The translations under genes and the position numbers were made by a program. The notes beneath the pieces are model-generated. The model searched no databases, was not told the origin of the DNA, and worked only from the letters and a program-made list of their open reading frames with translations. 62,064 bases of DNA from a virus, in IMG/VR virus record IMGVR_UViG_3300030060_002483, positions 1 through 62,064 of that record. The stretch is one strand, 5' to 3'. Within the stretch, counting starts at the first letter, position 1. Each line of letters starts with the position of its first letter. This document shows, one piece after another, positions 1-62,064 of the stretch.

Positions 1-77
1 CAGGTGCAAATAACACAGCTATAGGTACTAATGCTTTAGATGATAATACAACAGCAAGTAATAACACAGCAGTTGGT
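1..77 (+). repeat. 77-bp exact match to 59933-60009
   Basis: The first 77 bases are identical to 59933-60009 and the identity stops at base 78 (c here, a at 60010). The match keeps the fibre reading frame. A length of exactly 77 equals a common assembler k-mer size, which suggests a contig end at a graph branch. The alternative is a real duplication inside the fibre gene. Confidence 0.9.
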
Positions 78-941
78 CATGGTTGCATGAGTGCTACTAC
101 GACAGGTGACCAAAATGTAGCTGTGGGTGTAGGTGCACTAGGAAATAACACAACAGGAACTATTAACGTAGCTATGGGTTTTGCAGCGTTAAATGACAAT
201 ACAACAGCTAGTAATAATACTGCTATAGGTAATCAAGCTTTAGCTGTAAACACTACAGGTACAAGGAATACTGTTTTAGGCTCATCAGCAGGTGCAGCTA
301 CAACTACAGGAGATGACAATACTTTTGTCGGTTATTTATCTGGAGGTGTAGGCACAGTAACAGGTGATAATAATACTACTTTAGGTTCATCTGCTGGTAA
401 GAATTTATCAAGTGGTGGCAACAATCTCTTATTAGGACATGATGCAGGACTTTCAGGAAGTCCAGGTGGACCTATAGATACTGAATCAAATGAAATTGTT
501 TTAGGTGATGAAAATATTTCAGCTGCACATATACAGGTAAGCTTTACAGTAGCATCTGATAAAAGAGATAAAACAGATGTAGAGCCTATAAAAATGGGTT
601 TAGACTTTGTTAATAAATTAGAGCCTGTAACATATAAATGGGATAAAAGAAGTTTATATGTAGAAAAAGGTGCAGATTTTAATGACGTAGTACCAGATGG
701 TTCACATAAAGAAGATTGGTTAGATGTAGGATTTCTTGCTCAAGATGTTGAAAAGCTTGAATCAGAATATGGCTATAATATAGCTGATAAAACTAATTTA
801 ACTACAAATGTTTCTGAAAATGGTCAACAGTATGGATTGACCTATTCTAAATTTGTACCTATGCTTGTAAAAGCAGTACAAGAACTGTCTACCCAGGTAG
901 ATGAATTAAAAGCCGAAATACAAACCTTAAAGGAGGATTAA
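1..941 (+). CDS. Tail fibre C-terminal part with S74 chaperone domain (5' partial)
   Basis: The reading frame is open from base 3, so this is the 3' part of a longer gene and not a gene starting at the ATG at 87. The first ~170 residues are YadA-head-like units of about 17 residues of the type NTAxGxxAL-x(3)-NTTGA. The last ~130 residues form a peptidase S74 intramolecular chaperone domain, in which the Ser of the SDKRDK motif is encoded at 555-557. A coiled coil ends the protein. In this family the domain trimerises the fibre and then cleaves itself off. The final ~27 residues are nearly identical to those of the fibre ending at 61092, but the S74 body differs strongly. Bases 1-77 equal 59933-60009 in frame, so this is probably an alternative tip of that fibre, giving about 1,550 residues when joined. 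Confidence 0.85.
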   Translation, partial: GANNTAIGTNALDDNTTASNNTAVGHGCMSATTTGDQNVAVGVGALGNNTTGTINVAMGFAALNDNTTASNNTAIGNQALAVNTTGTRNTVLGSSAGAATTTGDDNTFVGYLSGGVGTVTGDNNTTLGSSAGKNLSSGGNNLLLGHDAGLSGSPGGPIDTESNEIVLGDENISAAHIQVSFTVASDKRDKTDVEPIKMGLDFVNKLEPVTYKWDKRSLYVEKGADFNDVVPDGSHKEDWLDVGFLAQDVEKLESEYGYNIADKTNLTTNVSENGQQYGLTYSKFVPMLVKAVQELSTQVDELKAEIQTLKED

Positions 942-942
942 T

Positions 943-1224
943 ATGGCAACAGTAACAGAAGTATTAGATGCAGCATTACATAGCGTTGCGTTAATCGACA
1001 GTATAGATGCAGATGCATCAAGCGTAACAGTATGTGAGGGACTATCGCAGTCTGAAATAAACGAGTTGGTACAAAGAAACGTAGATCATTTAGAGATCAT
1101 TTTATTGTATGAACCAGTTGATAGTGATGATGACACACCTAACGTCAAAGGTTCATCAAGTAGTAAAAAAACTAATTGCACTAATGCAATTACTAAAGGA
1201 AAAGCATATATTGCTGCAAACTGA
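943..1224 (+). CDS. Small conserved phage protein downstream of fibre, copy 1
   Basis: A 93-residue soluble, acidic protein of unknown function. It starts one base after the fibre stop, with an AGGAGG-type ribosome binding site inside the fibre C-terminus. It differs from the protein at 61094-61375 at only about seven positions, so the two are alleles or very recent paralogues. The C-terminus has a Ser- and Lys-rich stretch followed by KGKAYIAAN. The placement suggests a fibre-associated or accessory role, but no domain is recognised. Confidence 0.85.
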   Translation: MATVTEVLDAALHSVALIDSIDADASSVTVCEGLSQSEINELVQRNVDHLEIILLYEPVDSDDDTPNVKGSSSSKKTNCTNAITKGKAYIAAN

Positions 1225-1232
1225 GGAAAATT

Positions 1233-1484
1233 ATGACGACTAAAAACGACACACCCAAAATAACCATAGGCGAAAAAGAGCTTGATTATACTGAGCTAAG
1301 TGATACTAGTAAATATTACCACAGCCAACTATTAGATCTAATAGATAAAAGAAATAAACTACAGTTTCAAATAGATCAAATTAATATGAGTATAAACGGT
1401 TTTGACAAACTTTTTGTAGATTCAACATCAGAAACTGTTGAAGAAAAAATCAATGAGGACGAAAAAGATGAACTGGATAACTAA
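1233..1484 (+). CDS. Small coiled-coil protein
   Basis: An 83-residue hydrophilic, acidic protein with a central heptad-like coiled coil (LLDLIDKRNKLQFQIDQI). The 66-residue protein at 61432-61632 has the same layout and a similar core (CKSQIEDLENKESQLSFQLDQV), so both belong to one family placed downstream of the 93-residue gene. Its function is unknown; it may act in assembly or as an accessory factor. Confidence 0.75.
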   Translation: MTTKNDTPKITIGEKELDYTELSDTSKYYHSQLLDLIDKRNKLQFQIDQINMSINGFDKLFVDSTSETVEEKINEDEKDELDN

Positions 1485-1632
1485 AGTATTAGGTAAAGTG
1501 GGTATTATAGAAACTAAAGAAGTGCGTGCTAGGGATACCAAAGGTAGGTACGTAGCAGATGACCCCACAACAGTTAAAAACGAAGCTTACAAAACAGTTA
1601 GAGTAAAACGTAGTAAGAATAAGAAAAGTTAA
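1468..1632 (+). CDS. Small basic protein
   Basis: The start is set at the ATG at 1468, preceded by GAGGA at 1455-1459, rather than a longer frame from 1438. The product is 54 residues and begins MNWITKVLGKVG. It has an amphipathic N-terminus and a very basic tail rich in Lys and Arg. It overlaps the end of the previous gene by 17 bases. Small proteins of this look are common in marine phage genomes, but I cannot name a function. Confidence 0.65.
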   Translation: MNWITKVLGKVGIIETKEVRARDTKGRYVADDPTTVKNEAYKTVRVKRSKNKKS

Positions 1633-1634
1633 AA

Positions 1635-1985
1635 ATGGACTCTGCTGTAGCTCTCATTACAGAGTTAGGCTTCCCTATCGCAGCAGCACTGGGGTTAGGT
1701 ATTTTCGTTTGGAAACTAATCAATAGAATTATTGACGGTATGGAAACTAAACTAGACACGGTTGACGATAAAGTAAATACTTCAATAACAGCTATGGAAG
1801 AAAGATTAGGTACTAAACTTGATAGCCAACACGGTATTTTAGTTGCTCTAATAGATAGAATACGTAGTTTAGATAATGAGATTATTAGACAAGACACGTT
1901 AATAAAAACTATACTAGGAGTACCACAATTAATTGATAGCAATAAGATTGCTAAGGCGGATAGAGATGACCAAAGGAAAGATTAA
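1635..1985 (+). CDS. Membrane-anchored coiled-coil protein
   Basis: 116 residues. Residues ~8-29 form one hydrophobic membrane segment (LITELGFPIAAALGLGIFVW), followed by a long coiled coil with several M/L heptads. The topology suits a holin-like or membrane-tethered accessory protein, and similar proteins sit near lysis genes in marine phages as I recall them. It directly precedes the csgF-like gene, which overlaps its end by 20 bases. Its function is not proven. Confidence 0.7.
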   Translation: MDSAVALITELGFPIAAALGLGIFVWKLINRIIDGMETKLDTVDDKVNTSITAMEERLGTKLDSQHGILVALIDRIRSLDNEIIRQDTLIKTILGVPQLIDSNKIAKADRDDQRKD

Positions 1986-2451
1986 GTTACCACTGCATTA
2001 TAAAATAATCATAGCTTGGGCTATAGTTTTATTAGTAGGTATTGTTAGCGTAAACATAAAAGCAGATACTATAACCTTTAAGTTCAAAAACCCTTCATTT
2101 AGTGGAGTAGGAACTTCTAGTCATTACCTTACGATAGAAAATCAAGAATTTAACCGTAAAATGACTATAAAAGAAGAGATCAAAGCTTTACAGGAACAGA
2201 TAGAAAGAGATAAAGAAAACACAACTCTAGCTCGTTTTATTAGGAACCTTGAGAGCCGTATCTATGCACAGCTAAGTAGACAACTAGTGGAAAATTTATT
2301 CGGTGAAACACCTAGTGATAAAGGTACGTTAACTTTAGAGGGTAACACTATAGACTATAGTATTGAAGACGGAATAATAACTTTAACTATTACAGACCCA
2401 GATGGAAATGTCACCACGATACAGTTGCCTGTTGGCAATTTTACTTTCTAG
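1966..2451 (+). CDS. csgF: CsgF-like curli assembly factor
   Basis: 161 residues from the ATG at 1966; the longer frame from 1933 adds only a basic leader. Residues ~9-29 form a signal segment ending in KA, and the predicted mature protein begins DTITFKFKNPSFSG. This lines up with the mature start of E. coli CsgF (GTMTFQFRNPNFGG). The C-terminus (GNTIDYSIEDG, then DGNVTTIQLP) matches the conserved CsgF tail. In curli systems CsgF is exported through CsgG and caps the channel at the cell surface, where it couples curlin nucleation. The next gene encodes a CsgG-like protein and overlaps by 50 bases, which supports the call. A mid-region coiled coil (residues ~55-75) replaces part of the enterobacterial middle segment. 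Confidence 0.85.
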   Translation: MTKGKIKLPLHYKIIIAWAIVLLVGIVSVNIKADTITFKFKNPSFSGVGTSSHYLTIENQEFNRKMTIKEEIKALQEQIERDKENTTLARFIRNLESRIYAQLSRQLVENLFGETPSDKGTLTLEGNTIDYSIEDGIITLTITDPDGNVTTIQLPVGNFTF

Positions 2452-3283
2452 TTGCAGTATAGCACCTGTATTTAAAGAGTTAGAACAAAAAGGAGAATGC
2501 GTAAAATATAAAACTGTGTTAGATGGAACAGTTTATAGAAAATGCGTTGAAAGAGAACCTTATTTAAAAGGTTTGCCTAAAATTCTTGAGCTGCAATCAA
2601 AAGAATTATTAAATATAGAACCGCCTAAAAAACCTATTATAGTAGCTGTTTATCCTAACGCTTTTACAGATCAAACTGGTCAACGTAAAAGTAATAGTGA
2701 GTTTGCTTTATTCAGCACAGCTATAACTCAAGCACCTAGTCATTTATTAATACGTGCTTTAAAACAAACTGCTAACGGTGAGTTTTTTAGAGTGGCTGAA
2801 AGAGTAGGTTTAGATAACTTAACTAAAGAAAGACAGTTAATACGTTCAGCTAGAGAAAACGAAGATAATTCAAGCCCTTTACTACCTCTTTTATTTGCTG
2901 GTGTTTTAATGGAAGGTGCTATAGTAGGGTATGACACTAATGTAAAAAGTGGAGGTATAGGAGCTAGATATTTAGGGATAGGCACTAGTAAACAATACAG
3001 AGTAGATAGTGTTACCCTTTCATTACGTATGGTCTCAGTAGTAACAGGTGAAGTATTAATAGATGTTTTAGTAAATAAACAGATATATAGTTACGGTCAA
3101 TCACAAGATGTTTTTAGGTTTATAGAAGCTGGTACAGAATTAGTAGAGCTTGAGGGCGGTAATACTGAAAATGAATCAGTTACTATAGCTTTACAACGAG
3201 CTATAGAGTCAGCAGTTGTAGAGATTATAAAAATAGGTTATGATAAAGGATATTGGGAGCAAAAATATGAAGAAACTAATTAG
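2402..3283 (+). CDS. csgG: CsgG-like outer-membrane curli secretion lipoprotein
   Basis: 293 residues, close to the family length of about 277. The N-terminus is a lipoprotein signal with lipobox LSSC (Cys at ~18). Strong CsgG motifs follow: VGLDNLTKERQLIRSARE, VKSGGIGARYLGIG and the C-terminal AIESAVVEIIKIGYDKGYW. CsgG forms a nonameric outer-membrane channel that exports curlin subunits. Around the pore constriction, the Phe of the FSTA motif is kept but the Tyr of the E. coli constriction seems absent by eye. A second ATG lies at 2408. The neighbours are a CsgF-like gene upstream and a secreted curlin-like repeat gene downstream. No CsgE or CsgB homologue was seen in the window. Confidence 0.92.
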   Translation: MEMSPRYSCLLAILLSSCSIAPVFKELEQKGECVKYKTVLDGTVYRKCVEREPYLKGLPKILELQSKELLNIEPPKKPIIVAVYPNAFTDQTGQRKSNSEFALFSTAITQAPSHLLIRALKQTANGEFFRVAERVGLDNLTKERQLIRSARENEDNSSPLLPLLFAGVLMEGAIVGYDTNVKSGGIGARYLGIGTSKQYRVDSVTLSLRMVSVVTGEVLIDVLVNKQIYSYGQSQDVFRFIEAGTELVELEGGNTENESVTIALQRAIESAVVEIIKIGYDKGYWEQKYEETN

Positions 3284-3971
3284 TCTTTTACTCACAACAA
3301 CATTCGTATTTGCTGCGGATAATGAGATTTATGTTGACCAAAGCGGTGCAACAGCTAATATTGATTTAGAGCAACTAGGCTCTGGTAATATTATAGGCGG
3401 TTTAAACTCAGCTGCTGGTAGTTTAACAGCGTTAGATTTAGACGGATCAACTTTGACTTTAGACATAAATCAAATAGGTAACACTAATAAATTCTTAGGT
3501 GATATCTTAGGTGATACTATTACTGGTTTTTTTGAGTTTGATGGAGATAGTAATACTTTTACTATACAAGGTGACCCAACAGATACTTACGGTATAGATA
3601 GTTCAAACTATAACGTAAACGTTAGTGGTTCATCAAACACCTTTACACTCGACCACGGTACATCAGCATTAGCAGCAACACTAGACCTTGATTGGATAGT
3701 GCAAGGAGACGGTAACACTTTTGATTTTGATATAAATTATGACGGTGCTACTAATTACGTAGATGTTGACGGTGATAGCAACACGGTTAATTTCACAGGC
3801 TCAGGGTATGCTGGAGGTTATTTCTACCTTGATCAAACAGGTAATAGCAGAACATTTGATATTACACAATCGAGTACACTAGATAATGACTGGCTTAAAA
3901 TCATTTCTAATGGCAACAGTGGTACTGTGTGCGTTATACAAAACGACCAAGGCACAAGCACAAGTTGTTAA
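3267..3971 (+). CDS. Secreted curlin-like repeat protein
   Basis: 234 residues from the ATG at 3267, which has GGGAG at 3255-3259; the frame from 3240 would bury the signal peptide. Residues 1-17 (MKKLISLLLTTTFVFAA) form a Sec signal peptide. The body is a string of loosely repeated strands of the type xDxxGxSNTFxIxQ, for example DGDSNTFTIQG, SGSSNTFTLDHG and QGDGNTFDF. These resemble the Gln/Asn/Gly ladder of curlin CsgA repeats. Two Cys near the C-terminus could form a disulphide. The position directly after csgG suggests it is the substrate exported by the CsgG-like channel. The identity as an amyloid subunit is inferred from repeats and context only. Confidence 0.7.
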   Translation: MKKLISLLLTTTFVFAADNEIYVDQSGATANIDLEQLGSGNIIGGLNSAAGSLTALDLDGSTLTLDINQIGNTNKFLGDILGDTITGFFEFDGDSNTFTIQGDPTDTYGIDSSNYNVNVSGSSNTFTLDHGTSALAATLDLDWIVQGDGNTFDFDINYDGATNYVDVDGDSNTVNFTGSGYAGGYFYLDQTGNSRTFDITQSSTLDNDWLKIISNGNSGTVCVIQNDQGTSTSC

Positions 3972-4998
3972 TATAGGAGATATATCCGAGCTTTCAGGTT
4001 ACGCTGAAGTATTAAGAGATAAACCGTACGAAGCTGAACTAGAGTTTGCTATACGTAGCAACGATCAAGCTGTAACTAAAAACGGTAGGTTAGGTATACA
4101 GTTTTTAGACGACTCAGTAGTACGTTTAACAGAACACTCAAAACTACTTATCAATGAGTATGTTTACGACCCTGACCCTAGTAAAGCTAAAATGTCACTT
4201 AATTTTGCTTTAGGTACAGCTAGGTTTATAACGGGTAATTTAAACCGTATAGATAAACAAAACATAAAACTCACAACACCGACAGCAAACATAGCCATAC
4301 GTGGAACAGATTTTACAGCTACTGTTGATGAGTTAGGCAGGAGTTTGATAATACTTCTGCCAGACTCAATGGGTCTTTCAAGTGGTGAGATAGAGGTGGT
4401 AACTGCTATGGGTAGTGTTATATTAAATAAACCTTATGAAGCTACTACAGTTAGTGTCTTTGAATCAGTTCCTAGTAAACCTGTTATACTTGATCTTACC
4501 TTAGATATTATTGATAACATGTTGATAGTGAGTCCGCCTAAAGAAGAAATACTCGTTGAAGAAGAAACTAGTACTACTAAAACAGTAAGTTTACTAGACT
4601 TCAATGATTTAGATATAGATTATTTAGCTGAAGATTTTTTAAATACAGATGAACTTGAGTTTACTGAGCTCGATATAAATTACTTAGATGTAAACTTTCT
4701 AGAAGATTTACTAGATATCATAGATGCTTTAGCTATAGATGAAGAAGAGGATCAACTAGCTTTAGCAACTGGTGTTAATATTAGCGGTACGTTAATAGGT
4801 CAAGACCCCGATACACAAATAACTACTTTAGTTACTGGTCAAGTTATTAGTTTACGTCGTGCGGTAAGTGAGTCTGTACGTTTAGATTTAAACAGCGGTA
4901 ATAGTTACACGGTTATATTAATACAAGACGGTGTATCAAACGTAGTTAAAATAAACGGTGGTGGTGATTCAATAATAACTATTAAACAAAGCGGTTGA
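3886..4998 (+). CDS. Secreted FecR-domain protein
   Basis: 370 residues. Residues ~1-25 form a signal peptide (core FLMATVVLCALY, probable cleavage after AQA); an internal ATG at 3910 is an alternative start. Residues ~30-175 match a FecR domain: RSNDQAVTKNGRLGIQFLDDS, then SLNFALGTARFITGN, and TTPTANIAIRGTDF, the conserved TPtaxxxiRGTxF core. The C-terminal half is acidic and rich in repeated LDxxxLxxDFL segments. Gene starts overlap the curlin-like gene by 86 bases, and the stop overlaps the cyclase start (TGATG). FecR-domain proteins adjoin CHASE2 cyclases in many bacteria. No FecA, FecI or other partner is present. A role as periplasmic partner of the cyclase is inferred. Confidence 0.85.
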   Translation: MTGLKSFLMATVVLCALYKTTKAQAQVVNIGDISELSGYAEVLRDKPYEAELEFAIRSNDQAVTKNGRLGIQFLDDSVVRLTEHSKLLINEYVYDPDPSKAKMSLNFALGTARFITGNLNRIDKQNIKLTTPTANIAIRGTDFTATVDELGRSLIILLPDSMGLSSGEIEVVTAMGSVILNKPYEATTVSVFESVPSKPVILDLTLDIIDNMLIVSPPKEEILVEEETSTTKTVSLLDFNDLDIDYLAEDFLNTDELEFTELDINYLDVNFLEDLLDIIDALAIDEEEDQLALATGVNISGTLIGQDPDTQITTLVTGQVISLRRAVSESVRLDLNSGNSYTVILIQDGVSNVVKINGGGDSIITIKQSG

Positions 4999-6737
4999 TG
5001 AAAAAACTTATAATACCTATAGTTTTATTTTTATGTTTACCTTTAATATTTAAAAGTACTCCTACAGAAATAATAAAACTAAGAACTTTTGACACATTAG
5101 TAGAAAAACAAGAACCCTCTGGTTTTTTTACTATACTCAATATAACTGAAGAAGATGTAGCTAGTGAGGGTGGTTACCCTTTACCTAGACAAAGACTAGC
5201 TGAAATACACATAGAGCTTTTACAAAAAGGTGCTTTAGGTGTAGGTTGGGTACTATCTTTTCCACAACCAGACAGGTTAGGCGGAGATAAAGCATTCGCT
5301 GAAGCGTTGAGTTATGGCGGTTCAGTTATAGCAATGTTTGAAAATGAGAACGGAGTTTACCCACCTACTACAGGCACAGTCATTATGGGGGAAAACGCAG
5401 GAGGTATAGAGACTGTAGGAGTTATACCTAATATAGATATTCTAACTTCAACTTCTTTTCAAGGTGTGGCTACGGCACGTACGGAAGTAGATCAGTTAGT
5501 AAGACGTATGCCTTTATTACTAAAAACACCTGATGGCTACGTTTCTGCGTATGGCACAGAAGTTATGAAAGTGTTGGCAGGTAATCAAACATATATTATA
5601 AAAACTAATGAGTTAGGTATTGAAGAAATAATAGTACAAGGTCTTGATCCAGTAAAAACAGACAGTTTAGGTCGTAAGTGGATAAGTTGGGTAGACACAC
5701 CACAAACCACACTTAGTGAGATGGATGTTGAAAATAAATATGTTTTTGTAGGTGTTACAGCTAGTGGCGTGATGCCACAAGTTGCTACTCCAGTGGGTTT
5801 ATTAGAACCACATAAAATACAAACAGCTTTAGCTGAGTCAATATTAATTAAAAACTCACCATATATACCTGATTGGTCATTAACTTTAGAGTTAGTGATA
5901 CTAATAATTAGTGTTGTGTTAGTTTGGTTTTTAATAATTTTATTAGGTATAACGTGGGGTGTTTCCTTAGGAGTCCTTACAGCGTCAGCTACGTCATTAG
6001 GGGGATATTACTTAATAAGTAAGGGTTTATTAATAGACGTCACTTGGAGCCTTATAAGTCAATTTATCACTGGCTCAATAGCTTTTTACCTACGTTTTAG
6101 AGAACAGTATAAATTAAGACAATTAATTAAAAAACAGTTTGAGCATTACCTCGATCCACGACAAGTAAAACAACTACAAAAGAATCCTGAACTATTAAAA
6201 CTAGGCGGTGAAAAAAGATACTGTACTTTTTTATTCACTGATGTGCGTGGGTTTACCGCTTTATCTGAAATATTAGAACCAGAAGAAGTTACTCATATTA
6301 TGAACAGAGCTTTGACTATACAATCAAACGCAGTAAAAGAATATGGCGGTATGGTAGACAAGTATATAGGTGACGCTATGATGGCTATCTTTAACGCTCC
6401 TATAGACCTGCCAGACCATGAGAATAGAGCCATACAAACAGCGTTGAAAATACAGGAAGATATGCAAAAAGCCAATTTAGGTATAGAAATAGGTATAGGC
6501 ATAAACTCTGGAGAAGCGATAATAGGTAATATGGGTAGTGATTCACGGTTTGATTATTCTGCTATAGGCGACGCTGTAAATACTGCAGCTCGTTTAGAAA
6601 GTGCAACTAAAGAAGCTGGAGTAAATTTAATAATAGGTCATAATACTAAAAAAAGTTCAAAATATAAGTTAAAATTGTTAAAGCCTATAAAAGTTAAAGG
6701 CAAAAGACATAAACTAAGTATATATACATATGGCTAG
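4998..6737 (+). CDS. CHASE2-domain class III adenylate cyclase
   Basis: 579 residues from the ATG at 4998. It has an N-terminal membrane segment (~4-20), a periplasmic CHASE2 domain (~25-290), three clustered membrane segments (~295-365) and a C-terminal class III nucleotide cyclase domain (~395-579). The catalytic set looks complete. Metal-binding Asp415 lies in FTDVRGFTALSE and Asp459 in KYIGDAMMAIF. Lys455 is the purine-specifying Lys. Asn528 and Arg532 are the transition-state pair in GDAVNTAARLES. The partner position that is Asp or Thr in adenylate cyclases is Ser521. The expected product is cAMP made in the host cytoplasm in response to an unknown periplasmic signal. It is coupled to the FecR gene by TGATG. 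A full-length sensory cyclase of this type is unusual for a phage. Confidence 0.93.
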   Translation: MKKLIIPIVLFLCLPLIFKSTPTEIIKLRTFDTLVEKQEPSGFFTILNITEEDVASEGGYPLPRQRLAEIHIELLQKGALGVGWVLSFPQPDRLGGDKAFAEALSYGGSVIAMFENENGVYPPTTGTVIMGENAGGIETVGVIPNIDILTSTSFQGVATARTEVDQLVRRMPLLLKTPDGYVSAYGTEVMKVLAGNQTYIIKTNELGIEEIIVQGLDPVKTDSLGRKWISWVDTPQTTLSEMDVENKYVFVGVTASGVMPQVATPVGLLEPHKIQTALAESILIKNSPYIPDWSLTLELVILIISVVLVWFLIILLGITWGVSLGVLTASATSLGGYYLISKGLLIDVTWSLISQFITGSIAFYLRFREQYKLRQLIKKQFEHYLDPRQVKQLQKNPELLKLGGEKRYCTFLFTDVRGFTALSEILEPEEVTHIMNRALTIQSNAVKEYGGMVDKYIGDAMMAIFNAPIDLPDHENRAIQTALKIQEDMQKANLGIEIGIGINSGEAIIGNMGSDSRFDYSAIGDAVNTAARLESATKEAGVNLIIGHNTKKSSKYKLKLLKPIKVKGKRHKLSIYTYG

Positions 6738-6945
6738 TAAAAGATTAACAGTACAAGATGTAGCTAAAGATTTAGCAGTTTCTAAAAAAGAAAACGCTGA
6801 ACGCTGGAAAACAGCTTTTAATGAGTTTAGTGAAATCAAACAAGAAATAACTTCTATAAATAACACCATACGCATGGCAACTTTTGGCGTGTTTAGTTTT
6901 ATAGGTGCTTTATCTATAGCAGTTTTAACTACGGTGGTAATATGA
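6730..6945 (+). CDS. Small C-terminally anchored membrane protein
   Basis: 71 residues. The N-terminal ~45 residues are charged and helical, and residues ~50-70 (FGVFSFIGALSIAVLTTVVI) form one membrane segment at the C-terminus. It overlaps both the cyclase stop and the start of the next gene (ATGA), so it is translated with them. It could be a small holin or antiholin partner, or an accessory of the cyclase. No family is recognised. Confidence 0.75.
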   Translation: MASKRLTVQDVAKDLAVSKKENAERWKTAFNEFSEIKQEITSINNTIRMATFGVFSFIGALSIAVLTTVVI

Positions 6946-7421
6946 AAAATTTATTAAAAAGTGTTGTAGGAGCAGTAGCACCTACTTTAGGTACAGCTTT
7001 AGGTGGACCGATGGGCGGTATGGCTGGTAATATGATATCTGAGGTTTTAGGTTGTGCTAATAACCCTAAAGCTATAGAAACTGCTATACAAAACGCTACA
7101 CCAGAACAAATGATGGAGCTTAAAAAAGTAGAAAAAGACTTTGAACTTAAAATGAAAGAGCTTGAAGTTGACGTATTTAAACTAGAAACACAAGATAAAC
7201 AACACGCTAGAGGGTTATTCAGTAAAGATTGGACTGCTCGTATTATAGGTTTAGTAACTATAGGTGGGTTTTTAGGTTACATATTTTTAGTAACCTTACA
7301 ACCACCAGAACAAAATAGCGAAGCTCTTATAAATCTAGTATTAGGATATTTAGGAGGGTTAGCGAGTGCCATTATTTCATTCTATTTTGGAGCGTCTCAC
7401 TCAAACGATAAAGGGGAGTAA
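6942..7421 (+). CDS. Probable holin (membrane protein before endolysin)
   Basis: 159 residues. A Gly-rich hydrophobic N-terminus (~5-38) is followed by a charged helix (~50-85) and two membrane segments (~98-116 and ~128-148). The basic segment GLFSKDWTARIIG precedes the first of these, as in the 3TM holin family linked to gene transfer agents. It lies immediately upstream of a signal-less endolysin, so a holin role is likely: it would permeabilise the inner membrane at lysis. The family call is by eye. Confidence 0.65.
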   Translation: MKNLLKSVVGAVAPTLGTALGGPMGGMAGNMISEVLGCANNPKAIETAIQNATPEQMMELKKVEKDFELKMKELEVDVFKLETQDKQHARGLFSKDWTARIIGLVTIGGFLGYIFLVTLQPPEQNSEALINLVLGYLGGLASAIISFYFGASHSNDKGE

Positions 7422-7422
7422 A

Positions 7423-7866
7423 ATGAACACATCATTAGAAGGATTATCATTAATTAAAAAATTTGAAGGCTGTGAGCTTGAAGCGTATAAGTGTGCTGCG
7501 GGTGTTTGGACTATAGGGTACGGCTCAACTAAAGGCGTAAAAGAAAACGATAGTATAACACAAGAAGAAGCCGATAATTTATTACTAGAAGAAGTAAAAG
7601 AGTATGAAAAATACGTTGACTGTTACGTTGACACACCTTTAAAACAAAACCAGTTCGATTCATTAGTAGCGTGGACTTTTAACCTTGGTCCTAACGCTTT
7701 AGCTAGTTCTACTATGTTAAAAGTTTTAAACGCAGGTGACTATGAAGGAGTGCCAGCACAAATAAAAAGATGGAACAAAGCTAACGGAAAAGTACTAGAA
7801 GGTTTAGTTAGAAGACGTGAAGCTGAGGCTTTACTGTTTGAAGGCAAAGAGTGGCACGAGGTGTGA
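7423..7866 (+). CDS. Endolysin, GH24 lysozyme family
   Basis: 147 residues from the ATG at 7423, with GGGGAG at 7413-7418; the longer frame from 7366 lies inside the holin gene. It is a T4-lysozyme-type muramidase cutting peptidoglycan glycan strands. Glu15, Cys24 and Thr30 match the E-8aa-D/C-5aa-T catalytic spacing, within KFEGCE and GVWTIGYGST. The C-terminal FNLG, RW and GLVRRR motifs are also typical. There is no signal peptide or signal-anchor, so release by the upstream holin is expected. Confidence 0.92.
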   Translation: MNTSLEGLSLIKKFEGCELEAYKCAAGVWTIGYGSTKGVKENDSITQEEADNLLLEEVKEYEKYVDCYVDTPLKQNQFDSLVAWTFNLGPNALASSTMLKVLNAGDYEGVPAQIKRWNKANGKVLEGLVRRREAEALLFEGKEWHEV

Positions 7867-9732
7867 ATGCCTATAAGTAAAATTAATTTTAGACCAGGAG
7901 TAGTAAGAGAGGGAACCTCTTACTCTAATGAAGGGGGATGGTTTGACGTTAATAAAGTTAGGTTTAACGCAGGTTTACCACAAAAAATAGGTGGTTGGGT
8001 CAAAGATAACACTAACACTTTTTTAGGCACGTGTAGAGCTTTACTGGCTTGGGTCGATTTAGCTGGTACTAAATACTTAGGTTTAGGTACGCATTTAAAA
8101 TACTATGTAGAATTAGGTACAGGTTACCATGATATAACTCCTATACGTAGTACCACTAGTGCGGGTGACGTTACTTTTAGTGCCACTAACGGTAGTAGTT
8201 CTATAACTGTAGCCGACACTGCTCATGGTGCTGTTAAGAATGACTTCGTTACTTTTAGTGGTGCTAGTAGTTTAGGCGGTAATATTACAGCAAACGTACT
8301 AAACCAAGAATATCAAATAGCTAGTATTACTAACGCTAATAGTTACGTAATAACTGCTAAAGATACTAGCGGTACAACAGTTACAGCTAACTCTAGTGAT
8401 AGCGGTAACGGAGGCAGTAGCGTAGTAGGAGCTTATCAAATAAACGTAGGTCTTGATGTTTTTATTTCTAGTACAGGTTGGGGGTCAGGTGCTTGGGGTG
8501 CAGGTGCTTATGGTGAAAGCACAGTGTTGAGTATTAGTAATCAATTAAGGTTGTGGACTCATGATCATTTTGGTGAAGATTTACTTATAAACGTTAGAGC
8601 TGGTGGTTTATATTACTGGGATGAATCAGGTGGCGTTAATAATAGAGCAGTAGAACTTTCAAGTTTAAGCGGTAGTATTTTAGCTCCTACAGTAGGCTTA
8701 CAGGTTTTAGTTTCAGAAACAGATAGACACGTAATAGTTTTAGGTAGTGACCCTATATCAGGCAGTTCAAGAACGGGAGTAGTAGACCCGATGTTAGTGG
8801 CTTTTAGCGATCAAGAAAATTTATTAGATTTTGAACCTTTGTTAAGTAATACAGCTGGTGATTTACGTTTATCAGAGGGCAGTACAATCATAGGTGCTGT
8901 AAAAGCAAGACAAGAAATATTAATATGGACAGACACAGCTTTATATAGTATGCAGTTTATTGGTCCGCCGTTTACTTTTGGGTTAAATTTAATTAATAAC
9001 GCTAGTGGTTTAATATCACCTAACGGAGCAGTAGTGGCTCCTAGCGGAGTTTTTTGGATGGGTTACGATAATTTTTATATTTATAACGGTAGTGTGCAAA
9101 AAGTACCTTGTAGCGTACTTAGTTACGTTTTTGACGATATGAACTCAACACAAACACATAAGTTTTTTGCTTTTACTAATACTGAGTTTGATGAAGTAGG
9201 TTGGTTCTACTGCTCATCAGATAGTAGTGAGATAGACCGTTACGTAGTTTTTGATTACGCAGATAAAGTCTGGACTTACGGTCAAATATCTAGAACGGCT
9301 TGGTTAGATACAGGCGTAAAAAATTACCCAAGAGCGGTTTCTAATAATTATCTATACAGACACGAGTTTGGCTATAACGATGACGGTAGTCCTATGACTG
9401 ATGTCTTTATAGAGAGCAGCGATTTTGATATAGGTGACGGTGATACGTTCTCCTTTATTAGAAAAATAATACCTGATGTAAGGTTTTTAAATAACAGTAC
9501 AGACGGTCAAGTTAACATAGTTTTAAAAACTAGAAATTTTCCAGGTGAGTCATTAAACACCTCAAGCACTAACGCAGTGGGCAGTTCCACCACACAATCA
9601 CACGTTAGGGCTAGAGGTAGACAAGCCGTAGTACGTTTAGAATCAGATGACGATGATACTGACGCAAATAATGATGTGGGGTGGAGACTAGGTTTACTAA
9701 GAATGGACATACAAAACGACGGTAGAAGATGA
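7867..9732 (+). CDS. Virion structural protein (tail or head-to-tail region)
   Basis: 621 residues, with GAGGTG before the ATG. The N-terminus (INFRPGVVREGTSYSNEGG, then GLPQKIGGW) is a signature I recall from a large structural protein of marine podoviruses. The middle is beta-rich and Gly/Ser/Thr-rich, including GSGAWGAGAYGES. No enzyme motif is seen. It probably belongs to the tail or to a DNA-stabilising complex. It overlaps the next gene by ATGA. Confidence 0.75.
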   Translation: MPISKINFRPGVVREGTSYSNEGGWFDVNKVRFNAGLPQKIGGWVKDNTNTFLGTCRALLAWVDLAGTKYLGLGTHLKYYVELGTGYHDITPIRSTTSAGDVTFSATNGSSSITVADTAHGAVKNDFVTFSGASSLGGNITANVLNQEYQIASITNANSYVITAKDTSGTTVTANSSDSGNGGSSVVGAYQINVGLDVFISSTGWGSGAWGAGAYGESTVLSISNQLRLWTHDHFGEDLLINVRAGGLYYWDESGGVNNRAVELSSLSGSILAPTVGLQVLVSETDRHVIVLGSDPISGSSRTGVVDPMLVAFSDQENLLDFEPLLSNTAGDLRLSEGSTIIGAVKARQEILIWTDTALYSMQFIGPPFTFGLNLINNASGLISPNGAVVAPSGVFWMGYDNFYIYNGSVQKVPCSVLSYVFDDMNSTQTHKFFAFTNTEFDEVGWFYCSSDSSEIDRYVVFDYADKVWTYGQISRTAWLDTGVKNYPRAVSNNYLYRHEFGYNDDGSPMTDVFIESSDFDIGDGDTFSFIRKIIPDVRFLNNSTDGQVNIVLKTRNFPGESLNTSSTNAVGSSTTQSHVRARGRQAVVRLESDDDDTDANNDVGWRLGLLRMDIQNDGRR

Positions 9733-10058
9733 GTAAACTTTTAGCAACTAATTTACCGTTAGAGTTAGGGGACAGTGTAACTCCGCTAACTTACAATAAA
9801 TTAGTGAGAATATTAGAACTTAACTTAGGTCAGTTTGACCCTGATAGTATCAGACAAATAGATGGAGAAACGTTAAATAAGGTTAATTTTAATGCGGGTA
9901 GTATCATATGGAACACGACTATAGAGGCTTTACAGGTCTATACGGGTAATAAATGGGAGAATATCTCTACACCTAACAACCCTTTAGGCTTTGAGTTAAC
10001 AGGCTCAGTAGGTAAGGTAAGCGTAGTTAATAAAGGTGATACTACTATAAAAATTTAA
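9729..10058 (+). CDS. Small virion-associated protein
   Basis: 109 residues, coupled to the previous structural gene by a 4-base overlap. The sequence has no membrane segment and no known motif. A Trp- and Tyr-containing centre (IIWNTTIEALQVYTGNKWE) resembles short segments used in phage tail proteins. A structural or assembly role is inferred from position only. Confidence 0.7.
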   Translation: MSKLLATNLPLELGDSVTPLTYNKLVRILELNLGQFDPDSIRQIDGETLNKVNFNAGSIIWNTTIEALQVYTGNKWENISTPNNPLGFELTGSVGKVSVVNKGDTTIKI

Positions 10059-10068
10059 GATTTGCCTT

Positions 10069-10074
10069 TATAAT
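10069..10074 (+). promoter_or_regulatory. -10-only promoter candidate, possibly leaderless mRNA
   Basis: TATAAT lies 7 bases before the ATG at 10082, and no Shine-Dalgarno sequence precedes that start. No good -35 box is found 16-18 bases upstream. The flanking TTTATAATA is shared with the site at 39088-39096 before another late-type gene. Confidence 0.45.
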
Positions 10075-10081
10075 AGATTTT

Positions 10082-11068
10082 ATGGGTTTTTTGAGCAAAT
10101 TAGCGAAAAAGCTAAAATCTTCTATACGAGACATAGCTACAGTAGTGGGTTTCGCTATCGGTGGACCAGCAGGAGCAGCCATAGGTCAGGGTGTAGGTTC
10201 ATTAGCTGAAGGTAGAAGCCTTAAAAAAAGTTTAGGCAGTTCATTAAAAGTTTTCGGCGGAGCTAACGTATTAGCAGGAGCAGGTATAACTGGCGGTAAC
10301 CCAGCTGGTAAGTTGTTTCAAAACACAGGTAGAATACAACTAGGTTCTCCTATGGGAGCTGACGCTTTATCGGGGGGAGCTAAAGGTGTTTTTCAAGGAA
10401 TAGGTTCTGATTTACGTAATGTATTATCAGGTGATATGTCTTTAAGTTCTCTAGGTGAAAACTCTTTAGCTAAAGGTGCTTTTGATAATATTAATAGATT
10501 TGAACAAGCAGCACTAGCCTCTGGAGTCGCTTCTGCTTTAGGAGCAGTTACCGATGACCCTGAAACCTTACCTAATTTTTCTACTGGTAATTTCACTAGT
10601 AGACTAGGTGAAGGCGGTCCAGGACCAATAAACCCTTATACAGGACAACCTTACGGAGAAGAGACTGGCGGTTTAGCAGCAGCAGTACCCATTGACCCTA
10701 GTTTAACAATGGACCCTTTAACTCAAATAATATACGACGAATTAAGAAAAAGACAATACGACCTTTATGACTTACCTAGTTTTGATATGGTTCCAGCAGA
10801 ACACGGTGGAGAAATAAAAAGGTTAGCTGACGGTGGTGCGTTACCTGAGGTAGATTTAAGAGACTCAGGTGGAGAAACTAATGACCCCAACGGTTCAGGC
10901 GATAAAGATACTATACCAGCACTACTAGCTGACGGTGAGTTTGTAATGACTAAACAAGCAGTAAAAGGTATAGGTGACGGTAATCATAGTAAAGGCATTA
11001 GTGCACTTTACGCTATGATGGATAAAAACGAGAAAAAAGCAGAGGGTATGGGCTTAGGTAGAGCATAA
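10082..11068 (+). CDS. Virion-associated protein with glycine-rich N-terminus
   Basis: 328 residues. The N-terminus is basic (LSKLAKKLKSSIRDI) and is followed by a Gly/Ala-rich, mildly hydrophobic segment (~15-85). The C-terminus has the segment DKDTIPALLADGEFVMTKQA, a motif I recall from many marine phage structural proteins. No enzyme motif is seen. It leads a five-gene cluster (10082-18299) of large proteins that may be internal virion or ejection proteins. Its start lacks a ribosome binding site; see the -10 element just upstream. Confidence 0.75.
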   Translation: MGFLSKLAKKLKSSIRDIATVVGFAIGGPAGAAIGQGVGSLAEGRSLKKSLGSSLKVFGGANVLAGAGITGGNPAGKLFQNTGRIQLGSPMGADALSGGAKGVFQGIGSDLRNVLSGDMSLSSLGENSLAKGAFDNINRFEQAALASGVASALGAVTDDPETLPNFSTGNFTSRLGEGGPGPINPYTGQPYGEETGGLAAAVPIDPSLTMDPLTQIIYDELRKRQYDLYDLPSFDMVPAEHGGEIKRLADGGALPEVDLRDSGGETNDPNGSGDKDTIPALLADGEFVMTKQAVKGIGDGNHSKGISALYAMMDKNEKKAEGMGLGRA

Positions 11069-12372
11069 TGAGCACAGAAAATACACAAGATATAGAAAAT
11101 CAACAAACCTTTGGGCAGATAACTGCCCCACCACAATTTATTACTGACTTTTACCGAGGAGGATTGCCTGGAGTACCTGGACTGGTGCCTATGGCTAATC
11201 AGTTTTTCCTTAACCAACTTTACGGCATGGCTGAAGGTCAAACACCTTTTGATTACGGATCACGTATAGCTGATTTTACGCCTGCTGAAAGAAAAGCTTT
11301 TGATATGACTTACGATAGAATGGGTAGTTATAAACCATTTTTAGGTGCTGCTGGTGATATTTTTGGGCAAAGTTATTCAGACTTACTACGTACTGGTAGT
11401 ATGGGTGAAGGTCTCATAGGAGCAGGAGCTAATAAGTTAGGTCAGTTTACAGACTTAGCTACAGGCATGTACGGTAAGGCTCCAGGTGCAGCAGAAGCAG
11501 GAACCATGGCTGGTGCTGGAGCTATAGGTCAGGGGATAACAGGCAGTAGAGCAGGGTTAGGTCAATTCAACCCACGTTCAGCTAGTAGTTTTTTTAACCC
11601 TTTTGAAACTAACGTAGTAGATACAGCATTACAAGATTTACAAAGGCAAGGCGATAGAGCTAGTAAACAACGTAGAGCTAGAGCGGTAAGCTCAGGTGCT
11701 TTTGGCGGTAGTAGAGCTAGGTTAGGTTTAGAAGAAGGTGAAAGAGCCTTACGTAGTGCACAAGCTGACGTGGCTGGTAAATTACGTCAAAGTGGTTTTG
11801 ATAAAGCAATGCAACAAGCCATAGGCACAGACGAAGCAGCAAGACGTAGAGCTTTACAACAAGCTGGGTTGATGGGCTCGTTTGGTAATCAACTAGCTGG
11901 CATGGGTAGAGGATTAGCAGGAGTCTACGGTAACGTAGCTAGTGGGCTAGGTGGACTAGGTGCTAACTTTGGACAACTTATGTCAGGTATGGGTACTGAT
12001 TTAGCAGGTATAGGACAAAGAGGAGCTCAAATAGGTACGGGTATAGGTGGTGCGTTTAGTGGTTTAGGTCAAAACTTATACGGGCTACAAGGTCAAGATA
12101 TAGCTAGTATGATGAATATGGGTAGAACTCAAAGAGCCATGGACCAAGCTAGAATGGATGAGGCATATAGAGATTACGTAGGTAAATTTAATATGCCTAC
12201 TAATTTATTAAGTCAATACGCAGGTATTATGGGCGGTATTACACCTAACTTAGGTACTTACACAAGAGGATACGCCGACCCTGGAGAAGCTGATGATGGT
12301 GGTTTTATAAGTAGATTAGGAGATTTAGCTAACTTATACGGTACATTCCAGGGAAATAATCAAAGTGCCTAG
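11068..12372 (+). CDS. Putative internal virion protein, Gly/Ala/Arg-rich
   Basis: 434 residues, coupled to the upstream gene by TAATG. It is rich in Gly, Ala, Gln, Arg and Met, with long helical stretches between ~60 and ~330 and short repeats such as GLGGLGANFGQLMSGMGTDLAGIGQRG. No catalytic motif is recognised. Size, composition and position suggest an internal core or ejection protein. Confidence 0.72.
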   Translation: MSTENTQDIENQQTFGQITAPPQFITDFYRGGLPGVPGLVPMANQFFLNQLYGMAEGQTPFDYGSRIADFTPAERKAFDMTYDRMGSYKPFLGAAGDIFGQSYSDLLRTGSMGEGLIGAGANKLGQFTDLATGMYGKAPGAAEAGTMAGAGAIGQGITGSRAGLGQFNPRSASSFFNPFETNVVDTALQDLQRQGDRASKQRRARAVSSGAFGGSRARLGLEEGERALRSAQADVAGKLRQSGFDKAMQQAIGTDEAARRRALQQAGLMGSFGNQLAGMGRGLAGVYGNVASGLGGLGANFGQLMSGMGTDLAGIGQRGAQIGTGIGGAFSGLGQNLYGLQGQDIASMMNMGRTQRAMDQARMDEAYRDYVGKFNMPTNLLSQYAGIMGGITPNLGTYTRGYADPGEADDGGFISRLGDLANLYGTFQGNNQSA

Positions 12373-14776
12373 AAGAGATGTTTATACAGATAATGTGTTC
12401 AGACCAAATGAGGAACCCACATTACCGAGCTCAGTTACGGATAACGTATTTAGACCGAATCAAGAAACCCCACAGCCTGTGATGTATTCAGGAATCGCCA
12501 ACACAGGCACTGACACAGAAATAGTTGATCAAGCTACTGAAAATATGATTGCTGCCCTTGACCCTGTTTTAGTAGGTGACGACCCAACACTCAACGAATT
12601 ATTAAATAGCTCAGCTGTGTATGGTTCTTTAAATAAAGACGTAGATACTATACGTGATACGTATAACGCTGTACGTAATATTAATGATGACAAACTACTT
12701 ACAGATGAAGAAAAACAAGGTGTGTATAGAGACGCAGTAAGTAAAATGTTAGAAATACCTGAAGAAGATTTAGGTAAATACTTTCAAAAACCAGACGAAG
12801 CTTTACCGTTTATGGTGGCTGGTGCTTCGTTAAAAGCCTCAGGTAAACGTGGTGACAGTTTAGGGGAGAGTTTACTAGAAGCTTTTATGAGTTACAGAGT
12901 AGCTAAAAAGAGTGGCGAAAAAGCTTTTGATAAACAAGTAAAAGACTACGAACTAAGTAAAAAGAAATTAGTTGATAGGTTCCTAGTAGATTTAGCAATA
13001 GATGATGAAAGAACTTTAAATAATATAGCTCAAGCTTATTTAAACGACAGGTATTTTGAATCACCTAAAATGTATATGATATCAGACTCTAAAGGAGAGT
13101 TTGTTAATCCACCTAAAGTCATGAGTGATTTTGAAGTAAATAAATTTAAAAGTAATAACCCTAACGTAACTATAAGACCTTATGATAAAGCTGAAGACGA
13201 TTTAAAAAACTATACTATTAGGTATAGAGAAAAAGACGGCACTACCAGTGAGGTTAGTGGTTTAATGACTAAAGGTGCTGTAAGAAATTACATACCTATA
13301 GACAGCGGAGGTTTAGGTAAATACGATAACGTATTAAGCGTTGAAGAAGGGGCTGGTAATACTAACCTTAAAAATTATTTAATTGAGTACACAGACGGTA
13401 GAGAGGCTACACAAATATCTTTAAACCCTGACCAATATACTGCGTATAATAATGAAAAAGATAGTAGAGGAATAAAAAGTATTAGTCAGCTTACTGGCGG
13501 TTTTACTTGGGCTATAGACAATAGAGGTGAGTCACCTGTGCTAGGTTACTTTAGTAACGCAGAACTAGCATCGGCAGGTCCAGGAGACTTTAGCCCTAAA
13601 CCAGGAATGAACGTAGAGGTTACAAAAGATGGCGTGGTAATGAGTGACGGTAGCCCTAATGCTATGTTAACGGCTAAGTATAAAGACGGTAGAAAAAAAG
13701 GCGAAGAAATAAGAACTAAAATAGACACTACAGAAACATTAGTAGATAATTATTTTATATCAGCCAGACAAGTAGATGACCTTTTAGCAGAGTTTGAAGG
13801 TAATAGAGATTTACTTATGAATAACCTAGCTGCACAAGGAGCTACCTTCGCTGATAAAGTAGTAGTTAGTATCAACGCAATAGGTGATTTATTCAGGAGC
13901 CCAGCTAAAGAAGGCGGATATACTTTTAAAGTAGGTAACGAAACAGTTAGTTACACCGACTTTCAAAGTAGTATTATAGACAGCCGAGAGTGGCAAGAAT
14001 TTAGTAAAGGTCCGTTAGGTCAAACTTTAAAAGACGCTGGTGTTACTGGACAAGCATTTAACGCAGCACTTTTTGATTTAGCAATGATTGCTGCCAGTAC
14101 TTACGGTAATAAAGAAAGTTTAGATATGCGTGCGTTGAGTGATAAAGACATACAACTTTTCTTAAGAACTCAAGGTAATGAAGCTTATAGTTTTGACGGT
14201 TATTTAAAAATAATAGGTGGTTTTAGAACTAGATTATTAGAACGTAATATTAACGTACTAGAAAGATACTTAGAAGACCCAGCTTATTTCTATGAAGGTA
14301 TTATAGATGAAAGAGGTAACTATGATTCTGACTGGCAAAAAACTACCAATGATAGAATAAGAACTATACTAGGTGTAGACGAAGAAGGTAATGAAACTGG
14401 AGAAGGGCTTTACGGTTTACTTAGAGAAACAGCTGATATTACTGCACCTAACGCAACACCTACTTTAAAAAGAACTGACGACGTTAGTAGTACAGATAAA
14501 AATGAAATAGACTTAACTGAATTAGTATTAGACCCACAAAGCCAAAACGTGGTACAAGCTTTTAGTGCTTACGGAGTGACACCTAGTAAAACTTACACAC
14601 AAAACACTGAACTACGTAACGGTTATAGTATAGGCAATTTAGTTAATATGTATTTATCTACTCCACCAGAGTCGCAAGCACGTGCTATATTTTTAGCTAA
14701 TTTAAAGAAACAACTTAGAGAAGAAGAATATGCTGCGTTTGATATTTATAAGAGTTTAGCAGTGAGGAATCAATAA
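12365..14776 (+). CDS. Large putative internal virion protein
   Basis: 803 residues from a GTG start at 12365 that overlaps the upstream stop by 8 bases. The N-terminus holds two near copies of TDNVFRPNxE (residues ~8-33). The rest is charged and mixed alpha/beta without a recognised domain. Its position between two other large proteins suggests it is packaged in or ejected from the head, but this is inference. Confidence 0.72.
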   Translation: MPRRDVYTDNVFRPNEEPTLPSSVTDNVFRPNQETPQPVMYSGIANTGTDTEIVDQATENMIAALDPVLVGDDPTLNELLNSSAVYGSLNKDVDTIRDTYNAVRNINDDKLLTDEEKQGVYRDAVSKMLEIPEEDLGKYFQKPDEALPFMVAGASLKASGKRGDSLGESLLEAFMSYRVAKKSGEKAFDKQVKDYELSKKKLVDRFLVDLAIDDERTLNNIAQAYLNDRYFESPKMYMISDSKGEFVNPPKVMSDFEVNKFKSNNPNVTIRPYDKAEDDLKNYTIRYREKDGTTSEVSGLMTKGAVRNYIPIDSGGLGKYDNVLSVEEGAGNTNLKNYLIEYTDGREATQISLNPDQYTAYNNEKDSRGIKSISQLTGGFTWAIDNRGESPVLGYFSNAELASAGPGDFSPKPGMNVEVTKDGVVMSDGSPNAMLTAKYKDGRKKGEEIRTKIDTTETLVDNYFISARQVDDLLAEFEGNRDLLMNNLAAQGATFADKVVVSINAIGDLFRSPAKEGGYTFKVGNETVSYTDFQSSIIDSREWQEFSKGPLGQTLKDAGVTGQAFNAALFDLAMIAASTYGNKESLDMRALSDKDIQLFLRTQGNEAYSFDGYLKIIGGFRTRLLERNINVLERYLEDPAYFYEGIIDERGNYDSDWQKTTNDRIRTILGVDEEGNETGEGLYGLLRETADITAPNATPTLKRTDDVSSTDKNEIDLTELVLDPQSQNVVQAFSAYGVTPSKTYTQNTELRNGYSIGNLVNMYLSTPPESQARAIFLANLKKQLREEEYAAFDIYKSLAVRNQ

Positions 14777-16812
14777 TGGCTGTAGGTGATATAGTAGATT
14801 TAGATGAAATACTAGAAGGTTACACACCTATGGTAGATCCGCAGTTTAGCCCAGAAGTTAGCAGAGCAGCAGTAAAAGATTTAAATTTTTTTGAAAGACC
14901 TAGCCAAGAAGAAATAGCTAGAGACTTATACGGTATAACAGCAGAGAGTGCACCATCGGCAACATTAGGATCTACTTTATTAAGTACAACTTTTGGAGAC
15001 ATAGCAGCACAAAGAGCACTTGGACCGTTTTATAATTTATTAAATAAAGATAGTCCACCTGTTGATATAGTAAAAGATGCTAATTTTTTACCTAAAGATC
15101 AATTTGAAAGAGGTCAAAAGGCTCTACTACTTGAGTATTACCAAGACAGCAGTCTTAGGGAACTCGACCCTAGAATAGACCCCACCACTAATAGAATGAC
15201 CTACATTAGACCTGAAGACGGTAAACGTATTTACGTTAACGCACCTGGAGTTGATTTAGCAGATTTTAAAACTAGCTTTATAGAACCCTTAGCACTTGAT
15301 TTAGTTGGTGCCGTGGGTGGTGGTGCTTTAGGGTTACAAGCAGAAGCACGAGGCAAAATAGGTAAATTCGCTAGTGGTGCTATAGGTGCTTTATTCGGTA
15401 GTAGTGCAGCTGAAAGTTTAGGTTTAGGTACTGCAGGTCAGGCAGGGGTAGGAACAGCAGGAGCAGCAGTAGGCTACGCTTCACCCACTTTAGCTTTGAG
15501 TGCTGAAGGTGCTTTTTTAACTCATATGTTATGGAGAAAAGCTAATCTAGAAGGTTTAAGGGAAAGAGGTATATTAGACGAAACTTATACCGACGAAAAA
15601 ATATTAAGAACAGCAGTACAAGACGCCTCTATAGTAGGTGGTACTGAACTAGTAGGCGGAACTTTATTCGCTGGTTTAAGTAAATTAATAGGTGCCAACC
15701 CAGCTAGTGTAGGTATAAGTAGAGAACAATTTGAAACTGCCTTAGATACGGTTAAAACTATGCGTAAAGAAGCTAGTACTCCACAAGAAAAAGAGTTATT
15801 AGATAACTTAACCGTACCCGAAGTTTTAGAAGTAGCAGGAGTTGACGCACCGTTTAAAATACCGTACATGAAAGCAGGTATAGAACGTTTAGGTCAAAGT
15901 CCACAATTAACCTCAAACGCAGTTTATAGAGAAATACTAGAAGAACAAACAAGAAGAACTAAAGCGATGGGGGATTTTTTTGAGAGTACAGGTATTGACC
16001 CAGCTATCTTTAAACCAGTAGACGCCACTAAAGCTAAACAAGGTTTCGGTGAGAGTATGCTCAGCTACGCCGATGATAAAGTTTTACCTAACGCTAAACC
16101 TAACCAAAAAGCCCTAATAAACCTCTTTAAAAACAATGAAGGTGAGCCAGAAATGATTTTTGGTAGCGTATGGAAGCCACAATCAGTGAGTTTAAACCAA
16201 GCTTTAATAGGTAAACTAACTAGAAAAGGAGACGAAGCTAGTAAGGACGTATTTAAAAGTTTAATCTATAAAGACTTTTTACAAAACACCGTTGACGGTA
16301 ACGGTAAGTTTGTTTCAGGGAACGTTGATAAATATCTTAGACAATACTCAGACTCATTAGGAGTTTGGTTTGGTGATGATATGGTAAAGGGTTTACAAAG
16401 TTATAACACCTTACTTAAAAAAATTGATACGGGAGCCGTGAAAGTACCAGAAGGCATTGTTCTTAATACGGTTAAAAAAATGGTCAATGATTTAGTTAGA
16501 GCTTACGTAGGTATCTTCACTAGAGAGGGTCGTGTAGTGACTGCTTTAACTAGAGGAGCAGATAGAGCTAAATTAGGTAACTATGAAAAATTAATACTAG
16601 ACCCAGAACTATTAGCTGAAAGAATAGCTAAAAGAGAGTTTTTTGATGACCCTGATATTAGGTTATTAGCTAGATTTTTAAGTAGAGGTTACGGTCAAGA
16701 CAGGTTTATAACCCCAGACGATACAATAATTTACGGGGAAACACCTTTAGCTGAAGAGCAAGATAAGGTAAACTTAGAAGTACTAGACAGCATTTTAGCG
16801 GAGTTTGAATGA
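14776..16812 (+). CDS. Large putative internal virion protein with hydrophobic centre
   Basis: 678 residues, starting within TAATG. Residues ~170-250 are Gly/Ala-rich and moderately hydrophobic (LVGAVGGGALGLQ and GTAGQAGVGTAGAAVG), like segments of ejection proteins that insert in membranes. The remainder is helical and charged. No enzyme motif is identified. It is coupled by ATGA to the Pro-rich gene downstream. Confidence 0.7.
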   Translation: MAVGDIVDLDEILEGYTPMVDPQFSPEVSRAAVKDLNFFERPSQEEIARDLYGITAESAPSATLGSTLLSTTFGDIAAQRALGPFYNLLNKDSPPVDIVKDANFLPKDQFERGQKALLLEYYQDSSLRELDPRIDPTTNRMTYIRPEDGKRIYVNAPGVDLADFKTSFIEPLALDLVGAVGGGALGLQAEARGKIGKFASGAIGALFGSSAAESLGLGTAGQAGVGTAGAAVGYASPTLALSAEGAFLTHMLWRKANLEGLRERGILDETYTDEKILRTAVQDASIVGGTELVGGTLFAGLSKLIGANPASVGISREQFETALDTVKTMRKEASTPQEKELLDNLTVPEVLEVAGVDAPFKIPYMKAGIERLGQSPQLTSNAVYREILEEQTRRTKAMGDFFESTGIDPAIFKPVDATKAKQGFGESMLSYADDKVLPNAKPNQKALINLFKNNEGEPEMIFGSVWKPQSVSLNQALIGKLTRKGDEASKDVFKSLIYKDFLQNTVDGNGKFVSGNVDKYLRQYSDSLGVWFGDDMVKGLQSYNTLLKKIDTGAVKVPEGIVLNTVKKMVNDLVRAYVGIFTREGRVVTALTRGADRAKLGNYEKLILDPELLAERIAKREFFDDPDIRLLARFLSRGYGQDRFITPDDTIIYGETPLAEEQDKVNLEVLDSILAEFE

Positions 16813-18299
16813 GCATAGGTAGTTTTTTCGGTAGAGGTGGCGGGTTTTACGGTATAAATCCTATGGTTCGTCCTTCACCTTTTAGTGCGCCACCACGTTT
16901 ACAAACTCAAGGTCCAGAATCGCTGAGAAGGTTTGGTCTCAACCAAGACATGTATAGACCTCAACCTGCTATATCTCTCCCTGCTGGACCAGTACAATAC
17001 GTAGGCGGAAGCCCAAACTTTAATTATAGAGGTCCACGTTTTGAACCGCCAGAGCCACTACCACCTGGAGAGGGGTTTATAGATGAAGGTGGTAACGGTA
17101 ACGGTAGACCTAAACCACCGCCTTCAATCGGTGGTCCAGGTCCAGGTCCAATAGATCCGCCTCCAGGAACACGACCACCAACGCCACCACAACCACCACA
17201 ACCACCACAACCACCTAGATTTGGTTTTGGGTTAGGTAATTTCGGTAGTTTTTTCGGTAATCAAAATCCGTTTATGAGTAACTTCGGCGGACTAAATCCT
17301 TATTCAAGTTATGGGTTTGGCGGAGGATTAGGTGGATTCGGAGGAGGAATGCAAGGAATGTACCCTTCTTTTGGCTTTAACCCTTACAATACATTTATGG
17401 GAGCTTTAGGCGGAGGAGGTTTTCCAGGGATAGGTAGACCACCGATAGGAGCACCTATTAGACCGTCACCGCCAGTAATAGGTTTCCCGCCACCGTTTAT
17501 GCCTAGACCTATACAAAGACCTATGCCTATGCCTCAACCTATGCCTATGCCCGTACGTGGAGGAATTGTGCCTCACGGTGGTTTAGGTAGTATTCAAATG
17601 AATGTACCAGAGCAACTACAACAACCACATGGCTATTTGAGTGGTGGAGACGTAGATAAAAGAAAAAGAGAGAACATAATTAATCCACCAAGAACGGATA
17701 CTGACCCTAATAATATGATGGCTCAACTTAGTGCGTTACTGGCTAGAACTATACGACCTTATATAACTGGGGAAACACCAGAACCCCCACCAGGAAAACC
17801 GCCTGTTAAACCACCTATAGATCCACCACCACCTCCGCCTCCGCCTCCGCCACCGCCTATAGATCCACCACCACCGATCAAACCACCGCCACCGCCTATA
17901 GTTCCACCGCCTATAGATCCGCCACCACCACCGATCAAACCACCGCCACCGCCTTATGATCCACCAATCAAACCACCCGTTAAACCACCTATACAGGTAG
18001 GACCACCTGTGGGTATGCCTTTACCTACGCCTACGCCTAGACCACCTATAGCTATAGGACCTATGCCTCAACCACCTTCGCCCTTTCCTATAAGACCGCC
18101 TATGCCTAAACCCAGACCACCCGTGAGTGCTGTAGGTATGCGACCTGTGGCTACTTTTAATATGAGCGACCCTCAAGGTATATTAAGAGATCTACAAGAA
18201 ATGTCAAACGAAGATGATAAGTTAATGAGCGGTTTAGGTTTATTAGCTGGTGGCGTAGATGACGAAGCTCTTGAAATTATAGATAGAGTATTAGGTTAA
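16809..18299 (+). CDS. Gly- and Pro-rich repetitive protein
   Basis: 496 residues. Residues ~140-225 are Gly/Phe/Asn-rich. Residues ~320-440 form long proline tracts with recurrent IDPPPP, IKPPPPP and VKPP units, expected to form extended polyproline II helices. A short acidic helical C-terminus follows (DLQEMSNEDDKLMSGLG). It could be a flexible linker or a virion surface or internal protein. Its end overlaps the converging helicase gene by 9 bases. Confidence 0.75.
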   Translation: MSIGSFFGRGGGFYGINPMVRPSPFSAPPRLQTQGPESLRRFGLNQDMYRPQPAISLPAGPVQYVGGSPNFNYRGPRFEPPEPLPPGEGFIDEGGNGNGRPKPPPSIGGPGPGPIDPPPGTRPPTPPQPPQPPQPPRFGFGLGNFGSFFGNQNPFMSNFGGLNPYSSYGFGGGLGGFGGGMQGMYPSFGFNPYNTFMGALGGGGFPGIGRPPIGAPIRPSPPVIGFPPPFMPRPIQRPMPMPQPMPMPVRGGIVPHGGLGSIQMNVPEQLQQPHGYLSGGDVDKRKRENIINPPRTDTDPNNMMAQLSALLARTIRPYITGETPEPPPGKPPVKPPIDPPPPPPPPPPPPIDPPPPIKPPPPPIVPPPIDPPPPPIKPPPPPYDPPIKPPVKPPIQVGPPVGMPLPTPTPRPPIAIGPMPQPPSPFPIRPPMPKPRPPVSAVGMRPVATFNMSDPQGILRDLQEMSNEDDKLMSGLGLLAGGVDDEALEIIDRVLG

Positions 18300-19736
18300 C
18301 CAATCTTTATATTTTTCCTCACCTAATATAGTACTAGCTATTGATTGCTTTTTACGTAAAGCTTTTACTATCTTTTCATCTACTGTACGTTCACAAACTA
18401 TATCAATATAAGTAACTTTATTAGTTTGCCCTATACGATGAGCACGGTCTTCTGACTGTAAACGTTTTTCAAGGTCGTAATTATTACTGTAATAAATCAC
18501 TGTTTTAGCTTGAGTTAAAGTTATACCGAATCCACCTGTTTGGGTGTTACCCACAAAAAACCGTAACGGATTATTAGGGTCTTGAAACTTTTTAATTACT
18601 TCTTCACGGTCAACGTTACTCACATCTCCGTAGTAAGTACCCACACTATTTTCACCATACTGTTCAGATAACATAGTTTTAATTTTTTCTATGTCATGAC
18701 GGTAATTAGCCCAAATTATGGCTTTACCGTCTATTTCCTCTAGTATAGAGGACAATTCTGAGAGTCTTTGTGAGGGTAATTCGGTAATATACCCGTCATC
18801 AGTCCTTATGAATCCGCATGATATTTGATGTAAACGGGTTATTTGAGTCATTATGTGATTTATAGTTACTGATTTAGTATTAGCTAGTTTAGTATAAGCA
18901 AAACGTTGTAATTCTTTATAAGCTTTCTTTTGTTCATTAGTCATTTGTATAGTTCTACGTTGATATACTTTTTCAGGTAGATCTAAACAATCTTTTTTCA
19001 ACACCCTATGGCTAAACTTACCTAAACTTTCATTTAATTCTTCAAGGTTTTTATAACCTACCACTAATTTAAAAGTTCTACCTTGACCTGTCTTTTCTAT
19101 TAAATCTGCATACCTAGCCCTAAAAGAATAAAAACTACTAAACCCTAATAATGCAGGATCTAAAAACAAACACTGACTATATAAATCTAGGGGACTTTTA
19201 GTTACTGGTGAGCCAGTTAGTATTCTACGGTAATGAGCGTACTTACCTAACTGCATGCATGTTTTAGTTCTTTTAGCTTCAGGGTTTTTAATTGTAGTAC
19301 TTTCATCTACTATAAACATAGTTTTATTACTCATAACAAAACGTGCTGCAAACTCTTTACCTTTTTTAGTGCTTAGTGCTTCAATGTTCATCACTAATAT
19401 CTTTAACCTAAAATCTAAAGTAAATAATTTATCAAACTCTTTTTTTAATTTTTGTGTGTGGTTACTTGACCATTGCACTAAGTCGTACGTTACGTGTTCT
19501 GGTGTATGTATAGGTACTTCATTTTTTACCCAAGTACCGTACACACCCTTAGGTGCTACTATTAATACATTATAAATTTCACCCTTAGCGTATTGATGTA
19601 CAAAAGTGTCTACTATAACTTTTGACTTACCACAGCCCATCTCCATAAATAAAGCGTACTCTTTTTTATCATAGGATTGCTCTAACGCTTCTAATTGATG
19701 AGCATAAGGCTCAGTCTTAAATATAAAATCTGTCAT
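18291..19736 (-). CDS. SNF2-family superfamily 2 helicase/ATPase
   Basis: 481 residues, the only convincing long - strand gene. Walker A lies in MGCGKSK (~33-39), the DExx box in FIVDEST (~143), and motif III-like residues in LTGSPVTKSP. The C-terminal RecA-like lobe has QTGGFGITLTQA and the motif VI region LQSEDRAHRIGQT, which is diagnostic for the SNF2 group. These proteins translocate on double-stranded DNA and act in replication, recombination or removal of bound proteins. It converges on the 18299 gene and diverges from the replication operon starting at 20040. Confidence 0.9.
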   Translation of the reverse strand: MTDFIFKTEPYAHQLEALEQSYDKKEYALFMEMGCGKSKVIVDTFVHQYAKGEIYNVLIVAPKGVYGTWVKNEVPIHTPEHVTYDLVQWSSNHTQKLKKEFDKLFTLDFRLKILVMNIEALSTKKGKEFAARFVMSNKTMFIVDESTTIKNPEAKRTKTCMQLGKYAHYRRILTGSPVTKSPLDLYSQCLFLDPALLGFSSFYSFRARYADLIEKTGQGRTFKLVVGYKNLEELNESLGKFSHRVLKKDCLDLPEKVYQRRTIQMTNEQKKAYKELQRFAYTKLANTKSVTINHIMTQITRLHQISCGFIRTDDGYITELPSQRLSELSSILEEIDGKAIIWANYRHDIEKIKTMLSEQYGENSVGTYYGDVSNVDREEVIKKFQDPNNPLRFFVGNTQTGGFGITLTQAKTVIYYSNNYDLEKRLQSEDRAHRIGQTNKVTYIDIVCERTVDEKIVKALRKKQSIASTILGEEKYKDWLT

Positions 19737-20039
19737 TTATCTCGTCTCTTTATAGTAGGTTAGTATAAGTCAAACTAAAAATAAATAGTTATTGGCACGT
19801 TTTATGCTAATAGGTAGCTAATAGCGTTACCAATAGGGTTGACAAACCTTATACCTATAACGTTTATAAGCTCTTCCTATTAAACCTATTAGTATTTTTA
19901 ACAAATAACTTTATTTTTTAAAAGAAATAACTTAACCTATTATATAGGTAATAGGCGTAGGACTCATAGTTTATACCTCCAAATATAAATATATAATATC
20001 TCAGACTACGCCTTTACCCTTAGAGATAAGAGAGAAGAT
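19737..20039. promoter_or_regulatory. Divergent regulatory region with CCTATTA/TAATAGG motif array
   Basis: A 303-base AT-rich gap between divergent genes. CCTATTA or its complement occurs at ~19808-19814, 19876, 19885, 19936 and 19949-19955. ACCTAT-TAT-ATAGGT at 19935-19949 is a perfect inverted repeat. This looks like an operator array controlling the replication operon to the right and the helicase to the left. The right-hand gene has a purine-rich ribosome site just before 20040. Confidence 0.55.
19839..19868 (+). promoter_or_regulatory. Sigma70-type promoter candidate for the replication operon
   Basis: TTGACA at 19839-19844 is a perfect -35 box. TTTATA at 19863-19868 is a weak -10 with an 18-base spacer. 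The site lies within the motif array and points at the gene at 20040. Confidence 0.4.
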
Positions 20040-20348
20040 ATGGCAGTATATGTAGTACAAAAACCAGACGAAAGGCAAAACATACTTTCAGCTACCGATT
20101 ACGGTGAGTTAGTTTTTATATTAGAAGATAATAAATCTAATATGATGTTCAGCCCTAAGCCCACTACGTCTAAAATAATGAATAAACTTAAATACTTTAA
20201 TGATAAAGATTACTTATTATTAATAGGTGACCCTGCTGCGATAGGCATCTCAGTATATTACGCTTTACATTTTAATAGAGGTAAGGCTAACTTATTAAAG
20301 TGGGATAACCGTGAACACAGATACTACAATATAGAGGTAAGTATATGA
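20040..20348 (+). CDS. Conserved hypothetical protein, first gene of replication operon
   Basis: 102 residues, preceded by a purine-rich ribosome site (GAGAGAAG). No membrane segment or catalytic motif is seen. The centre LLLIGDPAAIGISVYYALHF looks like a conserved small-protein core I recall from marine phages. It overlaps the next gene by ATGA. As first gene of the operon it may be a regulator or a replication accessory; function unknown. Confidence 0.75.
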   Translation: MAVYVVQKPDERQNILSATDYGELVFILEDNKSNMMFSPKPTTSKIMNKLKYFNDKDYLLLIGDPAAIGISVYYALHFNRGKANLLKWDNREHRYYNIEVSI

Positions 20349-20848
20349 CAACTTTAAACGATTTAACTAAAAAAGCTGAAGAGTTATTAGAGCTTGAAAA
20401 ACTTATGGATAAAGTACAAGCTGAATTAAAAGAAGTAAAGAATAAATATCAAAGGGTGAGTGAGGAAGATATACCCAGTATGCTTAGTGAATTAGGGCTA
20501 AGTGAAATAACTATGAGTGACGGTAATAAAATAAGCACGTCACAATACTACTCAGCTAGGATAACACCAGACAAACAAGATGAAGCTTTCGCTTGGCTAA
20601 CTGATAATGGTCATGGCGATATAATTAAAAACACAGTTTCAGTAAGTTTCGGCAGGGAAGATAACGACTCTGCCTTAAAACTCGCTAGTGAACTACATTC
20701 TAAAGGATTAGACCCTGCTCAGAAAAAATGGGTAGAGCCTATGACTTTAAAGGCGTTTGTTAGAGAGCAGGTGGAAAATGGGAACGACCTACCCATTGAT
20801 ACCTTTAATGTTTATATAGGTCAAAAAACTAAGGTAATTAAAAAATGA
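20345..20848 (+). CDS. Coiled-coil early protein
   Basis: 167 residues. Residues ~5-40 form a charged coiled coil (LLELEKLMDKVQAELKEVKN), followed by a compact mixed domain ending in FNVYIGQKTKVIK. It sits directly before the SSB-like gene and is coupled to it by ATGA. Genes of this size and place occur beside SSB-like genes in related phages as I recall, so a replication accessory role is possible. No family is named. Confidence 0.72.
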   Translation: MTTLNDLTKKAEELLELEKLMDKVQAELKEVKNKYQRVSEEDIPSMLSELGLSEITMSDGNKISTSQYYSARITPDKQDEAFAWLTDNGHGDIIKNTVSVSFGREDNDSALKLASELHSKGLDPAQKKWVEPMTLKAFVREQVENGNDLPIDTFNVYIGQKTKVIKK

Positions 20849-21633
20849 ACCAAGAAAACTTAAATAATAAAAATGAAATAAGTGAAACTAAAACCACTGA
20901 CGTTGCCTTAACGTCTACGCAGTTTGCGGCAGATGCAGGTAGTGGCTTAGAAAACGTAACATCTGAAGATATGGCTATACCACGTCTTAAAATACTTCAA
21001 GCTTTAAGCCCAGAAGTAAATAAAGCCGATGGTAAGTATGTTGAGGGTGCTAACGCTGGTGATGTAATTAATACAGTAACCAGTACTTTATACACTGACG
21101 ATAACCCTTTAGTGGTGTTACCCGTAGCGTATAAAAGGTTATTTTTAGAGTGGACTCCTAGAGAGTCTGGCGGAGGGTTGGTAGCACAACACGACGATGT
21201 ATCTATATTAGATAAAACTACTAAGAATAATTTTGGTCAAGATGCTTTACCTAACGGTAATTACATTCAAACTTCTGCCTCACACTTTTTAATAGTGTTG
21301 AATGAAGACGGTAGTTTTGACCAAGCCATGTTGGCTATGGCTGGTACTCAGCTTAAAAAGTCAAGAACATGGAACTCTATGATGGCTAGTGCTAAAATGA
21401 CTGTTGACGGTAAAGTGTTTACCCCACCTAGTTATAGCACTAAGTACACGCTAAGAACTGTACAAGAATCTAACGACCGTGGATCATGGTTTGGTTGGGG
21501 TATAACTTCTAGTGGTGCACTATCACAAGAGGAAATGGTTTACTATGAAGCAGCGAAAGGTTTTGCTGCATCGGTTGGTGGTATGTCCTTTGGCGGATCT
21601 ACAGAATCTGAAACCTCAGATCAACCATTTTAA
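20845..21633 (+). CDS. Putative single-stranded DNA-binding protein
   Basis: 262 residues. The central region (~60-230) is rich in aromatic and beta residues. The C-terminus ends in an acidic tail with tip SETSDQPF, which resembles the protein-interaction tips of bacterial SSB (DDDIPF) and T7 gp2.5. It precedes a primase and a helicase in the same transcription direction. A strong terminator follows directly, so it may be expressed at a higher level than downstream genes. The SSB call rests on the tail and the context. Confidence 0.6.
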   Translation: MNQENLNNKNEISETKTTDVALTSTQFAADAGSGLENVTSEDMAIPRLKILQALSPEVNKADGKYVEGANAGDVINTVTSTLYTDDNPLVVLPVAYKRLFLEWTPRESGGGLVAQHDDVSILDKTTKNNFGQDALPNGNYIQTSASHFLIVLNEDGSFDQAMLAMAGTQLKKSRTWNSMMASAKMTVDGKVFTPPSYSTKYTLRTVQESNDRGSWFGWGITSSGALSQEEMVYYEAAKGFAASVGGMSFGGSTESETSDQPF

Positions 21634-21643
21634 TATAGATTAC

Positions 21644-21670
21644 AAAGGGGAGTTTTTACTCCCCTTTTTT
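21644..21670 (+). terminator. Rho-independent terminator
   Basis: The stem AAAGGGGAGT (21644-21653) pairs with ACTCCCCTTT (21658-21667) around a TTTT loop and ends in a T run. It lies between the SSB-like gene and the TTG-started primase, so it probably attenuates downstream transcription. Confidence 0.9.
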
Positions 21671-21681
21671 AAGGAGAAACG

Positions 21682-23190
21682 TTGGAGCTACCTACAGCAT
21701 TTAATGAGTTATTTATGGGATCGCAAAGAGCTCATGGTACATTTAGTGTAGAGGAAAATAATAACGGTCAAAAGAAACAAGGAGTAGCTAAAACAATCAA
21801 GACCGTAGGTGCTTCATTAAAAAATTGGCAGAATCATTTAGAGGGCATAATAGGACTAGGTATTATACCCATCAACGAAGAAAATAAAGTTAAGTGGGGT
21901 GTTATTGATATTGATACATACTCACTTGATATCCCTAAGTTAGTAAAAAAGATAGAAGATTTTAACCTACCCTTAATAGTTTGTAGGTCAAAAAGTGGCG
22001 GTGCCCATGTGTTTTGTTTCATGAAAGAGTTTGTACCTGCGGGTGAGATGCAAGATAAACTTAGAGAGTTATCAGCAGGGTTAGGTTACGGAGGAGTTGA
22101 AATATTCCCTAAACAAAGAGAGGTCTTAGTTGACAGAGGTGATATAGGTAGTTGGTTAAACATGCCGTACTTTCAAGGTGGTACATCTACTAGGTACGCC
22201 TTTGATCCTAGTAGTGGTATAGCTTTAACTCCTATTCAGTTTATAAATTTAAGTAATGAACGTAGTTTAACTTTAGATGAGTTACAAGAACTAACTGTAC
22301 CAGAAGTTGATGAGCTTGAGGGTGGACCACCGTGTTTAAAAACATTGTTAAAACAAGGTTTTCCTGAGGGTACACGTAATAACGGTTTATTTAACGTAGG
22401 TGTGTATCTTAAAAAAGCCGTACCTGATGAGTGGGAAAGTGAGATAGAAGATTATAACCGTAAGTTCGTAATACCGCCTTTACCTGCACAAGAAGTGTTG
22501 GGTTTAATAAGTACCTTAAAGAAAAAAGATTATAACTATAAATGTAGTGATGAGCCTATACGTTCATACTGTGACGTTACTAAATGCAGAATGTGTAAGT
22601 TTGGTGTGGGTGCTGGTAATACTACTCCTATGTTTTCTAGTTTAGCTAAACTTAACTCAGCTCCGCCTTTGTGGTTTTTATCTATAGATGATAAACGTTT
22701 AGAGTTAACCACAGAACAACTACAAAATCAAACTAAGTTTCAAAGAGCCTGTATGGAAGTTTTAAACTTGATGCCACCTAAAATGAAAGAGGTAGCATGG
22801 CAAGCACAAATACAATCATTAATGGACTCAGGTATGGAGATAATAGAAGTTAGCTCAGACATATCTACTGAGGGACAGTTTTTAGAATTACTAGAATCTT
22901 TTTGTACTGATGTAGCACAAGCTGGTACACGTGAAGAAATATTATTAGGTAAGCCTTTTACAGAAGAAGGTGTAACGTATTTTAGAATAAAAGACCTAAG
23001 AGAATATTTATTAAAGCACAGGTTTACTGAACTAGAAACTAATAAGATAGCCAGTAAACTAAGAGACTTAAAAGCTAAAACTAAATTCTGGAATATAAAA
23101 GGTAGAGGTACTAACGTTTGGTTTATAAAAGCGTTTGAGTACAGAGATGAAACGTTAGACGGTCATGACTTTGAAAAGGATTTATTATGA
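21682..23190 (+). CDS. Archaeo-eukaryotic-type (AEP) primase
   Basis: 502 residues from a TTG start at 21682, chosen because AAGGAG lies at 21671-21676 with a 5-base spacing. The AEP catalytic acidic pair is Asp76 and Asp78 in VIDIDTYS. The nucleotide-binding motif SGGAHVF holds Ser105 and His109. A Cys cluster (CDVTKCRMCKFG) around 315 may bind zinc or iron. A PriCT-like segment (GTRNNGLFNVGVYLKK) lies near 235. It makes primers for the family A polymerase. The weak start and the terminator just upstream suggest deliberately low expression. Confidence 0.83.
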   Translation: MELPTAFNELFMGSQRAHGTFSVEENNNGQKKQGVAKTIKTVGASLKNWQNHLEGIIGLGIIPINEENKVKWGVIDIDTYSLDIPKLVKKIEDFNLPLIVCRSKSGGAHVFCFMKEFVPAGEMQDKLRELSAGLGYGGVEIFPKQREVLVDRGDIGSWLNMPYFQGGTSTRYAFDPSSGIALTPIQFINLSNERSLTLDELQELTVPEVDELEGGPPCLKTLLKQGFPEGTRNNGLFNVGVYLKKAVPDEWESEIEDYNRKFVIPPLPAQEVLGLISTLKKKDYNYKCSDEPIRSYCDVTKCRMCKFGVGAGNTTPMFSSLAKLNSAPPLWFLSIDDKRLELTTEQLQNQTKFQRACMEVLNLMPPKMKEVAWQAQIQSLMDSGMEIIEVSSDISTEGQFLELLESFCTDVAQAGTREEILLGKPFTEEGVTYFRIKDLREYLLKHRFTELETNKIASKLRDLKAKTKFWNIKGRGTNVWFIKAFEYRDETLDGHDFEKDLL

Positions 23191-24686
23191 AACCTAACAT
23201 TGTTCTTGGACCTCCAGGCACGGGTAAAACTACTTACCTATTAAATACCGTCGATAAGCTATTTACAGACGGTGTGAGTCCTTCTGAGTTAGGTTACTTA
23301 GCGTTTACTAAAAAAGCTGCAAACGAGGCTTTAGTAAGGGCTATGGATAAATTTGATTATGATAAAGATGAGCTACCGTATTTTAGAACTATACATTCCC
23401 TTTGTTATTATTGGCAGGGTTTAACAACAGCAGACATACTAGACCGTAAAGAACTACGGGTGTTTAGTGAACAAGTTGGTGAAAGAATCAGTAGTGCTTG
23501 GGACGGTGAAAATTATATGGCGTTAAGTAGCAAAGGTGATCAAATGTTATTTTTAGAAAACATGGCACGTAATATGTGCGTTGATTATAAAGAGTCTTGG
23601 TCACGTTCTGGTTATAATATAAGCTGGATACATTTTGACTGGTTCTGTAAAAGTTATTTAGATTATAAAGAAAAACATTTTTTAAAAGATTACACAGATA
23701 TGTTATCTGGTTTTTTAAATTTTAAAAATAAACCTAATCTTACTGCTATCATAGTTGATGAAGCTCAAGATTTATCACAACTACAATGGCAGTGTATTTA
23801 TAAATTAGCTCAAGATGTTGAACATGTTTATTTTGCTGGTGATGATGACCAAGCTATATACACTTGGGCAGGAGCTGATACAGATGAGTTTATAAATTTA
23901 AAAGGCAACACTATCTATTTAGAACAATCATACAGAGTGCCTAAAAAAGTACATGATGTAGCTTTTAAGATAGTAAACAGAATACAAAACAGAAAGCCTA
24001 AAACTTGGCTACCACGTGAGGAAGAAGGTGAGGTAAGTTACCACAAAAGTTTTGAGCATATAGATATGTCAGAAGGTGAGTGGTTAGTGTTAGCTAGGAA
24101 TAATTACTTATTAAACGACGTAGAGAATTATTTAAAAGCTGTTGGTTATTTTTATTATAAAAACAATAAAGCCTCAGTAAGCGAAACGTTAATACAAGCT
24201 ATTAAAGATTGGGAACGTTTACGTAAAGGGGAAAAAATAAAAGCAGATGAAGTTAGAAAAATATATAACTACATGAGGTCTGGCGTAGGTGTAAAGAAAG
24301 GTTTTAAAACTCTAAAACAAGCTGACCCTAAAGTAGAGCTAAGTATTAATGATTTAAAAAAAGATTATGGTTTAATGGTAGATAAAATATGGCATCAGTG
24401 TTTTGATTTACTAGGTGACGCACAAAAAGAGTACATTATATCTTGTTTACGTAAAGGTGAAAAAACTATGAAGATACGTATACGATTGAGTAGTATACAT
24501 GCTATAAAGGGTGGTGAGTGTGATAACGTAATTTTATTAACAGACTTAGCTAACCGTACTTATGAAGAACTGTATAAAAACCCAGACGATGAGTGCCGTG
24601 CTTTTTACGTAGGCGTAACTAGAACTAAGAAACATCTGCACATTATATCTAGTAAAACTAGAAGGGAGTTTAATCTATGGATTTAA
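23187..24686 (+). CDS. UvrD/Dda-type superfamily 1 DNA helicase
   Basis: 499 residues. SF1 motifs occur in order: Walker A GPPGTGKTT (~8-16), Walker B VDEAQD (~190), motif III GDDDQAIYTWAGA (~217), motif IV QSYRVP, motif V SIHAIKGGECDNV and motif VI YVGVTRTKKHL. The length and motif spacing suit the Dda and RecD2-like group. It is likely to unwind DNA for replication or recombination. It overlaps the primase gene by ATGA. Confidence 0.93.
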   Translation: MKPNIVLGPPGTGKTTYLLNTVDKLFTDGVSPSELGYLAFTKKAANEALVRAMDKFDYDKDELPYFRTIHSLCYYWQGLTTADILDRKELRVFSEQVGERISSAWDGENYMALSSKGDQMLFLENMARNMCVDYKESWSRSGYNISWIHFDWFCKSYLDYKEKHFLKDYTDMLSGFLNFKNKPNLTAIIVDEAQDLSQLQWQCIYKLAQDVEHVYFAGDDDQAIYTWAGADTDEFINLKGNTIYLEQSYRVPKKVHDVAFKIVNRIQNRKPKTWLPREEEGEVSYHKSFEHIDMSEGEWLVLARNNYLLNDVENYLKAVGYFYYKNNKASVSETLIQAIKDWERLRKGEKIKADEVRKIYNYMRSGVGVKKGFKTLKQADPKVELSINDLKKDYGLMVDKIWHQCFDLLGDAQKEYIISCLRKGEKTMKIRIRLSSIHAIKGGECDNVILLTDLANRTYEELYKNPDDECRAFYVGVTRTKKHLHIISSKTRREFNLWI

Positions 24687-24814
24687 CTTTACATTTAACT
24701 AGACGTTTACTAAAATTTTATATATGCGTTTACGTACCTAGTTTTAAAGTGACTTGGCTAAGTAACGTAGCTTGCAAGAAAAAGCGTGAACGCTACAGAG
24801 ACTATAGACTATGA
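24677..24814 (+). CDS. 45-residue basic protein
   Basis: A short gene begins at the ATG at 24677 with AGGGAG ~9 bases upstream. It overlaps the helicase stop by 10 bases and ends in the ATGA that starts the next gene. The product is 45 residues, with a hydrophobic middle (LLKFYICVYVPSF) and a very basic tail (CKKKRERYRDYR). Both junctions are coupled and there is no other gene in the gap, so it is probably real. Function unknown. Confidence 0.6.
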   Translation: MDLTLHLTRRLLKFYICVYVPSFKVTWLSNVACKKKRERYRDYRL

Positions 24815-25299
24815 ATATATTTTACGTACATGAAGACCCAGCATATGCTGCTAGTTACTTACCAGATAAGTTAGTGGTTAAGATGCCTTTAGAGTCAGCT
24901 CAAATGCTTAGTACCGCACACCGTATACACTCAGGTGATGAATATTGTGATGCCCGTGGTATTTATAAAACTGCCTATAAAAATCATCCTTGCACTATAT
25001 GGACTAGGGAAACTAGTGATAACTATACTTGGTTATATAATCATTTTATTTTCTTATGTTACGAGTATGAAAGTAGGTATAACCGTGAACACTTAACGTT
25101 TACTAAGTTAGCTAAAGAGTTAGGTAAGCTACCTAAAGGTATAAAGATAGCTGATATGACTGAGTTACCACAAGCTATGCCCGATCAATATAAAAATGAT
25201 GACCCAGTGCAAGCTTACCGTGATTACGTAGTAAATGAAAAAACTTACGCACAGTGGAACAAAATACCTGACAGACAACCAAGTTGGTGGACTATATGA
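24811..25299 (+). CDS. Conserved phage protein, possibly pyrimidine-dimer glycosylase-like
   Basis: 162 residues. The motifs MNIFYVHEDPAYAA, LVVKMPLESAQMLSTAHR and NHPCTIWTRETSDNYTW define a widespread phage family that I recall being annotated as pyrimidine-dimer DNA glycosylase-like. The C-terminal QPSWW resembles the end of T4 DenV-type proteins. It sits directly before a thymine-modification gene and overlaps it by ATGA, so a DNA base-related role is plausible. I do not see a clear catalytic residue set. Confidence 0.5.
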   Translation: MNIFYVHEDPAYAASYLPDKLVVKMPLESAQMLSTAHRIHSGDEYCDARGIYKTAYKNHPCTIWTRETSDNYTWLYNHFIFLCYEYESRYNREHLTFTKLAKELGKLPKGIKIADMTELPQAMPDQYKNDDPVQAYRDYVVNEKTYAQWNKIPDRQPSWWTI

Positions 25300-26129
25300 G
25301 TAATTACCCTAAAACTGATTTTAATAACTATATGATAGAGCGTCACAGCATATACGAACGTAGAGCTGAAGGTCAAGCTTATCCTTGGACTGATGACCTT
25401 ATATTAAAAGAATATAGTTTTTGTAACGTGTACCGTGAACTAGATAGAGTTACTATATGGATAAGGGAAAACTGGCGTGAGCCTTACGCTGACCACCCTA
25501 ACTTACCGTTCGCTATGGCTATGGCTAGGCAAATCAATTGGCCAGAGACATTAGAGGATATAGGTTTCCCTGAACATTGGAACCCTAGTAGAGTTAAAGC
25601 TATAATGCAAGGTAGAATGGATAGAAAAGAAAAAGTTTATACAGGTGCCTATATGTTAACGGGAACCTTAGGAGGGACTAAAGTAGAGCAAACAGTGGAT
25701 AAAATTCTCACCCCACTCTACGAGTCCCCTCCTAGAATTATACCTAACTCATTAGAAGAAACATGGAAACGTTATCTACCGTATCCTGGATTTAGTGGTT
25801 TTATGGCGTATGAAGTAGTTACTGATTTACGACACACTAAACACTTAGAAAACGCTGAAGATATAATGACGTGGGCTAATCCTGGTCCAGGAGCTAAACG
25901 TGGACTAAATAGGATACACCGTAGACCGTTAGAAAAAAGCATACCTAAATCACAATTAATCAGTGAGATGAGAGAGTTACTAGAGTTATGTAACATGGCT
26001 CCTTTACCGTTAGAGATGAGGGATATAGAACATTGTTTATGTGAGTTTGATAAGTATGAAAGAGTACGGTTAGGTCAAGGTAAACCACGTGCTAAATATA
26101 AACCTAAACTACAGGAGGAGTTATTGTGA
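25296..26129 (+). CDS. Alpha-glutamyl/putrescinyl-thymine pyrophosphorylase-like base hypermodification enzyme
   Basis: 277 residues from the ATG at 25296, which overlaps the upstream stop by ATGA. The N-terminal signature (ERHSIYERRAEG, then YPWTDDLILKEYSFCNVYRELDR, shown here as YPWTDD and FCNVYRELDRV) and REPYADHPNL match the aGPT-Pplase family. That family was predicted and later shown to attach amino acids or polyamines to activated 5-hydroxymethyluracil in phage DNA, and it is related to HhH glycosylase folds. The next genes encode a glycosyltransferase-like and a ThyA-family protein. No 5-hmdU DNA kinase was recognised in this window. The family call is from motif memory. Confidence 0.72.
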   Translation: MSNYPKTDFNNYMIERHSIYERRAEGQAYPWTDDLILKEYSFCNVYRELDRVTIWIRENWREPYADHPNLPFAMAMARQINWPETLEDIGFPEHWNPSRVKAIMQGRMDRKEKVYTGAYMLTGTLGGTKVEQTVDKILTPLYESPPRIIPNSLEETWKRYLPYPGFSGFMAYEVVTDLRHTKHLENAEDIMTWANPGPGAKRGLNRIHRRPLEKSIPKSQLISEMRELLELCNMAPLPLEMRDIEHCLCEFDKYERVRLGQGKPRAKYKPKLQEELL

Positions 26130-26923
26130 AAATTTATATACCTACCAGAGGCAGGGCTGACAACCAAGTAACGTTGTCTTTTTTCCCTGAGAGTATGCGT
26201 GAAAACGTTGTATTAGTAATAGACGCTGATGAGGAGGAACAGTACGTAAATAGTGACGGTCATTATAAATATATCTGTGAGTATATGGTAGTACCTGAAG
26301 ACATAAAGGGTATATCTAAAAAGCGTCAATACATACACGAAAACACTACGGACAATAAAATAGTTATGTTAGATGATGACTTACGTTTTTATATACGTAA
26401 GTCTACTAATGATTGGCATTTACGTTACTTAGAGCCTGATGAGTACCCTGCTTTATTCGGTTTATTAGATACTTGGTTAGATACTTACGCTCACGTAGGA
26501 GTGAGTGCTAGGGAAGGTAATAACAGGGTAGAACACTTAGCCGTAGAAAACACAAGATACATGAGAGTATTAGGGTATAACCTAGATATGTTTGATGACG
26601 TTGAGTTAGGTAGGGTAGAAGTTATGGAAGACTTTGATATTAACCTACAATTATTACGTCAAGGTAAACCAAGTAAGATAAGCTACTATTACGCACAAGG
26701 TCAAAAAAGTTCTAATGCTGCTGGTGGTTGTAGTGAGTGGCGTACCATAGATGTGCATAATGAGGGTGCTGAGCGTTTACACAACCTACATCCTGAGTTT
26801 GTTAAAATAGTAGAAAAAGAAACTAAAACAGCTTGGAACGGTATGCCTCGTAAAGACGTACAAGTACAATGGAAAAGGGCATTTAATAGTAGCCCAGATT
26901 TTAAACAAGGAGGATTATTCTAA
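26126..26923 (+). CDS. Glycosyltransferase-like protein (TET-associated GT type)
   Basis: 265 residues from a GTG start with GGAGGAG at 26114-26120, overlapping the previous stop by GTGA. The N-terminus KIYIPTRGRADNQVTLSFF, the segment KGISKKRQYI and the triple Asp in VMLDDDLRFY (Asp83-85, a GT-A DxD-type metal site) are typical of TET/JBP-associated glycosyltransferase (TAGT) proteins. These enzymes are predicted to add sugars to modified bases in DNA. The neighbouring base-modification genes support this. The sugar donor cannot be told from sequence. Confidence 0.68.
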   Translation: MKIYIPTRGRADNQVTLSFFPESMRENVVLVIDADEEEQYVNSDGHYKYICEYMVVPEDIKGISKKRQYIHENTTDNKIVMLDDDLRFYIRKSTNDWHLRYLEPDEYPALFGLLDTWLDTYAHVGVSAREGNNRVEHLAVENTRYMRVLGYNLDMFDDVELGRVEVMEDFDINLQLLRQGKPSKISYYYAQGQKSSNAAGGCSEWRTIDVHNEGAERLHNLHPEFVKIVEKETKTAWNGMPRKDVQVQWKRAFNSSPDFKQGGLF

Positions 26924-27924
26924 TGCAAGTAATAAATTGTCAAAACGTTAATGATGGGTTTATCAAAGCTCTTGACTTAATTAAAAATAACCATGTGGTT
27001 ATAGGTAGTAGGGTAGGGGAAACACTAGAGTGTCCTACTCCTGTAACCACTGTTTATAACAACCCTACAGAAAGAGTTTTATTTGAAGAGATACGAGACG
27101 CTAACCCTTTCTTTCATTTTATGGAAAGTTTATGGATGTTAGAGGGTCGTAATGATTTAGCATACGTAAAAAGATATAATAAGCGTATGGAAGAATACAG
27201 TGATGACGGTGAAACTTTATGGGGTGCTTACGGTTACAGGTGGATAAAACACTTTGGTAAAAATCAATTAGATTTAATAGTAAGTGAATTAAGATCTAAC
27301 CCTAATAGTCGTAGGTGTGTACTACAAATGTGGGACGCTAGTCAGGACTTAGGTAGGGACTGTAAGGACGTACCTTGTAATACCGCCATATACTTTAAGG
27401 TTAGGGACGGTAAGCTTAATATGACCGTTAGTAATAGGTCTAACGACGTTATATGGGGTACTTTTGGAGCTAACGTAGTACATATGTCCATATTACAGGA
27501 ATATGTAGCCAGTGCTATAGGTATTGAAGTAGGTAAGTATTATCAAATTAGTGATAGCTTTCATGTGTATACTAACATATTTAATGACATGTATCAAGAC
27601 CTACAACGTGAAGATGCGTTTGATTTTTACTCTATGAAACATTATAATAACCCATATAACAATCAAGCACTTAAACCATACAAGATGATCAACACTGATA
27701 TACCTACATGGACTGCAGATTTACATAAGTTTTTAAACAGAGTAGCTTTTGGTGATAAGTTTTTTGATGACCCTTTTTTCACTAAGGTCGCTTGTCCCCT
27801 ACAAGACGCTTGGTACTTATATAAACAAAAAGAGTATGACTTTAGTTTACATGAAGTACAGTGTTGTGAAGCAGGTGATTGGGCGTTAGCAGGTTTTGAT
27901 TGGATTAATAGAAGGTTAAAATGA
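26923..27924 (+). CDS. thyA: ThyA-family thymidylate synthase or dUMP hydroxymethylase
   Basis: 333 residues. The catalytic nucleophile is Cys152 in DVPCNTAIYF. The dUMP-binding block RSNDVIWGTFGANVVHMS keeps an Asn, which suggests a uracil and not a cytosine substrate. The His/Tyr pair is in SDSFHVYTN. The region equivalent to E. coli Trp80 appears not to hold Trp by my rough alignment. Because it sits beside thymine-hypermodification genes, it may make 5-hydroxymethyl-dUMP rather than dTMP. Sequence alone does not settle this. Confidence 0.8.
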   Translation: MQVINCQNVNDGFIKALDLIKNNHVVIGSRVGETLECPTPVTTVYNNPTERVLFEEIRDANPFFHFMESLWMLEGRNDLAYVKRYNKRMEEYSDDGETLWGAYGYRWIKHFGKNQLDLIVSELRSNPNSRRCVLQMWDASQDLGRDCKDVPCNTAIYFKVRDGKLNMTVSNRSNDVIWGTFGANVVHMSILQEYVASAIGIEVGKYYQISDSFHVYTNIFNDMYQDLQREDAFDFYSMKHYNNPYNNQALKPYKMINTDIPTWTADLHKFLNRVAFGDKFFDDPFFTKVACPLQDAWYLYKQKEYDFSLHEVQCCEAGDWALAGFDWINRRLK

Positions 27925-28613
27925 GTGGTAAAATACCTCAGTGGTCTTACAGTAGACTAACTACGTATGAGGGTTGCCCTAAAAAAGCCTACTACAGCTC
28001 AGTTAAAAAGATAAGAGAGCCAGGAAATAAATACATGGAACGTGGTAAAGAAGTTCATAAAAACTGTGAGAATTATATAAGAGGTCACATAGATGAACTA
28101 CCAACTACACAGCTTAAAGATTTTCAAATGGGTTTTGATGAGTTACGTAGAATGTATTTAGAAGGCTCAGTGATATGTGAAGGTGATTGGGCTTTTGATA
28201 AAGAGTGGTTAACTACAGGTTGGTTTGACCCAGACACATGGGGCAGAGCTAAAGTCGATGCTTTTGTACACGACGCTAGTCAGCCTACACAAGCTAGAGT
28301 TATAGATTTTAAAACAGGTAAGTATGAAGGTAACCAAGAAAGCCATAGAGAACAGTGTGAATTATACGGTGCGGTTGTGTTAGCTAGATATCCAGAAGTA
28401 GAAACTATAGTAACGGAGATGTGGTATTTAGATCATAATAAAATAGAACGTTACATGTATAACCGAGACAGTATAAAAGCACGTAAAGAAAAGATAAATG
28501 ACCGTGCTATTATTATGACCACTGCTGAAGAGTTTCCAGCTAACCCTAGTAGTTTTAAATGTAAGTGGTGTTATTACGGTAAAGAAAAAATATGTGCAGA
28601 CAGATATGATTAA
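27921..28613 (+). CDS. PD-(D/E)XK nuclease, RecB/Cas4-like, with Fe-S cysteines
   Basis: 230 residues. The N-terminal WSYSRLTTYEGCPKKAYY is the RecB/AddB-type entry motif. The catalytic core is the RVIDFKTGK motif (Asp...DxK) around residue 130, followed by H-x(3)-Q-x(3)-LYG. Cys in GCPKK plus CKWC and ICA at the C-terminus could bind an iron-sulphur cluster, as in Cas4 and AddB. It likely serves as a replication or recombination exonuclease. No Cas1, Cas2 or CRISPR array is present. Confidence 0.82.
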   Translation: MSGKIPQWSYSRLTTYEGCPKKAYYSSVKKIREPGNKYMERGKEVHKNCENYIRGHIDELPTTQLKDFQMGFDELRRMYLEGSVICEGDWAFDKEWLTTGWFDPDTWGRAKVDAFVHDASQPTQARVIDFKTGKYEGNQESHREQCELYGAVVLARYPEVETIVTEMWYLDHNKIERYMYNRDSIKARKEKINDRAIIMTTAEEFPANPSSFKCKWCYYGKEKICADRYD

Positions 28614-29172
28614 GTTTATTAAAGGACATTTTAAAAACAGTGACCCCAATATAAAAGACTGGGACGAGCCTACTATACGTGAGTTTAACGGTAAAAAAGT
28701 GGTAGGTAGACCTACTAAGGGATACGGTAGTAGCACGTTTACGTATGCGGGTAAAACCTATGAGCCTACACCGTGGACTACGCCTATGTATAAAATAAGG
28801 TTAGGCGTAGAAGCGTTAATAAATAAAGAGTGTACGTTTTGTCTTTGTGGGTATTACGGTGAAGACGGTAAAGGTTTACCGCATCACAGCGATACAGTAC
28901 CCACGTTAGATGATTTAGTAGTATCAATATCTTTTGGTGGTCCTAGAGTTTTTCAGTGGCGTGAATATCATTACGATATAAAAGAAAAGACAGACACTAG
29001 TGAAGTTAAGTTTGATTGTTACTACAACACACCGCCAGCAACTAACTACATACTGGAACATGGTGACGTCATAATCTTTGACGGTCATAGTCAGATGCGC
29101 TCTACTCATGCGGTACTACCTATGGAACATGCTACAGAACGTATAAACTTAACTTTTAGGACAGGTATTTAA
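28606..29172 (+). CDS. alkB: AlkB-like Fe(II)/2-oxoglutarate dioxygenase
   Basis: 188 residues from the ATG at 28606, overlapping the upstream stop by 8 bases. The iron ligands are His94 and Asp96 (HSD in LPHHSDTVP) and His168 (in STHAVLP). The 2-oxoglutarate-binding pair is Arg179 and Arg185 in ERINLTFR, the AlkB RxNxTFR signature. AlkB enzymes remove N-alkyl damage or oxidise bases. Here it lies within a base-modification cluster, so it may protect or further oxidise the modified DNA. Confidence 0.88.
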   Translation: MIKFIKGHFKNSDPNIKDWDEPTIREFNGKKVVGRPTKGYGSSTFTYAGKTYEPTPWTTPMYKIRLGVEALINKECTFCLCGYYGEDGKGLPHHSDTVPTLDDLVVSISFGGPRVFQWREYHYDIKEKTDTSEVKFDCYYNTPPATNYILEHGDVIIFDGHSQMRSTHAVLPMEHATERINLTFRTGI

Positions 29173-29186
29173 TAATAGGAGAAAAT

Positions 29187-29498
29187 ATGAAAGAAGGTAG
29201 TGATTTTAATTTAATAGCACAATTAGGTGTAAAAGATACTAACCATTTAGAGTTAGCCCAAAAAACGTATGGTGACAGTTGGCGTAGTAGAGGTGGCGTA
29301 GGTGCTTTTATGATGCTGGCTCGTAAGTGGGACAGGTTAGAAAACCAGTGTAAGGAAGAAGGTTATGACGTGTTTTCAGCCATAGCTAAAAACCCTAGTA
29401 GCACAGGTGTACTAGATGATATACGTGACTTACGTAGATATCTATTATTAGTTGAAGCCCATATGATAGAGGAATTAACCGCTGATAAAAATGATTAA
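29187..29498 (+). CDS. Nmad1-like (DUF1599-type) small protein
   Basis: 103 residues with AGGAG before the ATG. The motif YGDSWRSRGGVGAFMMLARKWDRLEN and the C-terminal DDIRDLRRYLLLVEA (cited here by short cores YGDSW, RKWDRLEN and DDIRDLRRY) match my memory of nucleotide modification associated domain 1. Such domains occur beside DNA base-modification genes in phages. A nucleotide-handling role is inferred. Confidence 0.55.
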   Translation: MKEGSDFNLIAQLGVKDTNHLELAQKTYGDSWRSRGGVGAFMMLARKWDRLENQCKEEGYDVFSAIAKNPSSTGVLDDIRDLRRYLLLVEAHMIEELTADKND

Positions 29499-29898
29499 GG
29501 GTATAACTTTTAGTGCGTTTGATTTATTCCACGCTGGGCATGTAAGTATGCTACGGGAAGCTAATGAACAATGTGATTTTTTAACAGCCTGTATACACGT
29601 TGACCCCAGTAAAGAGAATAAAGAAAAAAATAAACCAGTACAGAGTTTACTAGAAAGACAACTACAAGTAAAAGCCTGTAGGTATGTTGATGATGTGTTA
29701 GTTTATTCAACCGAAGAAGATTTATTAAACATACTTAGAACTGTTCCGTGGGACGTAAGGATTATAGGTGAAGAATACTATAACAAAGACTTTACTGGTA
29801 AGGAAGAGTTTGAAGGCTTACACAGTAAAAGAATTTATTATAACGAAAGAAAACACACGTTTAGTAGTACAGAATTAAGAAAAAGATGCAAGACCTAA
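29491..29898 (+). CDS. Cytidylyltransferase-like nucleotidyltransferase
   Basis: 135 residues. The N-terminal GITFSAFDLFHAGHVSMLREA holds the HxGH nucleotide-binding motif (His14 to His17), and the C-terminal FSSTELRKR matches the ISSTxxR motif of TagD-like cytidylyltransferases. These activate alcohols or phosphates as CDP adducts. In this setting it may prepare an activated group for base or surface modification. The substrate is unknown. It overlaps the polymerase gene by 13 bases. Confidence 0.85.
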   Translation: MIKGITFSAFDLFHAGHVSMLREANEQCDFLTACIHVDPSKENKEKNKPVQSLLERQLQVKACRYVDDVLVYSTEEDLLNILRTVPWDVRIIGEEYYNKDFTGKEEFEGLHSKRIYYNERKHTFSSTELRKRCKT

Positions 29899-31778
29899 CA
29901 CAAGTTCCTATGTCTTTGTTCACGCCCGAGGTGGATTGGTCTCCTCCTAGCGACTTACCTGAGTTAAGTAATTATCAGGAAGTCGCCATAGACCTTGAGA
30001 CACATGACCCTTTGCTCCTGTCTCATGGTCCATCTTGGGCATTCGCTGATACTGGTCACGTAACTGGTATAGCTGTAGCTACTAAAGACTTTAGTTATTA
30101 TTTTCCTATAGGTCATAAGGGTGGTGGTAACCTAGATGAAGGCTTAATAAAAAGGTGGTTAACTAAACAACTGTCTTACAATAACGATAAAATATTTCAT
30201 AACTCTCTATATGATTTAGGTTGGCTAAAACGTATAGGTATAGAAGTAAACGGTAAGGTACATGACACTATGTTTGCGGCACCTCTTATAGATGAGAATC
30301 AATACGGTTATTCACTAAATAAACTAGGGGAAAGATATGTAGGCGAGGTAAAGGATGAGAGTTTACTAAAAGAGGCAGCATCCGCTTACGGGCTTGACCC
30401 TAAAAAAGATATGTGGAAATTACCAGCTAAGTATGTTGGTGTTTACGCTGAACAAGATGCAGCACTCACTTTAAAATTATGGGAAATATTTAAAGAACTA
30501 CTAAGGTTAGAAAACGTTGAAGCTATATATGAATTAGAAACTAGCCTCATACCGATACTACTAGAGATGAGATATAAGGGTGTACCAGTAGATTTAGATA
30601 AAGCTGAAAAGGTGGGTAAACAATTAAAGAAAGAGGAAGTAAATATATTGACCAATATTAAAAAAGAACATGGAGTTTACCCTGACCTGTGGGCTGCAGC
30701 TTCTGTTGCTACAGTGTTTGACAGAGCTGGGTTAAGTTATCCACGTAGCCCTAAACTCAACGCACCTAGCTTTACTTCAGCTTGGTTAGAAAGTCATGAC
30801 AGTAAATTAGCTAAAGACATAGGTAGAGCACGTAAACTCAATAAAGCTAGAACTACTTTTATAGATAAGATGATATTAGAACATAGCGTAAACGGTAGAA
30901 TACATGGTGAATTACACCCGTTACGTAGTGATACTGGCGGTACAGTCACGGGTAGATTTAGTAGCTCTAACCCTAACTTACAACAAGTACCAGCTAGACA
31001 CGATATGATTGGACCTTTAGTTCGTAGTGTGTTTGTACCTGAAAAAGATCATTATTGGGGATGTTTTGATTACTCACAACAAGAGCCTAGACTTACTGTA
31101 CACTATTCAGCTGCAACACAACAAAAAGGTGCTGACGATGCGGTAGATGCGTATAGAAATAAAAACGCAGACTTTCACCAAATAGTAGCAGATATGGCTA
31201 ATATAAGCCGTAAGGAAGCTAAGGTTATTAATTTAGGACTAAGCTACGGTATGGGTAAAGACAAGCTCATAAGTCAGCTAGGTATATCACCGTTAGAAGC
31301 TGAAGAGTTATTTGAAACTTACCACAGTAGAGTTCCTTTTATCCGTGGACTACGTGACCAGTGTGCTAGGTTAGGCAGTAATAGAGGTTACATTGTTACG
31401 TTACTAGGTCGTAAGTGTAGGTTTAATTTATTTGAGCCCACCTTTGAACGTAAAACTCCGTACCCGTATGAAGAGGCAGTAGAGCGTTACGGTGAAAAAG
31501 TTAAACGTGCTTTTACATATAAAGCTATGAATAGATTAATACAAGGGTCAGCAGCAGACATGACTAAAAAAGCCATGGTTGATTTATATAAAGAGGGCTA
31601 CCTACCTCACACACAAGTACATGATGAACTAGATATATCTGTAGCTGATAAAAAACAATGTGAAGAGATAATACAAATTATGTCTGATTGTGTAAAAATA
31701 AAAGTGCCTAACTTAGTTGACGCAGAAATAGGTAACAGCTGGGGAGAGGCTACGGTTAATTATGAGGAGTTTTTTTAA
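29886..31778 (+). CDS. polA: Family A DNA polymerase with 3'-5' exonuclease (Leu762 type)
   Basis: 630 residues, T7-like. The exonuclease motifs are AIDLETH (Asp36 and Glu38), FHNSLYDLGWL and YAEQDAA. The polymerase motifs are TGRFSSSNPNLQQVP, motif A FDYSQQEPR (Asp395), motif B RKEAKVINLGLSYG (Lys446 and Tyr454) and motif C VHDELD (His579-Glu581). The residue equivalent to E. coli Pol I Phe762 is Leu450. No DnaJ insert is present. It acts as the replicative polymerase with the primase and helicases encoded upstream. Confidence 0.96.
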   Translation: MQDLTQVPMSLFTPEVDWSPPSDLPELSNYQEVAIDLETHDPLLLSHGPSWAFADTGHVTGIAVATKDFSYYFPIGHKGGGNLDEGLIKRWLTKQLSYNNDKIFHNSLYDLGWLKRIGIEVNGKVHDTMFAAPLIDENQYGYSLNKLGERYVGEVKDESLLKEAASAYGLDPKKDMWKLPAKYVGVYAEQDAALTLKLWEIFKELLRLENVEAIYELETSLIPILLEMRYKGVPVDLDKAEKVGKQLKKEEVNILTNIKKEHGVYPDLWAAASVATVFDRAGLSYPRSPKLNAPSFTSAWLESHDSKLAKDIGRARKLNKARTTFIDKMILEHSVNGRIHGELHPLRSDTGGTVTGRFSSSNPNLQQVPARHDMIGPLVRSVFVPEKDHYWGCFDYSQQEPRLTVHYSAATQQKGADDAVDAYRNKNADFHQIVADMANISRKEAKVINLGLSYGMGKDKLISQLGISPLEAEELFETYHSRVPFIRGLRDQCARLGSNRGYIVTLLGRKCRFNLFEPTFERKTPYPYEEAVERYGEKVKRAFTYKAMNRLIQGSAADMTKKAMVDLYKEGYLPHTQVHDELDISVADKKQCEEIIQIMSDCVKIKVPNLVDAEIGNSWGEATVNYEEFF

Positions 31779-31877
31779 ATGTTGTTAGATGTACTTTTAG
31801 CTAGTGTTGTTACTTTTGGTGTGGTGTTAACACTGAGCTTATTAGGGTTATTGATATACGATTCATGGCGGAAATAA
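31779..31877 (+). CDS. 32-residue single-span membrane peptide
   Basis: An ATG directly after the polymerase stop, with GAGGAG about 10 bases upstream, opens a 32-codon frame that overlaps the next gene. The product is almost entirely one membrane segment (LLASVVTFGVVLTLSLLGLL) ending in YDSWRK. Coupling to both neighbours supports a real gene. Function unknown. Confidence 0.5.
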   Translation: MLLDVLLASVVTFGVVLTLSLLGLLIYDSWRK

Positions 31878-32434
31878 ACTTTATATACTTCACTGACGAA
31901 ACCTACAAAAGAGTTATAAAACACACCATGTCCGAGATGCACAAGCTCAAAGGCGGTGGTATATTTGTGGGTGACCCTAACGTTATGGCTCCTGGAGATA
32001 CGCTAAAACAGTATTTAAAGATATACAACACCCTTGTAAAAAGAAAAGTAAAAAGTTTTGATAGTCATAAAGAAGCACAAATAAAACTATATAATTTAGG
32101 TTATAAAAAAGCGGTATGTATGGAGGACACCGATATGAAAAATATATTTCAAACTAAAAAGGTAGATATACCTAAACCCAATAACCACTGTAAAACTGTC
32201 CGTGGTCGTGACCCTTGGGACACTGACTGGTTAATAGAGCGTACTGATAAAAACCCACTGAGTCAAAACATAAAGAATAGACTTACTAACTATGTTGATG
32301 TTAATAAAGGTGAGCCCACTATAGCCAATATATTAAAGTTCACTGAATTAGATATCAATGACATTAAATATGATATAAAGTTAGGTTATATCAAGGCGTA
32401 TAAAACAGTAGATGGTAAAAAGAAATACAAGTAA
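31865..32434 (+). CDS. Hypothetical early protein
   Basis: 189 residues, basic, no membrane segment. The C-terminal ~45 residues (EPTIANILKFTELDINDIKYD) look like a small helix-turn-helix, which could bind DNA. It ends the long coupled replication operon. No family is recognised. Confidence 0.7.
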   Translation: MAEINFIYFTDETYKRVIKHTMSEMHKLKGGGIFVGDPNVMAPGDTLKQYLKIYNTLVKRKVKSFDSHKEAQIKLYNLGYKKAVCMEDTDMKNIFQTKKVDIPKPNNHCKTVRGRDPWDTDWLIERTDKNPLSQNIKNRLTNYVDVNKGEPTIANILKFTELDINDIKYDIKLGYIKAYKTVDGKKKYK

Positions 32435-32681
32435 ATACGAAACTATATGGGAAATAAAATACTTTGACCCAGAGTTTACAGGCAAGTTCCATCCATACAG
32501 GCTAGAACTACAAGTCAATAAAGAACACATGTTATACATAGCCACCGATAACATACATGAGTGGTTAGCAGAACACTCAACAGAGTTATTAACAACTATG
32601 CTACAAGCCATAACCAACACCACCATGAAAAGCACCTTTCACTTTGTAAGAATTAAGGTAGTACCAGAAAGACTTCATTAA
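32412..32681 (+). CDS. Hypothetical protein
   Basis: 89 residues, starting 23 bases before the previous stop. It is a mixed alpha/beta protein without membrane segment or metal motif. Its ATG has a purine-rich AGATGG context. An opposing frame over the same bases looks like a shadow. Function unknown. Confidence 0.62.
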   Translation: MVKRNTSKYETIWEIKYFDPEFTGKFHPYRLELQVNKEHMLYIATDNIHEWLAEHSTELLTTMLQAITNTTMKSTFHFVRIKVVPERLH

Positions 32682-32687
32682 AAAGAT

Positions 32688-32716
32688 TTTACATCAATAC
32701 CGAATATAGGTATAGT
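32688..32716 (+). promoter_or_regulatory. Sigma70-type promoter, TTTACA-N17-TATAGT
   Basis: TTTACA at 32688-32693 and TATAGT at 32711-32716 are separated by 17 bases. The next ATG (32724) lies only 7 bases after the -10 box and has no ribosome site, so the transcript may be leaderless. TTTACATC recurs at 35611. Confidence 0.65.
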
Positions 32717-32723
32717 AAAGTAT

Positions 32724-32909
32724 ATGTTAAGTAATAAAAGCGTAGAACCTAAGTGGAAAGAAAAACGCATAAAAGAAATAAACTCTAAAGGTTTAAAGTG
32801 TGATGATTCACACCCAGACTTTGAAGAAGTACAAGCCATATATTCTAGTAAAGCTAGAAACTATAGAGAGTTTATTAAACAGTTTTTAGATAGGAGAGAC
32901 AATAAATAA
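32724..32909 (+). CDS. Small basic hypothetical protein
   Basis: 61 residues, basic and charged, no Cys, no membrane segment. There is no ribosome binding site, and a good promoter ends 7 bases upstream. It is the first gene of a new small-gene unit that includes terS. Confidence 0.62.
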   Translation: MLSNKSVEPKWKEKRIKEINSKGLKCDDSHPDFEEVQAIYSSKARNYREFIKQFLDRRDNK

Positions 32910-33145
32910 TGTATAAATTAGAAACAGATATACCGTTACCAGAAACACGTATATATAACAATAAATACGATTTTCATTTATTAAAAGAGAGAGGTCATAG
33001 TATTGGCTATCCTGTAGAAGACACGTTAGATATACAAAGAATACGTATAGCTTTGAGCAGATACGCTAGTAGACACGATTTTGAGTACACTACTAGAATA
33101 GAAGACAGTGACGATGAACGTAAGTTAAGAGTATGGAGACTATAG
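32909..33145 (+). CDS. Small hypothetical protein
   Basis: 78 residues, start overlapping the upstream stop by TAATG and preceded by AGGAGAG. It ends with an Arg/Asp-rich stretch (EDSDDERKLRVWRL). Function unknown; coupled with its neighbours. Confidence 0.65.
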   Translation: MYKLETDIPLPETRIYNNKYDFHLLKERGHSIGYPVEDTLDIQRIRIALSRYASRHDFEYTTRIEDSDDERKLRVWRL

Positions 33146-33609
33146 AAAATACAGATAATACTAGATGTGTACGCTGTAAGGGTAAGATAGGCTACAGGTA
33201 CAGAAAAGAAGGTATAGTTGTTTGTGAAAAATGTAACCCAAATAAAAGTCCGTATCAAGTAGGTAGAGCTAAAGTATCAGAAAAAGACGGTAGAATATAC
33301 GAAGGATTACGTAAACAATTTTTAGGAGCACACCTAGATGATATTAATATTATTGACCGTAGTAACGATTACCGTGTGGATCATGGTATACTTGGTTTAG
33401 CAGAGCAGTTTGAAGAACGTGATAAAGTGGCTAGGCGTGAATATGAGAATAAAAGAGTTCACGACGCTTTAATAACTATGCATGAAGCTATAATAGAAAA
33501 CAAGGGTGAAAGCAGTAGTACACAAAGATACCGTAGACGTAAATTAATACCTGAAAACTTGAGGGATACCGCAGGTAAGTTTATGTTAGGTATGAAAGGT
33601 TGGAGATGA
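33133..33609 (+). CDS. Zinc-ribbon protein
   Basis: 158 residues. CVRCKGK and CEKCNPNK (residues ~12-40) form a CxxC...CxxC zinc ribbon. The rest is basic and helical. It directly precedes the small terminase gene and overlaps it by ATGA, so it might help in packaging or regulation. No closer family is seen. Confidence 0.7.
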   Translation: METIENTDNTRCVRCKGKIGYRYRKEGIVVCEKCNPNKSPYQVGRAKVSEKDGRIYEGLRKQFLGAHLDDINIIDRSNDYRVDHGILGLAEQFEERDKVARREYENKRVHDALITMHEAIIENKGESSSTQRYRRRKLIPENLRDTAGKFMLGMKGWR

Positions 33610-34073
33610 AGAAAAAGAAGTTAACCCCACGCCAAGAAAAATACGCACAAAACGTAGCTAAAGGTATGAGCAAGAAAGACGCAGCACAAAAAGCAGGTTA
33701 TAGCGAAAAGAATGCAGCTAGAGCGGGTAGTGTGCTTGACAGTAAAGCCAACCCTTTAGTAAGCCAACGTATACAAGCCTTACAGAAAAAAGCAGCCAAA
33801 AAAGTAGAACTTGATTTATCTACTCACCTTACAGATTTAAAAGACATACGTGAGGGAGCTATGCGTAATGGTGCGTGGTCTGCTGCCGTTACTGCAGAAG
33901 TAGCTAGGGGTAAAGCAGCAGGATTATACATTAACCGTAGTGAGCTAGTAGTGAATAAAGTAGAGACTATGGATAAAGAACAAATACTAGACCGTTTAAA
34001 AGAACTTTACTATGAGACTGGAGGTATATTACCAATGGGCACTATCATAGAAGGTGATTCAGAAACCTCGTAA
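33606..34073 (+). CDS. terS: Terminase small subunit
   Basis: 156 residues from the ATG at 33606 (ATGA overlap); a TTG two codons upstream is an alternative. The N-terminus LTPRQEKYAQNVAKGMSKKDAAQKAGYS is the Terminase_2 helix-turn-helix signature (core motifs LTPRQEKYAQ and AAQKAGYS). A central helical region and an acidic C-terminus follow. It recognises phage DNA and presents it to TerL. It is unusual in lying about 7.5 kb before terL, separated by small genes and noncoding regions. Confidence 0.82.
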   Translation: MKKKKLTPRQEKYAQNVAKGMSKKDAAQKAGYSEKNAARAGSVLDSKANPLVSQRIQALQKKAAKKVELDLSTHLTDLKDIREGAMRNGAWSAAVTAEVARGKAAGLYINRSELVVNKVETMDKEQILDRLKELYYETGGILPMGTIIEGDSETS

Positions 34074-34130
34074 AATAATACTTTACATCCTTATACAATT
34101 TAACTAACCTATAACTAGGTTATAAACTGC

Positions 34131-34226
34131 CTACTATTTGATATCGGTTTATAATTTAGGTGGTTTGAAGACACCAACGAAGAAGTACGCTTCGTTATTA
34201 TTCTTTTATGTCATAGTAGAACCACC
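34131..34226 (+). ncRNA. Structured RNA element 1 (GAAGACA motif, pseudoknot potential)
   Basis: Four elements can be seen. CTACTAT (34131-34137) can pair with ATAGTAG (34213-34219). GGTGGTT (34159-34165) can pair with AACCACC (34220-34226). TGAAGACACCAACG (34166-34179) follows directly. AACGAAG and CTTCGTT (34176-34182 and 34190-34196) form a 7-bp hairpin. The first two helices are in the order a-b-a'-b', a pseudoknot arrangement. No gene covers this region. The 14-base motif repeats exactly in element 2. Confidence 0.5.
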
Positions 34227-34239
34227 GATTTTTAAATTA

Positions 34240-34333
34240 GGGTTGAACTAATTGAAGACACCAACGGAGTGCTCTGTCTTTACCTATATTTTAGCAGAGT
34301 ACTACAAGACGTCGTAGTAGATTAGTTTGACCC
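34240..34333 (+). ncRNA. Structured RNA element 2 (GAAGACA motif)
   Basis: A 13-bp outer stem pairs 34240-34252 with 34321-34333 using two G-T wobbles. TGAAGACACCAACG follows directly (34253-34266), as in element 1. Inside, AAGACA (34255-34260) can pair with TGTCTT (34275-34280), and TACTAC (34300-34305) with GTAGTA (34314-34319). A pyrimidine-rich TCTTTTATTT tail follows, so it could also act as a terminator. The gene at 34373 starts 39 bases later. Confidence 0.5.
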
Positions 34334-34372
34334 GCTCTTTTATTTATTAGCAATAGAAGGTAATATATTCAT

Positions 34373-34684
34373 ATGGCTTTAACCTTATTATTCAGCAACG
34401 GTAAAAAACTCAAAAAACCTATAACCAAAGAAAAGACAAAGACATGGTATGTCCCGTATACCACTATAGAAGTTGAGATGCACAAGATAGAAGCTGATAC
34501 GTATCAAGAAGCTATTAGTAAAGCAACTCTACGTAACCGTAAGGGCAAGGTAAAGACATACACACTACAAGAAACACACTCAACCGACGCTTTTTTAACT
34601 CCGCACGTTAAAGAGCCTAATGAATTATTCAGTAGGTTTATTCATATGTTTAACGTCACGGTTGAAGATTTTGATAATACCTAG
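34373..34684 (+). CDS. Small basic hypothetical protein
   Basis: 103 residues, Lys/Thr-rich, with GAAGG about 15 bases before the ATG. A beta-rich region (TWYVPYTTIEVEMHKIEADT) resembles small phage proteins with an alpha/beta fold. It stands right after the tandem RNA elements, so it may be controlled by them. Function unknown. Confidence 0.68.
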   Translation: MALTLLFSNGKKLKKPITKEKTKTWYVPYTTIEVEMHKIEADTYQEAISKATLRNRKGKVKTYTLQETHSTDAFLTPHVKEPNELFSRFIHMFNVTVEDFDNT

Positions 34685-34693
34685 TGATCATAT

Positions 34694-34721
34694 TTGACGT
34701 TTAATATACTTTACTTATACT
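34694..34721 (+). promoter_or_regulatory. Sigma70-type promoter, TTGACG-N16-TATACT
   Basis: TTGACG at 34694-34699 and TATACT at 34716-34721 are 16 bases apart and lie just upstream of the gene at 34745, which has a GGAGG site at 34733-34737. Confidence 0.6.
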
Positions 34722-34744
34722 TAATTTATTACGGAGGACTAAGT

Positions 34745-34921
34745 ATGAATGAAGATATTAATAAGTCTATAGCTACTTTAGAAAAAGCTGTACAATATTA
34801 TATTAATAATAACAATGACCCTTTAGAGTGTAACTCACTTTATGGTAGCTTTGTTATGGTTAAACTAGCTTTAGAGCAGTTTGCTTTACTAGATACACTG
34901 AGTAAAACTACTAATGAGTAA
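34745..34921 (+). CDS. Small hypothetical protein
   Basis: 58 residues. The start is set at the ATG at 34745 because CGGAGG lies 8 bases upstream; a longer frame would run into the promoter. It is acidic and helical, Asn-rich (YYINNNNDPLEC). It overlaps the next gene by 8 bases. Function unknown. Confidence 0.7.
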   Translation: MNEDINKSIATLEKAVQYYINNNNDPLECNSLYGSFVMVKLALEQFALLDTLSKTTNE

Positions 34922-35108
34922 GTGTAAGTTATGTAAAGAGGACATGCCTAAGGGTAGAGCGGAGCTAGGTTATATAACCTGCTTAGAATGTGGTGAGATG
35001 GCTGCACAAATACTCGCTAGTAAGCGTAGAAAACAAGTAGCCCCAGCCTATAATAAAGGTGCTTACCAATTTATAACTATCAATGATTTAGAAACTATAG
35101 GAAGGTAG
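34914..35108 (+). CDS. Small zinc-ribbon protein
   Basis: 64 residues. CKLCKEDMP and CLECGEM form a four-Cys zinc ribbon, with a basic middle (ASKRRKQVAP). It is probably a small nucleic-acid or protein-binding factor of the early region. No specific family is named. Confidence 0.72.
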   Translation: MSKCKLCKEDMPKGRAELGYITCLECGEMAAQILASKRRKQVAPAYNKGAYQFITINDLETIGR

Positions 35109-35109
35109 T

Positions 35110-35391
35110 ATGAAAAAAGTTCACGTGATAAGAGTATTGAGGTTACTGAACCTACATTTAAAACACATGGCTACTACTCAACCACTAATGGAAAAAGAGT
35201 TTACTGATATGTTGGAGTTAAATAAAGACATGCTTAGAGCAGTGAGGAAAACTAATAGTAACGACATGTCAGAAGTTATTGATGAGGAAATACTTTTAAG
35301 TATCATTGAAAGTATATTGCTACCGTATGGTGCGGATTTTAATATCCGTTATATTAAGAAAACTAGGAAAAATCAAGTTACATATATGTAG
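35110..35391 (+). CDS. Small helical hypothetical protein
   Basis: 93 residues, mostly helical, with many Leu and Met and a basic C-terminus (RYIKKTRKNQ). There is no membrane segment. It starts one base after the previous stop, with AGGAAGG upstream. Function unknown. Confidence 0.66.
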   Translation: MKKVHVIRVLRLLNLHLKHMATTQPLMEKEFTDMLELNKDMLRAVRKTNSNDMSEVIDEEILLSIIESILLPYGADFNIRYIKKTRKNQVTYM

Positions 35392-35403
35392 TTAGGAGGA
35401 CAT

Positions 35404-35604
35404 ATGAGCACAGATTGTAAACACGAGAATATAGCTAACAGCTATAAAATAAACAAAGACGGAGTATTAGAAAGCGTATTAGAGTGTGAAGATTGCGGTA
35501 AACGTGAAACAGGAATAGTAGCGTTAACTGAAGAAGTTAACGTACCTAAACACCTACAAGGCTACTCAAAAGAGACCATCGAAATATTGCGTAAAATATT
35601 TTGA
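35404..35604 (+). CDS. Small zinc-binding protein
   Basis: 66 residues with a strong TAGGAGG site before the ATG. It carries CKHENIA and CEDCGKRE, a C-x2-H...C-x2-C zinc site. It is followed directly by a promoter. Function unknown; probably a regulator or accessory. Confidence 0.7.
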   Translation: MSTDCKHENIANSYKINKDGVLESVLECEDCGKRETGIVALTEEVNVPKHLQGYSKETIEILRKIF

Positions 35605-35610
35605 CCATGG

Positions 35611-35639
35611 TTTACATCAAACCCCACCTTACCTATTAT
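35611..35639 (+). promoter_or_regulatory. Sigma70-type promoter, TTTACA-N17-TATTAT
   Basis: TTTACA at 35611-35616 and TATTAT at 35634-35639 are 17 bases apart. TTTACATC matches the promoter at 32688. It drives the gene at 35688, which has a CAGGAGG site. Confidence 0.68.
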
Positions 35640-35687
35640 TTAATAGTTAGTTAATTTATATAGGGTCACACCCAGGAGGAAAAAATT

Positions 35688-36059
35688 ATGTCTAACGATA
35701 ACGGATATGTTAATAAACAAAACCCCAACAGGGGTAAAGTACTAGATGCGCTTGACGATATGTTTGACTACTTACAAGTAAGGCTCAACGACCTTGAAGG
35801 GCGTATTAATAGTATATCAACGGTAACCCACGTTGACTTTAATATTAATGACTACGTGCACAAGGAAGAGCTAAGTGAAGCCTTTGAGTGTTTTAGGGAC
35901 AACCTATACGTTGACTCTTACGACGTTACTATTGAAGCTAACATTGACGGTGATATGCCCGTAAGGAGTGACGGTATTGACCGTGTTGACCTTGATTCTA
36001 TGACCGAGAAGCGTCAAAACCCACCCGTAGAATTACCAGAAGGTGATGACGATGAGTGA
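35688..36059 (+). CDS. Acidic hypothetical protein
   Basis: 123 residues with CAGGAGG before the ATG. It is strongly acidic, ending EGDDDE, with an N-terminal helix and a mid-region beta segment. The charge pattern resembles DNA-mimic or host-interacting early proteins, but that is only a guess. It overlaps the next gene by 8 bases. Confidence 0.68.
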   Translation: MSNDNGYVNKQNPNRGKVLDALDDMFDYLQVRLNDLEGRINSISTVTHVDFNINDYVHKEELSEAFECFRDNLYVDSYDVTIEANIDGDMPVRSDGIDRVDLDSMTEKRQNPPVELPEGDDDE

Positions 36060-36459
36060 TAAAAAGAATATTAAAGTTGCGCTGGTTGACCCGTTTGAGC
36101 AGAGGGTAGTTTATCAAACTATCCCTACTGACTCTCACGGGTCGATATTAGGCGGAGTCAAACTACTAATTGATTGTAGTTTAATTGATATAGTTACGTT
36201 GAGTGACAAGCATATGGCTATAGTAGATGACAACGGTTTATACCGAGAGGACACTAGGTATAGTTTATTGCCCATGTACCCTCAACCGTTGGCTGGTAAC
36301 GTTGTAGTTTGTAACTATGACGAAGAAGGTAATACTACGGATATTGACTCAGACATGTATGACGAGTTAGTGAGCTACACTAAGTTTATGCATGAAGGGT
36401 TTAGCGTAGAGCCTAGATTTGAGTTTATGCCGTTGCCTACGGGTAAGGAGATAAACTAA
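36052..36459 (+). CDS. Hypothetical protein
   Basis: 135 residues from the ATG at 36052, which has AGAAGG ~9 bases upstream; a GTG at 36043 is the alternative. It is acidic with alternating beta segments. No motif is recognised. It is coupled to both neighbours. Confidence 0.68.
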   Translation: MSDKKNIKVALVDPFEQRVVYQTIPTDSHGSILGGVKLLIDCSLIDIVTLSDKHMAIVDDNGLYREDTRYSLLPMYPQPLAGNVVVCNYDEEGNTTDIDSDMYDELVSYTKFMHEGFSVEPRFEFMPLPTGKEIN

Positions 36460-36974
36460 TGTCTACACGAGCGGTTTATACGTTTCATTCTGTAGCTTCC
36501 CCTGAGGGAGCTACGGATAGAAACCCTATAAGCATTTATAAGCACCATGACGGTTATCCGTCGGGTGCTTTAGGTTTTTTATCCAACGCGTCATTATATT
36601 GTACTGACCAAGTTAAGTTTACCACCTGCTCTTACGTTGATACTAATTTTGGTGAAGTAGAACCTATTACCGTAGCCAGTGTGCGTGACCAGTTTGTATT
36701 AGGGTTTATGATGCACCCAGATAACGGAGGGCATAAATACTTTACTCCGTCGCCCGAGGTACACGGTGATATAGAATACGCCTACAATATTTACGTAGAG
36801 GATTTTAATAAAGCCGAAGAGCCTAACTACAACCCAGTAGTGGAAATTATGTCCGTGTATACTGGGGTGAGTGATAATTATCAACAAAACCATAAGTACG
36901 AGTTAGTGGCTAAAGACACTCTTGATAAACTGTACGCAGATTTAATAAACGGTAAGGACTATGAAACAGGATAA
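36459..36974 (+). CDS. Conserved phage protein with KHHDGYP motif
   Basis: 171 residues, TAATG-coupled. The core STRAVYTFHS and ISIYKHHDGYPSGALGFL define a small family I have seen in marine phages. No catalytic function is known to me. It overlaps the MazG-like gene by 14 bases, so the two may act in the same process. Confidence 0.7.
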   Translation: MSTRAVYTFHSVASPEGATDRNPISIYKHHDGYPSGALGFLSNASLYCTDQVKFTTCSYVDTNFGEVEPITVASVRDQFVLGFMMHPDNGGHKYFTPSPEVHGDIEYAYNIYVEDFNKAEEPNYNPVVEIMSVYTGVSDNYQQNHKYELVAKDTLDKLYADLINGKDYETG

Positions 36975-37284
36975 CGAGTTTAGACACTCTACTATTATGG
37001 ACATAGTGACGTGGGCAGAAGACCGAGGTCTTTTGTCCGCCAAAGACAATGAAGCTAAGAGTGCACAGTTAATAAAACTCACGGAAGAAGTAGGTGAGTT
37101 AGCTAGAGCGTTTAGTAAGAAAGACAGGTGGGACTTAGTAGATTCAATAGGGGATTGTATGGTTGTGTTGATAGTTATTGCCTATCAGCACGACCTTACT
37201 GTTGAAGAGTGTTTAAGTAAAGCCTACGAAGAAATAAAAGACCGTAAAGGCGTTCTAAAAGATGGTTATTTTATTAAGGAGTAA
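36961..37284 (+). CDS. mazG: MazG-like nucleotide pyrophosphohydrolase
   Basis: 107 residues, a single all-helical MazG-type domain. The metal-binding acidic motif is in KLTEEVGELARA (ExxE), and a second acidic pair is in SIGDCMVVL. Such phage enzymes hydrolyse NTPs or dNTPs, or alarmones, and so shape the nucleotide pool during infection. It could also cleanse pools alongside the base-modification genes. Confidence 0.8.
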   Translation: MKQDNEFRHSTIMDIVTWAEDRGLLSAKDNEAKSAQLIKLTEEVGELARAFSKKDRWDLVDSIGDCMVVLIVIAYQHDLTVEECLSKAYEEIKDRKGVLKDGYFIKE

Positions 37285-37348
37285 CCACCCCATACCTTTT
37301 GACTAGGGCTATTATAATACTAGGTTATTTAATAAAAGGAGGAACCTA

Positions 37349-37564
37349 ATGAATAAAATATACCAAGTTGAGGTAAAAGTAACAGAAACTCATCACATGT
37401 TGATAGAAGCAGACAGCCCTGAACACGCTAAACGCTTAACAGAGAACTGCGCACCAGACCAAGTAAACGACCGTAGCACCCTAGGTGATACTGACGTAAA
37501 CGTGGTGAAGATTACTGATATAACCACTATAGTCCGTGATGAAGCTGAGGATTATCATGAGTGA
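37349..37564 (+). CDS. Small hypothetical protein
   Basis: 71 residues with AAGGAGG before the ATG, a strong site. It is a small alpha/beta acidic protein (YQVEVKVTETHHMLIEADSP). A TATAAT box lies at 37313-37318 with no proper -35. It overlaps the next gene by 8 bases. Function unknown. Confidence 0.7.
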   Translation: MNKIYQVEVKVTETHHMLIEADSPEHAKRLTENCAPDQVNDRSTLGDTDVNVVKITDITTIVRDEAEDYHE

Positions 37565-37892
37565 ATTACAAAATAAATTTAATTGGCAGGATGACCGTGC
37601 TACGGACGACGCCTACTATATATCCGATACGTTAAACAACTATATGGATGAGTTTAAAGAGTTGGGAGCTATTAATGGTATAGGCATATGGGTATACGAG
37701 GATAAAACCTACACCTATGTAGCCCATTATTTTTACGATGATACAGCTAAGTCTGACTTTCGACATTCTGCTAACTTATACAGGATTGAAAAAGATGAAC
37801 AGGTAAGGGGGTTAAATTACCCTGACCAAGTTGACCCTGCTGATGAAGACCATATTTATTTTAATGCTGACCCAGGAGAAAAACCTAAGTAA
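37557..37892 (+). CDS. Acidic hypothetical protein
   Basis: 111 residues from the ATG at 37557, chosen because it overlaps the upstream stop by 8 bases like its neighbours. Acidic, rich in Tyr and Asp, no membrane segment. It is the last gene before the large noncoding region. Function unknown. Confidence 0.68.
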   Translation: MSELQNKFNWQDDRATDDAYYISDTLNNYMDEFKELGAINGIGIWVYEDKTYTYVAHYFYDDTAKSDFRHSANLYRIEKDEQVRGLNYPDQVDPADEDHIYFNADPGEKPK

Positions 37893-37964
37893 AGCTGTTT
37901 CTTATATATTGGCTGTGGAAAAAAAGTTTTCTAAAACTGTAAAAGTTTTCTATTTAGCTAATAA

Positions 37965-38021
37965 GCCAATAGTCACGGAGCTGTAAAGCTCTACTCTAGT
38001 CCTTTTATCGTGGCTATTGGC
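37965..38021 (+). ncRNA. Stem-loop element with GNRA tetraloop
   Basis: A 13-bp stem pairs 37965-37977 with 38009-38021 with one wobble. Inside is the hairpin GAGCT-GTAA-AGCTC (37978-37991), capped by a GNRA-type loop. A 17-base single strand (37992-38008) follows. GGCTATTGGCTA (38012-38023) can instead pair perfectly with 38259-38270, so two folds compete. Confidence 0.5.
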
Positions 38022-38040
38022 TACCCTATTACCGACCTAT

Positions 38041-38159
38041 TGCCTATTTGAAGACAATAACTTATTGATGGGTAATTATTGGTAACACTAACCATAAAAC
38101 ATGTAGCAGGTTTGGTAATAGAATAAACCGAATAACAGTTCTCTATATAGGCAGAACTG
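38041..38159 (+). ncRNA. Structured RNA element 3 (GAAGACA motif, pseudoknot potential)
   Basis: TGCCTAT (38041-38047) can pair with ATAGGCA (38147-38153), which forms the loop of the hairpin CAGTTCT...AGAACTG (38137-38143 and 38153-38159). This is a pseudoknot order. TGAAGACA (38049-38056) follows the first strand, as in elements 1 and 2. The motif is shorter than the 14 bases shared by those two. Confidence 0.42.
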
Positions 38160-38204
38160 AGAAAACCTAGGGACACGCACCACGAACCAAAATATATGGA
38201 CCAC

Positions 38205-38332
38205 GGACCAAGGACACCGACCAAAGACAAAGACATCATGATCATGATCCAAAGACAATAGCCAATAGCCCATGGACCAAGGACAAAGACACAAAGACAA
38301 AGACACAAGGAACTATGATCATGATCATGATC
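38205..38332 (+). repeat. Two imperfect 69-base direct repeats with GATC clusters
   Basis: GGACCAAGGACA occurs at 38205-38216 and again at 38274-38285, a period of 69. Each copy continues with AAAGACAAAGACA-like sequence and then ATGATCATGATC, two units at 38238-38249 and three at 38315-38332. Five GATC sites lie within 95 bases. The layout resembles iterons of a replication origin, or a packaging site. Confidence 0.55.
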
Positions 38333-38476
38333 TTGTTGTACTTCGCTCCTGGTCACCCTAAATCCGCTCAAAAAATAAAGGGACTTTTTTAGTATATAGG
38401 GCTTTACTTTTACTATACTTTGGACTAATATAATAGGGTATTATATATTAATTAGGGCTAAGCCCAGGAGGTAAAA

Positions 38477-38722
38477 ATGTCTAATACTAAAACTAAATCG
38501 GTGTCCGTTAACGCTAACCCTAACCCAGCCGTGATTACGGTTGACGTTAGTAAAGCTAGAGTTGAGGGAGCTAACTTTAACCAGACCCGCCTTAAAAAAG
38601 CGAGTAAGGCAAAAACCCGTAATGACTTAGTAGAAATATATACTACGTTATTCGGTAGTAATAATTACCGTAGCCATTTAAACTACGATATTAAGAAGGG
38701 AGCTATAGTACTAGAAAGCTAG
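38477..38722 (+). CDS. Small basic hypothetical protein
   Basis: 81 residues with a strong AGGAGG site. It is basic, with a Val/Asn/Pro-rich N-terminus (SVSVNANPNPAVITV) and a helical Lys-rich centre (TRLKKASKAKTRNDL). An own promoter and terminator make it a single-gene unit. A small nucleic-acid binding role is possible but not shown. Confidence 0.72.
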   Translation: MSNTKTKSVSVNANPNPAVITVDVSKARVEGANFNQTRLKKASKAKTRNDLVEIYTTLFGSNNYRSHLNYDIKKGAIVLES

Positions 38723-38740
38723 TACTACCCAGCCGAGTTA

Positions 38741-38764
38741 GGGGAGTTTATACTCCCCTTTTTT
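38741..38764 (+). terminator. Rho-independent terminator
   Basis: GGGGAGT (38741-38747) pairs with ACTCCCC (38752-38758) around TTAT and ends in six T. It closes the single-gene unit at 38477 and has the same core as the terminator at 21644. Confidence 0.9.
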
Positions 38765-38778
38765 ATACCCAAAAAAGT

Positions 38779-38794
38779 TAGTAAGTACTTACTA
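38779..38794. promoter_or_regulatory. 16-base perfect palindrome, operator-like
   Basis: TAGTAAGTACTTACTA is a perfect inverted repeat with no spacer. It lies between the terminator and the GC-rich hairpins and may bind a dimeric regulator or other protein. Confidence 0.45.
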
Positions 38795-38798
38795 TCGC

Positions 38799-38840
38799 GT
38801 CGCCCTACGGGCGACTGATCGGCGTCGCCTACGGCGACGC
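38799..38840 (+). other. Tandem GC-rich hairpins with TAC loops
   Basis: GTCGCCC-TAC-GGGCGAC (38799-38815) and GCGTCGCC-TAC-GGCGACGC (38822-38840) are perfect stems of 7 and 8 bp with the same loop. They are not followed by T runs, so they are not ordinary terminators. Confidence 0.6.
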
Positions 38841-39089
38841 ACAGAGACGCAGGTTTACTTTAACTTTACTTTAGGAGAAAGACACAGCGACCGTGCACCG
38901 AGGACAACTGAAGGACCTGCGGAGTCCTCGCTTCGCTCGGACACAGAGAGACACACAGATTGACCCCCACCCCCCTTAATGAGGTTAACGTATATAAGTA
39001 GCCGTAGCTAAGATTTTCACGCTCATTTACTATATAAATTATGTTTTGAACTAGAACGCTATACCCTAAAATTTTTTGCAAAATTTTTT

Positions 39090-39095
39090 TATAAT
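39090..39095 (+). promoter_or_regulatory. -10-only promoter candidate, possibly leaderless mRNA
   Basis: TATAAT lies 6 bases before the ATG at 39102, with no ribosome site and no -35 box. The TTTATAATA context matches that before 10082. Confidence 0.48.
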
Positions 39096-39101
39096 ATTGA
39101 G

Positions 39102-39476
39102 ATGTCTAAACGTCTCACTGAATATTTTGAATCTATAAAAGAAGACTGCCCTTATTCAGCTCCTTCTTATAAAAACGGTAAACTATTAGTATTTGACTAC
39201 GATCCACAGTTAATAGACGAATATTATCAGGTAATAGACCAGTATGACGCTATTATGTTTGAATGTCCCTCCTCGACGTCTCGCGACTCACTACTAACCA
39301 TACTTGAAGATTTAGATGACGAGCGACCTAACGCTATGTGGTTTTGGTCACACCCTGATGAAAAACACAACAGTACTCCTAAACCTAGTATAATTATGCA
39401 GAATAAAGTAAACTTGAAGAGAGCACGTAAGGAGTTTTTTAGTAAAATCAAAGATGATAGAGAATCTACTAAATAG
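39102..39476 (+). CDS. Hypothetical protein, first gene of packaging/head region
   Basis: 124 residues, soluble and charged, with a Lys/Arg-rich C-terminus (LKRARKEFFSKIKDD). It has no ribosome site; a TATAAT box ends 6 bases before the ATG. It overlaps the next gene by 23 bases. No motif is recognised; it may be an assembly or packaging factor. Confidence 0.66.
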   Translation: MSKRLTEYFESIKEDCPYSAPSYKNGKLLVFDYDPQLIDEYYQVIDQYDAIMFECPSSTSRDSLLTILEDLDDERPNAMWFWSHPDEKHNSTPKPSIIMQNKVNLKRARKEFFSKIKDDRESTK

Positions 39477-41568
39477 TTTAGCTAAATATCAAAGCGAAGA
39501 AGAGTATAAAAACATGCTCGAGGATATGAGTAAGGCACCAGCTGGATTTTTTCCGCCTGACTCTCAAGCGTTACCCCGTGACCCTGGACCTACTGAAAAG
39601 TTTGGCAACCTTATTGGTAAAGGTTTATTAAAACTGCCTTACGTATTTGAAGATGAACGCTCAGCTATGTCAACTGGACAAGACACAGCTAATGTATTAG
39701 CTTTTGCCCCAGTTAGTGGTAATATACTAGGTTACTTAGAAGGTAAGGATTTAGAGAAAAAAGGTAGCCCAGGACTAGGTAGTTTAATACAAGCGTTATC
39801 AGTTGCTATTCCTGGTGGTGCTAAAATACCTAAACCTAAAGTAAAACCTAAAGTAGAACCCTTACCCACAGTAACCGCTACTAAAGTACAAACTACTGAT
39901 ACTAACCCAGACTTTGGTGATATAGAAGTAGATGGGTTTGAAATAGTCGGCGGGTTGCCCACCTTTAGTAGAACTAACTTTAACAGTAACGCAGAGTTTA
40001 GATTAGCTACTAACCTTACTTTCCCTAAAGCTAATAAAAAATATAACGTTGAAGATTTAATAAAAAACACTATAAGTACTGCTCCACCTAGTTTACGTAA
40101 CAGTATCACTGAACAGTTTGATGACTTTGTTTCATCTAGTTTACGTGGTAAAAAAGCCACGAAACAAGAACTATTAGACGATATGGGTAAAAATACGCCT
40201 GTGTTTAAAGAAAACTACATGAACGACCCTGACGCTTTAGTTAGAGAAGCCACAAACATGCACCACGGAAAGTATATGCCTAATATGCCTGGCACTAATA
40301 CAACGCCTGACTCTTTATTGTCAGCCTCACTTTTAAATAAACCCGTTTCAGTAGTAGAAAGATCTTTTTCTTATACCCACCCTAAGTACGTAACCCTTAA
40401 TAACCCCGTACACCCTGAAGTAGGTCTGGGGTCAGTAAACATAACCGCTAACAGAGGCAATATAATTAAGAACAATCCAGGGTTAGATAATACTAAAAAC
40501 CGTATTTTCCACTCAAGGGGAGCTATTTATGATGAAGTAGGAGAAGAAGGAGAAAGAGTTTATATAGCGGGTGAAGGACAATCAGGCGTTTACGGTAGAA
40601 ACAATACGGAAACAAGTGCTGTAACCTACGCTAGTAAAAAACGTCGTTTTAGTCTTACAGAATCAGAAGAGCTTAGACAAGGTCCGTTATCAGCTATACT
40701 TAATAGTGCAGACTCAGCTCAACCTACTTATATAGGTGACTATGAATTAACTCCGTTTTTAGCTAGATCTGAATATAAAGATACTATTAAAGATTTAAAT
40801 AAAACCAGAGCTGATGAAATTAAAAATATACAAGAAGCTGAAGCTTTAAGTGCAGGGTTTAGAGGCGGTATGAAAGAAGCTGACGGTATAAAAAGTAAAT
40901 ACAGTAGACTCTTTATAGAAGCTACTGAAGGAGTTGACCCGCCTCCTAGTTTTGATGAAGTTCAACGTGCAATAAACGCAGCTGACAATAAAATAATAGA
41001 TCAATACAACCGTGCCTTAGATTTAGAAAACCAAATACAGTTTAGAACTTTTGAAATAAACCGTAGTTATAACGACTTAATAAAACCTTTATTAAAAGGT
41101 GGGGAAGAAGTAGCTGAAGGTAAAATACCCTTAGTTAAAGAATGGTTTCCCTTACATATGAAAACCAGCATGAACGAAGCGATAGAACAAGGTGCTGATT
41201 CTATATACTTCCCTATTAACGATTACGCAGTGGCTAAACAAACTGGTCAACGTTTACAACCCGAAAGAGTACGTCAATATAAATATAGAACGGATAGTTT
41301 TGAAGAAGCAGAGGGTGAAATACTCCCTTACACACCAGGAGAAACAGCTCAAGGTTTAGCACCTTTTTACCGTCAAGAAACTAAAAGAGGCGTAAAACGT
41401 ATAGAAGACGAATACGGTATAAAATTAAACGCTGAAACTATAATGGACGACAATAATAATGAATTTATAAAAATAGCCCTAACCCCAGAAATAAAAGAGG
41501 CACTCAAAAGAATACTGTATAACCGTGGGGGATTAGTGACTATGATGCCGTTAAAATATGGAATATGA
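39454..41568 (+). CDS. Large putative virion or internal protein
   Basis: 704 residues. The N-terminus is helical. Residues ~80-150 have an Ala/Gly-rich hydrophobic stretch and a Pro/Lys segment (KPKVKPKVEPLPTV). The C-terminus ends NRGGLVTMMPLKYGI, an NRGGLV-type motif that I associate with marine phage virion proteins. No enzyme motif is identified. It precedes terL and overlaps it by 11 bases. Confidence 0.7.
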   Translation: MIENLLNSLAKYQSEEEYKNMLEDMSKAPAGFFPPDSQALPRDPGPTEKFGNLIGKGLLKLPYVFEDERSAMSTGQDTANVLAFAPVSGNILGYLEGKDLEKKGSPGLGSLIQALSVAIPGGAKIPKPKVKPKVEPLPTVTATKVQTTDTNPDFGDIEVDGFEIVGGLPTFSRTNFNSNAEFRLATNLTFPKANKKYNVEDLIKNTISTAPPSLRNSITEQFDDFVSSSLRGKKATKQELLDDMGKNTPVFKENYMNDPDALVREATNMHHGKYMPNMPGTNTTPDSLLSASLLNKPVSVVERSFSYTHPKYVTLNNPVHPEVGLGSVNITANRGNIIKNNPGLDNTKNRIFHSRGAIYDEVGEEGERVYIAGEGQSGVYGRNNTETSAVTYASKKRRFSLTESEELRQGPLSAILNSADSAQPTYIGDYELTPFLARSEYKDTIKDLNKTRADEIKNIQEAEALSAGFRGGMKEADGIKSKYSRLFIEATEGVDPPPSFDEVQRAINAADNKIIDQYNRALDLENQIQFRTFEINRSYNDLIKPLLKGGEEVAEGKIPLVKEWFPLHMKTSMNEAIEQGADSIYFPINDYAVAKQTGQRLQPERVRQYKYRTDSFEEAEGEILPYTPGETAQGLAPFYRQETKRGVKRIEDEYGIKLNAETIMDDNNNEFIKIALTPEIKEALKRILYNRGGLVTMMPLKYGI

Positions 41569-43072
41569 TTTAAGCGATCTCCCCGAAGACGTATTAAAAG
41601 AACACCTAGAACTAACTGAACGTTTAAAAGAAATACAAGACGTTGAAGCTAGTAAAGATAATTTTTTAAACTTTGTTAAAAGCCAGTGGCCACAGTTTAT
41701 TAGCGGTGCCCACCATAAAAAGATGGCGGAAGCGTTTGACCGTATAGCTAAAGGTAAAATAAAACGGTTAATAATTAACATGCCTCCGCGTCATACTAAA
41801 AGTGAGTTCGCTAGTCATTACTTCCCCGCTTACTTAGTAGGACGTAACCCTAGTTTAAAAATACTACAAGCCACCCACACCGCAGACTTAGCAGTAAAGT
41901 TTGGTCGTAAAATTAGGGACTTGATGTTAACGGAAGATTTTCAAAAAGTATTTCCTGACGTACTAATAAACCCAGACTCAAAAGCAGCAGGTAAATGGGA
42001 GACGCAAGATAAAAGTAACCCTAAGTTAAAAGGCGAGTATTATGCTGCGGGTGTTGGAGGTGCGTTAGCTGGTAGAGGAGCGGACTTATTTATTATTGAC
42101 GACCCACACTCCGAACAAGATGCCATGAACCCTAAGAGTATGGAAGATACTTACGATTGGTATACTAGTGGACCCCGCCAACGTTTACAGCCAGGAGGAG
42201 CCATAGTAATAGTTATGACTCGCTGGAACGTTAATGATCTTACGGGTAGGTTACTTAAAGATGCTGCCCGTGACCCTAAAGCTGACCAGTGGGAAGTTAT
42301 AGAATTACCTGCTATATTACCTAGCGGTAAAGCTCTGTGGCCAGAATACTGGGAGTTAAAAGAACTAGAAAGTGTAAAAGCTAGTTTACGTGGTGGACCT
42401 AAATGGCACGCTCAGTATATGCAGAATCCAACGTCCGAGGAAGGTGCACTTATAAAAAGAGAATGGTGGAGAACTTGGGAAAGAGAAAGACCGCCACCTT
42501 GTGAATATTTAATACAAAGTTACGATACTGCGTTTTTAAAAAGCTCAATGGCTGACTACTCAGCTATAACTACGTGGGGAGTTTTTTACCCTGAGGGTCA
42601 ATTAGGTGAGGAGTTTTACGACGGCACCGTACCACACATCATACTATTAGATTGTGTTAAGGGCAGGTATAGTTTTCCTGAACTTAAAGCCGTAGCCTAT
42701 GACCAATATAATGATTGGCAACCTGACGTAGTTATAATAGAAAGTAAAGCTACGGGTATACCCTTAACTCAAGAACTGCGTAACTTAGGTATACCCGTAC
42801 AAAACTTTACACCTAGTAAAGGTAACGATAAAGTAGCTAGAGTCAACGCTAGTACCCCGCTATTTGAATCAGGTATGGTTTGGGCTCCTGATACTAAATA
42901 CGCTCACGAACTTATAGAAGAGTGTGCTGCTTTTCCTGCGGGGGACCACGATGATTTAGTAGACTCAACTACTCAAGCGTTATTACGTTTTAGACAAGGT
43001 GGTTTTGTAAAACTACCTAGCGACTACCAAGAAGACAATATATACTATAAACGAAAAATAAGTTATTATTAA
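41558..43072 (+). CDS. terL: Terminase large subunit
   Basis: 504 residues. The ATPase has a Walker A variant MPPRHTKSE (~75-83) and Walker B LFIIDDP with adjacent HSEQDA. The C-terminal RNase H-like nuclease has SYDTAFLKSSMADYSA, VIIESKATG and GDHDDLVDSTTQALL. TerL pumps DNA into the prohead and cuts it. It sits directly before the portal gene. The start at 41558 has little ribosome site and is probably translated by coupling. Confidence 0.95.
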   Translation: MEYDLSDLPEDVLKEHLELTERLKEIQDVEASKDNFLNFVKSQWPQFISGAHHKKMAEAFDRIAKGKIKRLIINMPPRHTKSEFASHYFPAYLVGRNPSLKILQATHTADLAVKFGRKIRDLMLTEDFQKVFPDVLINPDSKAAGKWETQDKSNPKLKGEYYAAGVGGALAGRGADLFIIDDPHSEQDAMNPKSMEDTYDWYTSGPRQRLQPGGAIVIVMTRWNVNDLTGRLLKDAARDPKADQWEVIELPAILPSGKALWPEYWELKELESVKASLRGGPKWHAQYMQNPTSEEGALIKREWWRTWERERPPPCEYLIQSYDTAFLKSSMADYSAITTWGVFYPEGQLGEEFYDGTVPHIILLDCVKGRYSFPELKAVAYDQYNDWQPDVVIIESKATGIPLTQELRNLGIPVQNFTPSKGNDKVARVNASTPLFESGMVWAPDTKYAHELIEECAAFPAGDHDDLVDSTTQALLRFRQGGFVKLPSDYQEDNIYYKRKISYY

Positions 43073-43075
43073 TCC

Positions 43076-45493
43076 ATGGCTATAGAGAACGTCCCCAACA
43101 ATCAAGATGTCGATATTGAAATAACTGAAGATATTCAACCAGAAGAAGTATTAGAAAACTTAGGTATAGAAGTAGAACTACCTGAGGAGATGAATATACA
43201 AGGTGATATGACCTCCTCTTTTGAAATAACTCCAGAGGGCATGGTTAACCCAATAGGCGAAGAAATGAATATGGTTATGACTGACCATCAGATGAACTTA
43301 GCTGAAATTTTAGATGAGCCAACTTTAAATACTTTAAGCAGTGAACTTTTAGAAGCGTACGATAATGATAAATCTTCACGCCAAGATTGGTTAGACACTT
43401 TTACTAAAGGTTTAGATCTACTAGGTATTAAAACAGAAGAAAGAGAGGAACCGTTCCCAGGAGCAACAGGTGTACACCACCCGTTATTAAGTGAAGCCGT
43501 AACACAATTTCAAGCTCAAGCGTACAAAGAACTATTACCTGCTGGTGGACCAGTTAAAACTAGAATCATGGGTAGTGAAACACCAGACGTACAAGCACAA
43601 AATCAAAGAGTAAAAGAGTTTATGAACTATCAGATAACTGAGGTTATGAAAGAATATGACCCTGAGATGGATAGTTTATTGTTTTATCTGCCTTTAGCAG
43701 GCAGTGCTTTTAAAAAAGTTTATTACGATAACTTACTAGGTCGTCCAACTAGCCGTTTAGTTAAAGCCGAAGACTTAGTAGTTTCATACGAAACGACAGA
43801 CCTTGAATCTTCCCCTAGATTTGTGCATGTAATTAGTATGACAGGCAATGATTTAAAAAAATCTCAGCTAAACGGCACCTATATTAACTTTGAAGTCAAC
43901 GAACCTAGTGGTGATATAGAGAGTAATGAAGTAAAAGAGAAGATGGACGAGCTACAAGGCATGGCACCTTCTATAAATGACTACGATGAATACAATATTT
44001 TAGAGTTTCACGTTGATTTAGAGCTAGAAGGTATTGATGATTACGGTTTTGGCGTGCCTTATGTGGTGACTATCCTTGAAGATGAGTCTAAAATACTGTC
44101 AATTAGGCGTAATTGGGACGAAAATGACGAATTATTCCGTAAAAAAGAGTATTTTGTACACTATAAGTTCCTTCCAGGACTAGGTTTTTACGGTTTTGGG
44201 CTAATTCACATGATTGGAGGGCTAACTAAGTCAGCTACTTCTATATTACGTCAGTTAGTAGACGCTGGAACCCTTAGTAATCTACCCGCAGGCTTCAAAG
44301 CTAGAGGTATGAGAGTGCAAGGCGAGGATGAACCGTTACGTCCAGGAGAATTTAGAGATGTAGATGTGCCAGGAGGCGTAATACGTGACGCTTTAATGCC
44401 CTTACCTTATAAAGAACCGAGTAATGTACTAAGTCAGCTACTAGGTATACTAATAGACTCAGGTAGAAGGTTTGCTTCTATCGCAGATATGCAAGTTGGT
44501 GACATAGGTAGTCAACAATTACCCGTAGGTACTACAGTAGCCATGTTAGAGCGTGGTACTAAGGTGATGTCAGCCATACATAAACGTTTACACTACGCAC
44601 AAAAGAAAGAATTTAGGTTATTAGCGGGTATATTCAGTAAAAGTTTACCGCCAGTGTACCCTTACGATGTTCCAGGAGCTAGTAGAGAAATAAAATCTAT
44701 GGATTTTAACGATAAAATAGATATTATTCCCGTAAGTGACCCTAATATCTTTAGTATGGCTCAAAGAGTGATGTTAGCCCAACAAGAACTACAAATGGCA
44801 CAAGCAGCACCCGATATACACGATTTACGTGAGGCTTATAAGCGTATGTACGAAGCTTTAGAGGTAAAAAACATAGAACTTATATTACCGCCACCAGCTG
44901 AAGTACCGCCACGTGACCCTATAAGTGAACAACAAGCAGCAATGACTAACCAACCTATAAAAGCTTTTGAGTTTCAAAATCATGAGGCGTATGTTCAAGC
45001 ACATACCGCATTTTTACAAAATCCTATGATGGCACAGAATCAAGGTGCTATGATGATGATACAAGCTAACATACAAGAACACCAAGCTATGTTATATAAA
45101 CAACAAATAGAACAAGCGATGGGTCAACCGTTACCTTCAATGGAAGAAGGACCTATGCCACCTGAAGTTATGAATCAAATAGCTAACTCTGCAGCTCAAG
45201 CTACTCAAATAGTTACTGGACAAGCACAAGCTTTAGCTAACGCACAGCAGATGGATCAAACTGATCCTATAGTAAGGTTAAAAGAACAAGAAATACAACA
45301 ACGAGCTCAAAGCGATGCATTAAGAGCCGAAGTAGATGTTGAAAGAATAAAATCAAACGAAGCCATAGCTGAAATGAAAATAGCACAACAACGTGAAGCA
45401 GCAGAAATGAAAGAAGAAGGTAACGTTCGTAAAGAGTTTTATGATAGACTAAAAGAGGTCAGAGAATCTGACACATTAACTAAAGGAGAATAA
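43076..45493 (+). CDS. Portal protein
   Basis: 805 residues, large for a portal and in the range of P22/N4-type portals. The N-terminal ~70 residues are acidic. The core has FPGATGVHHPLLSEAVTQF (residues ~135-150) and LDxAGTLSNLPAGFK-like segments, typical of portal proteins of this size. The C-terminal ~130 residues are a Gln/Met-rich helical tail that would form the barrel. It forms the dodecameric ring for DNA entry. No Shine-Dalgarno sequence is seen before 43076. Confidence 0.88.
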   Translation: MAIENVPNNQDVDIEITEDIQPEEVLENLGIEVELPEEMNIQGDMTSSFEITPEGMVNPIGEEMNMVMTDHQMNLAEILDEPTLNTLSSELLEAYDNDKSSRQDWLDTFTKGLDLLGIKTEEREEPFPGATGVHHPLLSEAVTQFQAQAYKELLPAGGPVKTRIMGSETPDVQAQNQRVKEFMNYQITEVMKEYDPEMDSLLFYLPLAGSAFKKVYYDNLLGRPTSRLVKAEDLVVSYETTDLESSPRFVHVISMTGNDLKKSQLNGTYINFEVNEPSGDIESNEVKEKMDELQGMAPSINDYDEYNILEFHVDLELEGIDDYGFGVPYVVTILEDESKILSIRRNWDENDELFRKKEYFVHYKFLPGLGFYGFGLIHMIGGLTKSATSILRQLVDAGTLSNLPAGFKARGMRVQGEDEPLRPGEFRDVDVPGGVIRDALMPLPYKEPSNVLSQLLGILIDSGRRFASIADMQVGDIGSQQLPVGTTVAMLERGTKVMSAIHKRLHYAQKKEFRLLAGIFSKSLPPVYPYDVPGASREIKSMDFNDKIDIIPVSDPNIFSMAQRVMLAQQELQMAQAAPDIHDLREAYKRMYEALEVKNIELILPPPAEVPPRDPISEQQAAMTNQPIKAFEFQNHEAYVQAHTAFLQNPMMAQNQGAMMMIQANIQEHQAMLYKQQIEQAMGQPLPSMEEGPMPPEVMNQIANSAAQATQIVTGQAQALANAQQMDQTDPIVRLKEQEIQQRAQSDALRAEVDVERIKSNEAIAEMKIAQQREAAEMKEEGNVRKEFYDRLKEVRESDTLTKGE

Positions 45494-45494
45494 A

Positions 45495-45605
45495 ATGCCA
45501 GGAAGAAATATTAAGAGAAACCGTGGAAAAATGGTTAAACTAAAAAGAGGCGGTTCTAAAATGAAAAGTAAGAAGATGAACCGTGGTAAGAAAAAAAGGA
45601 GATAA
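45495..45605 (+). CDS. 36-residue very basic peptide
   Basis: AAGGAG lies 6 bases before the ATG at 45495. The 36-residue product (starting MPGRNIKRNRGK) is almost half Lys and Arg. It begins a run of small basic genes between portal and scaffold. A DNA-binding or protamine-like packaged protein is possible; no function is known. Confidence 0.6.
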   Translation: MPGRNIKRNRGKMVKLKRGGSKMKSKKMNRGKKKRR

Positions 45606-45607
45606 AC

Positions 45608-45754
45608 ATGCCAGGAAATAGAGCAAGTATGATGCGCCAGTTATTGGGGCACGGTGGTGAGCCAGGAATGCCTGCAGGTAACGCTAACCGTAGAAGAGTT
45701 ATGTGTATGGACATGGGTGGTGAACTGATAAAAAATAAAAAGGTGAAAAAATGA
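45608..45754 (+). CDS. 48-residue small protein
   Basis: Starts two bases after the previous stop with AGGAGA upstream; its stop overlaps the next ATG by ATGA. It is Gly/Met-rich at the N-terminus (MPGNRASMMRQLLGHGGEPG) and basic at the C-terminus. Similar short genes occur here in related marine phages as I recall. Function unknown. Confidence 0.6.
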   Translation: MPGNRASMMRQLLGHGGEPGMPAGNANRRRVMCMDMGGELIKNKKVKK

Positions 45755-45921
45755 AGGAAGTAAAATTAGAAAAAGCTAATAAAATTGATCTTTCTCAACC
45801 TGTTACCACAGGCGAAATACTAAATAAAAAAGTTTTCGGTATGGGTAAAGGTACAGCTAAAGGCGGAGGAGCAGCCACTAAAGGTTTAAGCTATAATCTT
45901 TGCCCTAGCGGTAAAGAGTAA
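45751..45921 (+). CDS. 56-residue small protein
   Basis: An ATGA overlap couples it to the previous gene. It is Lys/Gly-rich with the C-terminal stretch TAKGGGAATKGLSYNL. No known domain. It is followed at once by a GTG-started basic gene. Confidence 0.6.
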   Translation: MKEVKLEKANKIDLSQPVTTGEILNKKVFGMGKGTAKGGGAATKGLSYNLCPSGKE

Positions 45922-46116
45922 GTGGGTAGCCGTAAGTTCCCTAAGGTAGCTAAAAGTAAAAAAGGTGTACCTCAGGCTTATTTACAAGGTGCTAAAAACC
46001 CTAGTGCTAGAGAAAGAGAAATACTACGTACCCGTAAAAAGTATTTATCGGGTAAAATGACTAGTAAAGACTTTGAAGCAGTAGAACGCTCAAGGGCTAA
46101 AGATAGGAGAAAATAA
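45922..46116 (+). CDS. Small basic protein (GTG start)
   Basis: 64 residues from a GTG directly after the previous stop. It is Lys/Arg-rich and helical (KFPKVAKSKKGVPQAYLQGA). It lies in the basic-protein cluster. Function unknown; probably a minor virion or DNA-binding protein. Confidence 0.62.
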   Translation: MGSRKFPKVAKSKKGVPQAYLQGAKNPSAREREILRTRKKYLSGKMTSKDFEAVERSRAKDRRK

Positions 46117-46587
46117 ATGGCAACGCCAGCATGTGTAAAAAAATATGCTAAGAGTAGCGGTAAGTCCGAGTCTACTTTAAAAAAAGTTTATAAAAGAGGT
46201 CAAGGAGCCTACTTTAGTTCTGGTTCAAGACCAGGACAAAGTTCACACTCTTGGGGTTGCGGTAGAGTTAGAAGTTTTGCTACGGGTAAAGGCGGAGCAC
46301 GTAAAGCAGACGCTGACCTTTTAGGTAAAAAGAAAAAGAAAGTTAAAAAATCTACGGGAGGTGGAGTTATGAATGATAGTCAAGAACGTAAGTTAAAAAA
46401 TAGTCGTAAAGCTGATTTAAATAGAGACGGCAGATTATCATCATACGAAAAAGCTAGGGGTTTAGCTATTGAAAAAGCTATGGCTAAGGATAGCAAAACT
46501 CCAGTTAAAAAGAATATAGGCGGAGCCATAGCTAGAGGTTGTGGTCAAGTAGACGAAAGCAGACGTAAAAAAACTAAATATTTCTAA
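46117..46587 (+). CDS. Basic protein with SSGSRPGQ motif and EF-hand-like loop
   Basis: 156 residues. The N-terminal half (LKKVYKRGQGAYFSSGSRPGQS, then HSWGCGRVRSF; core FSSGSRPGQ) is a domain common in marine phages that I recall as DUF5824. A loop ADLNRDGRLSSYEKA (~100-112) resembles a calcium-binding EF-hand. The C-terminus ends GCGQVDESRRKKTKYF, also a recurring marine phage tail. It is likely a virion-linked protein of unknown role. Confidence 0.7.
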   Translation: MATPACVKKYAKSSGKSESTLKKVYKRGQGAYFSSGSRPGQSSHSWGCGRVRSFATGKGGARKADADLLGKKKKKVKKSTGGGVMNDSQERKLKNSRKADLNRDGRLSSYEKARGLAIEKAMAKDSKTPVKKNIGGAIARGCGQVDESRRKKTKYF

Positions 46588-46859
46588 TGGCTAAATATCA
46601 AGGTAAAACAGTAACATTAAATAAACCTAGAGCCTTACGTAAAGGTGAGCCAGGATACGGTAAAAAACGTAAAGTAGTTTTTGTAGGTAAGTGTAGCAGT
46701 GACGGTAACCGAATTAAACGTATAACTTTTGGTGACGCTAAACTAGGCATGCACAAAAATAATAAAGCTAGAAAAAAATCATACTGTGCACGTAGTGGCG
46801 GTATAAAAAGCGATAGATGTAGTGCTAACTACTGGGCACGTAGAGACTGGAACTGTTAA
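46587..46859 (+). CDS. Conserved small basic protein
   Basis: 90 residues, TAATGG-coupled. It contains VVFVGKCSSDGN, KRITFGDAKL and ends SANYWARRDWNC; the Cys-rich end may bind metal. I recall proteins with this ending (ANYWARRxWxC) near head genes of marine phages. Function unknown. Confidence 0.7.
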   Translation: MAKYQGKTVTLNKPRALRKGEPGYGKKRKVVFVGKCSSDGNRIKRITFGDAKLGMHKNNKARKKSYCARSGGIKSDRCSANYWARRDWNC

Positions 46860-47225
46860 TTGAATACAACTTATTACTACAACTGCACATTAGTTAGAGT
46901 TATAGACGGAGATACTATAGACGTAGATATTGATCTAGGGTTTAGTACTACGTTAACTAAACAACGTGTAAGGTTAGCTGGTATTGATACTCCAGAAAGT
47001 AGAACACGTAACTTAGCAGAAAAAGCTTTAGGGTTAAAAGCTAAAGAACGTTTAATAGAACTGTGTGGTACTAAACTACAACTTAAATCTTTAGGTAAAG
47101 GTAAGTACGGTAGAATACTAGGCATACCTCATACCGTTGATGGCGATGATATTTGTCAGATACTAATAAAAGAAGGTCACGCAGTAGAGTATCATGGCGG
47201 AAGTAAAACTAAAGTTTGGGCATAA
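46860..47225 (+). CDS. Staphylococcal-nuclease-like (thermonuclease) protein
   Basis: 121 residues from a TTG start directly after the previous stop. The SNase motifs are VRVIDGDTIDVDID, RLAGIDTPES and GKYGRILG, which supply the Asp, Arg and Glu residues of the family. It would hydrolyse DNA or RNA at phosphodiester bonds. Placement in the head module is unusual and may point to trimming of DNA or to degradation of host nucleic acid. Confidence 0.85.
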   Translation: MNTTYYYNCTLVRVIDGDTIDVDIDLGFSTTLTKQRVRLAGIDTPESRTRNLAEKALGLKAKERLIELCGTKLQLKSLGKGKYGRILGIPHTVDGDDICQILIKEGHAVEYHGGSKTKVWA

Positions 47226-47398
47226 TGGATAAATTATTAAAGTTATTAGAAGAGCGTCAAGAACAATTAAAAGATTCTTTAGCTAGTGGTGGTATACAAA
47301 ATTTTGAAAGTTATCAAAAAGTCGTAGGCGAATTAACAGGTCTGTCGTTTGCGATACATACTATAAGAGACCTGCACAAGGAAAACGATTATGACTAA
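47225..47398 (+). CDS. Small coiled-coil protein
   Basis: 57 residues from the ATG at 47225, which overlaps the nuclease stop TAA by one base. It is a charged helix (LLKLLEERQEQLKDSL) with a Phe/Tyr-containing centre. It is coupled to the next gene. Function unknown. Confidence 0.66.
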   Translation: MDKLLKLLEERQEQLKDSLASGGIQNFESYQKVVGELTGLSFAIHTIRDLHKENDYD

Positions 47399-47861
47399 AG
47401 AAGTCGCAAGTTTTGGTAAAGGCGGTGAGCCTATACCTAATAGAGTAGAAAGGTTTACCGAACCTTTAGAAGCTAAAATAGAAGAAGAAACCTTCACCCC
47501 TGAAGATATTCACGATAATGAGGAGATGTTTAAAAAACTCCCTAAACCAACAGGTTATAGAATGCTAATCCTACCTTTTAGCCGTTTAGCTAAAACTAAG
47601 GGTGGTATTTATTTAGCAAACGAAACATTAGAAAGAGAACGTATTTCTACTAATGTTGGGTTTGTGGTGTCACTTGGTCCTGACGCTTATAAAGATACTA
47701 ATAAGTTCCCTGAGGGAGCTTGGTGTAAAGAAAGGGACTGGGTGATATTTGGCAGGTACGCAGGAGCTAGAATCAAAATTGATGGTGGTGATCTGCGTTT
47801 ATTAAACGATGATGAAGTATTAGCTGTTATAGATAATCCTGAGGATATTGAATCAGCTTAA
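47391..47861 (+). CDS. GroES-like co-chaperonin (Cpn10)
   Basis: 156 residues. The Cpn10 core (GYRMLILPFSRLAKTKGGIYLANE, cited as GYRMLILPF) and the closing VIFGRYAGARIKIDG, NDDEVLAVI segments match T4 Gp31-type and bacterial GroES chaperonins. A phage co-chaperonin next to scaffold and capsid genes probably assists folding of the major capsid protein with host GroEL. An N-terminal extension of ~50 acidic residues precedes the core. Confidence 0.85.
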   Translation: MTKEVASFGKGGEPIPNRVERFTEPLEAKIEEETFTPEDIHDNEEMFKKLPKPTGYRMLILPFSRLAKTKGGIYLANETLERERISTNVGFVVSLGPDAYKDTNKFPEGAWCKERDWVIFGRYAGARIKIDGGDLRLLNDDEVLAVIDNPEDIESA

Positions 47862-47890
47862 TATAAATCACGCACTTTAAGGAGATAATC

Positions 47891-48808
47891 ATGGCAGAAG
47901 AAGCTATGCAACAAGAGAATGAAGCTGTGGAAGTTGATTTAGAACCGCAAGAGACTGAAGAAACTGAAGAGCAGTTAGAAGTAGAACAAGTACAAGAAGA
48001 AACAAATAACCAAGAAACAGAAGAAAAAGAACACAGCGAAGAGGTTGATGACTATAGTGAAGGCGTTAAAAAACGTATAAATAAACTCACTTATAAAGTT
48101 AAAGAAGCTGAGAGAAGGGAAAGTGCAGCACTACAGTACGCTAAAAGCATACAAGAAGAACTGAACAAAACTAAAAATACGCTTTCAAAAACAGATAAAA
48201 ACCTTTATGATGAATACAAGGCTAGAGTAGATACTCAGTTGCAAGCTGCAAGGTCTGACTATAAAAAGGCATACGAGCAGGGTGATACAGAAGCAATGCT
48301 TGAAGCACAAGAAGCAGTCGCTAAATATGCAGTTGAAGCAGAGTCTCTTACTAGAGTCAACGCTCAAAGAGGTGCCGAAACAGAGCAGTCGGAAGTTGAG
48401 CAACCTGTGCAGGAACAAGCACAAACTTGGGAGAACACAGATTACAACATACAACCCGACCCTAAAGCACAAGAGTGGGCAAGTCGTAACGAATGGTTTG
48501 GTAACGACTTAGCTATGACCACTTCTGCTTTTGCTTTTCACAGGCAACTAGTTGAGAATGAAGGCTACGATCCTACTTCTGATGAATATTACTCAGAAGT
48601 GGATAAAAGATTAAAAGAGGCTTTCCCTCATAAATTTAATGAGAATAAGCCTCAGGGTAACGTGAACGAAGTTGTAGCAGGTTCAAGCAGAGGTGCTAAT
48701 ACCACTAGAGCTAAGACACGTAAAAAAGTTAAACTCACACCGAGTCAAGTAGCAATAGCTAAAAGATTAGGTGTGCCACTAGAAGAATATGCTAAGCATG
48801 TTAAATAA
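47891..48808 (+). CDS. Scaffold protein
   Basis: 305 residues, with AAGGAGA before the ATG. It has an extremely acidic N-terminus rich in Glu and Gln (EETEEQLEVEQVQEETN), a long coiled coil (~65-160) and a basic C-terminus (TRAKTRKKVKLTPSQ). It is upstream of the capsid gene, where scaffolds lie. The basic end would contact the capsid and the acidic helix would drive prohead assembly. Confidence 0.8.
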   Translation: MAEEAMQQENEAVEVDLEPQETEETEEQLEVEQVQEETNNQETEEKEHSEEVDDYSEGVKKRINKLTYKVKEAERRESAALQYAKSIQEELNKTKNTLSKTDKNLYDEYKARVDTQLQAARSDYKKAYEQGDTEAMLEAQEAVAKYAVEAESLTRVNAQRGAETEQSEVEQPVQEQAQTWENTDYNIQPDPKAQEWASRNEWFGNDLAMTTSAFAFHRQLVENEGYDPTSDEYYSEVDKRLKEAFPHKFNENKPQGNVNEVVAGSSRGANTTRAKTRKKVKLTPSQVAIAKRLGVPLEEYAKHVK

Positions 48809-48819
48809 GGGAGAATAAA

Positions 48820-49308
48820 ATGGTAGAAGAAAATAAAACTACTCAAACAGATCGAACTCCTAGATCTGCATCTACTCGAGAAAATAAAGCTCGTAGAAAA
48901 CCATGGAGTCCACCGTCATTATTAGACGCACCTAATCCACCAGAGGGCTATGTATACAGATGGATACGAGAATCTATGGTAGGACAGCACGACCCAGCGA
49001 ATATGTCAAAACGTATTCGTGAAGGATGGGAACCAGTGAGAGCTGAGGAACATCCAGAGTTTGAAGCACCTACTATTGATGATGGTAAACACGCTGGAGT
49101 CATAGGAGTTGGTGGCTTGTTACTCGCTAAGATGCCCATGGAAACTGTACAGGAAAGGAGAGAATATTATGCTAATTTGGCTAATTCTCAAATGGAAGCA
49201 GTAGACAACAACTTAATGCGAGAAAGTAACTCAAGTATGCCTATTAGTAAACCTAATAGACAAACTCAGGTTACATTTGGAAAAGGTAGTGGGTTTAGTG
49301 AAGGCTAA
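48820..49308 (+). CDS. Hypothetical head-module protein
   Basis: 162 residues with GGGAGA before the ATG. The centre PPEGYVYRWIRESMVGQHDPANMSKRIREGWEPV (short core GYVYRWIRES) and LLLAKMPMETV recur beside capsid genes of marine phages in my memory. It may be a capsid assembly or decoration protein. Confidence 0.7.
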   Translation: MVEENKTTQTDRTPRSASTRENKARRKPWSPPSLLDAPNPPEGYVYRWIRESMVGQHDPANMSKRIREGWEPVRAEEHPEFEAPTIDDGKHAGVIGVGGLLLAKMPMETVQERREYYANLANSQMEAVDNNLMRESNSSMPISKPNRQTQVTFGKGSGFSEG

Positions 49309-49347
49309 CCTACTGTATATAAACTTATAAATAAATGGTGATTTATT

Positions 49348-49887
49348 ATGGCTAATGTCAATGATCCAAATGGTTTTACACCAGCGTATCATATGTCAGG
49401 CGGTACTATTCGCCCTAGTGAGTTTGCTATCCAAAGTGGAGCTACAGGTGATATTTTTGCAGGAGATGTAGTGAAACTAGCTAGTGGATACGTATTACAA
49501 GCTGGAGCAACAGACGCACCGCTAGGCGTATTTTATGGTGTAGAATACACAGCTACTGATGGCGAAATCGTTTTCTCAAGAAAATGGCCATCAACAACAG
49601 CTACTCTAGGTTCTGCAGATGCTAAAGCATACGTATATGCTGATCCTGATATCGTTTATGAGGCACAGTACACAGGTACTCCAACTCAAGCCGATGTCGG
49701 TAAAGTACATACTATCTCTACAACCGCAGGTGATACTAACAACAACCGTTCAAAAGAAGGTGTGACTACAACTACTAATAGTGGTATTGCTAAACAAGTT
49801 GCTTTCGTCGACAGACCAGACAACTCAATAGGACAATACGCTAGAGGTTTATTTGTATTCCCAGCTTCTGTATTCGGTAACGACTAA
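49348..49887 (+). CDS. Putative head decoration or stabilisation protein
   Basis: 179 residues, beta-rich and Thr/Ala/Gly-rich. The N-terminus MANVNDPNGFTPAYHMSGG and the final QYARGLFVFPASVFGND resemble decoration proteins located just before major capsid genes. No enzyme motif. Function inferred from position and composition. Confidence 0.72.
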   Translation: MANVNDPNGFTPAYHMSGGTIRPSEFAIQSGATGDIFAGDVVKLASGYVLQAGATDAPLGVFYGVEYTATDGEIVFSRKWPSTTATLGSADAKAYVYADPDIVYEAQYTGTPTQADVGKVHTISTTAGDTNNNRSKEGVTTTTNSGIAKQVAFVDRPDNSIGQYARGLFVFPASVFGND

Positions 49888-49899
49888 AAGGTGATATAG

Positions 49900-50808
49900 A
49901 TGGCAATTAATAGAGCTCAATTAGTAAAAGAACTCGAACCAGGACTTAATGCACTTTTTGGTCTTGAGTACGACAGATACGAAAACGAACATGCTGAAAT
50001 TTTTGATACAGAAAATTCAGATAGAGCGTTTGAAGAAGAAGTTATGTTATCAGGATTCGCACAAGCACCAGTAAAAGGTGAGGGTGCAGCAGTATCTTAT
50101 GACACAGCTCAAGAAACTTTTACTGCAAGATACAGTCACGAAACTGTCGCTTTAGCGTTTGCGTTAACTGAAGAAGCTATTGAAGATAATCTTTATGATA
50201 GTCTTTCTTCAAGATACACAAGAGCTTTAGCACGTTCAATGGCTAGTACTAAGCAAGTAAAAGCAGCAAATGTACTTAACAATGGTTTCTCAACCTCTTT
50301 TCCAGGAGGAGACGGTAAACCTCTCATGACTACTGACCACCCTACTTTATCAGCAGGCGATCAGTCAAATGAGCCAAGTACAGCAGCAGACTTGAATGAA
50401 ACTTCATTAGAAAATGCTTTAATTGATATCTCAGCGTTTAAAGACGAAAGAGGTATTAAAATAAATGTGCAAGCAAGAAAGTTAATTATTCCACCAGCTC
50501 TACAGTTTGTAGCTGAGAGAATTTTACAATCTCCAGGAAGAGTTAACACTTCTGATAATGACATCAACGCAATGAAAAACATGGGTATGTTCCCAGAAGG
50601 TTACGTTGTAAACCATTATCTCACAGACAGTGATGCATTCTTCATCAAAACAGATGCACCTAACGGACTTAAACATTTCGTTAGATCTCCTATGTCAACA
50701 GGCATGGAAGGAGACTTTGAAACTGGAAATGTGCGATACAAAGCTAGAGAAAGATATTCTTTCGGATTTAGTGATTGGAGAGGCATTTACGGTTCACCAG
50801 GAGCGTAA
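49900..50808 (+). CDS. Major capsid protein
   Basis: 302 residues, similar to the Mu-like/HK97-fold head subunits of marine phages. Features include ALTEEAIEDNLYDSLSSRYTRALARSMASTKQ, KPLMTTDHPTL, KINVQARKLIIPPALQFVAERIL (cited cores TTDHPTL and KLIIPPALQF) and a C-terminal FGFSDWRGIYGSPGA. It lies after scaffold and decoration genes and is followed by a strong terminator, typical for a highly expressed gene. Confidence 0.88.
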   Translation: MAINRAQLVKELEPGLNALFGLEYDRYENEHAEIFDTENSDRAFEEEVMLSGFAQAPVKGEGAAVSYDTAQETFTARYSHETVALAFALTEEAIEDNLYDSLSSRYTRALARSMASTKQVKAANVLNNGFSTSFPGGDGKPLMTTDHPTLSAGDQSNEPSTAADLNETSLENALIDISAFKDERGIKINVQARKLIIPPALQFVAERILQSPGRVNTSDNDINAMKNMGMFPEGYVVNHYLTDSDAFFIKTDAPNGLKHFVRSPMSTGMEGDFETGNVRYKARERYSFGFSDWRGIYGSPGA

Positions 50809-50846
50809 AGGTTTTGGGGTGAGCGTTTTTAATTAAACGTTAAGTT

Positions 50847-50872
50847 AGGGAGCTTCGGCTCCCTTTCTTTTT
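50847..50872 (+). terminator. Rho-independent terminator with TTCG tetraloop
   Basis: AGGGAGC (50847-50853) pairs with GCTCCCT (50858-50864) across TTCG and is followed by TTCTTTTT. It directly follows the major capsid gene. Confidence 0.92.
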
Positions 50873-50914
50873 GAAAATAATTAAGTTAGAATTAAATTCT
50901 AGGAATAATAATAA

Positions 50915-50952
50915 TCTATCGACTGACCTAGCAGACAAGCCAAGACGATAGA
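50915..50952 (+). other. Stem in the leader of the 50972 gene
   Basis: TCTATCG (50915-50921) pairs with CGATAGA (50946-50952) over a 24-base loop. The stem ends before the ribosome site AAGGAG at 50959-50964. An AGAAT-TAA-ATTCT palindrome lies at 50888-50900. Either could control expression of the post-capsid gene. Confidence 0.4.
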
Positions 50953-50971
50953 TAAATTAAGGAGACTTAAT

Positions 50972-51478
50972 ATGGCAAGATCGACATTTTCAGGACCAGT
51001 TAAATCTTTAGCTGGTTTTATTTCAGCAGGTAATGCTAACGTAGTTAGTTTAACTGCAGACACATCTTTAACAGTAGACGCACACGCAGGTAAGGTTCTT
51101 ACTTGTAATGACGCTGACGGTAAGTTTACTTTACCTAGTATAGTAGCTACTGCTCCTGGCAGAGATGATGATCCTAATCAGTTAAATAATTTAGGTGCTA
51201 CTTTTACTTTTGTTATAGAAACTGCAGCTACAGACTTAGATATTAAAACTGACGGAACCGATAAGTTCGTAGGTGGTTTATATTTAGGTAAAAGTGACGC
51301 AGCAGGTAAAACTTTTATTTCAGGTGCTAGTAATGACGTTATTACGTTAAACGGTACTACTAAAGGTGGTATAGCTGGAACTATTATTAAAGTAACCGCT
51401 ATCGGCTCAGCAAAATATGCAGTAGAAGGTATAGTACTAGCTTCTGGTACTGTGGTTACTCCATTCGCAGACGCGTAA
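50972..51478 (+). CDS. Putative virion structural protein
   Basis: 168 residues, beta-rich, with AAGGAG before the ATG. The N-terminus MARSTFSGPVKSLAGF is one I recall from marine phage virion proteins. Its composition is high in Thr, Gly and Ala, with small hydrophobic side chains. A head or decoration role is likely because of its position after the capsid gene. Confidence 0.7.
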   Translation: MARSTFSGPVKSLAGFISAGNANVVSLTADTSLTVDAHAGKVLTCNDADGKFTLPSIVATAPGRDDDPNQLNNLGATFTFVIETAATDLDIKTDGTDKFVGGLYLGKSDAAGKTFISGASNDVITLNGTTKGGIAGTIIKVTAIGSAKYAVEGIVLASGTVVTPFADA

Positions 51479-51490
51479 GAGAGGTAAACT

Positions 51491-51898
51491 ATGGCTGATG
51501 CAGTAACATCAACAACCATCATAGATGATGACAGAAAAGCTGTTATACAGTTAACTAACACATCAGACGGTACGGGAGAGTCAGCTGTAACTAAAGTAGA
51601 CGTAAGTGCTCTAGCTGTAAGAAGTACAGACGGAGCTACTTGCACAGGATGTAAACTAAGTAAAATATGTTATTCTACTTTTGGTATGAGCGTTAAACTT
51701 TTATGGAACGCTTCTACTAATACTATATGTTGGGACTTAAATTCAGATTATAGTGATGATCTAGATTTTAGTGCTTTCGGTGGTTTACAAAACACAGCTG
51801 CAGCTAGTGGTAAAACAGGTGATATAAAACTCACAACCACAGGTCATTCTAGTGGAGACTCTTACGTTATAGTGTTAACGGTTGTAAAAGAGTATTAA
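51491..51898 (+). CDS. Putative virion structural protein
   Basis: 135 residues, Thr/Ser-rich and beta-rich, with GAGG before the ATG. Cys and Trp content is higher than in neighbours (CTGCKLSKICYS, TNTICWD). It may be a minor capsid or neck component. No family name is given. Confidence 0.66.
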   Translation: MADAVTSTTIIDDDRKAVIQLTNTSDGTGESAVTKVDVSALAVRSTDGATCTGCKLSKICYSTFGMSVKLLWNASTNTICWDLNSDYSDDLDFSAFGGLQNTAAASGKTGDIKLTTTGHSSGDSYVIVLTVVKEY

Positions 51899-51904
51899 TA
51901 CTAA

Positions 51905-52582
51905 ATGGCTACATCTGGAACTAAAACATTTGCCTTAACGGTAGCAGACGCTATAGAAGAGGCTTTTGAATTAGCGGGTATTGAATTAAGGACTGGATAC
52001 GACGCAGAAACAGCTAGAAGATCATTGAACATAATGTTCGCTGATTGGTCTAACAGAGGCGTCAACATCTGGACTATAGCTGAGGTAACTACTGATCTAA
52101 CAGCAGGAACCTCAAGCTATACCCTTAATTCTTATGATTTAGATATATTGAGTGCTGTTATAAGACAGGTTGATTCATCTAACAATAATACTGATTTACA
52201 ACTAGAGCGTATAGGCAGGAGCGAGTATTTAAACATACCTAACAAAAGCTCTACTGGTAGACCCACTCAAATATTTGTAGACAGACAAAAAACACCAGTG
52301 GTAAAGCTGTGGCCAACACCAGATTCAGCGTATACATATAAGTTAGTTTCTAACAGACTACAACGTATAGACGATATTAGTGCTTCTGCTGAAGACCCAG
52401 ATATACCCTCAAGGTTTATACCTTGTTTAACTAGTGGATTAGCTTATTACATAGCTATGAAAAAGAATCCAGAAAGGGTAAATTTATTAAAACAACAATA
52501 TGAACAAGATTTTAGACTAGCAGCAGAAGAAGACCAACCTAGAGTTTCAATGCGGTTAGTTCCTAGTAGGAGTAGTTATTAA
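51905..52582 (+). CDS. Head-to-tail adaptor (tail tubular A-like)
   Basis: 225 residues. The pattern ETARRSLNIMFADWSNRGVNIWTI (cited core LNIMFADWSNRG), then TLNSYDLDIL and RFIPCLTSGLAYYIAMK resembles T7 gp11/P22 gp4-type adaptors of short-tailed phages. This supports a podovirus-like tail. It is translationally coupled to the next basic peptide by the TAATG arrangement. Confidence 0.75.
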   Translation: MATSGTKTFALTVADAIEEAFELAGIELRTGYDAETARRSLNIMFADWSNRGVNIWTIAEVTTDLTAGTSSYTLNSYDLDILSAVIRQVDSSNNNTDLQLERIGRSEYLNIPNKSSTGRPTQIFVDRQKTPVVKLWPTPDSAYTYKLVSNRLQRIDDISASAEDPDIPSRFIPCLTSGLAYYIAMKKNPERVNLLKQQYEQDFRLAAEEDQPRVSMRLVPSRSSY

Positions 52583-52761
52583 TGCCAAGAAAAGGTTTAT
52601 GGGCTAACATACATGCTAAACGTAAAAGAATAAAAGCAGGTTCAGGTGAAAAAATGCGTAAAAAAGGTGCTAAAGGTGCACCAACTTCTGCTCAAATGAG
52701 GGCTGCCAAAAAAGGCTCTAAAAAAGTAACGAGAAGAAGACGTGTCAAAAAGAAAAGGTAA
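52582..52761 (+). CDS. 59-residue very basic protein
   Basis: Begins at the ATG at 52582, overlapping the adaptor stop TAA by one base. It starts MPRKGLWANIHAKRKRIKAG and ends in a run of Arg and Lys (KKVTRRRRVKKKR). It overlaps the next GTG-started gene by 20 bases. It looks like a DNA-binding or packaged basic protein. Confidence 0.62.
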   Translation: MPRKGLWANIHAKRKRIKAGSGEKMRKKGAKGAPTSAQMRAAKKGSKKVTRRRRVKKKR

Positions 52762-53044
52762 AAAGAAAGATCCTAAGGTAGGGACAGGTAAAAAACCTAA
52801 AGGATCAGGTAGGAGGTTATACACAGATGAAAATCCTAAAGATACTGTCAAAATTAAATATGCGACTCCAGAAGACGCTAAAAAAACTGTGGCAAAAGTT
52901 AAAAAAAGCGGTAAGTCATTTGCTAGAAAAATTCAAATCTTAACAGTTTTAGAGCAACGTGCTAGGTTTGCTGGTAAGCCTAGACAAGCAGGGATCGCTA
53001 GAAAAGGTAAAGAAGCTATACGTAAAGCTAGAGGTAAAAAATAA
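52742..53044 (+). CDS. Very basic protein (GTG start)
   Basis: 100 residues from a GTG at 52742, inside the end of the previous gene. It is Lys/Arg/Gly-rich from end to end (SKRKGKKKDPKVGTGKKPK) and ends KAGRGKK-like. Probably nucleic-acid binding. A GTG start and a weak site suggest low translation or coupling. Confidence 0.6.
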   Translation: MSKRKGKKKDPKVGTGKKPKGSGRRLYTDENPKDTVKIKYATPEDAKKTVAKVKKSGKSFARKIQILTVLEQRARFAGKPRQAGIARKGKEAIRKARGKK

Positions 53045-53403
53045 TGGCATATGCTGCTGGTAAAAAATCAAAAGCTAGGTGTGATAGATGTGGTTTTGTT
53101 TATAGATACTTAGAATTAAAAACAGAGTGGAATGGTTTGAAAACTTGCCCAGAATGTTTTGAACCTAAACACCCACAATTAGAACCAGAAATACAACCAG
53201 TAGATCCAGAGGCATTGAGACAACCTAGACCTACAGAGCAACCACCTACTACAGGTTACGGTATAGTAAAAACAGAAAACACTAAAGATGTAAACGGTGT
53301 TACTGGTTTATCTATGAATATAAACCATAACGACCCTATAGGTTCTAGTTTTGATCTTCAAACTTTAGAGACTAGTCTAGGTGACGTAACTATAGTAACA
53401 TAA
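53044..53403 (+). CDS. Zinc-ribbon protein of the adaptor region
   Basis: 119 residues, TAATGG-coupled. CDRCGFVYRY and CPECFEPK form a CxxC...CxxC zinc ribbon (~12-40). A Pro/Glu-rich segment (PQLEPEIQPVDPEALRQPR) follows. I recall related proteins in marine phages near neck genes. Function unknown. Confidence 0.72.
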   Translation: MAYAAGKKSKARCDRCGFVYRYLELKTEWNGLKTCPECFEPKHPQLEPEIQPVDPEALRQPRPTEQPPTTGYGIVKTENTKDVNGVTGLSMNINHNDPIGSSFDLQTLETSLGDVTIVT

Positions 53404-53407
53404 TAAC

Positions 53408-54055
53408 ATGAGTTGGACTTTAACATCATTAAAAACAGCTATACAAGATTACGCTGAAAGTAGTGAAAGTAGTTTTGTTACACATTTACCTGACTTCATA
53501 AAAAGTACTGAAGAGCGTATTTTAAAAAACGTTCAGCTAGACGTATTTAGAAAAAATGTAACAGGTTCAGGTACGGCTAGTAATACCTACTTATCAATGC
53601 CTACTGATTTTTTAGCACCTTTTAGTTTAGCTGTTATTGATAGTAGTAATAAATATCACTACTTAAAATTAAAACATGTTTCTTTTATAAGAGACTTTAC
53701 GCCTACGGCTAGTACAACTGATCAGCCTAAATATTACGCTGAGTTTGATGAAAGTACTTTTATACTAGCACCTACGCCTAATAGTAATTTTAACTTTGAA
53801 CTACACTATTACTATAGACCAACTTCTTTAACCGCTACCGCTACAGGTACAACATGGTTATCCACTAACGCAACTAACGCATTACTATACGGTAGTTTAG
53901 TAGAGGCTAATAATTATTTAAAAGCTTTTGAAACTACACAAGTATACGAGGCTAGGTTTCAAGAAGCGTTAACATCATTAAAAAATCTGGGTGAAGCTAA
54001 ATCAACCAGAGATCAACAACGTTATGACGAAATAAGGAGATCACCCCAATCATGA
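53408..54055 (+). CDS. Putative adaptor or virion protein
   Basis: 215 residues. The pattern LKTAIQDYAESSESSFVTHLPDFIKSTEERI, then RKNVTG, and a Phe/Tyr-rich beta region resembles adaptor proteins of short-tailed marine phages. It has no enzyme motif. It is coupled to the next gene by a 4-base overlap. Confidence 0.7.
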   Translation: MSWTLTSLKTAIQDYAESSESSFVTHLPDFIKSTEERILKNVQLDVFRKNVTGSGTASNTYLSMPTDFLAPFSLAVIDSSNKYHYLKLKHVSFIRDFTPTASTTDQPKYYAEFDESTFILAPTPNSNFNFELHYYYRPTSLTATATGTTWLSTNATNALLYGSLVEANNYLKAFETTQVYEARFQEALTSLKNLGEAKSTRDQQRYDEIRRSPQS

Positions 54056-54786
54056 TCATAAAAGAATTAGAGGGCAAGAATATTGCCATAGTAGCTATGG
54101 GAGAAAGTCAGCTAGACTTTCACCTTAGTTTAGTACACTCAAATACCTACGATGAAGTGTGGGCTATAAACTGTATGGGAGCAGTGGTAAACTGTGATAG
54201 AGTTTTTATGTTAGACCCTGCTAGTAGGTTTTTTGATACAGAGGACGCAGGTACGCAAACAGGTATTATGCGTAGATGGTTACCTAATACTAAAGTTCCT
54301 ATCTATACATGTGAGTTAGACGATAGAGCACCTTCTTTAGTTTTATACCCTTTAGAAGAAGTAGCACAGTATGGTGATTGTGCTTATTTGAATAATACTG
54401 TTGCTTTTGCTATAGCATACGCTATGTATCAAAAAGTAGGAGCTATTAATTTATTCGGTATAGATTTTAGTTATAAAGGTAATGTACACTTTGCTGAAGC
54501 AGGTAAGGCATGTTGTGAGTTCTGGTTAGCTAAGTGTATTGAAAAAGGTATAGATTTAAAAATAGCACCTCGATCTGGTTTACTAGACACTAACACACCT
54601 GTAAATGAAAAACTATATGGGTACCATAGATTAAACGACCCTGACATATTAGTTTTAGATGACGAGGGTAGATATAGAAAAGTTAAACTTTCTTGGTATG
54701 AAAAGAAAATGATGGATGAGCAATTAAAAAATATCACAGAAGTTAGAACTGTTCTAGATGGACCACCTGAGGCTACGAGGTACTAA
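54052..54786 (+). CDS. Rossmann-like DUF115-type protein
   Basis: 244 residues. The N-terminal IAIVAMGESQLDFHLSL is followed by DEVWAINCMGAVVNCDRVFMLDP and INLFGIDFSY, a pattern of DUF115/MptE-like Rossmann proteins that handle pterin or sugar nucleotides. A phage tail-gene location suggests a virion or glycan-linked role. Key catalytic residues cannot be judged by eye. Confidence 0.6.
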   Translation: MIIKELEGKNIAIVAMGESQLDFHLSLVHSNTYDEVWAINCMGAVVNCDRVFMLDPASRFFDTEDAGTQTGIMRRWLPNTKVPIYTCELDDRAPSLVLYPLEEVAQYGDCAYLNNTVAFAIAYAMYQKVGAINLFGIDFSYKGNVHFAEAGKACCEFWLAKCIEKGIDLKIAPRSGLLDTNTPVNEKLYGYHRLNDPDILVLDDEGRYRKVKLSWYEKKMMDEQLKNITEVRTVLDGPPEATRY

Positions 54787-55076
54787 TGTTAGATAATTCA
54801 GAAAGCGGTTTAGGTTTAATAACAGTAGCTACAGAAAACAATAAAGGTCACTCACCTGAGTATTGGGCAGAAAGAGCTACAGAAAGAATATGCGGTATAT
54901 CAGAAAACGCAGCACCGCACATAAGACAACAGGCGGAGGCTTATAAACTTTCTATTTATGAAACAATACTATATCATATTAAACAGGCGATTAACAGTGA
55001 ACGTTGTACTATGAAGAATCTGTTAGTCAAACAAGGAGATAAAGATTTAGCTAATATTTTACAGGAGCTTAAATAA
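54786..55076 (+). CDS. Conserved small tail-region protein
   Basis: 96 residues, TAATG-coupled. The core SPEYWAERATERICGISENAAPHIRQQAEAYKLSI (short form YWAERATERI) is a marine phage family in my memory. It is helical and acidic. A tail assembly role is inferred from position. Confidence 0.68.
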   Translation: MLDNSESGLGLITVATENNKGHSPEYWAERATERICGISENAAPHIRQQAEAYKLSIYETILYHIKQAINSERCTMKNLLVKQGDKDLANILQELK

Positions 55077-55505
55077 ATGGCGATATCATCAACATTAGTA
55101 ACCAGTTTTAAAAAAGAACTATTAACAGCTACTCATAATTTTACTGCTAGTTCAGGTCATACTTTTAAATTAGCGTTATACACCAGCTCGGCTACACTAG
55201 GAGCTACCACAACAGCTTTTACTACCACAGGTCAAGCAAGTGGAACAAATTACACTTCAGGCGGTGCTAATTTAACAGCAGTAACACCTACTTCAAGCGG
55301 TACTACAGGTTTTACAGACTTTGCTGATTTAACTTTCGGTACAGCTACGGTAACTGCTAGGGGTTGTTTAATATACAACAGCTCTCAGAGTAATAAAGCA
55401 GTAGCTTCAATCGACTTTGGTGGAGATAAAACTTCAACAGCTGGTGATTTTACTATACAGTTTCCCGCAGCAGCAGCAAGCACAGCTATTATACGTATAG
55501 CGTAA
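55077..55505 (+). CDS. Beta-rich virion protein
   Basis: 142 residues, starting directly after the previous stop. It is Thr/Ala/Gly/Ser-rich, with SGHTFKLALYTSSATLG at the N-terminal part. Sequences of this type occur near tail-fibre genes. It is probably a tail or fibre-associated protein. Confidence 0.7.
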   Translation: MAISSTLVTSFKKELLTATHNFTASSGHTFKLALYTSSATLGATTTAFTTTGQASGTNYTSGGANLTAVTPTSSGTTGFTDFADLTFGTATVTARGCLIYNSSQSNKAVASIDFGGDKTSTAGDFTIQFPAAAASTAIIRIA

Positions 55506-55508
55506 GTT

Positions 55509-56213
55509 ATGGCTAACATAACTGGCTGGGGTAGAGGTACTTGGGGACAAGGTGCTTGGGATGAACCCATACCAGTTGTACTTACTGGATTAGCAGGTGC
55601 TTCAGCCTTAGGTTCTATAACTGTATCAGCCAACGCTGACGTAACAGTTTCAGGTTTAAATTCAACTTCAGCTTTAGGTAGTGTTACTACCGATTGTGAA
55701 GCTAACGTAATACCTAGCGGACAAGTAGGAACTAGTGCTTTAGGAACTATAATAGCTAAAGGTACAGCTAATGTAGGGTGCCCAGCAGTTTCCGCCACTT
55801 TAGGTAACGTTTCAGTTACTATTTCAGGTGATTGTAGTGTAATACTTACTACAGGTTTATCTAGTACATCATCACTAGGCACTATAACAACTAAAGCTAA
55901 CGCAGATATATCAGTAACTTTAGGTGCTATAACCTCAGGGTTGGGTTCGCTTACTCTAATTTGCGATAACAATATAACACTCACAGGTTTAGCAGGAGTT
56001 TCTTCTCTTGGAGAAATAGGTATAATTGGTAAGAGTGTTGTTATTCCTAACGGATTAGAAATAACAGCAGGGTCACCAAACGTAACGGTTTGGGGTAAAA
56101 TTGACGATAGTCAAACTCCTAATTGGAGTTCTGTTAACGACAGTCAAACTTCTACTTGGAGTTCTGTTGATGACAGTCAAACTCCTGATTGGGAGAAAAT
56201 AGAAGCAGCATAG
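55509..56213 (+). CDS. Repetitive virion protein with LG-SIT repeats
   Basis: 234 residues. The N-terminus GWGRGTWGQGAWDEP is a signature I recall from virion proteins. The body has about five loose repeats of ~28 residues of the type TGLxxxSxLGxIT. The C-terminus has three copies of an 11-residue unit, DDSQTPNWSSV and two close variants (~198-231). It precedes the fibre gene and may be a tail or fibre adaptor. Confidence 0.75.
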   Translation: MANITGWGRGTWGQGAWDEPIPVVLTGLAGASALGSITVSANADVTVSGLNSTSALGSVTTDCEANVIPSGQVGTSALGTIIAKGTANVGCPAVSATLGNVSVTISGDCSVILTTGLSSTSSLGTITTKANADISVTLGAITSGLGSLTLICDNNITLTGLAGVSSLGEIGIIGKSVVIPNGLEITAGSPNVTVWGKIDDSQTPNWSSVNDSQTSTWSSVDDSQTPDWEKIEAA

Positions 56214-56220
56214 GTGATTT

Positions 56221-59200
56221 ATGGCAACATATGTAAATGATTTAAGGTTAAAAGAAATAACCACGGGAGATGAGTCAGGTACTTGGGGAGACTCTACTAA
56301 TACTAATTTAGAGTTAATAGCAGAGGCGTTTAGTTTTGGCACTGAAGCTATAACAACTAACGCAGATACACATACTACAACAATAGCAGACGGCTCTACC
56401 GATCCAGGTAGATCTATTTATTTAAAATACACAGGTACACTTGATTCAGCTTGTACCATAACTATAGGACCTAACACTGTATCTAAACTATGGTTGATTG
56501 AAAACGGTACATCAGGTTCACAAAACATTATTATTTCTCAAGGATCTGGCGCAAACGTCACGATTCCAGCAGGTCATGTAAAAGCTGTATATTCAGACGG
56601 AGCAGGATCTGGTGCAGCTATAGTAGATGCTTTTACTAACCTAAATCTAGGCGGTACTACTACAGTAGATGACTTAACTATCTCTGATGATCTTACAGTA
56701 ACGGATGACATGTCTATCGGTGGTGCTTTAACACTTACAGGTAATGCAGACTTTAATGGCGATTTAGACGTAGACGGTACAGCTAATCTAGATGTAGTTG
56801 ATATAGATGGAGCTGTAGATATGGCATCTACTTTAGCTGTAGGTGGTGTTGTAACTGCAAACGCAGGTGTAGTTGTAGATAACATTACTATAGACGGTAC
56901 AGAAATAGATTTATCAAGTGGCGATCTTACGATTGATGTTGCAGGAGATATTATCCTTGATGCTGATGGTTCAACTATAAGCATGAAAGATGGTGGTACA
57001 ACCAGATACACATTTAATTTAGATGCAACGCCTAATCTTGTTATGGCAGGTGGAAACGCCAGTATAACTGCTTCTACATCTGATGCAGACTTATCATTTA
57101 TAGGTAATGATGGTGGTTCAGATGTAACTGCCCTTACCCTTGATATGTCAGATGCTGGTACTGCAACCTTTAATCACGATATAAAACTTGGTGATGGTGG
57201 TATAGCTAAATTTGGTGCAGGTGGAGATTTACAAATTTTTCATGACGGTTCAGATAGTTTTATAAATGATACAGGTACAGGTAATTTACTAATTAGAGCA
57301 GCAGACCAATTTCTTTTACAAGACACAGGTGGGAAAACACACATAAAATCTGTAATAGATGCACAAACTGAACTGTATCATAACAACTCTAAAAAACTAG
57401 AAACAACAAGTTCAGGTGTAGACGTTACAGGTACAATCAATGGTGCAGGTATATTATCTAATGCTGCTAATTTTGGTGAAGGTCTTTTAATTAGTCAAGA
57501 TGCAGGTACAGGTACACTTTCATCTGCTAATAGAAACACAGGATTTGGTTATGAAGTTTTTGATGACTTAACATCTGGTGACGATAATACAGCTTTTGGT
57601 CAACAAGCATTAGCTGCATTAACAACAGCTGGACATAATACAGCTGTAGGCTCTAATGCATTAGAATCAAATACCACAGGTGCTGAAAATACTGCAGTTG
57701 GTTCAGCATGTTTAGATGCTAATACTACAGGTACAGATAATACTGCTATTGGATTTGCTTCATTAGGAAATAACACAACAGCAAGTAGAAATACTGCTGT
57801 TGGTAATGTAGCCTTAAATGAAAATACAACTGGTGCAGATAATACTTCTGTAGGTAAATCAGCATTAGAAAAAAATACTACAGGCACTCAAAACACAGCA
57901 GTTGGTAGTTTAGCTTTAGATGCAAATACTACAGCTAGTAACAATACTGCTATGGGTCATAATGCTTTAACAGCAAATACTACAGGTGCTGAAAATACAG
58001 CAGTTGGTGCTGAAGCATTAGAAGCTAATACTACTGGAACAAGAAACACAGCAGTTGGTCAGCAATCTTTAGAAGCAAACACAGAAGGCACAGACAATTC
58101 TGCTTTTGGTAAAAATGCATTAGCATCAAATACTACTGGAATTACTAATAGTGCTTTTGGTCGTAATTCATTGTTTGCAAACACCACAGCTGATAACAAT
58201 ACAGCTGTTGGTTATAACTCATTAGCAGCAAACACTACAGGAGACCAAAACGTTGCAGTAGGTTCTTTAGCTGGAGATGCAATTACTACAGGATCACAAA
58301 ACACAGCAATTGGTTATGCATCTTTAACAAGTGCAACTACAGCAAGTAGTAATACTGCTATAGGTAGAGCAACATTAAATGAAAATAGCTCAGGAGCTAG
58401 TAATACAGCTGTTGGACATGATGCTTTAGAATCAAACACGACAGCCTCAAACAACACAGCAGTAGGTGCACAAGCTTTAACTGCTAACACCACAGGTGCT
58501 AGTAACACAGCAGTAGGTTCAGGTGCTTTAGTAGCAAACACAACAGCAAACAGTAATACTGCTGTAGGTTTTGATGCTCTAAATGACAACACAACAGGTG
58601 CAAATAATACTGCTATAGGTGCAGGAACTTTAGATAAAAATACTACAGGAAGTTTTAATGTTGCATTAGGTTCAGCAGCTTTAGACGCTAATACTACAGG
58701 TGCTAACAACACAGCAGTTGGTTACTCTGCTTTATCTGCAACCACTACAGCCGACAACAATACAGCAGTAGGTATGCAAGCATTAAACGCAAACACTACA
58801 GGTGCTCAAAACGTAGCTGTTGGTCAAGGTTCATTAGAAGCAAATACCACAGGAGCTTCAAATACTGCTATTGGCAGAACTGCTTTATTATCAAACACTA
58901 CAGGTGCTAATAATACTGCTTTAGGTAGTAATGCCTTAGATGCTAATACAACTGCGGATGGCAATACAGCAATAGGTAAAGATTCTCTAGGAGCGAATAC
59001 AACAGGTCATTCTAATACTGCTATTGGTAAAGACTCATTAAAACTTAATGTAGATGGTAACAGGAACACAGGGCTTGGTTTTGGAGCTTTAAATGTAGCA
59101 AACTCACCAGATGATAATACTATGGTGGGATATTTTGCAGGTGTATCAATTACTACTGGAAATTCAAATACAGCAGTTGGTTCTTTTGCACTTGATGCTA

Positions 59201-61092
59201 ACACTACCGCAAGTAATAACACAGCTATAGGTTATCAATCTCTAAGTGCAAACACGACAGCAAGTGCTAACGTTGCTGTTGGTAAAAGAGCTTTAGCGAG
59301 TAACACTACTGGTACTAATAACGTAGCTGTAGGTACAGATGCCTTAGAAAATCACACAACAGGTTCAGATAATATAGCCGTAGGTAAAAATGTTGCTAAT
59401 GCTTTAACTACAGGTAACACTAATATAGCTATTGGTGGTCAAGCTATGAACACTAATACAGTAGGCGATAGAAACGTAGCTATAGGTTATTCAGCTCTAG
59501 AAACTTACAACCCAGCTAGTAATGAAGATTCATATAACGTAGCAGTCGGTTTTGCTGCTCTAGAGGCAGATACCACAGGTAAAAATAATACTGCTATAGG
59601 TGGTAATGCTTTGTTAGTAAACACAACAGGTGGCAATAATACTGCTGTTGGTACATCTGCCTTACTTGCTAATACTACAGCAAGTAGCAATACAGCAGTT
59701 GGTAAATCAGCAGCATCAGCAATAACTACAGGAACAGGGAATGTAGCTGTTGGAGCACAAGCTTTGGAGTCTACTACTACTTCTAATGGTAATACAGCAT
59801 TAGGTTATATATCTTTACATAGCAACACCACAGGTGCAACAAACACAGCAGTAGGTCAAGAGGCTTTACAAAAGAATACAACTGCAAACTTTAATGTTGC
59901 AGTCGGATATCAAGCCTTAGAAGAAAACACCACAGGTGCAAATAACACAGCTATAGGTACTAATGCTTTAGATGATAATACAACAGCAAGTAATAACACA
60001 GCAGTTGGTAGAGCAGCATTAAGTGCTAACACTACAGCTAGCGATAATACTGCTATAGGTTATCAAGCTTTAGAAGCAAACACCACAGGTACAAGGAATA
60101 CTGCTATGGGTAGTGTAGCATTAGATGCTAACACTACAGGTGATGATAATACTGCTTATGGTTATGCTGCTTTAGGTGTAAATACAACTGGTATAAACAA
60201 TACTGCTATAGGTGTTGATGCTTTAGATGCTAACACCACAGCTTCTAATAACACAGCAGTTGGTTATAAATCTTTAACAGCAAACACTACAGGCACTAAT
60301 AACGTAGCACTTGGTAGGACTGCTTTATCAACAGCAAGTACTGGAAGTGCTAATACAGCTATTGGAAAGGATGCTTTAGCCTCATTAACTACATCTGATA
60401 ATAATACTGCTTTAGGTAAATCAGCAGGTACTAACGTAACTACAGGCGAACAAAATACTTTATTAGGACAAGTATCAGCTGGGTCTTTAACTTCTGGTGA
60501 CGACAATATAGCTATAGGGCATGATGCTGCTGATAACTTAACTACTGGTCAACAAAATATTGCTATCGGTGTTGATACATCTTTATCAGCTGCAGATGGT
60601 GCTAATCAAATAGTTATGGGACAAAATGTTACCTGTGTTGGTAATAGTAACTTTACATTTGGTGATGGCACTACAGATTCTAATATTGCTTTTGGTGCAA
60701 CTTCTATAACAGCACCATCAGATGTAAGACTAAAAGAAGATATACAAGACGAAGAAGTAGGTTTAGATTTTGTAAATGATTTAAGACCTGTAACTTTCCT
60801 TTGGAAAAAAGAAAAAGATATACCTTCGGATATGAAAGCTTATAAAGAAGATTCAGAAGCAAGAACTATGAATGGTAAATATAATCATGGTTTTATAGCA
60901 CAAGAAGTTAAAGAAGTGATTGATAATCACAATTTAAAAGAAGGCTTTGATATGTGGTCAGAAGATGAAACAGATGGAAGGCAAAGAATTGCACCATCAG
61001 CTATGATGTCTATAATGGTTAAAGCAGTACAAGAACTGTCTACGCAAGTAGATGAATTAAAAGCCGAAATACAAACCTTAAAGGAGGATTAA
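56221..61092 (+). CDS. Large tail fibre with repeat shaft and S74 chaperone domain
   Basis: 1,623 residues. Residues ~1-145 form a head domain with DLRLKEITTGDESGTWGDSTN, a virion-attachment type I recall from marine phages. A beta-rich stalk (~145-450) follows. Then ~455-1435 is a run of 17-residue YadA-head-like units (NTAVGxxALxANTTGAx). The end is a peptidase S74 domain with Ser1500 in the SDVRLKED motif and a C-terminal coiled coil. Trimerisation and self-cleavage are expected. It likely binds the host surface. The first part to 60009 also joins in frame to the window start, giving an alternative tip. Confidence 0.92.
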   Translation: MATYVNDLRLKEITTGDESGTWGDSTNTNLELIAEAFSFGTEAITTNADTHTTTIADGSTDPGRSIYLKYTGTLDSACTITIGPNTVSKLWLIENGTSGSQNIIISQGSGANVTIPAGHVKAVYSDGAGSGAAIVDAFTNLNLGGTTTVDDLTISDDLTVTDDMSIGGALTLTGNADFNGDLDVDGTANLDVVDIDGAVDMASTLAVGGVVTANAGVVVDNITIDGTEIDLSSGDLTIDVAGDIILDADGSTISMKDGGTTRYTFNLDATPNLVMAGGNASITASTSDADLSFIGNDGGSDVTALTLDMSDAGTATFNHDIKLGDGGIAKFGAGGDLQIFHDGSDSFINDTGTGNLLIRAADQFLLQDTGGKTHIKSVIDAQTELYHNNSKKLETTSSGVDVTGTINGAGILSNAANFGEGLLISQDAGTGTLSSANRNTGFGYEVFDDLTSGDDNTAFGQQALAALTTAGHNTAVGSNALESNTTGAENTAVGSACLDANTTGTDNTAIGFASLGNNTTASRNTAVGNVALNENTTGADNTSVGKSALEKNTTGTQNTAVGSLALDANTTASNNTAMGHNALTANTTGAENTAVGAEALEANTTGTRNTAVGQQSLEANTEGTDNSAFGKNALASNTTGITNSAFGRNSLFANTTADNNTAVGYNSLAANTTGDQNVAVGSLAGDAITTGSQNTAIGYASLTSATTASSNTAIGRATLNENSSGASNTAVGHDALESNTTASNNTAVGAQALTANTTGASNTAVGSGALVANTTANSNTAVGFDALNDNTTGANNTAIGAGTLDKNTTGSFNVALGSAALDANTTGANNTAVGYSALSATTTADNNTAVGMQALNANTTGAQNVAVGQGSLEANTTGASNTAIGRTALLSNTTGANNTALGSNALDANTTADGNTAIGKDSLGANTTGHSNTAIGKDSLKLNVDGNRNTGLGFGALNVANSPDDNTMVGYFAGVSITTGNSNTAVGSFALDANTTASNNTAIGYQSLSANTTASANVAVGKRALASNTTGTNNVAVGTDALENHTTGSDNIAVGKNVANALTTGNTNIAIGGQAMNTNTVGDRNVAIGYSALETYNPASNEDSYNVAVGFAALEADTTGKNNTAIGGNALLVNTTGGNNTAVGTSALLANTTASSNTAVGKSAASAITTGTGNVAVGAQALESTTTSNGNTALGYISLHSNTTGATNTAVGQEALQKNTTANFNVAVGYQALEENTTGANNTAIGTNALDDNTTASNNTAVGRAALSANTTASDNTAIGYQALEANTTGTRNTAMGSVALDANTTGDDNTAYGYAALGVNTTGINNTAIGVDALDANTTASNNTAVGYKSLTANTTGTNNVALGRTALSTASTGSANTAIGKDALASLTTSDNNTALGKSAGTNVTTGEQNTLLGQVSAGSLTSGDDNIAIGHDAADNLTTGQQNIAIGVDTSLSAADGANQIVMGQNVTCVGNSNFTFGDGTTDSNIAFGATSITAPSDVRLKEDIQDEEVGLDFVNDLRPVTFLWKKEKDIPSDMKAYKEDSEARTMNGKYNHGFIAQEVKEVIDNHNLKEGFDMWSEDETDGRQRIAPSAMMSIMVKAVQELSTQVDELKAEIQTLKED
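57585..60570 (+). repeat. About 55-60 tandem 51-base (17-residue) shaft units
   Basis: Degenerate 51-base units code for NTAxGxxAL-x(3)-NTTGxx. The units are similar in protein but diverged in DNA, and adjacent units differ more at third positions. Such an array can slip or recombine. The same units continue in the fragment at 1-510. Confidence 0.85.
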
Positions 61093-61093
61093 T

Positions 61094-61375
61094 ATGGCAA
61101 CAGTGACAGAAGTATTAGATGCAGCGTTACATAGCGTTGCGTTAATAGACAGTATAGATGCAGATGCGTCTAGCGTATTAGATTGTGAAGGACTTACACA
61201 GTCTGAAATAAACGAGTTGGTACAAAGAAACGTAGATCATTTAGAAATCATTTTATTATATGAACCAGTTGATAGTGAAGATGATACACCTAATGTTAAA
61301 GGTTCATCTAGCAGTAAAAAAACTGACTGTTCTAATGCAATTACTAAAGGAAAAGCTTACATTGCTGCAAATTAG
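61094..61375 (+). CDS. Small conserved phage protein downstream of fibre, copy 2
   Basis: 93 residues, near identical to the protein at 943-1224 with about seven changes. The ribosome site AGGAGG lies in the fibre 3' end, as in copy 1. Both lie one base after an S74 fibre. Function unknown. Confidence 0.85.
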   Translation: MATVTEVLDAALHSVALIDSIDADASSVLDCEGLTQSEINELVQRNVDHLEIILLYEPVDSEDDTPNVKGSSSSKKTDCSNAITKGKAYIAAN

Positions 61376-61431
61376 TGTATTTGCTAGCATTATGCATTAT
61401 AATTAGTTATTAACTTTTTATTGGGGAAATT

Positions 61432-61632
61432 ATGTCAGAAAAAGAATTAACTAAAGAACAACAATATTGTAAATCACAAATAGAAGATTTAGAAAATAAA
61501 GAATCGCAACTTAGTTTTCAATTAGATCAAGTAAGAGCTAGTAAAACAGTTTTTATAAATTTACTTGCAGAACATACTAAAGATGTTGCAGAAGAAGTTG
61601 TAGAGAAATCTGATAAGGAAAAGAAAAAATAA
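61432..61632 (+). CDS. Small coiled-coil protein, second version
   Basis: 66 residues with TTGGGGAA before the ATG. It matches the 1233-1484 protein in layout and in its coiled-coil core (QIEDLENKESQLSFQLDQV), but its N-terminus is shorter and its C-terminus is Lys-rich. This supports the two ends being versions of one cassette. Confidence 0.7.
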   Translation: MSEKELTKEQQYCKSQIEDLENKESQLSFQLDQVRASKTVFINLLAEHTKDVAEEVVEKSDKEKKK

Positions 61633-61817
61633 TGGCTAGTGTTAAAGATGCTTTAAATGCTATTGAATCTCACGAAAGAGAATGTGCAGCAATATATAAA
61701 AGTATTGATAAAAGACTTGAAGATGGCTCTAGTCGTTTTGATAAATTAGAGATGATGCTTTGGGCAGTATATCCATTTATAGTGGGAAGCGTAATTTTAT
61801 CGAGGTTTATAGGATGA
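61632..61817 (+). CDS. Small membrane-anchored protein
   Basis: 61 residues, TAATG-coupled. It has a charged helix (~1-38) and one C-terminal membrane segment (MLWAVYPFIVGSVILSRF). It shares its place in the cassette, but not clear sequence, with the membrane protein at 1635-1985. It might act in lysis or as an anchor. Confidence 0.66.
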   Translation: MASVKDALNAIESHERECAAIYKSIDKRLEDGSSRFDKLEMMLWAVYPFIVGSVILSRFIG

Positions 61818-61996
61818 GTAGACAAAAAAAATCTACAGTAAATAAAGCTGGTAATTATACTAAACCAGGTATGCGTAAACGTATTTTTAACAGAATTAAA
61901 GCTGGTAGCAAAGGTGGTAGACCTGGGCAATGGTCAGCTAGAAAAGCACAAATGTTAGCTAAAGCTTATAAAAAAGCAGGTGGTGGATATAAATAA
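61814..61996 (+). CDS. Small basic protein of the KAGNYTKPxMRK family
   Basis: 60 residues from the ATG at 61814, overlapping the previous stop. KAGNYTKPGMRKRIF, GRPGQWSARKAQMLAK and KAGGGYK are a family very common in marine phages, which I recall as DUF5872-like. No equivalent was seen in the 943-1985 version of the cassette, so the two ends differ in gene content. Confidence 0.75.
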   Translation: MSRQKKSTVNKAGNYTKPGMRKRIFNRIKAGSKGGRPGQWSARKAQMLAKAYKKAGGGYK

Positions 61997-62018
61997 TTAA
62001 AAACTAAGGGAAAGAGTT

Positions 62019-62064
62019 ATGGCTTATTTACAAAGTAATATACCCCATTTTAAATGTTGGGTAA
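62019..62064 (+). CDS. Conserved marine phage protein, 5' fragment
   Basis: Only the first 15 codons are in the window (MAYLQSNIPHFKCWV), with AAGGGAAAG upstream. I recall a longer family with this start in uncultured marine phages. The 3' part lies outside the window. Confidence 0.55.
   Translation, partial: MAYLQSNIPHFKCWV

Follow-up and report, generated by a model that had tools for sequence, protein, structure and literature searches.

The phage genome analyzed here, a record of 62,064 bases taken whole (the window), carries behind its terminase small-subunit gene what is very probably an array of structured RNAs maintained by selection on pairing. Such arrays, i.e., tandem runs of two to six stem-closed non-coding modules, occur in at least about 18 distinct versions among marine relatives of phages HTVC027P and HTVC023P. 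An earlier note, made from the sequence alone, had described two tandem elements at this locus. A reading of the two as a self-contained pair is rejected. In relatives, a run of stem-closed modules stands at the same place, and the window's elements are what is left, after partial decay, of a larger array of modules.

The Gap Downstream of the Small Terminase Gene

A gap of 299 nt (34074–34372) separates the terminase small-subunit (TerS) gene (33606–34073, plus strand; Pfam Terminase_2, 2.3e-8; PHROG 51, 2.3e-16) from a 103-aa gene of unknown function (34373–34684, plus strand; no Pfam or PHROG match), which lies outside the array. The latter gene is 98% identical at the related loci L125 and L306, whose arrays differ from that of the window. 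The gap had been read as non-coding, and no database-supported coding sequence was found in it. The two proposed stem-closed elements are present, at 34158–34226 and 34240–34333 on the plus strand, and the region containing both folds better than 200 of 200 dinucleotide shuffles (z −3.69).

Element 1 (34158–34226; z −3.14 alone) is an intact copy of a module, called F, as indicated by covariance model R1, its homologues, and its fold. The closing stem pairs GGTGGTT (34159–34165) with AACCACC (34220–34226), and the 14-mer TGAAGACACCAACG (34166–34179) stands directly 3′ of the 5′ arm. In the inner hairpin, AACGAAG (34176–34182) pairs with CTTCGTT (34190–34196). GACA (34170–34173) is pairable with TGTC (34209–34212), and the strand from 34197 to 34208 is U-rich. 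The R1 score is 81.9 bits (E 3.8e-18), the window copy itself being in the R1 training set; homologues of the element are found at L124, L123, and L355/L361. Two helices in pseudoknot order had also been claimed for element 1. The arms of the helix in question, CTACTAT (34131–34137) and ATAGTAG (34213–34219), both read on the plus strand, are indeed present, but L124, the closest homologue, does not have the 5′ arm, so this helix is not a conserved feature.

Element 2 (34240–34333; z −4.01) is an F module in degenerate form, closed by a 13-bp stem, as judged by comparison with L123 and L361/L355 and by its fold. The stem is formed by GGGTTGAACTAAT (34240–34252) and ATTAGTTTGACCC (34321–34333), with two G-U pairs among the 13. 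As the earlier note had noticed, the same 14 bases come directly after the outer stem here too (34253–34266), and the 62-kb record has exactly two perfect copies of them, one per element. The inner stem, AGTGCTCTG (34268–34276) with CAGAGTACT (34295–34303), is unlike that of element 1 in sequence yet paired, which also agrees with the first description. Comparison identifies the center of element 2 (34267–34303) as the closing stem left by a nested copy of F after loss of its core: L123 has a complete nested F at the matching position, and L361/L355 have an undisturbed F on a closing stem nearly identical to that of element 2. The R1 score of only 19 bits (E 0.36) is as expected of a disrupted copy. 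Elements 1 and 2 also have the 3′ side GTCRTAGTAG in common; thus, their likeness exceeds the 14-mer, and they are paralogous modules.

Between the two elements lies a linker with a T-run (34227–34239, plus strand), recognized by eye; modules of the relatives are also followed by a G and a T-rich stretch (CCGNNTTTNTTT-like), again by eye. Upstream of element 1 is the G unit (34119–34155, plus strand; z −2.85), a 37-nt remnant of another module, A, as seen by comparison with the intact A in L123–125. It retains the outer stem of A (TTATAAAC...GTTTATAA) and the first junction bases, while about 70 nt of the A core are gone. The unchanged 37-bp unit is found elsewhere in L306, inside the equivalent of element 2. 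A search with the module A model gave no match in the window. Since the nested F is whole in L123 and the window has no A match, the window is left with one F intact, one F degenerate, and A gone.

Modules and Their Order in Related Phages

The large terminase of the window shares 61% identity with its counterpart in Pelagibacter phage HTVC027P, 60% with those of 023Pt_psg01 and DSL-LC04, and 55% with that of HTVC023P. The stretch 2402–6737 has a CsgG match (PF03783, 7.5e-52) and, after it, ORFs of FecR-like and adenylate-cyclase-like appearance; they correspond to the curli-secretion gene set that HTVC023P-type phages are reported to carry (PMC9599517). Judged by this kinship, SAR11 cells are the likely hosts.

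A small-terminase search gave 80 related loci, and pattern scans added further ones. The units found in their arrays are heterogeneous, 55–110 nt long, and mutually unrelated in sequence, each with its own closing stem. Module A is a three-way junction of about 100 nt; wherever present, it occurs once per array, ahead of the other listed modules. In modules B and C, a closing stem encloses an interleaved pair of helices, and for B the H-type pseudoknot is supported by covariation. Hairpins whose internal parts are conserved make up modules D, E, H, I, and J. Apart from A, B, and F, the letters denote groupings made by eye. The order of modules is A-B in L131, A-B-E-D in L129, A-C-B-D in L215, A-B-I-C-E-D in L207, and A-C-J-I-D-like in L326.

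Among close phages, the order is G-F-F in the window, A-F-F′ in L124, A-H-F in L125, A-H-F with F nested inside in L123, and A-B-F with G inside in L306. The DNA polymerase, small terminase, and downstream genes of these five are mostly 96–99% identical, and the gene just upstream of TerS is 90–93% identical. On this comparison, module cores have evidently been swapped between phages with nearly the same flanking genes. The cores themselves are conserved across phages whose terminase small subunits are 75–99% identical.

The arrays occupy several insertion sites. Five upstream contexts are seen: the small terminase, a second gene that L129 and L130 have in common, a third gene in the L132 group, a MazG-like gene, and an unrelated gene in L361. 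The downstream genes fall into roughly eight to ten groups, and the arrays are always co-directional with their neighbors.

Module F recurs in three lineages, one of which is an unrelated phage: L355/L361 belong to another phage lineage, with a large terminase nearest that of Aeromonas phage phiA008 (52%). With three stricter module F patterns, the only true copies, judged by hairpin, closing stem, and model R1, were those in L123, L124, and L355/L361. A scan of 84,980 genomes from bacteria and archaea with the F pattern gave nothing but chance matches. Matches to TGAAGACACCAACG in viral contigs were, among the matches listed, mostly chance occurrences in protein-coding DNA and were set aside.

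The earlier note had recognized no known RNA family in the elements. This agrees with Rfam 15, which gave no match above the gathering threshold for either the window or 12 related loci; a permissive Rfam search of the L131 array returned only E > 5. No similarity to the arrays was found in the INPHARED phages (50,697 records), weak matches at E about 1–5 being discarded. A 2009 screen covered RNAs of Pelagibacter and marine metagenomes (PMC2704228).

Covariation, Folding, and Strand

In 18 distinct sequences of module A, 93.6% of cells are paired. The covariation score is 0.242 versus 0.090 in shuffles, none of 500 reaching it, and sliding the partners gives 0.077 or less. Single pairs take up to four types, for instance GU, GC, UA, and AU at columns 29/42, and the long single-stranded loops of A are invariant. 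For the module B pseudoknot (nine sequences), the score is 0.243; shuffles give 0.128, again with none of 500 reaching the score, and sliding gives 0.089 or less. Neither the number of pairs nor that of pair types is out of the ordinary, as 46 and 72 of 500 shuffles, respectively, reach them for A, and 141 of 500 for both counts in B. As the shuffle control leaves relatedness in place and these counts are ordinary, the case is a joint one, made by the score together with the changed cells and the slid control. All structural statements on A derive from this 18-sequence test and not from the module A model, R2, the structure line of which is partly shifted by one column; R2 served only as a sequence-heavy locator of copies.

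Covariation in F appears weaker than in A and B, with four sequences available. In the inner hairpin, two pairs are changed on both sides and a third pair becomes G-U (AACGAAG/CTTCGTT versus CACGGAG/CTCCGTG). The strands on either side, AGACACC and TTCTTTTATGTC, hardly vary, and GACA/TGTC is invariant in all four. Four markedly different closing stems, each fully paired, carry the F core, namely, those of window elements 1 and 2, of the nested copy in L123, and of L361, which is independent support for the closing stem. In the same way, module C occurs on two unrelated closing stems, GGUGGUC/GACCACC or GGUGACGAA/UUCGUCACC. Folded thermodynamically by themselves, B and C do not stand out (z −1.8 and −1.0), as expected if a pseudoknot is not modeled; the case for these two modules therefore comes from comparison. 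In the homologues, pairing is thus kept by compensatory changes (in A and B, and less strongly in F), so the proposal of structured RNA elements withstands the test set for it at the outset, a lack of covariation.

These results bear directly on the reading that the array is functionless, i.e., decaying or neutral inverted-repeat sequence. The window copy, with its G remnant and disrupted element 2, is indeed partly decayed, but compensatory change in A and B lies above the shuffled and the slid control alike, the cores persist across phages with 75–99% identical small terminases, and F is conserved in an unrelated phage; for the array family, this very improbable reading is largely refuted already.

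Base-pair composition gives an indication of the strand. Among inverted repeats listed automatically, the unique stems have 45 G-U versus 27 A-C positions, the A-C positions being mostly extensions past the module stems. Seventeen closing stems hand-picked from that list have 21 G-U versus 1 A-C on the coding-direction strand (binomial p ~1e-5); as they were chosen after the list had been seen, the bias is taken as supporting evidence only. It favors the coding-direction strand as a single-stranded nucleic acid, for which RNA is the natural candidate.

Possible Roles of the Array

The leading guess for function, which we hold at somewhat below even chances, is a role in trans, as a decoy or in counter-defence. 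It is proposed from the mode of evolution and from two precedents, pseudo-ToxI and Racr. The locus would encode small non-coding RNA modules in tandem, each folding on its own and consisting of a structured core on its own closing stem; they would be transcribed and be stable as separate units. Recombination would exchange cores between stems and between phages, and selection would preserve base pairing. In the infected cell, the modules would act in trans as stable structured RNAs binding host factors; possible targets are host RNases or defence proteins, for which the modules may be decoys. Trans-acting decoys would explain the fast turnover of content with kept structure and the shifting gene neighborhoods. 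To our knowledge, SAR11 cells are not known for rich defence, which counts against a decoy or counter-defence role. A promoter-like site is found upstream of one array group only; the mean upstream promoter score is 8.0 versus 6.9, a level that 30% of random windows reach.

Pseudo-ToxI of phage PhiTE is a phage-encoded RNA decoy strategy, and the 36-nt repeats of ToxI are almost identical to one another (PMC3475682). The arrays resemble pseudo-ToxI and type III antitoxins in being phage-borne tandem non-coding RNA units with fast recombinational turnover; a pseudoknot topology is supported by covariation for module B of the relatives. In contrast, ToxI repeats have no individual closing stems, whereas the array units are longer, stem-closed, and sequence-unrelated. 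Racrs are phage-encoded small non-coding RNAs acting on host immunity (PMC10651486). The array modules are likewise small phage non-coding RNAs, with action on immunity only supposed; unlike Racrs, which copy CRISPR repeats, they showed no likeness to such repeats that was noticed on an unsystematic look. Phage tRNA clusters include extra stable RNAs, e.g., RNAs C and D of T4, and are similar to the arrays as tandem small stable RNA genes varying between close phages. They differ in that ARAGORN detected no tRNA in the window, nor in any of 18 array loci, finding neither a cloverleaf with anticodon nor the tag peptide of a tmRNA.

A further reading is that the locus is a new kind of phage RNA locus, a cassette array in which diverse cores are swapped onto few closing stems, as an RNA counterpart of an anti-defence gene island; we put this forward tentatively, as doubtful. 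Equally tentative is the set of cores it would comprise, namely, three-way junctions, pseudoknots, and hairpins with U-rich internal loops. What is claimed as new is the array architecture and not the function, as set against an open-access literature, incompletely covered, in which no description of such arrays was found. Modules A, B, C, D, and F would amount to several new RNA families, with structures defined and ready for probing. If fast-changing, host-acting structured RNAs are indeed what the arrays encode, they would form a largely unseen layer of phage–host conflict, missed by protein-based annotation.

The main rival to action in trans is control in cis of transcription or mRNA, which we consider possible but rather unlikely. 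Here, module A would be a put-like leader and the later stems with their T-runs would be terminators, pause sites, or stabilizing hairpins. Its single copy and foremost position in every array that has it suit module A to such a role, as do the T-rich stretches after modules and the co-direction of arrays and genes. There is also a precedent in HK022 put, where a nascent structured phage RNA controls termination (PMC9378689). The likeness would lie in a phage transcript that contains structured RNA, with module A as the possible leader; however, put is a pair of simple stem-loops, whereas the structure of A is a three-way junction, and its loops are invariant. Terminators do not need pseudoknotted or three-way-junction cores, and in the window array, a terminator-like flag is limited to the inner hairpin of element 1. 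The window keeps other modules despite the loss of A. Moreover, the downstream genes differ in kind between arrays, and this spread of unrelated genes and contexts argues against control of one particular gene.

A third reading, which we regard as improbable, is that the units are DNA-level elements, either mobile palindromes or ssDNA hairpins for replication, recombination, or packaging. IS200/IS605-type and REP/MITE palindromes are stem-closed and nested and have internal-deletion derivatives, all of which the array units share. The G unit, found at different sites in two close phages (the window and L306), resembles a MITE-like internal-deletion derivative with inverted ends kept; F is nested in F in L123; and some arrays adjoin TerS. 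Against this, other arrays follow the MazG-like gene, away from TerS, and the IS200/IS605-type Y1 transposase (PF01797) is absent from 12 records, whereas control genomes were positive. Invariant loops, as in A, and compensatory pairing also set the arrays apart from such palindromes. The G-U excess of the hand-picked stems (45:27 unfiltered) points the same way, though a plus-strand DNA hairpin would give the same bias.

That the modules are type III toxin–antitoxin antitoxins or pseudo-ToxI-type RNAs is very improbable: tandem RNA units, the H-type pseudoknot in B, the phage setting, and the pseudo-ToxI precedent suggest it, but the units are heterogeneous and stem-closed rather than near-identical tandem repeats of ~36 nt, covariation supports the pseudoknot in the relatives' module B and not in the window's F, and a ToxN search (PF13958) gave no match in 12 records, nor in the control genomes meant to give one.

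Intergenic stretches that fold also lie close to the terminase genes of HTVC027P, HTVC023P, 023Pt_psg01, and DSL-LC04, and the array module sequences are absent from these. In the cultured SAR11 phage HTVC027P (L374; MN698241, 17671–18218), an unannotated 548-nt gap between the terminase genes (z −4.41 against dinucleotide shuffles) folds into several stem-closed units, sequence-unrelated to the array modules. RNA-seq of Ca. Pelagibacter HTCC1062 infected with HTVC027P has been published (PMC12753301), so the proposal of structured RNAs acting on the host is directly testable.

Some further stretches were noted in passing. In the unrelated phage L361, a second stem-closed stretch (12871–12975; TGACTCTCT...AGAGAGTCA) directly follows F and is possibly another array. 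The window has a second long non-coding stretch at 37893–38478. Within it, a 14-bp hairpin (37964–38022) contains an inner GAGCT hairpin and TCCTTTTAT, in a layout somewhat like that of module F; after it, as far as about 38340, come GGACCAAGGACAAAGAC-type repeats along with ATGATCATGATC palindromes. At 38740–38764 there is a strong intrinsic terminator-like hairpin, AGGGGAGTTTATACTCCCCT, followed by a T-run. Lastly, a 1623-aa ORF (56221–61092) has dozens of short NTAVG-type repeats, and a shorter ORF at the opposite end of the record (87–941) has the same type of repeat.
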